Below the pieces are notes generated by a model. It saw nothing but the letters and a program-made list of their open reading frames with translations, did no database searches and was not told where the DNA came from. This document shows, one piece after another, positions 1 to 35,694 of a DNA stretch of 35,694 nucleotides. The stretch covers positions 1 through 35,694 of the forward strand of contig JAAYEG010000043.1 of NCBI GenBank assembly GCA_012728895.1, written 5' to 3'. The DNA is from Methanospirillum sp. GTDB lineage: Archaea > Halobacteriota > Methanomicrobia > Methanomicrobiales > Methanospirillaceae. How positions within the stretch are numbered: position 1 is the first letter of the stretch; the number at the start of each line of letters is the position of its first letter. The position numbers and the translations under genes are program-made.

Positions 1-486
1 AAGTCGGTCGTCAAGTCGGCGGTCCGGGAGCTCGCCGCCCCGTTCGCATCCGTCGCGGCTCTGACGACCGTTGTATCGGACATCCTGGCCAACAACCCGT
101 TCGACTGCACGGCCTACGAGGTCTCCGGGACCACGCACGATCCCGTCGAGAAGTCACGGGAGTCGTACACGGCCCGGTTCATCTACGAGGACGTCAACGC
201 GGAGACCATCGGGACGGCCTCGGTCAAGTGCCCGACCGTCGACGCGTTCAACGCGGCGGTCACGGCACTGCCGGCCTGCACGGGCCTGAACACCGCGATC
301 GGCGCGACCGCCGTCCACGAGTCGGAGGACGACACGTTCTCGGTCACGCTCAAGTGCCACGACGCGAACGGCGAGCTCTACAACGTCGCGTTCTCGCGGT
401 CGGCGATCACGGTCTCGGGGTACGAGGCGGACGCCATCCTCGCATCCGACGAGACCTGGGCGGACACGGTCTCGGCGCTCGACTGA
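1..486 (+). CDS. 3' end of an unrecognised protein gene (partial)
   Basis: Frame 1 is open from the first base to a TGA at 484-486, giving 161 residues with no start inside the window. The composition is that of a real protein rather than a GC shadow: acidic, rich in Thr, Ala and Val, with few Arg or Pro. It appears to hold two similar beta-rich units of about 50 residues, one running through the VNAETIGTASVKC segment and one through the TFSVTLKCHDANGEL segment, each ending in a short helix containing AVTAL or TVSAL. Four cysteines occur. No signal peptide or membrane segment is visible, but the N-terminus is missing. I do not recognise the family. The next gene on this strand is 1.4 kb away, so it probably ends its own transcription unit. 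Confidence 0.7.
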   Translation, partial: KSVVKSAVRELAAPFASVAALTTVVSDILANNPFDCTAYEVSGTTHDPVEKSRESYTARFIYEDVNAETIGTASVKCPTVDAFNAAVTALPACTGLNTAIGATAVHESEDDTFSVTLKCHDANGELYNVAFSRSAITVSGYEADAILASDETWADTVSALD

Positions 487-1911
487 GCGCCCGTCTTCCT
501 GGCCGCCATCTGTCTCATCACCTATCGACCTGTGCCGGCGGGACCGGAGCAGCCCGCCGGTTCATCGGCAGGGTCGAGGATCGGGACTCACCAACCCCGT
601 TTTTACGAAGACTTGAACTCTTTTCGCCGGGTCTCTTCGGGGACCCCGAACCGCTCCAGGGGGACGGGAAGACCCTGGCGCACTCTGCTGCCGCCCCCGG
701 GTCGAGGAGTCCGCCGGACCGGGGGGAAGACGGGAGCAGGAGGGGACCGACACCCTCGTGACGAAGAACACGTCCGCCGGGGACGCGGGAGAAGGACCCG
801 GCGGTACCTCCCGACGGCCCCGGGGGGGATCGACGCGTGATCGGACCCAGAAAACCGGGGATGGTGACATGATGATACCGTCGAGAACAACGGTCTCGAC
901 GGTCGCGGAGAGCAGACGACGACGGCCTGAACCGCTGGACCGGCGGGTGCTGACCGCGCCCTGGACGGGAGGGGTTCTTTGGGTTTCACGAAGAAAGACG
1001 GCCGTCGCATCCCGCAGGACGGTGACAGGTTATTTTGGTCCTCTATGGAAGTGCGCGAGCCGGACCCGGTCGAGGAGAGAGCCGGGCGGACCTGCCGGGC
1101 AGCGGAGCAGGCACGCGTGAACACGACCGGGCGGCGGTAATCTACGCACCGATACGCGTGGTGATCGTGCGTTCGCTATTCTCCACCGACCCGGTCCAGA
1201 GTGCAGGTCGGCGATGTCCAGCTCCCGTCCGCTATCGTGTAAAATCCACGTCGTCACGGGGTTCCGGACCATGCGAACCGGGATCGATGGGCATGCCGGC
1301 GACGGGAAGGCGCGCCCGACGCGAACGGGAGGGAGACGGCAGCAAACCACCCGGACAGGTGCACGCCGCCTGGACTGTGACCCTGGGAAGCCCGGCGAGT
1401 GGCTTGCAGGGTTCGTGGACCGGGAGATCGCCCCCCGATCTCCGCACGCGGCCGCCGTTCCGTTCCTGCCCGTCGGCGCCGAAACTCCTGACCCGCCACC
1501 GGGTTCCCTGGGCCGGGAGTCTGCCGCGCCCTCGCCACGAATGGCGCACCCGTCCCCCGCCGGGACGGGGTACCGTTCCTCTGCCGGGACGGACGAGCCT
1601 GGCCGGCAATCCCTCGCTGTCCGGGCGTCGAACCTTCCCGAACGGTTTCTTCACGAGAACGCCTTCGGTGAAGCGGCGAGCCGGACCTCGGGTCCATCGA
1701 CGTCCAGCCGCTCCCGCCCATCACGACCAGCCGGCGCACGCTCCCGCTCCCGCCCGGGAGGGGGTCACCCGTCGAAGGGATCGGACAGGAGACCGTTCGT
1801 TCCCCCACCCGGTCTTCGCCCGGCACTTCCGCCGTTGAGTCCGGGATTTTTCAGAGTTATATTACCTTTTAAATAAGATGTCCGCTGAAAGGAAGCTATC
1901 CCAGAGAGGAA
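487..1911. other. Gene-poor stretch of 1.4 kb
   Basis: All open frames here, on both strands, are rich in Arg, Pro, Gly and Ser with no hydrophobic pattern, which is what chance open frames look like at this GC content. I see no tRNA-like T-arm, no CRISPR repeat and no transposase remnant. The only clear signal is the AT-rich promoter-like patch at 1867-1876 that belongs to the next gene. A short T-run at 600-604 lies about 115 nt after the preceding stop codon and could take part in termination, without a convincing stem. Confidence 0.5.
1867..1876 (+). promoter_or_regulatory. TATA-like box for the chagasin-like lipoprotein gene
   Basis: TTTTAAATAA stands out in a GC-rich setting, about 42 nt before the preferred start at 1918. 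That predicts transcription from about 1900, leaving a short leader that contains the GAGAGGA ribosome-binding sequence at 1904-1910. Confidence 0.45.
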
Positions 1912-1917
1912 ATGGAA

Positions 1918-2358
1918 ATGAAGCGAATAGCGCTACTGTTGACGATCGCGGGGCTCCTTTCCGCGCTCATCCTTGTCACCGGGTGCACCTCCGAGACCGA
2001 CGGGACACCCGCTCCCGGGGAGGCCCCCGATGATACTCCGGTAACTCTGAACGAGACCATGAACGAGTCCACCGTCGTCGTGAAGCTGAACTCCCGGTTC
2101 TACCTCGAGCTCGAGGAGAACCCATCGACAGGCTACTCCTGGAACCTCACCACCACGGACGGCCTCCGGGTCATCTCCGAGGACCACATTGCTCCCGACA
2201 CCGCCACTCCCGTCGTTGGCGCCCCGACCACCCGGCGGTGGGAGCTTGAGGCCGTCGCTACAGGCCTCCAGGAGGTCGAGGGGCTGTACTTGCGCTCGTG
2301 GGAGGGTCCGGGCTCGGCCGTGGACAGGTTCATCGCCGAGATCTCGGTCGAACCCTGA
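1918..2358 (+). CDS. Chagasin-like (I42 family) protease inhibitor lipoprotein
   Basis: A secreted, probably lipid-anchored protein of 146 residues. The first 23 residues form a signal peptide (basic MKR, hydrophobic core, then VTGC), so Cys23 is the likely lipidated residue. A low-complexity acidic linker follows. From about residue 45 the protein matches the I42 cysteine-protease inhibitor pattern: the NPSTGYSW loop, a middle GAPTTRRWEL segment in the place of the family's second loop, and an LRSWEG segment resembling the RPW loop. Chagasin relatives block papain-type peptidases through these three loops. ATG 1912 is also in frame, but GAGAGG at 1904-1909 is only 2 nt from it and 8 nt from 1918, so 1918 is preferred. 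The target protease is unknown; none is encoded in this window. Confidence 0.8.
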   Translation: MKRIALLLTIAGLLSALILVTGCTSETDGTPAPGEAPDDTPVTLNETMNESTVVVKLNSRFYLELEENPSTGYSWNLTTTDGLRVISEDHIAPDTATPVVGAPTTRRWELEAVATGLQEVEGLYLRSWEGPGSAVDRFIAEISVEP

Positions 2359-2399
2359 ACGGTCACCACCCACCCGTTCTTCGTCCGGTGTCCCCCCGC

Positions 2400-3426
2400 G
2401 GACACCCATCTTTCCCTGTATCCCACCGGGTGTACCGGTGCCGATGCCGGCGGTGGATGTCGGGCGTGTGCACGTGCCTGTGCTGGAGCCGCACACGGGT
2501 GTGGACGTGAACACGATCCACCGGGCCGGCGCTCTGGCCGTGCGCCTGGACGTGGAAGAGATCGTCGAGCCGGTGCCGGGGGGCGTGCGTCACGGGCTCG
2601 TGGACCCGGAGGTGCGGGCCCCCTTCGCGGGCGATGGGCAGCGCGCCTGCTGCCTCGGGAAGGAGGAGAGCGAGCAGGAACCGGGAGCCGGGGACGGCCG
2701 GCCCTGTCGCCAGGGCGGGGGCGGCGCCGATGAACGGAACGAGGCCGCAGATCTCCGGTTGTTCGGGTGGCGCCGAGCTGCCCGGGGGACAGCGGAGTGC
2801 AGATCGTGCTCAACCCGTTTCGGGTGGCGCCGAGTGCGAAAGGAGTGACCGCGGCCCCGGCACCGGGGTACGGCTGCCCGGGGACGGTTGCAAGGAGGCG
2901 CGAGATGAGACCGGCCCCGAGCCCCTGGACCGTCCCGACCGCGAACGCCTCCTTCTGCGAGACCTGCCCTGCGCCGTTGTTGTCGGGGGCCCCCGGGGGT
3001 GCAGCCGCCGACCACCCCGGGTGCCCCCGGGGAGCGTCCCCGATCCCCGGAGGGTTCGGACGAGAGGAGCATCCCCGCCCCGGTGATCAACCCGACCGCC
3101 GCCCGGATTCGGTGCTCGATCCTCCTCCGGGAAGGATGCGGCCGCGAGCAGGGCGGTCGCGACCGCCCCGGTGTTCGAAAGGAGGGCCGCGGCCGGTCGG
3201 ACCACCAGCGCCATGCCCCATCGGCTCCGCAGGGACCTCTCGATCGACCTCCCGCTCCCGCGTCGTGCAGTTCCTCGCGATCCGGCAATCACCCGCTCGG
3301 GCAGGGCGGTTCGAGATCGGGTTCGGGATGGTCGTACCGCCGGAGAACGCCGACCGCCGGCGCCGGGCCCTCCTGCGGGACCGGCCGGACCCCGCCGACC
3401 ATCGCCGTGCGGTCCTCGCCCCCGCG
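2400..3426 (-). pseudogene. Possible decayed membrane-protein gene (multiple frameshifts)
   Basis: No intact frame spans this kilobase, but the minus strand yields protein-like hydrophobic stretches in successive frames. At about 3215-3125 it reads a segment with MALVVRPAAALLSN and TGAVATALLAAA; at about 3110-3060 in another frame IRAAVGLITGAGMLLSS; at about 2965-2800 in a third frame KEAFAVGTVQGLGAGLISR and following Ala/Gly-rich residues; and at about 2755-2650 a further frame with EICGLVPFIGAAPALATGP. The GLGAGLISRLLATV part recalls a late helix of major facilitator transporters, but this is weak. A 16-base direct repeat sits inside it (2762-2777 and 2819-2834). It could instead be chance coding potential in GC-rich DNA. 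Confidence 0.3.
2762..2834. repeat. 16-bp direct repeat pair, 57 bp apart
   Basis: TTCGGGTGGCGCCGAG occurs at 2762-2777 and again at 2819-2834. The copies are exact and 57 bp apart, a multiple of three, so they would encode the same residues if the region was once coding. It may be a slippage scar in the suspected pseudogene. Confidence 0.6.
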
Positions 3427-3780
3427 TCACCAGGAACGGGCGCCGGACTCCCCGTACCGGACGAGGACCGCCTCGGCGGCATCGTCCGAGAGCACGACCC
3501 GTATCCTGCGCGCGAGCGACTCCATGTCCTCGTCCGGGATGCATCCCAGACTTTCGGACCCGTCCACGATCCGGTCCACGAGGTATTGGAGATCCTCTCC
3601 ATCGAGGGCCCGGAGCCGCCGCTCGAAGTCCTCGGCCGAATCGGCAAAATGGTTCGATACCGGGGGGAGGATCGACTGGAAGGCGTGACCGGACCCCCCG
3701 CAGGTCATCGCGGCGCACTCGGGGGCGAGCTTTTTGAAAATTTCGATGTCGCGCTCGGAGAGATCCCGGGCCATGTACAT
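3427..3780 (-). CDS. Small conserved-looking protein of unknown function
   Basis: A 117-residue soluble protein. It begins with the MYMARDLSERDIEIFKK segment, then has two cysteines in an AAMTCGGSG stretch, a helical middle with LRALDGEDLQYLVDRI and a late LGCIPDEDME segment. Amino-acid balance (acidic and basic residues in heptad-like spacing, ordinary hydrophobics) marks it as a true gene. No known domain is recognised. Either Met1 or Met3 could start it; neither has a ribosome-binding sequence, which suggests a leaderless message. It is divergent from the fumarase genes, 69 nt away, so the two may share a control region. Confidence 0.75.
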   Translation of the reverse strand: MYMARDLSERDIEIFKKLAPECAAMTCGGSGHAFQSILPPVSNHFADSAEDFERRLRALDGEDLQYLVDRIVDGSESLGCIPDEDMESLARRIRVVLSDDAAEAVLVRYGESGARSW

Positions 3781-3849
3781 CTGCGTGTGTCCCCCCCCGA
3801 CTAAAACCCGCCGATCGTCTTTTTCCCTTCCCGGGTCCGATCTCTACCG
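3781..3849. promoter_or_regulatory. Divergent promoter region between the small protein and fumarase genes
   Basis: This 69-nt gap separates two outward-facing starts. CTTTTTCCC near 3818-3826 is the only T-rich patch about 25-30 nt before the fumarase start at 3850. On the minus strand GGTTTTAGTC (about 3798-3807) is the matching patch for the small gene. Both distances fit leaderless transcripts. Exact box positions are uncertain. Confidence 0.35.
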
Positions 3850-4677
3850 ATGGACCCTGGCCTTTACGAACGGATCGCCGACGCGACCGCCCGTGCCTGC
3901 GCCCAGGCGGTGATCGACCTCCCGGCCGATGTCCTCGCCGCGCTCCGGCACGCCCGGGACGCAGAGACCGATGCCGTCGCCCGGAGCGAGATCGAGAACA
4001 TCCTGGCCAACATCGCGCTCGCCAGCGAGGAACGCCTCCCGCTCTGCCAGGACACCGGCGTGCCCGTGGTCTACGTGACGCTCCCCCCGTCCGTGCCGTA
4101 CGAGGCCGTTCTTTCCGAGGCGATCGGAGAGGGTATTCGCCGCGCCACGGCCACGGTCCCGCTCAGGCCGAACGTGGTCGATCCGTGCACCCGGCGGAAC
4201 ACCGGCGACAACACCGGGCCGGGGATGCCGGATATCCACGTCCGCCCCGGGGACCGGCTCGCGATCACGGTCCTGCCGAAGGGTGCCGGGGCCGAGAACA
4301 CCTCGAGGGTCGCGATGCTCCTCCCCTCCGAGGTCGGCCGGATCCCCGACGTGGTCGTCGAGACCGTGCTCGCCGCCGGGGCCCGCCCGTGTCCGCCGGT
4401 CGTCCTGGGGGTCGGGATTGGCGGGACCTTCGACGGTGCCGCCCGGCTCGCGAAGGAGGCCCTGCTCGAACCGATCGACGTGATGGACGACTTCGAGAGT
4501 TCGCTCTGCGACGCCGTGAACCGGCTCGGCCTCGGTCCGATGGGGCTCGGCGGGCAAACGACCGCCCTGGCCGTCAAGGTGAAGCGTGCATCCTGTCACA
4601 CCGCCTCCCTCCCGGTCGCAATCAACGTCCAGTGCTGGGCGAACCGCCGTGCCACCGCGACGGTGGAGAGGGACTGA
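3850..4677 (+). CDS. fumA: Fumarate hydratase class I, alpha (N-terminal) subunit
   Basis: The 275-residue protein is the larger subunit of an oxygen-sensitive, [4Fe-4S]-dependent fumarase that interconverts fumarate and malate. Family marks include LPLCQDTGVPVVYV (about residues 59-72), the VDPCTRRNTGDNTGPGMPD segment (about 112-130), LPKGAGAENTSR and GIGGTFDGAARLAKEALL. The cysteines in LPLCQDTG, VDPC and the C-terminal QCWANR are the expected cluster-ligand positions. In one-chain class I enzymes this domain is fused to the beta domain; archaea typically split it, as here. The beta subunit starts 3 nt after this stop. In methanogens the enzyme feeds the reductive branch of the incomplete citric acid cycle. 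Confidence 0.95.
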   Translation: MDPGLYERIADATARACAQAVIDLPADVLAALRHARDAETDAVARSEIENILANIALASEERLPLCQDTGVPVVYVTLPPSVPYEAVLSEAIGEGIRRATATVPLRPNVVDPCTRRNTGDNTGPGMPDIHVRPGDRLAITVLPKGAGAENTSRVAMLLPSEVGRIPDVVVETVLAAGARPCPPVVLGVGIGGTFDGAARLAKEALLEPIDVMDDFESSLCDAVNRLGLGPMGLGGQTTALAVKVKRASCHTASLPVAINVQCWANRRATATVERD

Positions 4678-4679
4678 CG

Positions 4680-5210
4680 ATGAACCTCGAGACCCCCCTT
4701 GGCGACGAGGTGCTCGCCCTCCGCGCGGGCGACCGGGTGACCCTCTCCGGCGTCGTCTACACCGCCCGCGACGAGGCGCACCTCGCGATGATGCGGCAGG
4801 GGATCCCGTTCGATCCCGCCGGGGCGGCGGTCTACCACTGCGGACCGGTGGTCGATGGCGACCGGGTGGTGGCGGCCGGCCCCACCACCTCGGCCCGGAT
4901 GAACCGCCTCTCTGGCTTCCTTCTCGACGCAGGTGTGCGCGCCCTGATCGGGAAGGGGGGAATGGACGCAGGGGTCACGGAACAGCTCCGGGATCGCGGA
5001 GTCTACCTGGCCTTCACCGGGGGATGCGCCGCTCTCGCGGCAGCCCGCATGCGGCTCGAGGGAGTCTTCTTCTCCGATCTCGGCATGGCCGAGGCGGTCT
5101 GGGCGCTCGGGCTGGACCGCCTGCCGCTCGTGGTCGGGATCGACAGCCGTGGGAGGAACCTCTTCGCCGAGGTCCAGGCCCGCGCCGAGGTTGCCGCGGG
5201 CCGGACGTGA
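4680..5210 (+). CDS. fumB: Fumarate hydratase class I, beta (C-terminal) subunit
   Basis: A 176-residue partner of the preceding subunit, forming the substrate-binding half of the split class I fumarase. Recognisable parts are the AGDRVTLSGVVYTARDEAH segment near the N-terminus, YHCGPVV (about residues 57-63), GPTTSARMN, IGKGGMDAGV and FTGGCAALAAARM. The ATG at 4680 is chosen because it follows the alpha stop by 2 nt and starts the family-typical sequence; the frame is open further upstream only as a shadow of the alpha gene. The downstream kor genes appear to have their own promoter. Confidence 0.95.
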   Translation: MNLETPLGDEVLALRAGDRVTLSGVVYTARDEAHLAMMRQGIPFDPAGAAVYHCGPVVDGDRVVAAGPTTSARMNRLSGFLLDAGVRALIGKGGMDAGVTEQLRDRGVYLAFTGGCAALAAARMRLEGVFFSDLGMAEAVWALGLDRLPLVVGIDSRGRNLFAEVQARAEVAAGRT

Positions 5211-5217
5211 ACGCGTC

Positions 5218-5228
5218 TTTCAAATACC
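5218..5228 (+). promoter_or_regulatory. TATA-like box ahead of korD
   Basis: TTTCAAATACC lies in the 60-nt gap between fumB and korD. With an AT-rich spacer it predicts a start site near 5250. GGAAGTGATC at 5260-5269, close to the anti-Shine-Dalgarno complement, then directs initiation at korD ATG 5271 (very close spacing). This suggests korDABC-sucCD-dacZ-DUF362 can be transcribed apart from fumarase. Confidence 0.5.
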
Positions 5229-5270
5229 TTTTCGATGTAGCAGGCCCAAACACTACAAAGGAAGTGATCG

Positions 5271-5543
5271 ATGAAGCTCGTGATCGACGAGGAGCGCTGC
5301 AAGGGCTGCAACCTCTGCACCATGGTCTGCCCGTACAGGATCTTCAGGCCCGGTACCCGCGCGAACCGGAAAGGCATCCTCGTGCCCGAGCTCGACAGGC
5401 CCGAACGCTGCACCAACTGCAGACTCAACCGGCTCTACGGCCGGACTCTCTGCGGGATCTGCCAGCTCACCTGTCCGGACCAGGCGATCTCCTGGGTGGA
5501 TGAAAAACCCTACGAGCCCGTGAGGATGGAGGTGGAGTATTGA
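5271..5543 (+). CDS. korD: 2-oxoglutarate:ferredoxin oxidoreductase, delta (ferredoxin) subunit
   Basis: This 90-residue iron-sulfur subunit carries electrons between ferredoxin and the catalytic subunits. The first cluster motif is CKGCNLCTMVCP (residues 15-26). The second cluster half has cysteines in RCTNCRLNR and, after an insertion of about ten residues, CGICQLTCP, a spacing seen in methanogen KorD rather than standard ferredoxin. It ends GGAGTATTGA so that its stop overlaps the korA start. Gene order D-A-B-C matches the usual archaeal arrangement. Confidence 0.93.
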   Translation: MKLVIDEERCKGCNLCTMVCPYRIFRPGTRANRKGILVPELDRPERCTNCRLNRLYGRTLCGICQLTCPDQAISWVDEKPYEPVRMEVEY

Positions 5544-6646
5544 CCCGGCTCGATTTCATGCAGGGAAACGTCGCGTCTGCCGAGGGGGCGATCGCGGCGG
5601 GCTGCCGGTTCTTCGGCGGCTACCCGATCACCCCGTCGACCGAGATAGCCGAGCGGATGGCAGCCCGCCTGCCCAGAGTGGGCGGCACATTCATCCAGAT
5701 GGAAGACGAGATCGCCTCGATCGCCGCGGTGATCGGCGCCTCGTGGACCGGGATGAAAGCGATGACCGCGACCTCGGGTCCCGGGTTCTCGTTGATGCTT
5801 GAGAACCTCGGTTTCGCCGTCATGACCGAGACCCCGCTCGTGGTCGTGGACATCCAGCGCGGCGGGCCGTCGACCGGCCAGCCGACGATGTCGTCCCAGG
5901 GCGACATGCTGCAGTGCCGGTACGGCTCGCACGGCGACATCGCGACGATCGCGCTCGCGCCGGCCTCGGTCCAGGAGATGTACGATTTGACCGTGAAGGC
6001 CTTCAACCTGGCCGAGCGGTTTCGCTGCCCGGCGTTCGTGATGGCCGACGAGATCGTCGGCCACATGCGCGAGCGGATCGAGATCCCCGGGTCCGTCGAG
6101 GTCGCAAAGAGGCGCCCGCTCGAACCTGGCCGGCTTCCGTTCGCGGCGGGCCCGGACCTGGTCCCGGGTTTCCCGTCCTTCGGACGGGGGTACCGGGTCC
6201 ACGTGACCGGACTCACGCACGACGAGCGCGGGTACCCGGCGACCAACGACGAGGCGGTGCACGCGGCACTGGTCGAACGGCTCGTCACGAAGGTCGAGTC
6301 GTCCCGGCGCGAGATCGCCGACTACGAGGTGATGAACCCCGACGCCGACGTCGTCATCGTCTGTTACGGCGCCCCCGCCCGCACGGTGCTCCAGCTGGCG
6401 GCCGAACAGGCGGGACCCCCGGTCGGGGTTCTCCGGTTCCGCGTTGTCTGGCCGTTTCCCGAGCACGCGCTCGGCGAGTTCCCGAACGCGGAGGCCTTCA
6501 TCGTGCCCGAGCAGAACATGGGGCAGTTGGCTCGTGAGATCGAGCGGCACACCAGCCTTCCGGTCGTGCCCGTGCCGAAGCTCGGAGGAGACCTCCACAC
6601 CCCGGGCGAGCTGGCCCGGGTCGTGGAGGAGGTGCGTCGCCGATGA
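5540..6646 (+). CDS. korA: 2-oxoglutarate:ferredoxin oxidoreductase, alpha subunit
   Basis: This 368-residue subunit, with KorB, forms the catalytic core that makes 2-oxoglutarate from succinyl-CoA, CO2 and reduced ferredoxin (reversible). Family marks: MQGNVASAEGAIAAGCRF at the N-terminus, FGGYPITPSTEIAE, ATSGPGFSLM and the VVVDIQRGGPSTGQP segment. The C-terminal part carries the VIVCYGAPARTV transketolase-C-like fold. The start is TTG 5540, which overlaps the korD stop (TTGA) and follows GGAGGTG at 5529-5535; the first ATG is seven codons inside. It overlaps korB by ATGA. Confidence 0.94.
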   Translation: MTRLDFMQGNVASAEGAIAAGCRFFGGYPITPSTEIAERMAARLPRVGGTFIQMEDEIASIAAVIGASWTGMKAMTATSGPGFSLMLENLGFAVMTETPLVVVDIQRGGPSTGQPTMSSQGDMLQCRYGSHGDIATIALAPASVQEMYDLTVKAFNLAERFRCPAFVMADEIVGHMRERIEIPGSVEVAKRRPLEPGRLPFAAGPDLVPGFPSFGRGYRVHVTGLTHDERGYPATNDEAVHAALVERLVTKVESSRREIADYEVMNPDADVVIVCYGAPARTVLQLAAEQAGPPVGVLRFRVVWPFPEHALGEFPNAEAFIVPEQNMGQLAREIERHTSLPVVPVPKLGGDLHTPGELARVVEEVRRR

Positions 6647-7431
6647 CCTTCGAGACATGGTTGCGGGCCGACCGGCTCCCGCACATCTGGTGCAGCGGGT
6701 GCTCGAACGGCACGATCCTGAACTGCACGCTGACGGCGGTGGACGACCTGGGCCTGGACCCGGACCGGACGGTCTTCGTTGGCGGGATCGGCTGCTCCTC
6801 GCGGTCGGTCGGCTACGTCGCCACCGACTCTCTCCACACGACCCACGGTCGGGCGCTCGCGTTCGCGACCGGCGTCAAACTCGCCGACCCGACGCTGAAC
6901 GTCCTGGTCTTCACGGGGGACGGCGACCTCGCGGCCATCGGAGGCAACCATTTCATCCACTCCTGCAGGCGAAACATCGATCTCACCGTGGTCTGCATGA
7001 ACAACCTCATCTACGGCATGACCGGGGGGCAGGGCTCACCGACGACCCCTCCCGGCGCGCTCTCGACAACGACACCGTACGGCGCCTCCGAGCCGGCGTT
7101 CGACCTCGCCCAGCTCGCGGTCGCGGCCGGTGCGAACTACGTGGCCCGCTGGACCTCGTACCACGTCCGCGAGCTGGAGCGGGCCATCCGTGCCGGGATC
7201 GAGACCCCGGGCCTCTCGTTCATCGAGGTGCGGGCATCCTGCCCGACCAACTACGGGCGCCGGAACCGGCTTCGCGATGTGACCGACCAGATCGAGATCT
7301 TCCGGACGAGATCCATGCTCAAAGCGAAGTACGACCGGCTCGTCGCCGCCGGGTCCCCCGTGCCCCCGGACGCGATCGTGGTCGGGGAGTTCGTGAGGCG
7401 GGCGAACCCGGTCATGGGGGTGCCACCGTGA
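6643..7431 (+). CDS. korB: 2-oxoglutarate:ferredoxin oxidoreductase, beta subunit
   Basis: A 262-residue thiamine-diphosphate-binding subunit. It shows the HIWCSGCSNGTILN segment near residues 12-25, GGIGCSSRSVGY, HTTHGRALAFATGVK, the cofactor motif beginning GDGDLAAIGGNHFIHSCRR and ending with CMNN (about 90-119), and GMTGGQGSPTTPPG. These identify the 2-oxoacid oxidoreductase beta family, and the neighbours make 2-oxoglutarate the substrate. ATG 6643 overlaps the korA stop, and its own stop overlaps korC at GTGA. Confidence 0.94.
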   Translation: MTFETWLRADRLPHIWCSGCSNGTILNCTLTAVDDLGLDPDRTVFVGGIGCSSRSVGYVATDSLHTTHGRALAFATGVKLADPTLNVLVFTGDGDLAAIGGNHFIHSCRRNIDLTVVCMNNLIYGMTGGQGSPTTPPGALSTTTPYGASEPAFDLAQLAVAAGANYVARWTSYHVRELERAIRAGIETPGLSFIEVRASCPTNYGRRNRLRDVTDQIEIFRTRSMLKAKYDRLVAAGSPVPPDAIVVGEFVRRANPVMGVPP

Positions 7432-7973
7432 GACGCGAGGTCCGGCTTTCCGGTTTCGGGGGGCAGGGGATCATGCTCGCCGCGGTCATCCTGGGAAGGG
7501 CTGCCGTGATGTACGACGGAAAGTACGCGGTCCAGACCCAGGTCTACGGTCCCGAGGCGAGGGGCGGGGCCTCCATGGCCGCGGTCGTCATCGACACCGT
7601 GCCGATCCTCTACCCGAAGGTCTCGGACCCGGACCTGCTCGTGATCATGAGCCAGGAGGGGTTCGAGAAGTACGGGGCGGGGGCGCGCCGGGATGCCCGG
7701 ATGCTCGTCGACTCGGGGCTCGTTCTCTCGCGCCCGGGTTGCCCGTACCTCGAGGTTCCGGCGACCGACGACGCCCGGACCGTACTCAAGAAGGTGATAG
7801 TCGCGAACATCGTGATGCTCGGCGCGCTCGTCGAGGCGACCGGCGTCGTGTCGCGGGAGGCGATCGAGCGGGCCGTGCTCGACTCGGTGCCGAAAGGGAC
7901 CGAGGAGCTGAACCTGGGGGCTCTTCGTCAGGGCTACATCAGGGGAGGGGAGGCATTCCATGAAGCTGCGTGA
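7428..7973 (+). CDS. korC: 2-oxoglutarate:ferredoxin oxidoreductase, gamma subunit
   Basis: A 181-residue subunit of the KorDABC complex. The N-terminal LSGFGGQGIMLAAVILGRAA and the central TQVYGPEARGGASMAAVVI segments are hallmarks of the gamma family. GTG 7428 is chosen as start because it overlaps the korB stop (GTGA) and the conserved sequence begins four residues later; upstream open frame is a shadow. The 3' end overlaps sucC by 14 nt, so the two are translationally coupled. Confidence 0.93.
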   Translation: MRREVRLSGFGGQGIMLAAVILGRAAVMYDGKYAVQTQVYGPEARGGASMAAVVIDTVPILYPKVSDPDLLVIMSQEGFEKYGAGARRDARMLVDSGLVLSRPGCPYLEVPATDDARTVLKKVIVANIVMLGALVEATGVVSREAIERAVLDSVPKGTEELNLGALRQGYIRGGEAFHEAA

Positions 7974-9045
7974 GTTCGAAGGAAAGCGGGTCTTCGCCGA
8001 GGCGGGGATCCCGGTACCGAGAGGGAGGGTGATCAGGCCGGGCGACGAGCCCGGAGATCTCGACGAGTTCGGCGACGAGGTCGTGCTGAAGGCCCAAGTC
8101 GATGTCGGGGGACGGGGGAAGGCCGGGGGGGTCGTGATCTGCCCGACGGCCGAGGCGCCGGCGCGGGCGGGGGACCTCTTCGGGACCACGATCAGGGGCC
8201 TTCCCGTGACGGAGATCCTGGTCGAAGAGCGGCTCCCGATCGTCCACGAGTACTACTGCGCGGTCATGGTGGACCGGTCGACCAGCCAGCCGGTGGTCCT
8301 CTTCGCGGAGGCGGGGGGAGTCGAGATCGAGGAGACGGCGAAAAACGACCCCGACCGGGTCAGGCGAGTCGGAATCTCCCCCCTGTTGAGCGGGCTCCCG
8401 CCCTTCGCCGTGAGGGATCTCGTCGGCGCTGCCCCGAAGGCCCTCGCCCCGATCGTCTCCGCCCTCTACCGTGCCTTCCTGGCGAACGACGCCATCCTCG
8501 CCGAGATCAACCCGCTCGCCATCCTCGAGGACGGACGGGTCATGGCCGTGGACGCGAAGGTGATCGTCGATGACAACGCCCTCGCACGACAGGGGATCGC
8601 ACAGAACCGCGACCTCTCCGAGCGTGAGCGGGAGGCCGAGCGGCACGGCTTCTCCTACGTCGAGCTCGACGGGGACGTCGGGGTGGTCGGGAACGGCGCA
8701 GGCCTCACCATGGCCACGCTCGATCTGATCGAGCACTACGGCCTCCGGGCCGCCAACTTCCTGGACGTCGGCGGGGGGGCGGATCGTGAAAGGGTCGCTC
8801 ACGCGGTCCGGCTCCTCGCCCTCTCCCCGGGCGTCCGGGTGATCATCGTGAACCTGCTCGGCGGGATCACGCGGTGCGACGAGGTCGCCCTCGGGATCGT
8901 CGACGCCGGCGTGCGACAGCGGATCATCGTCAGGATGGCCGGCACGAACGAGGAGGAGGGGCGCGCGATCCTCGGGGAGCACGGCTACGAGATGTACGGT
9001 TCCATGGACGAGGCGGTCGCAGCGGCCGCGGGAGGAACCCGATGA
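7960..9045 (+). CDS. sucC: Succinyl-CoA ligase (ADP-forming), beta subunit
   Basis: A 361-residue ATP-grasp subunit that with SucD converts succinate, CoA and ATP to succinyl-CoA, the substrate of the Kor complex just upstream. Visible marks: the ATP-grasp start EFEGKRVFAEAGIPVPRG, LKAQVDVGGRGKAGGV, LAEINPLAILEDG, the GNGAGLTMATLDLIEHYG segment and NFLDVGGGAD, followed by LLGGITRCDEVA. Length is slightly below the bacterial 385-390. SD-like GGGGAGG lies at 7944-7950, about 9 nt before ATG 7960. The stop overlaps sucD by ATGA. Confidence 0.94.
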   Translation: MKLREFEGKRVFAEAGIPVPRGRVIRPGDEPGDLDEFGDEVVLKAQVDVGGRGKAGGVVICPTAEAPARAGDLFGTTIRGLPVTEILVEERLPIVHEYYCAVMVDRSTSQPVVLFAEAGGVEIEETAKNDPDRVRRVGISPLLSGLPPFAVRDLVGAAPKALAPIVSALYRAFLANDAILAEINPLAILEDGRVMAVDAKVIVDDNALARQGIAQNRDLSEREREAERHGFSYVELDGDVGVVGNGAGLTMATLDLIEHYGLRAANFLDVGGGADRERVAHAVRLLALSPGVRVIIVNLLGGITRCDEVALGIVDAGVRQRIIVRMAGTNEEEGRAILGEHGYEMYGSMDEAVAAAAGGTR

Positions 9046-9908
9046 TCCTCGCCGACCGGAAGTCCGGCGTGATCGTGGCAGGAGCCACGGGGCGGCAGGG
9101 GCTCTTCCATATCGGGCTGATGAACGACTACGCCAGGGAGGTGGGCGGTACCGGGGTGGTCGCGGGCGTGACCCCCGGGAAGGGGGGCCAGGAGGCGGCC
9201 GGTGTCCCCGTCTACAACAGCATCCGGGAGGCCCTCCGGGAGCACGACGCACAGGCGAGCGTGATCTTCGTCCCTGCCTCCGCGGCCGGCGACTCGATCA
9301 TGGAGTCGGCGGCGAACGGTCTGGAGCTCGCGGTCGCCATCACCGAGCACATCCCGGTTCACGACACGATGAAGGCGATCAACTACGCCCGGCTCTACGG
9401 CACCACCGTGATCGGCCCGAACTGCCCGGGCCTGATCTCCCCGGGGGAAGCGAAGCTGGGGATCATGCCGGCGCACCTGGCCAGGCCGGGCCCCGTCGGG
9501 GTCGTCTCGCGCTCCGGCACGCTCACCTACGAGATCGTGGACGAGCTCTCCCGGGCGGGGATAGGCCAGTCGACCGTCGTCGGGATCGGGGGGGACCCCG
9601 TGATCGGCTCGACCTTTACCGATATACTCGCCCGGTTCGAGCGTGACCCTACCACGAAAGCCGTCGTGCTGGTGGGCGAGGTCGGCGGAGCCCTCGAGCA
9701 GGAGGGGGCGGCCTCGACCAGCCTCCCGCTGGTCGCGTACATCGCCGGCGTTTCAGCCCCCCCGGACAAACGGATGGGGCATGCCGGCGCGATCGTCGAA
9801 GGGGGCGAGGGCGACGCCCGCTCCAAGATCAGGGCGCTCGAGGGCATGGGGATCGCCGTCGCATCGAGGCCGTCCGAGATCCCGGACCTGGTCCGGCCGT
9901 ACCTATGA
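9042..9908 (+). CDS. sucD: Succinyl-CoA ligase (ADP-forming), alpha subunit
   Basis: The 288-residue CoA-binding subunit that carries the phosphohistidine. It has the Rossmann CoA site VAGATGRQGLFH, VGGTGVVAGVTPGKGG, IGPNCPGLISPGEAKLGIMP, SRSGTLTYEIV and the catalytic-histidine segment KRMGHAGAIV, in the usual order. ATG 9042 overlaps the sucC stop and dacZ ATG 9905 overlaps this stop, making one continuous coupled unit from korD onward. No missing catalytic residue is seen. Confidence 0.95.
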   Translation: MILADRKSGVIVAGATGRQGLFHIGLMNDYAREVGGTGVVAGVTPGKGGQEAAGVPVYNSIREALREHDAQASVIFVPASAAGDSIMESAANGLELAVAITEHIPVHDTMKAINYARLYGTTVIGPNCPGLISPGEAKLGIMPAHLARPGPVGVVSRSGTLTYEIVDELSRAGIGQSTVVGIGGDPVIGSTFTDILARFERDPTTKAVVLVGEVGGALEQEGAASTSLPLVAYIAGVSAPPDKRMGHAGAIVEGGEGDARSKIRALEGMGIAVASRPSEIPDLVRPYL

Positions 9909-10714
9909 GCCAGGACAGGTTGATGCTCTCGGCCGGTCTCCGGCTGGCCGCAGACCTCGGGGCGCGCGCAGTCATCGCATTCGTGGACGCCGAGATCCCG
10001 GACCCCCCGGTCCCGGTCTTCAGCGCCGCGGCGACGTGGCCGGATGACGACTCCCCCCGGACCCCCGAAGGGATCCGCGAGGTGCTCGTCGAGCGGCTCC
10101 GTGCAGCATCTGCCCCGATCTCGCTCGTCCCCGGCGACCCGGGCGGAACGGTGATCGGGGTCTTCTCCGACGGGCTGGTGATGGTCTCCCTGGACCAGGT
10201 GAAGTCACGGTTCTCCCTGGAGCAGTTCGACCGTTATGTTTCCCGCCCGGTGATCGCGGCCGTCCTCCAGCTCGCGCTCGAGATCGGGAGGGAGGGGCGC
10301 GAGGGGAGGCCGATCGGGACCGCGTTCATCATCGGGGACGCTGACGCGATCCTCGGCATCTCCCATCAGCTGATACTGAACCCGTACCTCGGCCATCCGC
10401 CCGAGGTGACCAGCATCCTGGACCGCTCCAGCTGGGAGTCGATCAAAGAGTTCGCGCAGCTGGACGGGATGTTCGTGATCGACTCCTCGGGTGCGGTGGT
10501 CGCCGCCGGACGGTACCTCGACGTCGATTCGCGGCTGGTCCATCTCCCGAGCGGCCTGGGGGGGCGGCACCGCGCCGCCGCCGCCATGACCCAGCTCCTC
10601 CCGGTCGTCGCCGTGATCATATCCGAGAGTGGCGGCACGGTCCGCGTCTTCACGGAAGGCCTCTGCCGGCTCGAGGTCCGCCCCGATCTGGCGGCCGTCC
10701 AGAGATGCGTATGA
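9905..10714 (+). CDS. dacZ: Diadenylate cyclase (archaeal DacZ type)
   Basis: A 269-residue protein predicted to make cyclic di-AMP from two ATP. The N-terminal half (about 1-125) resembles the pyruvate-kinase-C-like domain typical of archaeal DacZ. The C-terminal half is the DisA_N/DAC domain: FAQLDGMFVID carries the DGA-type metal motif as Asp187-Gly188-Met189, and GLGGRHRAAAAMT carries the RHR motif at 221-223; SESGGTVRVF follows. The Ala-to-Met change at the third motif position is unusual, but Asp187 and RHR remain. It starts inside the sucD stop codon (ATGA) and ends over the next gene's start, so its synthesis appears tied to the kor-suc operon. In haloarchaea c-di-AMP is linked to osmotic control; a metabolic role here is inference. 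Confidence 0.88.
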   Translation: MSQDRLMLSAGLRLAADLGARAVIAFVDAEIPDPPVPVFSAAATWPDDDSPRTPEGIREVLVERLRAASAPISLVPGDPGGTVIGVFSDGLVMVSLDQVKSRFSLEQFDRYVSRPVIAAVLQLALEIGREGREGRPIGTAFIIGDADAILGISHQLILNPYLGHPPEVTSILDRSSWESIKEFAQLDGMFVIDSSGAVVAAGRYLDVDSRLVHLPSGLGGRHRAAAAMTQLLPVVAVIISESGGTVRVFTEGLCRLEVRPDLAAVQRCV

Positions 10715-11865
10715 CCCGGCGGGTCTCGATCGCCCGGTGTCGTGATTACGACCCGGAGCGGGTCATGGCAGCCTTTCTCGAGGTACTGGCTCCCCTCGGC
10801 GGGATCTCGGCGTTCATCAGGCCGGGCGACCGGGTGCTGGTCAAGCCGAACCTGCTCACGAGCCGGTCGCCAGGGGAAGCGGTCACGACCCACCCCTCGG
10901 TGGTCAGGGCGGCGCTCATCGCCGTCAGGGACGCCGGCGGGGAGCCCGTGCTCGGCGATTCCCCCGGTGGCCGGAACACCCCGGAGAACTATCGTTCACT
11001 CCTCCGGCGGACGGGGCTTCTTCCCGTGCTCGAGGAGTGCGGGGTCGACGCCGTCTTCTTTGACGGCGATACGACCGAGATCGCGTCTCCCGCCGGCAGG
11101 GTCTACCGGAGGTTCCACGTCTCGTCGGCCGTCGCCCGCGCGGACGCGATCGTCTCGATCTCCAAGCTGAAAACCCACCAGCTGACCCTGGCGACGGGGG
11201 CCGTCAAGAACTGCTACGGATATATCCCCGGGATCGAGAAGGCCGGGTACCACCTCAGGACAGGCCCGGATCGCCGACGGTTTGCCGACCTCCTCCTTGA
11301 CCTGTACGAGGCTCGCCCCCCGGTCCTCTCCGTGATGGATGCCGTGGTGGGGATGGAGGGGAACGGCCCCTCGAACGGTACCCCGCGGGAGGTGGGACTC
11401 CTCCTCGCCTCTCCGAGCGCACCGGATCTCGATTTCGTGGAGGCATACCTGATGGGCTTCGACCCACTCGAGGTCCCGACGGTGTCCGAGGCGGCGAGGC
11501 GCGGGCTCGGCCCCCGGGCCCTCGACGAGATCGAGGTGCTGGGCCTCTCGATCGAGGAGGTCCGGCCCCAGGCCTTCCGGCGTCCTGCGTCCCACCTCTT
11601 CGCACGGGTGCCCGCGCCGCTCGTCTCCGCCCTGAACCGGTTCGTCCTGGCTCGCCCGCGCATCCTGGTCGACCGGTGCCGTCGTTGCGGGATCTGCAGC
11701 GAGAACTGTCCGCCCGGCGCGATCGAGCTGGTGAAAGGAGCCCCGCGGATCCGGCAGGAGGCCTGTATCCGCTGCTACTGCTGCCAGGAGCTCTGCCCGG
11801 CCGACGCCATCGTGATCGACAGGCCGCTCCTCCGCCGCCTGGTCGAGATGTCCGGGGCCGCCTGA
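10711..11865 (+). CDS. DUF362 protein with C-terminal 2[4Fe-4S] ferredoxin domain
   Basis: About 384 residues. The N-terminal two thirds is a DUF362 domain with RPGDRVLVKPNLL, TTHPSVVRAALIAVRDAGG, GDSPGG, the SISKLKTHQLTLATGAVKN segment and the VMDAVVGMEGNGPSNGTPR segment, in family order. The last 60 residues form a bacterial-type ferredoxin with two cluster motifs, CRRCGICSENCP and CIRCYCCQELCP. DUF362 proteins are of uncertain biochemical role; the fused ferredoxin points to electron transfer in the cytosol. ATG 10711 overlaps the dacZ stop; ATG 10705 is two codons earlier and cannot be excluded. It is the last gene of the overlapping kor-suc-dacZ unit. Confidence 0.9.
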   Translation: MTRRVSIARCRDYDPERVMAAFLEVLAPLGGISAFIRPGDRVLVKPNLLTSRSPGEAVTTHPSVVRAALIAVRDAGGEPVLGDSPGGRNTPENYRSLLRRTGLLPVLEECGVDAVFFDGDTTEIASPAGRVYRRFHVSSAVARADAIVSISKLKTHQLTLATGAVKNCYGYIPGIEKAGYHLRTGPDRRRFADLLLDLYEARPPVLSVMDAVVGMEGNGPSNGTPREVGLLLASPSAPDLDFVEAYLMGFDPLEVPTVSEAARRGLGPRALDEIEVLGLSIEEVRPQAFRRPASHLFARVPAPLVSALNRFVLARPRILVDRCRRCGICSENCPPGAIELVKGAPRIRQEACIRCYCCQELCPADAIVIDRPLLRRLVEMSGAA

Positions 11866-11981
11866 TACCGCCGCGTGCGCGGGGCGACAGATGTCCCGGG
11901 AGATCCGGCGTCGGGGGGATCCGGTAAGCCTGTCGATCCGATGATCTCACGGGACGATCGCCAGAGGGGGCGTGCCCCTCG

Positions 11982-11993
11982 AAAAGTGTTATC
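11982..11993 (+). promoter_or_regulatory. Candidate TATA-like patch for the S16 lipoprotein gene
   Basis: AAAAGTGTTATC is the only AT-rich patch in the gap after DUF362. It lies about 25-35 nt ahead of GTG 12019, which fits a leaderless start there and argues against ATG 11941. The match to the archaeal box is moderate. Confidence 0.3.
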
Positions 11994-12018
11994 ACCGGGC
12001 AGCCTGAACCTGATCCGT

Positions 12019-12939
12019 GTGACGCGATACGCACTACTCGCGATCGTGCTCATTGCCGGTATCCTGGCGGGGGGATGCCTGGAGCTCTCCCGGACCGATC
12101 CGGTGAACGCGAGCGAGCACCAACTTCTGTACCGGATCGAGAGCCTGGAGCAGGAGAACGCCGGGCTCCGTGAGCAACTCGACCAGAAGAACATCACCAT
12201 CCGGAGCTACGAGAACCAGCTTGCCTTCTACCGCGCTCGGTTCGCCCCGGTGGACACCCCCGGGTCAGGCGATAGAGGGCAGGGCGAGATCAACGGACGG
12301 GCCTCGCTCGACGCGCCCGCCGTGCTTCAGCGGACCGTCTACGAGCAGAACGGGCCCTTCATCTCGGAACGGATCGAGATGGAAGGCTCGCTGTTGAATG
12401 TGACCGTGGAGATCGTCCCCGGACGCGGACGGGTGCTGGTCGAGACGACCCCGCTGATGGGCGAGGTCTTCCAGGACGCGGCGAACATGGCTGTCTACGT
12501 CGCGCAGCAGAAGACCGGGCGAGACCTCTCCTCGGCCGACGTCTTCATCTCGATTGTGGCCCAGGACGAAGTCCCGGCCGTCGACGGCGGCTCGGCCGGA
12601 GCGCTCATGACTCACCTGATGATCTCGGTGATCGAGGGGACAGAGCCGAGGTCGGATATGACCATGACCGGGACGATCGACCAGGACGGCCGTGTCGGGG
12701 CCATCGGCGGGGTGGTCCAGAAGGCGACGGCCGCGAAAGAGCGGGGGAAGACGCTCTTTCTCCTGCCGCGAGACAACAGCCAGCTCGTCCGGTACGTCGA
12801 GACCGCTACAGAATACTACGGATACACATTCGTTCGGCGCGTTCCGGAAGAGATCGACGCGAAAGACTACATCGAGTCCGAGATCGGGATCCGGGTTGAG
12901 TACGTCGATACGATCGAGGACGTGCGCCGTCTGGGTTGA
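12019..12939 (+). CDS. Secreted lipoprotein with a Lon-type (S16) protease domain
   Basis: With GTG 12019 as start the protein has 306 residues: a signal peptide of about 19 residues ending LAGGC (Cys20 as possible lipid anchor), a coiled coil at about 36-74 (LYRIESLEQENAGLREQL and on), then a globular domain from about 100. That domain fits the S16 peptidase fold: DVFISIVAQ, VDGGSAGALM with Ser192, and GVVQKATAAKERGK with Lys235. The 43-residue Ser-Lys spacing equals that of the Lon catalytic dyad. There is no AAA+ module, so it would be an ATP-independent surface enzyme, as in the archaeal secreted S16 proteins. ATG 11941 is an alternative start with a longer N-terminus. Confidence 0.82.
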   Translation: MTRYALLAIVLIAGILAGGCLELSRTDPVNASEHQLLYRIESLEQENAGLREQLDQKNITIRSYENQLAFYRARFAPVDTPGSGDRGQGEINGRASLDAPAVLQRTVYEQNGPFISERIEMEGSLLNVTVEIVPGRGRVLVETTPLMGEVFQDAANMAVYVAQQKTGRDLSSADVFISIVAQDEVPAVDGGSAGALMTHLMISVIEGTEPRSDMTMTGTIDQDGRVGAIGGVVQKATAAKERGKTLFLLPRDNSQLVRYVETATEYYGYTFVRRVPEEIDAKDYIESEIGIRVEYVDTIEDVRRLG

Positions 12940-12940
12940 G

Positions 12941-12960
12941 GGGGGAGACCGCAGTCCCCC
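12941..12960. terminator. G/C hairpin just after the S16 gene
   Basis: GGGGGA at 12941-12946 pairs with TCCCCC at 12955-12960 around an 8-nt loop, starting 2 nt after the stop codon. There is no T-run behind it. A second stem, CTGCCCGG paired with CCGGGGCAG (about 12977-13005, one bulge), follows. Together they may mark the transcript end. Confidence 0.4.
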
Positions 12961-13176
12961 TGGCCCAGCCCCTCCTGCCCGGTCATTCCCTGGTGCCGGG
13001 GCAGGTGTCAACCCCCTCCACCGTGCCGCTTCGTCGATCTATCGAGCACACCGGCACCTGTTGGGAACTGCCGCATGGAACGGAGGAATGAGAACACCCC
13101 CCGATCCTTCGAAAGAACCCGCAAGCTTTTCTCTTATCGTCGCGAGAGAGATCTCGATGGAGAAGGAACCGCTCCG

Positions 13177-13728
13177 ATGGGACCAGCGGGGGCGGGAGCC
13201 GTGAAGAGCACCGGTCTTGATCGGATCCCCGAGGGTACTCGCTGGCAGGTCTGTGCGCGCCTGCTCGCGAAGCTCCCCCTGCTCTACGATATCACCTTCC
13301 GGCGAACCGTGGGAGAGGAGTACGACCTCCTCGAACACGCGATCTGGATCGAGATGGCGCGCGAAGCAAGGGAACTGGCGGATGCCTTCCGTCTCCCGCG
13401 GGAGACCCCGGGCGACCTTGCCGCCACCCTCTCTCTCCTGGGGACTTCCCTCTTCGGGCGCGACTTCCAGTTCGACCTGCTCTCCGAGAGCGAACAGTCT
13501 GCCCTGCTACGCGTGCTCCGCTGCCCGTTCCTGGAAGAGGCGGACCTGCTGGATGTCGACCGCGGGATCCTCGCGGACCGTTGCCTCGCGTTCTCGATTC
13601 CCCTTATCGAGGGGTTGAACCCCGGATACACGCTCCGGTATCTCCGCGCGGCATGCGCCGGCGACAGGGGGTGCGAGCTGAAGATCCTGACCCGCGAGGC
13701 CGCTAAGAACGAGGAGGTCATCGCCTGA
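13177..13728 (+). CDS. Cytosolic protein, possibly of the ATC-hydrolase-like family
   Basis: A 183-residue soluble, mostly helical protein. An early segment reads LPLLYDITFRRTVGEEYDLL, and it ends with NPGYTLRYLRAACAGDRGC and a charged tail. The ending, in which a Gly-Asp pair and a Cys close a small beta unit, recalls the L-2-amino-thiazoline-4-carboxylate hydrolase-like (ATC hydrolase) domain common in methanogens, but I cannot confirm this and assign no reaction. ATG 13177 is chosen because GGAGAAGGA at 13159-13167 lies 9 nt upstream and the T-rich GCTTTTCTCTTATC patch (about 13123-13136) could be its promoter. A longer version starting at 13075 lacks protein-like sequence in its first 30 residues. 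Confidence 0.65.
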   Translation: MGPAGAGAVKSTGLDRIPEGTRWQVCARLLAKLPLLYDITFRRTVGEEYDLLEHAIWIEMAREARELADAFRLPRETPGDLAATLSLLGTSLFGRDFQFDLLSESEQSALLRVLRCPFLEEADLLDVDRGILADRCLAFSIPLIEGLNPGYTLRYLRAACAGDRGCELKILTREAAKNEEVIA

Positions 13729-13801
13729 GGTCGTCGGCCGGGAAAGGTTGCTCGCTGGAAGGGAAGCCTGCGCCCCGGAGGGTCCGTCCCCCTGCGGAAA
13801 G

Positions 13802-13823
13802 CCCCCTGGAAGCGGCCAGGGGG
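13802..13823. terminator. Perfect 8-bp hairpin after the ATC-like gene
   Basis: CCCCCTGG (13802-13809) pairs with CCAGGGGG (13816-13823) around the loop AAGCGG, 73 nt after the stop codon at 13728. An outer TCCCCCTG at about 13786-13793 could compete for the same 3' arm, allowing two alternative stems. No T-run follows. Confidence 0.45.
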
Positions 13824-14105
13824 ACCGCGGACCCGATGGATAAGGCCAGACGAGACTGTCCCCGTTCTGCCGTGACGGCAGCGGTTCTATCCTGGCCTTT
13901 CGGGTCATTCGCAGAGCCCCGTTACGTCGTGCGTCCACGGTCCGCCATCGCGGAGCCGTGCCTCTCCGGGGGGGCGGGCTCGCGGCGGTCCGCTCGCGCG
14001 GGCCCCGGTTCAAGCCAGGGACGGTCTCGACGGGGACACTCCTGGACTCCCGGTCCGACAGAAAGATATGACGGCGGGACCGACGCCTGATCAGGTGGAC
14101 ACCCG
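13824..14105. other. Intergenic stretch with a promoter for the small membrane protein
   Basis: No protein-like frame is seen. AAGATATGA at about 14062-14070 is the only TATA-like patch, some 40 nt before ATG 14106, and CAGGTGGA at 14092-14099 is a good ribosome-binding sequence 6 nt before that start. Confidence 0.4.
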
Positions 14106-14375
14106 ATGGTGACCCTACTCTTCGATCCGGTTCCTGTGGTCAACCTGTTTCTTGCGACCGCGATCCTCATTCTTGGACTCTGGGGATATCACCGGAGCGG
14201 ACGGCTCACCGAGGCGCTCGTCGGCGTGGCCTTCGGCCTCTTCGCGTTCACGCACCTGCTCGTGGTCCTCGGAGTCAGTACCACAGGACTCCTGATCCTG
14301 ACGGTGAGGATCGTCGCGTACCTGATCGTGATGTACGCGATGCTCAGAGTCGCATCCGGCCATACCTACGGCTGA
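14106..14375 (+). CDS. Small membrane protein, three predicted helices
   Basis: An 89-residue protein with three hydrophobic spans: about residues 9-26 (VVNLFLATAILILGLWGY), 35-58 (LTEALVGVAFGLFAFTHLLV and on) and 61-82 (LILTVRIVAYLIVMYAML). Loops carry a few basic residues (YHRSGR, RVASGH). The hydrophobic pattern and the ribosome-binding sequence CAGGTGGA make it a true gene. I do not recognise a family and no neighbour suggests a role. It is flanked by separate promoters and appears monocistronic. Confidence 0.75.
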   Translation: MVTLLFDPVPVVNLFLATAILILGLWGYHRSGRLTEALVGVAFGLFAFTHLLVVLGVSTTGLLILTVRIVAYLIVMYAMLRVASGHTYG

Positions 14376-14548
14376 TCCGGCGCGCCTGTCCCCAGGGGGC
14401 GTCGTCTTCTCGTGATGCAACGCCGACCTGGAAGTATCGAGGTGCCGTGCCCGGGACCCGAACCTTTCCCACGTCCCGGCCCGACTCACCCCGGGAGGCG
14501 CCCTTTATCTCTATGGAACGCCCTCTCTTGAGAACTGAGGTCGGAGCG

Positions 14549-16591
14549 ATGGTAGAAAAGTTGATGATGGAGGAGGATGCGTACCGGCTTCTGCGGTCCG
14601 CCGGTGTTCCGGTTCCAGCCTCGGCCCTCGCCGAAACGCGCGAACAGGCGGCCGAATTCGCCTCCCGGATCGGGTTCCCGGTCGTCCTGAAGATCGTCTC
14701 GCCCGACGTCATCCACAAGAGCGATGTCGGAGGGGTCGTCCTCGGAGTTGCCACCCACGAGGAAGCGGCCAGGGCCTTCGACACCATCCGGGAAAACGTG
14801 AAATCGCATCTCCCGGGGGCGAGATTCGAGGGCGTCCTGGTCGTTGCCCAGGCCGCGAGGGGCATGGAGCTGATCATCGGTGGCAGGACCGACGATTCCT
14901 TCGGAAAGGTCCTGACGTTCGGTCTCGGCGGGACACTCGTCGAGTTCCTCGACGACGTCGTGGTCCGGATCCTGCCCCTTTCCCGCGACGAGGTCTCATC
15001 CATGGTCCGCCAGATCGACGGCTACCGGCTGGTCGAGGGGTACAGGGACTATCCGCCTCTGGACGGGGAGGCGCTCGTCGACCTCGTCCACCGGGTGGGC
15101 GAGGTCTTCCTGGCGACACCCGGTCTCGTGGAGTTCGACCTGAACCCGGTCGTCCTCTACGAGGAGGGAGCCATGGTCGTGGACGCGCGCCTCTACACCG
15201 ACGACACCCCCGTGGAACCGGCGTGCATCGAGCCCGAGCCGTTCCCGCCCGACCTCTTCCTCCCGCGCTCCATCGCCGTCGTCGGGGCCTCGACCGATCC
15301 CCGCAAGATCGGGTACGCGGTCTTCCGGAACCTGTTGACCTTCAAGGGCGAGCTCTACGCGGTCAACCCGAACCGGAGCGAGGTCCTCGGCCGGCAGGCC
15401 TACCCGTCCCTCACCGCGACCCCCGGCCCGGTTGACATGGCCGTGATCGCCGTACCTGCCGCGTCTGTTCCAAAGGTAATCAAGGAGGCGGGGCAGGCAG
15501 GCGTCCGGCTTGCCGTCATCCTCTCGGCGGGGTTCCGCGAATCGGGCGAGGAGGGGCGGCTCCTGGAGGAGGAGGTGATGACGGAAGCCCGGGTCGCAGG
15601 GATCCGTGTCGTCGGACCGAACTGCCTGGGAGTCATGCTGCCTCCGTACCGGATCAACACGACCTTCGACCCGGTCTCGCCGGGGGTCGGCACGATCGCA
15701 TTCATATCGCAGTCCGGGGCGGTGATCACCATGGTCGTGGACTGGTCGCTGCCAGAGGAGATCGGCTTCTCGGTCGTGATCTCGGTCGGAAACCAGGCCG
15801 ACCTGACGTTCCAGGACTACCTGATATTCGCCGAGCAGGATCCGAACACCAAGTCCGTCATCATGTACATCGAGGAGATCCGGGACGGGTGCAGCTTCCT
15901 GAAGGTCGTCAGGCGGGTGACCGAGCGTAAGCCCGTCATCGTACTCAAGTCGGGTTCCTCGGAGAGGGGGCGCGAGACCGCGTCCTCCCATACCGGCTCG
16001 ATCGCCGGGGACTACGAGGTTTACCGGGGGGCGTTCGAACAGGCGGGGGTGATCAGTGTCTCCTCTTTCTCGGAGGCCTTCCAGATCGCGGAGCTGCTCG
16101 GTTCGGAGGGCTACCCGGCCGGCCGGCGAGCGGTGGTGGTGACGAGCGCCGGCGGACTCGCGGTCCTCTCGTCCGATTACGCTGAACGGTATGGCGTTGA
16201 CCTGGTGACCCTCCCGCTGGAGCTTCTGGCGAAGCTCGACACGTTCCTCCCCGACGAATGGAACCGGCAGAACCCGATGGACCTGATCGGGGATGCGGGG
16301 GCCGACCGTTTCGCCAGGGTCTTCGACGCCCTGCTCCGGCGACAGGATTTCTGGGACATCGCGATCGTTATCGCGGTGCCGTCCGCCACCATGGACCCTG
16401 CTCACCTCGCCAACGAGGTGGTGCGGTTCAGCCGACATACCGACCGGATGGTTATCGGCTGCCTGGCAGGCGGCGACTCGCTCCGGGCCGGACTCAGGAT
16501 CTTGCGGGAGCAGCGTGTCCCGAACTTCGACGAGATCGAGGACGCATTCCGGGCCCTCGGCACCGTCTTCCAGGTGCGCGGCACCCGCTGA
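14549..16591 (+). CDS. acdAB: ADP-forming acetyl/acyl-CoA synthetase, fused beta-alpha
   Basis: A 680-residue fusion that converts acyl-CoA, ADP and phosphate to acid, CoA and ATP, or the reverse. Domain order is the ATP-grasp beta part first (1 to about 225; VIHKSDVGGVVLGV holds the phosphorylatable His56), then the CoA-binding and ligase alpha part (from about 230: SIAVVGASTDPRKIGYAV, VGPNCLGVM, ISQSGAV and TASSHTGSIAGDY with the catalytic His481). This is the reverse of the alpha-beta order in many archaeal ACDs. ATG 14549 is chosen because GAGG (14537-14540) lies 8 nt upstream and a CTTTATCTC patch at about 14502-14510 would place transcription after the earlier in-frame ATG 14513. The substrate acid cannot be read from sequence. 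Confidence 0.9.
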   Translation: MVEKLMMEEDAYRLLRSAGVPVPASALAETREQAAEFASRIGFPVVLKIVSPDVIHKSDVGGVVLGVATHEEAARAFDTIRENVKSHLPGARFEGVLVVAQAARGMELIIGGRTDDSFGKVLTFGLGGTLVEFLDDVVVRILPLSRDEVSSMVRQIDGYRLVEGYRDYPPLDGEALVDLVHRVGEVFLATPGLVEFDLNPVVLYEEGAMVVDARLYTDDTPVEPACIEPEPFPPDLFLPRSIAVVGASTDPRKIGYAVFRNLLTFKGELYAVNPNRSEVLGRQAYPSLTATPGPVDMAVIAVPAASVPKVIKEAGQAGVRLAVILSAGFRESGEEGRLLEEEVMTEARVAGIRVVGPNCLGVMLPPYRINTTFDPVSPGVGTIAFISQSGAVITMVVDWSLPEEIGFSVVISVGNQADLTFQDYLIFAEQDPNTKSVIMYIEEIRDGCSFLKVVRRVTERKPVIVLKSGSSERGRETASSHTGSIAGDYEVYRGAFEQAGVISVSSFSEAFQIAELLGSEGYPAGRRAVVVTSAGGLAVLSSDYAERYGVDLVTLPLELLAKLDTFLPDEWNRQNPMDLIGDAGADRFARVFDALLRRQDFWDIAIVIAVPSATMDPAHLANEVVRFSRHTDRMVIGCLAGGDSLRAGLRILREQRVPNFDEIEDAFRALGTVFQVRGTR

Positions 16592-16592
16592 T

Positions 16593-16617
16593 GGCGGGCC
16601 CGTTTTTTATTCCCGCC
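16593..16617 (+). terminator. Hairpin with T-run in its loop, between acd and mmp10
   Basis: GGCGGG (16593-16598) can pair with CCCGCC (16612-16617), beginning right after the acd stop codon. The loop holds the T-run 16603-16608, which also serves as the TATA-like element TTTTTTATT (16603-16611) about 20-28 nt before the mmp10 ATG. The same 25 bp may end one transcript and start the next. Confidence 0.45.
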
Positions 16618-16630
16618 CGGCGTAGTACTG

Positions 16631-17863
16631 ATGATGGGCCAGCTGATCGTGGACATCGGCGGACGGCCCGGGCTTGACTGCCGGGGATTCTGCTCTTACT
16701 GCTATTTCCGTCATGTCAGGGACCCTGCCCCGCTCGGGTGTCGCCACTGCCTTCCGTTCCGGAAGGGATGTGACTACTGCACCCGTATGGTCCGTGAGGC
16801 CTACCCTGGCTTCCGGCCGTTCCGCGAGGTGGCGGAGGAGACCCTGGGGCGCCTCCAGCTGGCATCCGACGAGATCGACCGCGTCACCATCAGTGGAGGC
16901 GGCGACCCGAGCTGCTATCCCGCGTTCGATGACCTGGTCGAGGTTCTGGCCGCCATCGAGTCCCCGCTGCACATCGGGTACACGTCCGGGAAGGGATTCG
17001 ATGACCCGGAGGTCGCCGGCCGGCTGGTCGAGAACGGACTGACCGAGGTCTCGTTCACGGTCTTTGCCTCGGATCCCGGGCTGCGGAAACGGTACATGCA
17101 CGACCCGACTCCCGAGGCATCTCTCGCCGTGGTCGAGGAGCTCGCCGGGGCGATCGACCTGTACGCGGCGGCCGTCATCCTCCCGGGGGTGAACGACGGG
17201 GCGGTGCTCGAGGCGACGGCCGACTGGCTCGAGGAGGCGGGTGCAAGGGGGCTTATCCTGATGCGTTTTGCGAACGAGGTGCGTCAGGGACTCGTCCTCG
17301 GAAACGCCCCCGTCATCCCCGGCGTGGAGCCGCAGGACGTCGAGTCCTTCTCGGCGCTGGTCCGGGAGACCGCGCAGGGACGCTCGATGCGCGTGACCGG
17401 TACACCTCTCCTCGACCCTGCCCTCGGCTCACCCTTTGCCATCCGGGACGAGCCCGACCTGCTCGACCGCCTTCCCCGGGTGACGGGCCGGGCCTCGGTA
17501 GTGACAGGCTCCGTCGCTGCGCCGTTCCTCGGAGGCCTGCTCGAGCGGCTGGGGGAGACAGCGCAGGTGGCACCGGTGAAGAAGGAGATCGCCTGCCTCA
17601 TCACGGCAGACGATCTGCGAGACCTCGATCTCTCCACGCTCGAGAACGTCGTGGTGATCCCGGGACGGGCTCTCGTGCACGACGCCGAGGCAGAAGCGAT
17701 CCTGTCGAGCGACGGGCGACGCAGGACCGTGGTCCGCGGGCCCGACATGCTGACGGCCGACGGCGAGACGAGCATGGGCATGACCCGCGAGGGCGTGCTT
17801 GACCTGGAGATGCGCGGTCTCTTCGAGCTCGTCAATACGATCAACCTGCATGGTGGGCGCTGA
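16631..17863 (+). CDS. mmp10: Methyl-coenzyme M reductase arginine methylase, radical SAM (Mmp10)
   Basis: A 410-residue radical SAM enzyme that installs the C-methyl group on a conserved arginine of McrA. The N-terminus carries the radical SAM cluster motif CRGFCSYC (Cys17, Cys21, Cys24) followed by CRHC and CDYC (Cys37, 40, 47, 50), the extra cysteines characteristic of Mmp10, in the family sequence FCSYCYFRHV...PLGCRHCLPFRKGCDYC. VTISGGGDPSCYP is the SAM-binding glycine motif. The C-terminal half is the family-specific region. The enzyme is known to be cobalamin-dependent and to be found in methanogens. The start (16631, or 16634 one codon on) lies 20-28 nt after the TATA-like T-run, suggesting a leaderless message. 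Confidence 0.93.
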   Translation: MMGQLIVDIGGRPGLDCRGFCSYCYFRHVRDPAPLGCRHCLPFRKGCDYCTRMVREAYPGFRPFREVAEETLGRLQLASDEIDRVTISGGGDPSCYPAFDDLVEVLAAIESPLHIGYTSGKGFDDPEVAGRLVENGLTEVSFTVFASDPGLRKRYMHDPTPEASLAVVEELAGAIDLYAAAVILPGVNDGAVLEATADWLEEAGARGLILMRFANEVRQGLVLGNAPVIPGVEPQDVESFSALVRETAQGRSMRVTGTPLLDPALGSPFAIRDEPDLLDRLPRVTGRASVVTGSVAAPFLGGLLERLGETAQVAPVKKEIACLITADDLRDLDLSTLENVVVIPGRALVHDAEAEAILSSDGRRRTVVRGPDMLTADGETSMGMTREGVLDLEMRGLFELVNTINLHGGR

Positions 17864-18387
17864 GGTCGCTCACGGGCGCCTTCTCCCCCCTTATAACCTG
17901 GCACGGTCTTCTCGAAAGACGCTCACGCATGTTCCGAGACGGCCTCGCAGGTCCCCTCGTCGCTCGGCCCGCCCCTTCCACGACGACAGGATGACGGGAT
18001 CGAAGGGGACGAAGGAGGGCCGGACGGCGAGAACGGGGTGGGGTGCCGGGGGCGGTCGCGTCCTGCACCATCCCGGCGATTATCGTGGATGTATCAGACG
18101 GATCATCTTGGGCCGCCGGTCACCATCTCACTCGTGACAGGGGATCGCCCGGATAACCGGGGCACTCGTGACCAGTGCCCGGACGTGACGTCCACGACAA
18201 CCCTGCATACCCGAACACCCGACCACGGGCGGTCTCCGGGATCTCCTTTCCGGTTTCGGAGCGTGGAGTGCGTTGCCAGCACACGAAGATGGTTCCCGGG
18301 GTCCGGCTCCGAGCCACGATGCCTCCGCTCTCCCTGATCCATCAGCGTACGGGCCGTCGCAACCGCCGAGCACCGCGAGGGCGCGAC
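17864..18387. other. Gene-poor stretch after mmp10, one promoter-like patch
   Basis: No protein-like frame on either strand. CCCTTATAACC (about 17888-17898) resembles a TATA box. It is followed by a small stem, GTCTT (17906-17910) with AAGAC (17916-17920), and by ATG 17929, which would open a 21-codon reading frame. This could be a small RNA or leader, but nothing confirms it. The rest shows no recognisable element. Confidence 0.35.
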
Positions 18388-18810
18388 TCAGTACGTGACG
18401 ACTCGCGGGAGCTCCTTTGCCTGGGCGATCCACGAACCTATCTGGGCGACGGTCGGGAGTTTCCTGACGAGATTTTTCGCTTCGTTCACATCCTGCATCG
18501 TTTTCCAGAGGTTCTCCGGGACCCGGTTCGCAAGCTCGACAACCGTATCGACGCCCGACGCCTCCACCAGCTCCGAGTACTGCCTGCCGATGCCCTTGAT
18601 TCGGTAGAGGTCGGCAATGTTCACCCAGCGAAGGACGAGAGTGTCGGAAATCCCCGCGGCGGCGATCTCTTTTCGACCCTTCCTGGTCGCACCGCTCTCC
18701 AGGAGACCCTCGACCGTCGTGATCCCCACCTTTGCCAGGGCGGCCTCATGGGCCGGCCCGATCCCTTCGATATCGATGACCCGCATCCTTTCCTCCAATT
18801 CAACTAACAT
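18388..18810 (-). CDS. DUF4332 helix-hairpin-helix protein
   Basis: A 140-residue protein with two helix-hairpin-helix repeats: MRVIDIEGIGPAHEAALAK plus GITTVEGLLE near the N-terminus, and LYRIKGIGRQYSELVEASG plus DTVVELANRV in the middle. The GIGP and GIGR turns are the nucleic-acid-contacting type. DUF4332 proteins are thought to bind DNA, but no specific role is known. The start at 18810 fits the TATA-like AAATTTGATATT on the minus strand (18842-18831), about 21 nt away, so the message may be leaderless; Met9 (MRVIDIEG) is an alternative. It is transcribed separately from the ABC operon, which ends 200 bp upstream. Confidence 0.85.
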   Translation of the reverse strand: MLVELEERMRVIDIEGIGPAHEAALAKVGITTVEGLLESGATRKGRKEIAAAGISDTLVLRWVNIADLYRIKGIGRQYSELVEASGVDTVVELANRVPENLWKTMQDVNEAKNLVRKLPTVAQIGSWIAQAKELPRVVTY

Positions 18811-18830
18811 AGGTCCGTGATCGCTCCCTC

Positions 18831-18842
18831 AATATCAAATTT
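18831..18842 (-). promoter_or_regulatory. TATA-like box for the DUF4332 gene
   Basis: Read on the minus strand this is AAATTTGATATT, the most AT-rich patch in the gap, about 21-30 nt before ATG 18810. Further upstream, CCGAT (18918-18922) and ATCGG (18926-18930) form a short palindrome that could be an operator. Confidence 0.45.
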
Positions 18843-18989
18843 CGGATCCGGTATCGGGACACACCAGGATCCCGGGCGATCTCCGGTAACGACCCGCAGA
18901 GAGAGGTACCGGAATATCCGATCTTATCGGGACTCGCGGTGCGAGGGCTGTCGCTCACATGCATTTCAGTTAACGCACACACCTTCCCC

Positions 18990-19003
18990 ACCCCAGAAGG
19001 GGT
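18990..19003 (-). terminator. Hairpin 7 nt after the ABC operon stop
   Basis: ACCCC (18990-18994) and GGGGT (18999-19003) form a 5-bp stem with a 4-nt loop, immediately past the ATPase stop codon at 19011-19013 (minus strand). It is short and lacks a T-run, but its position suits the end of the four-gene operon. Confidence 0.4.
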
Positions 19004-19010
19004 AATGACC

Positions 19011-19715
19011 TCAGGTCCTGACAGGAGAACCTCGTACGTCCTGGTGCTCAACCTGGTCTACCAACCCGTCCTCGAGGCGGATAACCCGGTCGAAGTACTG
19101 CTGATGCCACTCCTCATGGCTCACCATCACGATCGTCTGGCCGAGTTCACGGTTTAGCCTGGCGAAGAGGTCCAGAATCGTCCTCGATGTAGCGGTGTCC
19201 AGGTTGGCGCAGGGCTCGTCGGCAAAGACGATCGCCGGGCGGTTCACGAGTGCGCGCGCGATGGCGACCCGCTGCTGCTCACCCCCCGAGAGCTCGTGCT
19301 GGAGGTGGTCGGCGCGGTCGGCAAGTCCGACCTCGTCCAGGATCGCGAACGCTGCCTGCTCGAACTCATCCCGCCCGGAGCCCCGGACCATGGGAGTCAA
19401 ATAGATATTCTCAAGGGCGGTGAGCTCGCCGATCAGGGCGTAGTCCTGGAAGACGTAACCGAGTCGTTCAAGGCGAAAACGCGTCCGCTCACGGTCCGAG
19501 AGGCCGAGCACGTCGACACCTTCGACCGTCAGGCTCCCGGAGGTCGGATAGTCGAGAAGACCCAGGACGTGAAGCAGGGTTGACTTCCCCGATCCCGACG
19601 GACCCATGATCCCAATGAACTCACCGTCCTCGATCTCGAAGGAGACCCCCCGGAGCGCATTGACATCGACCGCACCCATACGATAGACCCTCGTGAGGTT
19701 CGCGGCTGATATCAT
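19011..19715 (-). CDS. ABC transporter ATPase (LolD/MacB family)
   Basis: A 234-residue cytoplasmic ATPase. Walker A is GPSGSGKST (38-46), Q-loop FQD (89-91), signature LSGGEQQR (142-149), Walker B IVFADE (162-167), D-loop NLD (171-173) and switch His200. The early segment VDVNALRGVSFEIEDGEFI places it in the LolD/MacB/FtsE branch, which powers FtsX-type permeases that move or handle substrates outside the membrane rather than pumping ions. It lies 3 nt downstream of the permease gene and surely works with it. It is the last gene of the operon starting at 23453. Confidence 0.93.
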   Translation of the reverse strand: MISAANLTRVYRMGAVDVNALRGVSFEIEDGEFIGIMGPSGSGKSTLLHVLGLLDYPTSGSLTVEGVDVLGLSDRERTRFRLERLGYVFQDYALIGELTALENIYLTPMVRGSGRDEFEQAAFAILDEVGLADRADHLQHELSGGEQQRVAIARALVNRPAIVFADEPCANLDTATSRTILDLFARLNRELGQTIVMVSHEEWHQQYFDRVIRLEDGLVDQVEHQDVRGSPVRT

Positions 19716-19718
19716 CTC

Positions 19719-20921
19719 CTATCCCCGTATAGCCGATAAGATATCCTCGCTCGCAGTCCGCCAGGCCGGAACGAACCCAGCAACAACCGAGACGAGGAAG
19801 AGGCTGACCATGCTCTGCAGGACCTGTTCAGCCTCGATGGCCGGGTAGATCGGACCACCGGGGATGCGCAGAGGATACAGGTTCAGAAGGTAGACGAGGA
19901 CCGAGAGGATGGCGAGACCGAGTCCTGTGCCGACCAGGCACATGAATATCACCTGGAGGACGTAGGAGTTGACGATGAGCCCCCTGTCGATACCCATCGC
20001 CTTCAGGATCCCTATCTGGCGGCGCCGGTTCATGGTGCTGATGTAGACCACGATGAAGATCACCACGACGGCGATCACGAGCGAGACAAGAGTCGAGATA
20101 AGATTGATCACAGCGAACGCGTCGGAGATGTCTCCCAGCATGCTCCGCGACTTCTCCTGCCAGGTGCGAACCGTCTCCCCAATCCCGAACGAATAGAGGA
20201 GGTTGCGGTAGGACTCCTCATCCCCCGTGGTCGCAGTCCGGACGAGGACCTGGGATGCCCGGTCTCCGGCGCCAAGGACTGTTGCGAGTTCTCTCCGCGT
20301 CACGTAGACGGCCGAGTCCGCGTTCACGGCCTCGGTCTCGAAGATCCCCTTGACGCGGTACTTCCGGATCTGGCCGTTCGGATAGGCGACCGTGATCAAA
20401 TCTCCGACCCCCGCTCCTCCGAGCGAATCGAGATCGTCGAGCCGCTCGTTCCTGTCGCCAGCGATCGTCGTCCCTATCACGGCAACGTCGGTGTCGCCCT
20501 CCGAGAGGTACGTGCCCCCAGTTAACCTGGTCGCTGTCAGCAAGACCCGGGCTTCGTCCCCCGGGTCCACCCCGGTCACCTGGCTGGTGATGGACCGTTT
20601 CCCGAAGGTGATCGAGGCGCCGGTCGTCAACCGTGCCGCGGCGGCCGTGATCCCCGGGATCCGCCCGACCTTTCTGACGAGAGCGTCGGCATCCGGGATA
20701 GAGACCTCCCCCTCCCTCGGCTCCAGGGCCAGGTTCCCATAGAGATAGCTGACTGCCTGTCGATCAAACGAGACGATCACCCCCTGGACGATCGAGGGTA
20801 GGAAGATCAGGTTGACGAAGACCAGGGCGATGATCGCGATGGTCAAGAGAAGAGCCCCCTTGCTTCCCCGCCTGAGAGAGCGGCCGGCGAGAAACGCGGA
20901 GACCTGCAGGTCCTGGAACAT
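19719..20921 (-). CDS. ABC transporter permease, FtsX/MacB type
   Basis: A 400-residue protein with the MacB topology: an N-terminal helix at about 24-45 (LLLTIAIIALVFVNLIFLPS), a large extracellular MacB_PCD-like domain (about 50-265), then three C-terminal helices (about 268-291, 317-340 and 368-388). NRRRQIGILKAMGI between helices 2 and 3 is the conserved cytoplasmic coupling segment of FtsX permeases. Start MFQDLQVSAFLAGRSLRRG at 20921 is preferred to the longer frame starting at 20984, because the first 21 residues of the latter would overlap the preceding gene and look non-native. It pairs with the ATPase gene 3 nt downstream. Confidence 0.92.
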   Translation of the reverse strand: MFQDLQVSAFLAGRSLRRGSKGALLLTIAIIALVFVNLIFLPSIVQGVIVSFDRQAVSYLYGNLALEPREGEVSIPDADALVRKVGRIPGITAAAARLTTGASITFGKRSITSQVTGVDPGDEARVLLTATRLTGGTYLSEGDTDVAVIGTTIAGDRNERLDDLDSLGGAGVGDLITVAYPNGQIRKYRVKGIFETEAVNADSAVYVTRRELATVLGAGDRASQVLVRTATTGDEESYRNLLYSFGIGETVRTWQEKSRSMLGDISDAFAVINLISTLVSLVIAVVVIFIVVYISTMNRRRQIGILKAMGIDRGLIVNSYVLQVIFMCLVGTGLGLAILSVLVYLLNLYPLRIPGGPIYPAIEAEQVLQSMVSLFLVSVVAGFVPAWRTASEDILSAIRG

Positions 20922-20928
20922 AGCGCCT

Positions 20929-22107
20929 TCAGGCGGCCCGGCGCCGCCAGTACCAGGCCCCGATGAGCAGTCCTCCCACGACAAAACCCGCGGCCACCAG
21001 GAACCGGGCGGTCCCTCCCTCGCACACCTCGACCGTCAGCGGCTCTGAAAGGGTGTGCGTTCCCTCTTCGTCGTCCCAGGACGCTGTGAGCGTGAACTGC
21101 GCGACACCGGCCTGGTCCGCGACGAGGTTGAAGACGACCGGGGCGTCGTTTCCGGGCTCGATCGTGCCGACGAACGACTCGTTGCCTCCCGGAAAAGGAA
21201 GGTCGACATGGGCCCGGACGGAGTTCGCGTCGTCTGTCCCGGAATTCTCGAGCCGGGCGAGGAGGGTGAACGCCTCTCCCCGCGCAACATGGACGGGGTC
21301 CGTCGTGAGCGACGCGAGCCCGAGCTCGGCCCGTCCGCGGACCATGACCGAGACGACCTCGTTCTGGCGCGCTGGCGTGCCATCGGGCAGAACGTAATCG
21401 AGGGTCACGGCGATCGGCCGCAGCCCCAGCTGGACCTGCCGATCGGTCGAGAATACGAGCGCGAGCGGGAATGCTGCACCGGGAGCCAGGCGCGAGATGC
21501 TGTGGGTGCCGGCCCCCTCGAGGGCGATCGAAGGGGACGAGGAGTTGACCGTCAGAATGACGTCGGTCGCGGTCGCACTCCCGCGGTTCACCAGCGATAG
21601 GTTCACCGTGAACGGGGAGCCCGGCGTGACAGGGTCGGTCTGGGAACGCTCCAGGACGAGAGCAGGTCGCGCGAGCTGCCCGACCTGCGTTCCGACGTTC
21701 ACCACGAGCGGGTGTCGGATCGAGTCCCCCTGTTCGGTCCGGATACGGACCTCGGGGGAATAGATCCCCCGTGCCTGCGGGGCCCGGACGTGAAAGGTAA
21801 CCCGTACCTGCTGACCCGGCCCTATCCTGCCGATCCCGTCGAAACTCCCCGAGAGCACCTGCAGGTCAGTCGAATGGAGCCGGACGGAGGCGATGAACGG
21901 GTCCCCGTCCATCCCCGTCGAGGAGTTCGCGCCGGAAGGCGCACCGCCGCCGTTCGTGACCGTGACCGTGACGAGCCCCTCGCCGTCGGGTGAGAGGACC
22001 ACAGGGCTGACCTCGTAGTCGCTGACGATGAGTCCGGCGCCAGCGGTACAGGTGAGCCCCGATACGAGGAGAACGACGAGTCCGATAGGCGGGATGCCCC
22101 GGATCAC
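20929..22107 (-). CDS. Secreted CARDB-like (COG1361-type) surface protein with C-terminal membrane anchor
   Basis: A 392-residue protein with an N-terminal signal peptide (about 1-24, IGLVVLLVSGLTCTAGAG), several beta-sandwich domains of about 100 residues, and a C-terminal helix at about 368-388 (FLVAAGFVVGGLLIGAWYW) followed by RRR, giving an outside-facing, membrane-tethered protein. The domains repeat the CARDB-like pattern of VTVTVTNGG, VNLSLVNRGSATATDV and LLARLENSGTDDANSV, each followed by a PG-type turn and a closing strand. Such proteins accompany MacB-type transporters in archaea. The start overlaps the upstream gene's stop (ATGA), and the permease follows 7 nt after this stop. Confidence 0.85.
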   Translation of the reverse strand: MIRGIPPIGLVVLLVSGLTCTAGAGLIVSDYEVSPVVLSPDGEGLVTVTVTNGGGAPSGANSSTGMDGDPFIASVRLHSTDLQVLSGSFDGIGRIGPGQQVRVTFHVRAPQARGIYSPEVRIRTEQGDSIRHPLVVNVGTQVGQLARPALVLERSQTDPVTPGSPFTVNLSLVNRGSATATDVILTVNSSSPSIALEGAGTHSISRLAPGAAFPLALVFSTDRQVQLGLRPIAVTLDYVLPDGTPARQNEVVSVMVRGRAELGLASLTTDPVHVARGEAFTLLARLENSGTDDANSVRAHVDLPFPGGNESFVGTIEPGNDAPVVFNLVADQAGVAQFTLTASWDDEEGTHTLSEPLTVEVCEGGTARFLVAAGFVVGGLLIGAWYWRRRAA

Positions 22108-23453
22108 GCGCCCCCCTCGACAGGGAACCCGGCGTTCTTCCAGGCCAGGAAGCCGCCCAGCACGTTAGCGACGTTTCCGAAACCCCTCGACTCGAGCAGG
22201 CTTGCAGCCAGGCTGCCCTTGTATCCGACATCGCAGTGAACAGCGACCGGCCGATCTCGGGGAATCTCATCCGAGCGGGCGGCGAGTTCCCCGGCATAGA
22301 CTTGGAGAGAGCCCGGGATCGCCCCCTGATCCTGCCTGTGATTCCCGTCCCGGACGTCGACGATCGTGACCTCGTCCTGCCGCACCCGGAGTTCATGGAC
22401 TGACCAGGCCCCGACAGCCGCGATCGGCTTCCCCGTCCTGCTCCAGGAGGCGAACCCACCCGCAAGGTACCCGGCAAGGTTGTCGTACCCGAGCCGGACG
22501 AAGTGGGTCGCAGCACCGGCCAGATCCTGGTTGAAGTCGTCGACGAGCGCGATGGGCCGATCGTAATCGAGAACCCACCCGATGAAGGCCGCGAGCCCGT
22601 CGCGCCAGATGCTGAGGCTCCCCGGAACGTGGCCGGCGGCGAACGAGGTCGGTGACCTGATGTCGACGACCTGCATGCCGGCGAGAGCCGCAGGTGCGAG
22701 CGGAACGAGCAACTGCCTGTCCGGCGGGGCGGAGGGCCCCGAGAGGTTCAGCATCTCCATCCTCCGGAAGTACGGCGGCCGATACGTGATCTCAGCAGCC
22801 TTCCTGGCGATGAAGGTATCACGGTCCAGCGCGAGATACGGGTTGCTGGAACGCTCGTAACCGACGGTGGAGAATGGCAGGTCTCGGATCCCGACCCCGC
22901 AGACCGACCCGGCACCATGGGCAGGGCAGACGGTTGTCCCGTCGGGGAGAGCCATGATCTCTTCGTGGAGCGAAGAGAAGAGGGTGTCCGCGTTCGCCCT
23001 GAGGTCGTCGCTCATCAGGTCAACCCGGCCGACAGACCCTGTCATGAGCGCGTCCCCGGTGAAGACGGCAAAGGGTCGTTCCGGATCCGCTCGTTCGCGG
23101 AGCACGAACGAGAGCGACTCGACCGTATGCCCCGGCGTCTCCAGGGCCTCGAGCTCCAGTGGCCCCACCCTGACCCGGTCGCCGCCGTGCATTGGCGTGC
23201 CGTAGGCGAAGTCGATCCCGGTCCCGTGGTGAACCGTAGCCCCGGTTCTCCGGGAAAGCTCAGCCGACCCGACCAGGTAATCCTCGTGTCGGTGCGTATC
23301 CAGAATATGGGTGATCGCGGCCCCGCGCGCAGTTGCCCGCCTGATATAGACGCTGCAGTCCCGTCGGGGATCTATCACGGCCGCCGCACCGTCACCCCCA
23401 ACAAGGTATGACTGGTGAGCCAGCCCCTCCGATCTGATCGTCTCGAAGAACAT
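22104..23453 (-). CDS. Metallo-beta-lactamase fold protein with two rhodanese domains
   Basis: A 449-residue cytosolic protein. Residues 1-235 form an MBL domain of the persulfide-dioxygenase/glyoxalase-II-like group: THRHED gives His54, His56 and Asp58, followed by His109 in ETPGHTVESL, Asp134 in FTGDALM and His179 in CPAHGAG. The family's second His after Asp58 is Tyr59. Residues 262-345 are a rhodanese domain whose active loop reads VDDFNQD, with no Cys, so it is inactive. Residues 362-447 are a second rhodanese domain with HCDVGYKGS, Cys407 as the sulfur carrier. Sulfane-sulfur handling is likely. ATG 23453 is favoured over GTG 23477 by GGGGCAGGAG 7 nt upstream. It heads the operon with CARDB and ABC genes. 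Confidence 0.9.
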   Translation of the reverse strand: MFFETIRSEGLAHQSYLVGGDGAAAVIDPRRDCSVYIRRATARGAAITHILDTHRHEDYLVGSAELSRRTGATVHHGTGIDFAYGTPMHGGDRVRVGPLELEALETPGHTVESLSFVLRERADPERPFAVFTGDALMTGSVGRVDLMSDDLRANADTLFSSLHEEIMALPDGTTVCPAHGAGSVCGVGIRDLPFSTVGYERSSNPYLALDRDTFIARKAAEITYRPPYFRRMEMLNLSGPSAPPDRQLLVPLAPAALAGMQVVDIRSPTSFAAGHVPGSLSIWRDGLAAFIGWVLDYDRPIALVDDFNQDLAGAATHFVRLGYDNLAGYLAGGFASWSRTGKPIAAVGAWSVHELRVRQDEVTIVDVRDGNHRQDQGAIPGSLQVYAGELAARSDEIPRDRPVAVHCDVGYKGSLAASLLESRGFGNVANVLGGFLAWKNAGFPVEGGA

Positions 23454-23495
23454 ACGGATACTCCTGCCCCGGTCCACGCAGGTGCCCAGTTATCA

Positions 23496-23514
23496 TCGAG
23501 GATTCAATCCCCGA
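23496..23514. promoter_or_regulatory. Imperfect 19-bp palindrome, candidate operator of the MBL-rhodanese/ABC operon
   Basis: TCGAGGATT, a central C, then AATCCCCGA: arms of nine bases pair with one mismatch. It lies between the TATA-like box (23515-23523) and the start codon at 23453, about where the transcription start is expected, a place where a bound repressor would block initiation. Confidence 0.5.
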
Positions 23515-23523
23515 GAAAATAAA
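23515..23523 (-). promoter_or_regulatory. TATA-like box for the MBL-rhodanese/ABC operon
   Basis: On the minus strand this reads TTTATTTTC, the most AT-rich patch ahead of the operon. It predicts initiation near 23490, a leader of about 37 nt, and the ribosome-binding sequence GGGGCAGGAG before ATG 23453. Confidence 0.5.
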
Positions 23524-24885
23524 CCATCCGGCAGGTGACACCACTGACGCGTCTCAGGTATATCTCGCAGAGGCACGTACTTCCGTGCGTGCACTGATCT
23601 CCGTTACGGGTCAAGCCGCTCAATCTGGCCAGTTCCTTGCTGTGGACCGTCCAGATGGGTCTGGCCGGGTGTGATCCCGTTCTACCGGTGAGTAACCCCG
23701 GTGCCGACTGTACTCCGGTGAGAAAGAGGCGGCTGGACACGCATCTCGGTCCTCGAAACGACCCCCGGGATTCGAGAGACCTGCTCGTGGCCCACCTTCG
23801 TTCTGTCCCGTCCGGGGACTCCTTCGCCCTGCCCCCAGGCGGATCGTCGGTCACCGATGCGGGATCGGATATGGCCGACGAGCCTCTTGCCCCTCCGCTC
23901 CCTGGCCGCACAGCGATACTGGAGACTGGCGGTAATACTGACGAGCAGACCCGCGAGCTGATCGCTGCCATGTCTCGGGCCGGGTACCGGGCATGGAACG
24001 GGAGCGGGGCGACAGGATCCTGGAACACACGACCGTGCCGGAGGCTGCGCTGGCGACGACGAGAGATGCTGACACCCCTGCCCGGGCCGCTTCGCAGAGG
24101 GCCGGGGAAGCTTCCGGAATGTGTGCCCGGCAATGAATGACGACCGGGGAGACCTTCACGGTGAGGCGGGCCCGGTTCACCCGGGTTAGTGTCACGATCG
24201 GGTCCGCGTCCCACGGCAGCGATCCTCTCGATCTAGAACGGGAATGAGGCGAATCCGGGCTGTTCACTTCTTTATGGCACGGGGATGTCGGTGGTTGAGC
24301 CATCGCGCGACGGGCCTGTGTGGAGGGGAAGACGTAAGCCCGGTTCCAACACGAGGCGGTGAAGACGGTTGACCATGCTTTCCGTTCTTCGCTGATCCGA
24401 TATATCCGGGCAGAATCCCGCTATCATCCGCCAGATGATCGCCGCGATGCCCGGCGAGAGTCCGGACGAGGGGTCTCCCATCCGTTATGCCCATCCTTCG
24501 GGGACGGTCCGCCGGCCCACGCCAGTCACTCTCGGGTCTCTCCCGGGCATATCTGTGAATGGAGAGCCCCGCAGAGACGATATGGTGCCATACGAGCCTG
24601 TTAGGCCGGGATCCACACTCCGTCTCTCCGATGACTCGAGCATCTGAGGGGACCCACACATCCAGGCCCTTGCGGAGTCCATGCCCCGGATCTCGCTATA
24701 CCGTGTCCTGCCAGGACTGGTTGGACCCCGGATCCGGGAGAACCGGTCCCCCCCCCGAGCCCCCTGAAGAGGTCGATTCCGGGCTGAGATGCACAGGCAT
24801 GCCCGGTCCACGTCCACCGGGACGACCGGTCAGGACAACGCCGCGGGATCGGCTTAATAGCCTCTCCGCACGCACCGATCTGAGT
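23524..24885. other. Gene-poor stretch of 1.36 kb with scattered AT-rich patches
   Basis: No frame on either strand has protein-like composition. Patches that could be TATA boxes occur at about 24268-24278 (TCTTTATGG) and 24408-24416 (GATATATCC, containing the 8-bp palindrome GATATATC). The patch TTAATA at 24854-24859 serves the next gene. I find no tRNA, RNase P or SRP RNA signature, though a small RNA cannot be excluded. No repeats or transposase remnants are seen. Confidence 0.4.
24854..24859 (+). promoter_or_regulatory. TATA-like box for mptD
   Basis: TTAATA in GGCTTAATAGCC lies 27-32 nt before ATG 24886 and nothing like a ribosome-binding sequence sits between, so a leaderless transcript is likely. 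Confidence 0.4.
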
Positions 24886-25242
24886 ATGACGTCGGACAGT
24901 GAGCAGGCGATCTTCGAAGCCGGGATCAAGCTCGGTGCTCTCTACCACCAGTGGGTCGGCACCCCGATCTCGCCCCAGATCGCCGAGGTTATTGAAGAGG
25001 CGATCGAGCAGGCGGTCGGTCTCCAGCCATTCGTTGAGGAGATCACGGTCCGACTCGATACCCGGAAGATGCGCCCAAACGAGTTCGGGTACAGCGAGCT
25101 GACGGGGCTCATGTTCGAGGTCGAACTCGAGACGCGGTGCAACGGCGCCTCCTGCCGGGCACGCCTGGCGCCCTCCGGCGACTACCCCCTGATGACGATC
25201 CTCTCCTTACATGATACCCAGACGGTTTCCGATCACGGATGA
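24886..25242 (+). CDS. mptD: Dihydroneopterin aldolase (archaeal MptD, DUF381)
   Basis: A 118-residue enzyme that cleaves 7,8-dihydroneopterin to 6-hydroxymethyl-dihydropterin and glycolaldehyde in methanopterin synthesis. It matches the archaeal MptD pattern, unrelated to bacterial FolB: EQAIFEAGIKLGALYHQWVG at residues 6-25, a middle segment PQIAEVIEEAIEQAVG, and FGYSELTGLMFEVELET. The C-terminal 32 nt overlap the TatD-like gene in another frame. ATG 24886 is chosen because it precedes the conserved helix and sits at leaderless distance from TTAATA; the longer frame upstream is non-native in composition. Confidence 0.88.
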   Translation: MTSDSEQAIFEAGIKLGALYHQWVGTPISPQIAEVIEEAIEQAVGLQPFVEEITVRLDTRKMRPNEFGYSELTGLMFEVELETRCNGASCRARLAPSGDYPLMTILSLHDTQTVSDHG

Positions 25243-26038
25243 TCACATCCACATCGACCCCGTGAACGGGCGGGGGATCGAAGCTGCCAAAGACTTTCTC
25301 AGGGCCGGGGGAACCCACCTCTTCCTGGTCTCGAAGCCTTCCTGGTCGTTCGACGTCTACCCGGAATCGGGAGAGGACTACCGGGCTGTGTATGACGGGA
25401 CGCTCGAGGTTGCGAGACGGGTGCGGGAGCTCGGGCTCACCGTCTTCCCCGTGCTCGGCGTCCACCCTGCCGAGATAACGGTCTTCTCCGACCGGCGCGC
25501 GCCTGCCGAGTCGGCACGGGTGATGGCAGAGGGGCTCGACCTCGCGGCCGAGTACGTCCGCGAAGGACGAGCGGTCGCGCTCAAGAGCGGCCGGCCCCAC
25601 TACGACGCGGGGGAGGAGATCCTCGCCCTCTCGAACCGGGTGCTCGCACGGGCTCTCGAGCTCGGGGCGCGGGAGGGGTGTGCGGTCCAGCTCCACGCGG
25701 AGAGTGGGCCGTGCGATGACGTGGTCGACATGGCCCGCGTGGCCGGCATTGAGCCGTCCCGCGTGGTCAAGCACTTCGCCGATCCCGAGACCCTGCTCGT
25801 CCCCTCTCTGATCGCGCGGCACGGGACAATCCCGGAGATCGCCGCATCCCGCCGCCCCTTCATGCTCGAGTCTGACTATATCGACGAGCGCGACCGACCG
25901 GGATCCGTTATTGGCCCGAAATCCGTCCCTCGATTCTCACACCGCCTGCTCGCCTCGGGCGCTATCGACGAGGAGGCGCTCGCCAGATGTCACGTGGAGA
26001 CGCCGTCGAACGTGTACGGCGTCGAGATATCGCTCTGA
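25211..26038 (+). CDS. TatD-like metal-dependent hydrolase (archaeal COG1099 type)
   Basis: A 275-residue TIM-barrel hydrolase. Metal-binding marks are DDHIHIDP near residue 10-17, GVHPAEI (about 87-93), LKSGRPHYD, QLHAESG (about 160-166), KHFADPE and ESDYIDERDRP (about 219-229), in the order of the amidohydrolase superfamily. Archaeal COG1099 proteins are TatD-related with unknown substrate; bacterial TatD is a 3'-5' exonuclease. It overlaps the mptD end by 32 nt and is followed by a 60-nt gap with its own promoter for the next operon, so it is likely cotranscribed with mptD only. Confidence 0.85.
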   Translation: MIPRRFPITDDHIHIDPVNGRGIEAAKDFLRAGGTHLFLVSKPSWSFDVYPESGEDYRAVYDGTLEVARRVRELGLTVFPVLGVHPAEITVFSDRRAPAESARVMAEGLDLAAEYVREGRAVALKSGRPHYDAGEEILALSNRVLARALELGAREGCAVQLHAESGPCDDVVDMARVAGIEPSRVVKHFADPETLLVPSLIARHGTIPEIAASRRPFMLESDYIDERDRPGSVIGPKSVPRFSHRLLASGAIDEEALARCHVETPSNVYGVEISL

Positions 26039-26063
26039 TCCCGATAGGGGGCCTTCACGAGCA

Positions 26064-26073
26064 CTTATTTTTA
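26064..26073 (+). promoter_or_regulatory. TATA-like box for the DUF424-nmd3 cluster
   Basis: CTTATTTTTA ends 25 nt before ATG 26099 and stands out in GC-rich surroundings, marking the start of the long cluster running to 32725. The distance suits a leaderless or near-leaderless message. Confidence 0.55.
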
Positions 26074-26098
26074 CGCGCGGGCTCAACTGTATCACAGC

Positions 26099-26392
26099 AT
26101 GTTCATGAAGGTGCACCGGGTCCCGGGTGAGGGCGACGTGGTCGCAGTCTGCGACCGCGAGCTCCTCAACCAGGTTCTCCGGCACGGCGACGTAGAGGTG
26201 CCGATCTCGGATCGGTTCTATGGAGACCGGCCGGCGACAGATGACGAGGTCCGAGGCGCCCTCAGGGGAGCCTCGAGCATCAACCTCTTCGGGCAGCGGA
26301 CGGTCGAGCTGGCGACGGAGATGGGGCTCGTGGAGGAGGCCGCCTGCCTTCTGATCGGAGGCGTTCCCCACGCCCAGGTCTATTTCATCTGA
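26099..26392 (+). CDS. DUF424 protein
   Basis: A 97-residue protein matching the archaeal DUF424 family: KVHRVPGEGDVVAVCDRELL at the N-terminus, then the VEVPISDRFYGDRPATDDEV segment, and a C-terminal half with NLFGQRTVELATEMGLVEEA. Function is unknown; in archaea it often lies beside nmd3, as here (next start 1 nt after this stop), which hints at a part in ribosome or translation quality control. ATG 26099 and ATG 26105 are both possible starts. Confidence 0.88.
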   Translation: MFMKVHRVPGEGDVVAVCDRELLNQVLRHGDVEVPISDRFYGDRPATDDEVRGALRGASSINLFGQRTVELATEMGLVEEAACLLIGGVPHAQVYFI

Positions 26393-26393
26393 C

Positions 26394-27440
26394 ATGGATA
26401 TCAGGGAGACCTTCTGCCCGCGGTGCGGCGGACCAGCGGGCGATGGTTCCGACGGCCTGTGCGGGAGATGCCGGCTCGCCGAGACGCGGTGGCTCGAGTG
26501 CGAGACCCGCGCAGTCCATACCTACTGCCCGAGCTGCGGCGCGTGGAGGTCCGGCCGGGTCTGGACGGATTCGGACAGGGGACGGGACGAGGTCGGCCCG
26601 GGACTCGCGCTCTCGGCGCTCCGCCTCCACCCCGAGGTTCGCCTCCCCAGGTTCGAGGTCTCGATTCGCGAACTCTCAACCAACCGGTCCACTGCCAACA
26701 TCAAGGTCTGGGGCACCCTCTATGGGGAACAGGTCAGCGGAGACTGCCGTGTCGAGCTGGTCTGGCAGAAAGAGCAGTGCGACCGCTGTAACCGCATCGC
26801 CGGGTCGTACTTCGAGGGGTACGTCCAGATCCGCGCGAGTGGCAGGGCGCTCACCAGCCGCGAGCTCCAGTCCGCCGCCCGGATCGCGCACGAGACCGAA
26901 TGCGCGTCGCAGGCAGAGGGCGACCGGCTCAGCTACGTCTCCGACCTGAGAGAGACGCGGGAAGGGCTCGACATCGTGATCGGGTCGCAGGCGATCGGGC
27001 TTTCGATCGCTCAGGCGGTCGCGCAGCAGCTGGGTGGACGGGTTTCCACCCATCCGAAACTGGTCGGCGAGAAGGCGGGACGATCCCTCTATCGGGTCAC
27101 GTATCTCGTCAGGCTCCACCAGTTCGTTCGCGACGACGTGATCGCGGTCGGCAGCGCGGACCTGATGATCGCCTCGTCCGAGGGCGACCATGTACGGGCG
27201 GTCGACCTATCAACAGGCAAGTCAAGGACTGTCCGGGACGAGGTGCCGAAGAGACTGATCGGGCATGGCTCGGACGCTGTAGAGGCGCTCGTGGCGTACC
27301 TCGACGGCGGAGTGATGGGGATGATCGACCCCGAGTCGAGCCGCTCGATCGAGGTGCCGCACCCGCCCTGGCTGAAGATAGCGGCTGGGGATCGAGTGAG
27401 GGTCCTCCGCGACCGGGACCGGCTGGTCGTCCTGGGGTGA
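26394..27440 (+). CDS. nmd3: Nmd3 family ribosome-export/assembly factor
   Basis: A 348-residue archaeal Nmd3 homologue. The N-terminus carries zinc-binding pairs: FCPRCGG, LCGRCRL, TYCPSCGAW and, further on, EQCDRCNRI, as in eukaryotic NMD3. The middle part (ELQSAARIAHETECASQAEG and on) and the C-terminal beta domain (YLVRLHQFVRDDVIAVGSAD) follow the family. In eukaryotes NMD3 joins the 60S subunit; in archaea it is thought to act on the large subunit. Its ATG follows the DUF424 stop by one nucleotide; its stop TGA overlaps an in-frame GTG of the next gene. Confidence 0.9.
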   Translation: MDIRETFCPRCGGPAGDGSDGLCGRCRLAETRWLECETRAVHTYCPSCGAWRSGRVWTDSDRGRDEVGPGLALSALRLHPEVRLPRFEVSIRELSTNRSTANIKVWGTLYGEQVSGDCRVELVWQKEQCDRCNRIAGSYFEGYVQIRASGRALTSRELQSAARIAHETECASQAEGDRLSYVSDLRETREGLDIVIGSQAIGLSIAQAVAQQLGGRVSTHPKLVGEKAGRSLYRVTYLVRLHQFVRDDVIAVGSADLMIASSEGDHVRAVDLSTGKSRTVRDEVPKRLIGHGSDAVEALVAYLDGGVMGMIDPESSRSIEVPHPPWLKIAAGDRVRVLRDRDRLVVLG

Positions 27441-27445
27441 GGCAC

Positions 27446-28327
27446 GTGCTGACCAGGCGGTGTCCGGTCGAGTCCCTCGCGGCGTGCGCCGGTGAGGACT
27501 GGGTCGATCCTTCGCGTCGTCCCTTCGTAGAGGGCGACACGGCCTGGATTCCGGTCCGTGACGGATACGAATTTGACGAGGTTCTCCCCGCACGCACCCG
27601 CCGGGACGGAAGAGGATACCAGCGTCTCGGCGATCTGGTGCTCTTCCACGGGCCCGAGCCGGACGCCGCGTCAATCCGCGAGGCGGTCGCCCGATGCTCC
27701 CCGCGCGGAGTCCTCTGGATTCGGGGACACGCGGGCGCCGAGCGGCTGCCCGAAGTCAACGTGATCGCCGGGGAGGGCGGCGAGACTGTCTGTCGCGAGG
27801 ACGGCCTCGCATACCGGCTCGATCCCGAGCGGGTGATGTTCTCCCAGGGGAACCGGAACGAGAAGCGCCGGCTCGCCGCCCTCGTCCGGCCCGGTGAGCG
27901 GCTCGGCGACCTCTTCGCCGGGATCGGTTATTTTTCCCTTCCGGCCGCCCGCGCTGGTGCACACATCCACGCGATGGAGCTGAACCCGACGGCGTTCGCG
28001 TTCCTGGAAAAGAACATCGCCTTGAATGGGCTCGCGGACCGGGTAAATGCCTCGTACGGCGACTGCCGTGACCTACTCTCGGGGACATACGACCGGCTCG
28101 TGCTCGGTCATTTCGACTCGCCAGCCTTCCTCGAGGTCGCCCTCGCCCACGTCAGGGCGGGGACCGTGATTCACCTGCACGCGCTCGAGCGGACTCCAGG
28201 AGAGCTCTCCCCCTCCCTCGATGCGACGGTGACCAGCTGCGGTTACGCGATAGCCTCATCGGTCCGGCGGGTCAAGAAGTACGCGCCCGGCCGGAGCCAT
28301 ACTGTCCACGACCTGGTGATCCAATGA
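27446..28327 (+). CDS. taw2: Trm5/Tyw2-family tRNA enzyme, Taw2-like
   Basis: A 293-residue class I SAM-fold enzyme. LGDLFAGIGYFSLPAA carries the SAM-binding glycines, AMELNPTAFAFLEKNIALNG the acidic residue, then YGDCRDLL. The next motif reads YDRLVLGHFDSPAFL: Trm5 has an Asn-Pro pair at the Gly position, whereas Tyw2/Taw2 have Gly there, so a 3-amino-3-carboxypropyl transferase making wyosine-type bases at tRNA-Phe position 37 is favoured. FSQGNRNEKRRLA precedes the Rossmann part, as in the family. GTG 27446 or GTG 27437 (overlapping the nmd3 stop) can start it. Its stop overlaps coaBC by ATGA. Confidence 0.8.
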   Translation: MLTRRCPVESLAACAGEDWVDPSRRPFVEGDTAWIPVRDGYEFDEVLPARTRRDGRGYQRLGDLVLFHGPEPDAASIREAVARCSPRGVLWIRGHAGAERLPEVNVIAGEGGETVCREDGLAYRLDPERVMFSQGNRNEKRRLAALVRPGERLGDLFAGIGYFSLPAARAGAHIHAMELNPTAFAFLEKNIALNGLADRVNASYGDCRDLLSGTYDRLVLGHFDSPAFLEVALAHVRAGTVIHLHALERTPGELSPSLDATVTSCGYAIASSVRRVKKYAPGRSHTVHDLVIQ

Positions 28328-29460
28328 CCCATACCACTCTTGAAGGAAAAGAGATCGTGCTGGCCGTCACCGGTTCCATAGCGGCCGTTGAGACGGTGAA
28401 GCTCGCTCACGAACTCCGCCGCCGCGGGGCCGGTGTCCAGGCTGTCATGTCTGAGGCGGCAGCGCGTATCGTGCACCCCGACGCGCTCACTTACGCGACC
28501 GGCCGGCCAGCGATCACGGCCCTCTCTGGCCTCGTCGAGCACGTCCAATGGTGCGGGATCGGGGGGAAGGCAGATCTGCTCCTGGTCGCGCCCTGCACCG
28601 CGAACACCATAGGCAAGATCGCATGCGGGATCGACGATACCCCGGTCACCACCTTCGCCACGACCGCGCTCGGAAGCGGGAAGCCGGTCGTGGCCGTGCC
28701 CGCCATGCACGAGACGATGTACCATCACAGGACGGTAGCCGAGAACCTGGAGCGGCTGAGCACGCTCGGCGTCACCGTGCTGAAGCCGCGAATCGAGGAG
28801 GGGCGGGCCAAGATCGCCGAGATGGAGGTGATCGTGCTCGAATCCGAGCGGGCGGTGAACGAGAAGCCCCTCACGGGTCGCCGGGTGCTGATCACGAGCG
28901 GCCCCTGCCGCGAGCCGGTCGACGACGTCCGGGTGCTGACGACGCGCTCTACTGGTAAGATGGGCCGGGCGCTCGCGCTCGAAGCATATCGCCGGGGGGC
29001 CGAGGTGACGGTGGTCCACGCCGATATCTTCCCCTGCGTCCGTAACGTGCGGTGTTCTTCGGCTCGAGAACTCCACGATGCGGTCCTTGCGATCGGCGAG
29101 AGAGAGGGGATGGACATCTACGTCTCTGTCGCCGCCATCTCAGACTTCGTGCCTCCCCGGTTCCAGGGCAAGCTCCCGAGCGGAGAGCCCGTCACCCTCA
29201 CGCTCGACCCGCTGCCGAAGGTGATCGACGATGTGATCGCCCGGTACCGACCCCACGCGATCGCATTCAAGCTCGCCAGCGATGCCGATGCACAGGCGCG
29301 CACGCTGCTCGAACGTGGTGCGGCCCTCGTGGTTGCCAACACACCCGAGACGATGGGAGCGGATGGGGGGATGTTCGCCCTCCACTCGGCCAAAGGCATA
29401 CGGATGGTGGAAGGTAGCAAAGAGGAGGTGGCCGCTGCGATATGGTCGAGCGTTCCATAG
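28324..29460 (+). CDS. coaBC: Phosphopantothenoylcysteine synthetase/decarboxylase
   Basis: A 378-residue bifunctional enzyme of coenzyme A synthesis. The N-terminal CoaC flavoprotein domain (about 1-180) begins KEIVLAVTGSIAAVETVKLA and contains VEHVQWCGIGGKADLLLVAP and NTIGKIACGIDDTPVTT, the archaeal version of the active-site helix. The C-terminal CoaB domain (about 185-378) has RRVLITSGPCREPVDDVR, TRSTGKMGRALALEA and VSVAAISDFVP, with the nucleotide and substrate sites intact. It overlaps taw2 by ATGA, and pantoate kinase begins 19 nt before its stop, so CoA genes form one coupled set. Confidence 0.94.
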   Translation: MTHTTLEGKEIVLAVTGSIAAVETVKLAHELRRRGAGVQAVMSEAAARIVHPDALTYATGRPAITALSGLVEHVQWCGIGGKADLLLVAPCTANTIGKIACGIDDTPVTTFATTALGSGKPVVAVPAMHETMYHHRTVAENLERLSTLGVTVLKPRIEEGRAKIAEMEVIVLESERAVNEKPLTGRRVLITSGPCREPVDDVRVLTTRSTGKMGRALALEAYRRGAEVTVVHADIFPCVRNVRCSSARELHDAVLAIGEREGMDIYVSVAAISDFVPPRFQGKLPSGEPVTLTLDPLPKVIDDVIARYRPHAIAFKLASDADAQARTLLERGAALVVANTPETMGADGGMFALHSAKGIRMVEGSKEEVAAAIWSSVP

Positions 29461-30299
29461 CAAGGTCTCCCGGGCACATCTCGGGTTATTTTCGCCGGTG
29501 CGAAGGTCCGGACATAGCGAGCACGGGCTCAGTCGGAGGCGGGATCGTCATCGAGGAGGGGGTGACCGTTGTGGCCGTGCGCGCCCGAACACCATCGGTC
29601 CGGGTTATGGTCACCGCCCCGGGGGGGACGACGATCGTCCCGGGTGGATCTCCTTCGGTCGAATATCTGATGGAACAGCTCGGTGCCCCTGCGGCGCTCA
29701 CGACCCGGTGCTCCCTGCCGATCGGGGCCGGGTTCGGCCTCTCGGCCGCCGCGCTGCTCGGAACAGGTACAGCCCTCTCGGCACTATACGACCTGGGTCT
29801 CTCGCGGGACGAGATCGCAAGGGCCGCCCACGATGCCGAGGTCGTATACAGGACAGGGCTCGGCGACGTCGCCGCCGCCCAGGGCGGAGGAATCGCAATC
29901 AGGAGGGGGGCCGGCGTAAGAGCAAGGATCCTGCGTTTTCCGTCCGATATGCCTGTCTTCGCGGTCTCTTTCGGCCCCATCTCCACCCCGACGGTGTTGG
30001 ACTCCCCGGATACGATGGCCCGAGTTCGTGCAGCTTTTCCCGCGTCGGAGCCAGAGGGGCTAGAGCCGCTCCTCCAGGCATCCCGGGAGTTTGCCGAGCG
30101 GAGCGGGCTGGTGACCGAGCGTGTCCGGGCCGTCTTGGCGTCATGTGACGACGCAGGTGTCCCGGCCTCAATGACCATGCTCGGGGAAGGGGTCTTTGCC
30201 ATCGGGCCCGGAGCACGGCATGCCCTCTGCCGGTTCGGGCAGATCCACCAACTGACGGTCGCCCGCGAGGGCTTCCGTCTCCTGGAGGTGAGGCCGTGA
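29442..30299 (+). CDS. pok: Pantoate kinase (GHMP family)
   Basis: A 285-residue ATP-dependent kinase that phosphorylates pantoate, the archaeal replacement for bacterial pantothenate kinase chemistry. GHMP marks: SPGHISGYF near the N-terminus, SLPIGAGFGLSAAALLGTGT (about 89-108) as the ATP-binding Gly/Ala/Ser loop, and GLGDVAAAQGGGIAIR. The C-terminal part has MTMLGEGVFAIG, typical of the third GHMP motif. It overlaps coaBC and its stop overlaps the GTG start of the next gene, which encodes the following enzyme in the pathway. Confidence 0.9.
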   Translation: MVERSIARSPGHISGYFRRCEGPDIASTGSVGGGIVIEEGVTVVAVRARTPSVRVMVTAPGGTTIVPGGSPSVEYLMEQLGAPAALTTRCSLPIGAGFGLSAAALLGTGTALSALYDLGLSRDEIARAAHDAEVVYRTGLGDVAAAQGGGIAIRRGAGVRARILRFPSDMPVFAVSFGPISTPTVLDSPDTMARVRAAFPASEPEGLEPLLQASREFAERSGLVTERVRAVLASCDDAGVPASMTMLGEGVFAIGPGARHALCRFGQIHQLTVAREGFRLLEVRP

Positions 30300-31027
30300 T
30301 ACCCCCGGACCACCCGCGTTACCGGTCACTTCTGGTCCGCGAGCGGCTGTCCGCGTGCGCGCGCGAGGGGATCGTGGCGCTCGAGGGGCTCGCGGCCCAC
30401 GGGCGGGCCGAGGCCTTCGACTACCTGATCGGTGAAACGACGACGAATACCGCCCGCCTCGCAGCGCGGACGGCCGCAGCCCTGATTCTGCAAGCCAGCG
30501 CCCCCGTCCTCTCGGTTAACGGGAACACCGCTGCCCTCGCAGCGCGGGAATGCGCCGATCTCCAGGAGGTCACCGGGATCACGGTCGAGGTGAACCTCTT
30601 CCACCGGACCGAAGAACGGCTCGCGAAGATAACGGACCTCCTGGAGCGTCACGGGGTGCGGGTTCTCGGGGGAACGCCTGAGCGCCTGGTTCCCCTTTCA
30701 CACGACCGTGCACTCTGTCTTCCAGGGGGGATCGGTGCGGCTGATCTCGTGCTCGTTCCTCTCGAGGACGGGGACCGTTGTGCAGCCCTCCGTGCCATGG
30801 GAAAGACGGTCGTCACCATCGACCTGAACCCGCTCTCCCGCACAGCCCGCACCGCTAACCTGACGATCGTGGACGAGCTCACCCGTGCCCTCCCCCTCGT
30901 CTCCGAGGCGTATTCAGCGATGACCGTTGACGAGGCAGCAGCGCTTGCGGTGGGACTCGACAATCATTATCTGTTGCAGGCAGCTATAACTGAGATCATC
31001 CGGGGGCTCGAACGTGCTCTGGATTGA
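30296..31027 (+). CDS. pps: 4-phosphopantoate--beta-alanine ligase (archaeal phosphopantothenate synthetase, DUF137)
   Basis: A 243-residue enzyme joining 4-phosphopantoate with beta-alanine, the step after pantoate kinase in archaeal CoA synthesis. It begins HPRYRSLLVRERLSACAREG, then FDYLIGETTTNTARLAARTA, VLSVNGNTAALAARECADLQ and VEVNLFHRTEERLAKI, all family marks. VVTIDLNPLSRTARTANLTI precedes the VDELTRALPL segment. GTG 30296 is chosen: GGAGGTGAG at 30284-30292 is a strong ribosome-binding sequence 3-4 nt upstream, and it overlaps the pantoate kinase stop. The end overlaps the RFC gene by 14 nt. Confidence 0.92.
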   Translation: MIPPDHPRYRSLLVRERLSACAREGIVALEGLAAHGRAEAFDYLIGETTTNTARLAARTAAALILQASAPVLSVNGNTAALAARECADLQEVTGITVEVNLFHRTEERLAKITDLLERHGVRVLGGTPERLVPLSHDRALCLPGGIGAADLVLVPLEDGDRCAALRAMGKTVVTIDLNPLSRTARTANLTIVDELTRALPLVSEAYSAMTVDEAAALAVGLDNHYLLQAAITEIIRGLERALD

Positions 31028-32003
31028 AAAATACCGCCCCGGGGATTTTTCCGGTATCGTTGGCCAGGACAGGGCCATTGCGTTCCTTTCCTCTGTCGTC
31101 GGGCAGCAGACCATTCCGCACCTCCTGCTGACAGGGCCAGGTGGGTCGGGACGGATGTCGACCGTGCGCTGCCTAGCTGCCGCCCTCTACGGAGAGCATG
31201 CCGACGAGAACACGACCGTCATCGCAACCGGCGATCTGTTCAACGAGGGACGGGCATACCTCCAGGGAGATGCCCGGTTCAGCCACCTCTACCGGAAAGA
31301 CGAATCCCTGATTGCTAATGTGAAGCGTATCATCAAAACCTACGCCGCGATCCGCCCGTTCGACACCGGGTTCAAGCTGATGGTCTTCCAGGAAGCCGAC
31401 GCGATGCCGGGAGAGTTGCAACAGGCACTCCGACGGACGATGGAACGGTACTCACGGACCTGCCGGTTCATCATGATCACCTCGCGCCAGTCGGCAATCC
31501 TCCCCTCGATCGCGTCCCGCTGCTTCCCGGTGGTCTTCAGGCCTGTCCCGACCGGGACCGTTGCATCTCTGCTCAGGGAGATACTGAGGACCGAGGGAGC
31601 AGAACCGATCCCCGACGATGATCTCGCGATGATCGCCGCATCGGCCCGCGGCGACGTGCGCCGCGCGATCATGATGCTGGAGCTGACCGTATCCTCGGGA
31701 GCCCCGCCACCGTTCGACGCATTCGAGGTGAGCAGGGCAGAGAGGGGGGCTTCAGGCGTCCTCTCTAGGCTCCGTGAGGGGGATCTCGCGGGAGCACAGC
31801 GGCTCGCCCAGTCCCTGATGATCGAGGACGGGCTCACCGGACGCGATCTCCTGATCGAGCTCCGGAGGGCGGTCTGGCGAGGCGATGCCGATCCGGAGCT
31901 CGCCATCGCGATCGCGGAGACCGACTCACGGTTCGCACAGGGCGCCGGGGAATCCGTCCAGATCGGGGCTCTCCTCGCCCAGGTTCCGGAGGTGTGCCGG
32001 TGA
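31014..32003 (+). CDS. Replication factor C small-subunit-like protein with degenerate ATPase motifs
   Basis: A 329-residue AAA+ protein of the clamp-loader small-subunit family. It starts LWIEKYRPGDFSGIVGQD, as RfcS does, but Walker A reads GPGGSGRMS (41-49): the catalytic Lys is Arg47 and the following Thr is Met48. Walker B reads LMVFQEAD (122-129) with Gln126 in place of the first Asp of the DEAD-type box, and sensor 1 reads ITSRQS instead of the Asn-containing form. The arginine-finger SRC (168-170) and the GDVRRAIMMLEL segment are intact. This pattern suggests a non-hydrolysing subunit that supplies an arginine finger to its neighbour, comparable to RfcS2 of some methanogens or yeast Rfc5. 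GTG 31014 is the start. Confidence 0.85.
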   Translation: MLWIEKYRPGDFSGIVGQDRAIAFLSSVVGQQTIPHLLLTGPGGSGRMSTVRCLAAALYGEHADENTTVIATGDLFNEGRAYLQGDARFSHLYRKDESLIANVKRIIKTYAAIRPFDTGFKLMVFQEADAMPGELQQALRRTMERYSRTCRFIMITSRQSAILPSIASRCFPVVFRPVPTGTVASLLREILRTEGAEPIPDDDLAMIAASARGDVRRAIMMLELTVSSGAPPPFDAFEVSRAERGASGVLSRLREGDLAGAQRLAQSLMIEDGLTGRDLLIELRRAVWRGDADPELAIAIAETDSRFAQGAGESVQIGALLAQVPEVCR

Positions 32004-32725
32004 CCGAGAAGGTCCGCCGCCACTACGACGAGGTTGCGGAGATCTACGACCTCCGGTACGACAAGGGGGTTGGCCGCTCGTACCACGCACACATCTCAGA
32101 GCAGGTGATGGCCCGGCTCCCGCAGGGGGGCCGGCTGCTCGACATCGGCTGCGGCACCGGGCTCTTCGCCGAGCGCTACCGGCAGAGGGGCGGACGGGCC
32201 GTCGGGCTCGACCTCTCGCCAGGGATGATCGGGCGGGCGAGGAACCGGTTCGGGAACGCGGACTGGGTCGTCGGTTCAGGCGAGACCCTCCCGTTCCGGG
32301 AAGCGAGGTTCGACGCCGTTTCGAGCCTGCTCGCGTTCTCGTATTTCCATGATCCGGATAGGATGCTCGCCGAGAGTATCCGAGTGCTCCGTCCGGGTGG
32401 GAAGATCGCTCTCTGCACCCTCGGACGGAACTTTTTAACCGCGGGCCTGCCAGCACTCCACTCGCTCGGAGAGCTCGCCCGGGTGCGCCAGGTCGGCATG
32501 GGGAGTTTCGGTGAACACTACTACTCCGGAGCCCAGATGGCCGACCTGTTCCAACACGCAGGTTTTATCGACGTAAAAGTATCCCGGTGCTCGTTCGCCC
32601 ACCTGAACTTGGCGAGGCCGGTGTACGAGCTCGCGCGCAAGGTTGAGCCGCTCGTCGAGAGCAGGCTCCCGTACCTGGCGTTCAACCTCGTCGCGAGTGG
32701 CCGACGGCCCCACGACAGGCGGTAG
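32000..32725 (+). CDS. Class I SAM-dependent methyltransferase
   Basis: A 241-residue methyltransferase. It has EKVRRHYDEVAEIYDLRYD at the N-terminus, the SAM motif LDIGCGTGLFAERY, AVGLDLSPGMIGRARNRF with the ribose-binding Asp, the post-I segment VVGSGETLPFREARFDAVSS and the late LRPGGKIALCTLG. These are UbiE/Methyltransf_11 features; the substrate cannot be told. GTG 32000 is chosen over GTG 31994: GGAGGTG at 31988-31994 lies 5 nt upstream of 32000 but overlaps 31994, and 32000 overlaps the RFC stop (GTGA). It is the last gene of the plus-strand cluster and meets a convergent gene 4 nt later. Confidence 0.88.
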   Translation: MTEKVRRHYDEVAEIYDLRYDKGVGRSYHAHISEQVMARLPQGGRLLDIGCGTGLFAERYRQRGGRAVGLDLSPGMIGRARNRFGNADWVVGSGETLPFREARFDAVSSLLAFSYFHDPDRMLAESIRVLRPGGKIALCTLGRNFLTAGLPALHSLGELARVRQVGMGSFGEHYYSGAQMADLFQHAGFIDVKVSRCSFAHLNLARPVYELARKVEPLVESRLPYLAFNLVASGRRPHDRR

Positions 32726-32729
32726 CCCG

Positions 32730-34058
32730 TTATCGGTCTTCCATCGCGAGACGGGCCTTGATCCTTTCCTTCTTCTCGATCGCAGCGTTCGCCGCTGCTT
32801 CGACCCGGGCCTGCATGGCTGCGAAGTCTCCTCGCCTGGAATCGACAACCTTCTTGAGCGGGGTGTAGGCGGACTCGCGGAACCGGGGGGTGAAGTCATG
32901 CTCCTCGACGCCGGAGACGAGGATCGCAGAAGCGGGCCCCTCCTCGATCCGCCCGATCTCGGCGCAGCGGACGCCGGCAGAGTGGATGACCTCCTTGATC
33001 CCGCCGATGGCGTCCGGAGGCGCCCCGATCAGGAGCGAATCGAGCGATACGCCGAGCGGGTCGATCCCGAGAGCGTCGAGCATCTTTGCGACGACCGGGT
33101 CGACGAGCGGCAGGAACGCTTCCTCCTCGATCACGATCCGGCACCCGGCTGTTCCCGCCATTTCGTGCGCATCCCCGCGAAGCCCGCCGTTCGTCACGTC
33201 GGTCATCGCGTGGACCTTGTCCAGGACCGGGGACTCGATCAGCGCCCGGCAAGCATAAAGGAACTGGAGATTGATGGTCCGCTCCACGACCTCCGGGTGC
33301 CCTGAGTAGAGGGCGGCCGTCGCGATCGTACCACCGCCGGCTCCCTCGGTCATCAGCAGGACATCACCCGGCGAGAGGCTCTTCCGGGCAGTGATGTGTC
33401 GGGCCACCCCGACTGTTCCGACGCAACCTGTCATTCGAGGGCCCAGGACCATGTCACCGCCGATCCGGAGCGTCGAGCCAGCCACGAGTGGGACACCGAT
33501 CGAATCCCCGACGGCCGTCACCCCTGCGGTGTAATCGAAGAGCTTCGCGACGTCCCCGTCGTCCGCGACGTGGATATCCGAGAAGAGCAGGATAGGCGAG
33601 GCACCCATCACGTAGACATCGCGAAGTGTCGCCCTCGTCGCGTGAAACCCGGCGAGAAACGGGAAGTCGGAGAGGCGCGAGTGCATTCCATCGACCGAAC
33701 AGCAGACGTAGCGGTCGCCGATCGAGATCACGCCCCCATCGTCCATCTGATCGACCCCAACTGCGGCGGATGTCTCCCCGATGATCCGAGCTATCTGACG
33801 ATGGGCGAAGAAGTCCCCGGTCCCCCTCGAACCGACGCCGAACTCGCCCATCCCCACACCGGCTTCATGGGTTTTCAGCAGATCCCCTGAGAGATCGTGG
33901 GTGAGCAGAACTTCGTCGACAACCGCTCGGGCGAAATCGCCGGCATACGCATCATCGACTCCTTTGACCTGGCGAACGTGTTCGGCGAGCGAAGCCTCGA
34001 TCTTTTCGCGTTCCTGGCCTGAACGAACGCGCCGACGAACGAACTCCTCGACGTCCAT
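32730..34058 (-). CDS. AIR-synthase-related protein (HypE-like, COG1973 type)
   Basis: A 442-residue protein with an N-terminal helical extension (about 1-75) and the two-part AIR synthase/HypE fold. GVDQMDDGGVISIGDRYVC is the ATP-binding segment near residue 100, followed by the RATLRDVYVMGASPILLFSD segment, GGDMVLGPRMTGCVG, LLMTEGAGGGTIATA and MTDVTNGGLRGDAHEMA. Fold and ATP-binding segments match HypE, but the conserved C-terminal Cys that HypE uses for cyanide transfer is absent (it ends KARLAMEDR), so hydrogenase maturation is unlikely. Such proteins recur in methanogens with unknown role. It overlaps the flavoprotein by one base (TGATG) and is cotranscribed with it. Confidence 0.85.
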   Translation of the reverse strand: MDVEEFVRRRVRSGQEREKIEASLAEHVRQVKGVDDAYAGDFARAVVDEVLLTHDLSGDLLKTHEAGVGMGEFGVGSRGTGDFFAHRQIARIIGETSAAVGVDQMDDGGVISIGDRYVCCSVDGMHSRLSDFPFLAGFHATRATLRDVYVMGASPILLFSDIHVADDGDVAKLFDYTAGVTAVGDSIGVPLVAGSTLRIGGDMVLGPRMTGCVGTVGVARHITARKSLSPGDVLLMTEGAGGGTIATAALYSGHPEVVERTINLQFLYACRALIESPVLDKVHAMTDVTNGGLRGDAHEMAGTAGCRIVIEEEAFLPLVDPVVAKMLDALGIDPLGVSLDSLLIGAPPDAIGGIKEVIHSAGVRCAEIGRIEEGPASAILVSGVEEHDFTPRFRESAYTPLKKVVDSRRGDFAAMQARVEAAANAAIEKKERIKARLAMEDR

Positions 34059-34645
34059 CAGGCACCCCCGTTCTCCTCGATCTGCCCGAGAATCCAGGCC
34101 ATGTTTCGTCCCAGGGTACGCATGGTCTCAATCCCCTCGGCGTCCCTGTCAACATCCCCCGGTGCGAGACCGACACCGATGTTCCAGTACGAAGAACCGA
34201 CCACGACCATCTCCCCGATCAGAAAGAAGTGGTTTATCGTATCAAAGGCGTGGATCCCCCCGGCGCGGCGGTTGGCGACGACAGCCGCTCCCACCTTGCG
34301 CCGGAGCAGGTTGCCGTTCGCTCTGGCCACGAAACCGGCCCGGTCGAGAAGGGCCTTCATCTCGCTCGTCACGTCACTGAAGTACGTCGGTGATCCGAGC
34401 AGGATCCCGTCAGACCCGACCATCGTCTCGATGAGACCGTTCATTCCATCGGTATCGTTGGAGCATCGCCGGTCCTGCCGTTCGAAGCATTTTCTGCAGG
34501 CGAGGCACCCCCGGAGAGGCTGGCCCCCAACATGGACGAGCTCGGTCTCGATCCCGGCGGCCTCGAGCTCGAGAAGCGCGTATCTGAGCAGACGGGCGGT
34601 GTTGCCGTCCCGGTTCGGGGACCCGTTGAACGCGGCGACCTTCAT
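34058..34645 (-). CDS. Iron-sulfur flavoprotein (Isf family)
   Basis: A 195-residue flavodoxin-fold protein. FNGSPNRDGNTARLL near the N-terminus binds the FMN phosphate, and the compact cysteine motif CLACRKCFERQDRRC gives Cys47, Cys50, Cys53 and Cys61 (CX2CX2CX7C), the Isf signature for a [4Fe-4S] cluster. GSPTYFSDVTSEMKALLDR is the second FMN segment. Isf proteins in methanogens are small electron-transfer flavoproteins, several linked to oxidative stress. The ribosome-binding sequence GGGGTGAAG lies just before ATG 34645, and CCCTTTATGC (about 34676-34685, minus) is a likely TATA box. It heads the two-gene operon with the AIR-synthase-like gene. Confidence 0.88.
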   Translation of the reverse strand: MKVAAFNGSPNRDGNTARLLRYALLELEAAGIETELVHVGGQPLRGCLACRKCFERQDRRCSNDTDGMNGLIETMVGSDGILLGSPTYFSDVTSEMKALLDRAGFVARANGNLLRRKVGAAVVANRRAGGIHAFDTINHFFLIGEMVVVGSSYWNIGVGLAPGDVDRDAEGIETMRTLGRNMAWILGQIEENGGA

Positions 34646-35019
34646 GATTCTTCACCCCATGGTTGATGGTCAGGGAGCATAAAGGGCGGCCCGGGAGCAC
34701 ACCCGGCATTCGGGCGGACAATCCGTCAGGGCTGCCGACTGGGCAGGAGTCGGGCTTCAGATCGACCCTGATGAGAGGGTCTCCGGGTTCAGCGTCGCGC
34801 CTTGCCCGTCGCCAGCGGCAACAGGCACTCTAGCCTCTTCCGGTCGAAGGGTGCAGGGCTATGTCTGGACCAGTACCACCAACTTGCGCCGGCCTTGAGC
34901 CCCCATCAACGCGCGATCATCGAATACTCCACGGAAGGGGCAATATCTGTGCTCTTTTCCCCGATCTGCTAACATTGCGTGACCATAATTTCAAGGGGTG
35001 GGGGGTTGTACACCTCATA
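34646..35019. other. Divergent intergenic region, 374 bp
   Basis: It holds two promoters: on the minus strand CCCTTTATGC (34676-34685) about 32-42 nt before the flavoprotein start, and on the plus strand CCATAATTTCAAG (about 34983-34995) ahead of the arginine decarboxylase start at 35020. The frame upstream of 35020 is open to 34861 but is not protein-like. No other element is recognised. Confidence 0.45.
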
Positions 35020-35565
35020 ATGGTTGTTCCGACAAAGGTCTTCTTTACCAGGGGGGTTGGCGTCCATAAGGATCGTCTCGCGTCGTTCGAACTTGCACTC
35101 CGGCAAGCCGGTATCGAACGGTGCAACCTGGTCTACGTTTCGTCAATCTTCCCTCCCAAGGCTAAGGAAATCCAGAGAGCTGAAGGTCTCGCCGAGATCC
35201 AGCCCGGTCAGATCGTGTACACCGTAATGGCGCGGAACGATACCAACGAACCCAATCGGATCGTCTCGTCCGCTATCGGCCTCGCCCTCCCCCAGGAGCC
35301 CGAGGCTTATGGCTACCTATCGGAACACCACGCATTCGGGGAGAGCGAGGAGATATCAGGCGAGTATGCCGAGGATCTGGCCGCGACCATGCTGGCGACC
35401 ACGCTCGGGATCGAGTTCGACCCTGACTGCGCCTGGCAGGAACGGGAGCAGATCTACAAGGCAAGCGGCAAGATCTTCGAGACCAAGCATATCTGCCAGG
35501 CTGCACAGGGAGACCGTAACGGCCTCTGGACGACGGTGATCGCTGCTGCCGTCTTCATTATTTAA
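35020..35565 (+). CDS. pdaD: Pyruvoyl-dependent arginine decarboxylase
   Basis: A 181-residue proenzyme that makes agmatine, a precursor of archaeal polyamines and of agmatidine in tRNA. It cleaves itself between two serines, here Ser41-Ser42 in [13 protein letters not shown], leaving a pyruvoyl group. Other marks are [35 protein letters not shown], and the [20 protein letters not shown] segment. The C-terminus [14 protein letters not shown] ends at TAA 35563. ATG 35020 is chosen because the family begins [23 protein letters not shown] about 15 nt upstream is a poor match to the usual spacing. The open frame back to 34861 is not protein-like. Confidence 0.93.
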
Positions 35566-35566
35566 T

Positions 35567-35590
35567 CAGGGTATAGTGGCAAACTAGCCC
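35567..35590. mobile_element. Probable terminal end of an IS1595-like insertion sequence
   Basis: The sequence right after the arginine decarboxylase stop (GGGTATAGTGGCAAACTAG and following Cs, about 35569-35590) marks a change from GC-rich to AT-richer DNA and ends inside the transposase stop. It is the expected position of a terminal inverted repeat, but the other end is outside the window, so boundaries are approximate. Confidence 0.4.
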
Positions 35591-35694
35591 CCAACCTCCT
35601 TCTCCAATAACTCAAGAATGCGCTTCAATTTCACTTTTTCGCTCTCCTTTCTGTGATTATATCGCCAAACGTACTCACCCAAATACAAGAATAA
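35584..35694 (-). CDS. C-terminal end of an IS1595-like (ISXO2-type) transposase (partial)
   Basis: The minus strand is open from the window edge to TAG at 35584-35586, giving the last 36 residues. FLYLGEYVWRYNHRKESEK resembles the C-terminal segment of ISXO2-like/IS1595 transposases, where a short aromatic Glu-Phe/Tyr-Val-Trp/Phe-Arg-Tyr/Phe-Asn-Arg/His run follows the DDE domain. It ends with a Leu/Lys-rich helix. GC content, roughly 44 percent by eye, is clearly below the neighbouring genes, as expected of transferred DNA. The N-terminal zinc-binding and catalytic parts lie outside the window, so completeness cannot be judged. Confidence 0.6.
   Translation of the reverse strand, partial: LFLYLGEYVWRYNHRKESEKVKLKRILELLEKEVGG

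Follow-up and report, generated by a model that had tools for sequence, protein, structure and literature searches.

The window, the whole stretch of 35,694 nucleotides of Methanospirillum DNA analysed here, carries on its forward strand a run of overlapping genes that includes nt 31014–32003, an open reading frame of 329 residues with a GTG start. By its sequence the product is a clamp-loader protein of a Methanomicrobiales methanogen, its replication factor C small subunit 2 (RfcS2). The NCBIfam model of that name, NF009067, gives 328.9 bits, above the cut-off of 317, whereas the replication factor C small subunit model NF001679 gives just 194.3 bits, for a cut-off of 303. A preliminary description of this DNA had placed a clamp-loader small subunit at exactly this frame and had named a system of the RfcS1/RfcS2/RfcL type; the match to the curated RfcS2 model bears out both. 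The closest PDB relatives by sequence are the archaeal RfcS entries 2chq and 1iqp. In the tree the window protein falls inside the Methanomicrobiales RfcS2 clade (support 0.745), and the clade joining all RfcS2 against RfcS1 has a weak support of 0.22.

Gene neighbourhood

The overlapping genes encode CoaBC, pantoate kinase, phosphopantothenate synthetase (PPS), RfcS2 and a methyltransferase, all on the forward strand. The CoaBC gene (nt 28324–29460; TIGR00521, 306.3 bits, cut-off 219.7) overlaps by 19 nt with the gene for pantoate kinase of the GHMP type (nt 29442–30299; NF040725, 358.7 bits, below the cut-off of 380; PF00288), and the latter by 4 nt with the PPS gene (nt 30296–31027; NF041123, 308.6 bits, cut-off 300). 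The PPS gene overlaps the start of RfcS2 by 14 nt (nt 31014–31027), and the RfcS2 stop overlaps by 10 nt with the methyltransferase gene (nt 31994–32725; Pfam Methyltransf_11), which adjoins RfcS2 in many, not all, loci of the order.

Two further genes flank the run. Nt 32730–34058 on the reverse strand, next to the methyltransferase, encode an AIR-synthase-like protein (AIRS/AIRS_C) that scores below the ThiL, SelD and HypE cut-offs and adjoins many loci of the Methanomicrobiales. Nt 26394–27440, upstream of the CoA genes, encode a Cys-rich, zinc-finger-like protein; loci of the Methanocorpusculum and Methanocalculus types, as well as locus L036, also have it upstream of CoaBC.

The CoA-synthesis cluster noted in the preliminary description is present, but across the order this is where the gene usually lies. 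All 122 RfcS2 loci with at least 740 nt of upstream sequence have PPS there, on the same strand, a count in which some genomes appear twice, from two collections. The PPS–RfcS2 junction is a 14-nt overlap at 119 of these loci, a 1-nt overlap at two and a gap of 186 nt at one. The idea that the CoA neighbourhood is peculiar to the window gene was rejected on this count, and the neighbourhood is uninformative on the Walker changes described below. That the linkage extends through the order suggests that a clamp-loader subunit is translationally coupled to genes of CoA synthesis, although this could also be just a frozen operon. At loci outside the order (L130–L159, flanks of about 1.5 kb), BLAST with the window proteins gave no match to CoA proteins. 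A search of literature titles and abstracts found neither the PPS–RfcS2 overlap nor "replication factor C" together with the names of the CoA enzymes.

The ATP site of RfcS2

The motifs of the ATP site are recognizable and degenerate. Walker A, GPGGSGRM, residues 41–48 (nt 31134–31157), has R47 in place of Lys and M48 in place of Ser/Thr. Walker B, LMVFQEADA, residues 122–130 (nt 31377–31403), has Q126 in place of Asp. Sensor 1, FIMITSR, residues 152–158 (nt 31467–31487), carries S157 and lacks its Asn. The SRC box at residues 168–170 (nt 31515–31523) retains the arginine finger, R169. All of these residues had been read in the same way in the preliminary description, which made no mention of the retained Glu127 and Asp129 (xEAD, in 6/6 distinct sequences of the genus) or of the retained Arg216 of sensor 2, GDVR (nt 31650–31661; Arg216 in 6/6 of the genus). 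Glu127 is the catalytic acid of Walker B. An active subunit has GKT/S in Walker A, DE in Walker B and Asn in sensor 1; the window protein departs from this set at R47, M48, Q126 and S157. At the level of residues it combines a dead ATP site with an intact arginine finger, a pattern from which we infer that it does not hydrolyse ATP.

For comparison, RfcS2 sequences were drawn from three samples, namely 120 genomes of the order, 196 genomes of the phylum and 75 loci from named genomes, and part of the matches were fetched. In the order sample, 111 genomes have a match at E <= 1e-60 and nine have none. The phylum sample was searched with the NF009067 profile, with 108 above the cut-off; at least one of these, L184 (from G163), passes it only by summed pieces and is a canonical RfcS, and some RfcS2-like proteins, such as L173, score under it. 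Among the 75 named loci, 71 are RfcS2-like, from Methanomicrobiales or, in a few cases, from genomes labelled only "Euryarchaeota archaeon", and the other four (L102–L105) are canonical RfcS of other archaea. For residue counts, sequences identical over residues 1–199 were removed, the fragment L107 was left out, a few truncated frames were included, and two genus sequences that seem to recur between collections (L035 as L112, L036 as L111) were counted once. There are 158 distinct RfcS2 outside the genus: 104 from Methanomicrobiales, two groups of 9 and 27, and 18 from other families. The group of 27 looks haloarchaeal.

The Walker A Lys and the SRC Arg are each present in 158/158 RfcS2 outside the genus. 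The SRC Arg is found in every RfcS2 examined (164/164) and in 14/14 RfcS1 or single RfcS, in which the Walker A, Walker B, sensor-1 and SRC set is intact throughout. Asp126, Glu127 and Asn157 occur together in none of the 158, versus all 14 RfcS1 or single RfcS. Glu127 is present in 11 of the 158, and in 11 of the 104 other Methanomicrobiales; position 126 is acidic in all 104 (Glu in 80, Asp in 24). Since Lys47 is kept and the catalytic set is lost, RfcS2 as a kind looks nucleotide-binding but non-hydrolysing. Much of its decay, that at Walker B and sensor 1, is old and predates the genus.

Several other departures were seen among these sequences. Ala or Phe replaces Ser/Thr48 in L161, L164 and L176, all from other families and all with the lysine; in L176 both Mg2+ ligands are absent. 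One group (L152–L155, L160–L164) has SRG for SRC and no sensor-2 Arg in 9/9 members, and keeps Asp126 with Asn, Ser or Asp at the position of Glu127. RfcS2 is split over two frames in L101 (4001–4989, Methanogenium cariaci) and in L087 (4001–4953, Methanolinea Prado139), by sequencing error or a real frameshift. The RfcS2 matches in G145, G170, G213 and G273 have one TGA within the matched stretch, which may be the end of a frame, an error or recoding.

RfcS2 is also marked by an insertion. The Walker A–Walker B spacing is 76–96 residues in 164/164 RfcS2 versus 56–58 in 14 RfcS1/RfcS, and 78 in the window protein, where alignment places about 22 extra residues at positions 75–96 (nt 31236–31301). 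The extra stretch comes after the NASD strand and is common to RfcS2 of all sampled families; its use as a criterion for RfcS2 comes from the present analysis rather than from publication. A 2010 study (PMC2880001) left open whether RfcS2 had a single origin. The tree alone, with 0.22 for the joining clade, does not settle the question, and the shared insertion favours one origin.

The P-loop change in the genus

Arg47-Met48 is found in 6/6 distinct RfcS2 of the genus, which is represented by seven genomes, one of them (66% complete) with no RfcS2 match. Glu127 is likewise present in 6/6, and residue 126 varies among Q, S, L and I. The other genera of the same family have Lys47 with Ser or Thr48 in 83/83 fetched loci. 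These loci come from 90 other-genus genomes with a match and overlap in part with the 104 Methanomicrobiales; of the remaining seven genomes, six are within the sequences of the residue counts, and G301, whose match is in two pieces, was left out. Among positions at least 95% conserved in other Methanomicrobiales RfcS2, the start residue being set aside because of GTG starts and trimming, only K47 and F103 are missing from every sequence of the genus.

In an active site, Mg2+ is bound by positions 48 (Ser/Thr) and 126 (acid). Of the other RfcS2, 0/158 have lost both of these ligands together with the Walker A lysine. As degeneracy at Walker B and sensor 1 is already found in RfcS2 outside the genus, a point absent from the preliminary description, what is special here is the Walker A change, and the RfcS2 site is further decayed in this one genus than in the relatives examined. 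The genus has a stem branch of length 0.50 in the RfcS2 tree, with a support of 1.0. Its RfcS2 genes show dN/dS of 0.19–0.32 (15 genus pairs), and its RfcS1 genes 0.08–0.23 (10 pairs from five genus genomes). The genus RfcS2 is under purifying selection and is not decaying.

Already known are the RfcS1/RfcS2/RfcL system, the stoichiometry that it has in Methanosarcina and the length of the RfcS2 branch, and the Walker B degeneracy of RfcS2 has quite possibly been published. No literature title or abstract searched dealt with an RfcS2 that lacks the Walker A lysine, a search that did not take in the primary M. acetivorans RFC biochemistry (2005, 2009). Within the literature searched, what appears to be new is the genus-wide loss of this lysine and of the Mg2+ ligands against complete conservation of the lysine in the other RfcS2 examined.

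RfcS2 in the clamp loader

The preliminary description had predicted a second, active-type RfcS elsewhere in the genome, and had proposed a search for an RfcS with an intact P-loop, the absence of any other RfcS counting against it. The genome of the window is 2.28 Mb and 95% complete. Searched with RfcS2 as query, it yields a canonical RfcS1 on contig C71, with GPAGVGKT, LFLDEADA, SCNYSSKI and SRC, and an RfcL with intact Walker motifs on contig C42, so that the prediction holds and RfcS2 is not the only RfcS of this genome. RfcS1 is canonical in four more members of the genus too. The genome of the window has just three matches at E <= 1e-5. One RfcL-like frame was found, in what was a search for relatives of RfcS2 and not for other large subunits. 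A PCNA match is present on contig C56. A further weak match on contig C31 (E 3.8e-4) has no RfcS-like frame by eye and was taken as chance.

In M. acetivorans RfcS2 is part of the RFC, with RFC1:2:L at 3:1:1 (PMC3984812), and the literature puts RfcS2 at the terminal place in the Methanosarcina loader. In a clamp loader, the following subunit contributes the arginine finger that completes an ATP site; the E subunit of eukaryotic RFC is ATPase-incompetent, and in bacteria position E is held by delta-prime, which is without ATPase activity (PMC3331839). A dead ATP site with an intact finger, set beside these known E subunits, fits position E best. The loader of this organism would then be an asymmetric ring of RfcL, three RfcS1 and one RfcS2, with RfcS2 at the end, in position E. 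R169 of its SRC box would complete the ATP site of the adjacent RfcS1. Its own ATP site would face the gap of the ring, meet no arginine finger and hydrolyse no ATP. RfcS2 probably lost its canonical Walker B and sensor 1 long ago and retained a P-loop able to bind nucleotide, and in the genus the P-loop lysine, Ser/Thr48 and the acid at 126 are missing too. With the lysine and both Mg2+ ligands gone, the genus site probably binds no Mg-ATP, and the subunit would act as a scaffold only. We regard it as highly probable that RfcS2 here is a non-hydrolysing end subunit whose finger serves RfcS1 and which works as a scaffold, probably free of Mg-ATP. Each of its parts, namely position E in this organism, loss of hydrolysis and loss of nucleotide binding, is reached by such reasoning from residues and relatives.

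Structure prediction was considered as a further line of evidence for position E and dropped. Among the matches listed, the predicted RfcS2 monomer has an rmsd of 5.8–7.0 to E chains versus 8.3–10.8 to whole B, C and D chains, and its TM-score is also best to E chains, with Z tied (B 26.5 versus E 25.7). As a control, the same 39 sequences were used to fold L104, a canonical RfcS from Woesearchaeota, and its model fits E chains more closely still (rmsd 3.4–3.8); Foldseek with this model has no E chain among the best 50 matches listed. As the control failed to separate RfcS2 from canonical RfcS, the likeness to E chains is a habit of monomer prediction and no evidence for position E.

The P-loop change can hardly be a mis-assembly or sequencing error. 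The genus genomes are fragmented, in 50–350 contigs, but Arg-Met is found in 6/6 distinct sequences, the other five of which are 60–73% identical to the window copy, so that no accident of one assembly can explain it and this reading is refuted. Neutral loss in a dispensable paralogue is very improbable. The genus RfcS2 does evolve faster than RfcS1 (protein identity to the copy in the window genome is 60–73% versus 84–86%), and its stem branch is 0.50 long. Yet the frames are open with no internal stops, dN/dS stays at 0.19–0.32, 111/120 genomes of the order have a match at E <= 1e-60, the SRC arginine and positions of the QxALRRxME type are invariant, and all three rfc genes are reported as essential in Haloferax (PMC7776575); decay is largely refuted. 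The order-wide linkage to CoA genes, with the 14-nt overlap to PPS at 119/122 loci, might instead place RfcS2 in an alternative loader or unloader, or have it tie clamp loading to the CoA supply, outside the main replication loader. This seems unlikely, considering that the search with RfcS2 as query returned one RfcL-like frame in the genome, that RfcS2 of M. acetivorans belongs to its RFC (PMC3984812), and that an operon neighbour is weak evidence of function.

The site itself can be read in two ways. The lysine is kept in 158/158 other RfcS2. On one reading, which is perhaps a little less likely than not, this conservation implies that archaeal loaders need a bound, unhydrolysed nucleotide at position E; the genus would have made its position-E subunit wholly free of Mg-ATP and bypassed this need, once more turning an Rfc5-like subunit into one like delta-prime. 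One possibility is that a salt bridge from Arg47 to Glu127 or Asp129 takes the place of the nucleotide. On the other reading, a non-hydrolysing RfcS2 might, like yeast Rfc5, still hold a nucleotide at E for structural reasons, either ADP or an ATP that lacks proper Mg2+, with Arg47 in place of Lys as the phosphate contact. This is conceivable but less likely than not. The genus retains the glycines of the P-loop (41 and 46) along with Glu127, Asp129 and sensor-2 Arg216, which leaves some nucleotide binding possible; with Tyr7/Arg8 of the N-terminal box, these residues are present in 6/6, R47 and M48 are themselves invariant, and the yeast RFC-E site carries ADP (PMC8893722). Against it stands the joint loss of the lysine and both Mg2+ ligands, seen in 0/158 other RfcS2.

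Should the Mg-ATP-free reading be correct, the genus would be a natural experiment on the transition from an Rfc5-like to a delta-prime-like subunit, and its RfcS2 offers a direct test of the purpose of the nucleotide at position E. In bacteria and eukaryotes alike, the clamp-loader ring ends in a dead subunit, and archaea still show steps towards it: a single RfcS, then RfcS1/RfcS2 with the catalytic set lost and the lysine kept, then this genus, in which the lysine has gone as well. Since it is common to RfcS2 of every family sampled, the insertion also bears on the single-origin question as put in the 2010 study (PMC2880001).

Compared with euryarchaeal RfcS2 (NF009067; Methanosarcina acetivorans RFCS2), the window protein is alike in scoring above the model cut-off, in its insertion, in having RfcS1 and RfcL in the same genome, and in keeping the arginine finger with a degenerate Walker B and sensor 1. 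It is unlike them in the Arg-Met of the genus (6/6) for Walker A Lys-Ser/Thr, Lys being present in 158/158 others. The other Methanomicrobiales RfcS2 differ further in their acid at 126 (104/104, versus Q/S/L/I in the genus) and in Glu127 (11/104, versus kept).

The insertion was considered as a counterpart of the eukaryotic E-plug and this was rejected: it is predicted to be helical with a loop, and there is at most an analogy. Compared with the E-plug of yeast Rfc5, it presumably also has another place along the chain. Yeast Rfc5 is ATPase-incompetent and occupies position E (PMC3331839), a place that the window protein would hold. A yeast RFC5 peptide in the cross-link table of PMC8893722, CVIINEANSLTK, is taken as its Walker B; it would have Asn in place of Asp but retain Glu, as xEAD does here. 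Similarity is low, with 19–24% identity in the structural alignments to E chains. The yeast RFC-E subunit differs in binding ADP and in that its E-plug is a beta-hairpin (PMC8893722). Bacterial delta-prime (HolB) is similar in being present in one copy, at position E, without ATPase activity (PMC3331839); the holB model TIGR00678 gives 57.8 bits on the window protein, far under its cut-off of 180.6. The window protein is not a member of the delta-prime family and is at most its functional counterpart. On the best reading, the window RfcS2 resembles delta-prime and Rfc5, one decay step further on.
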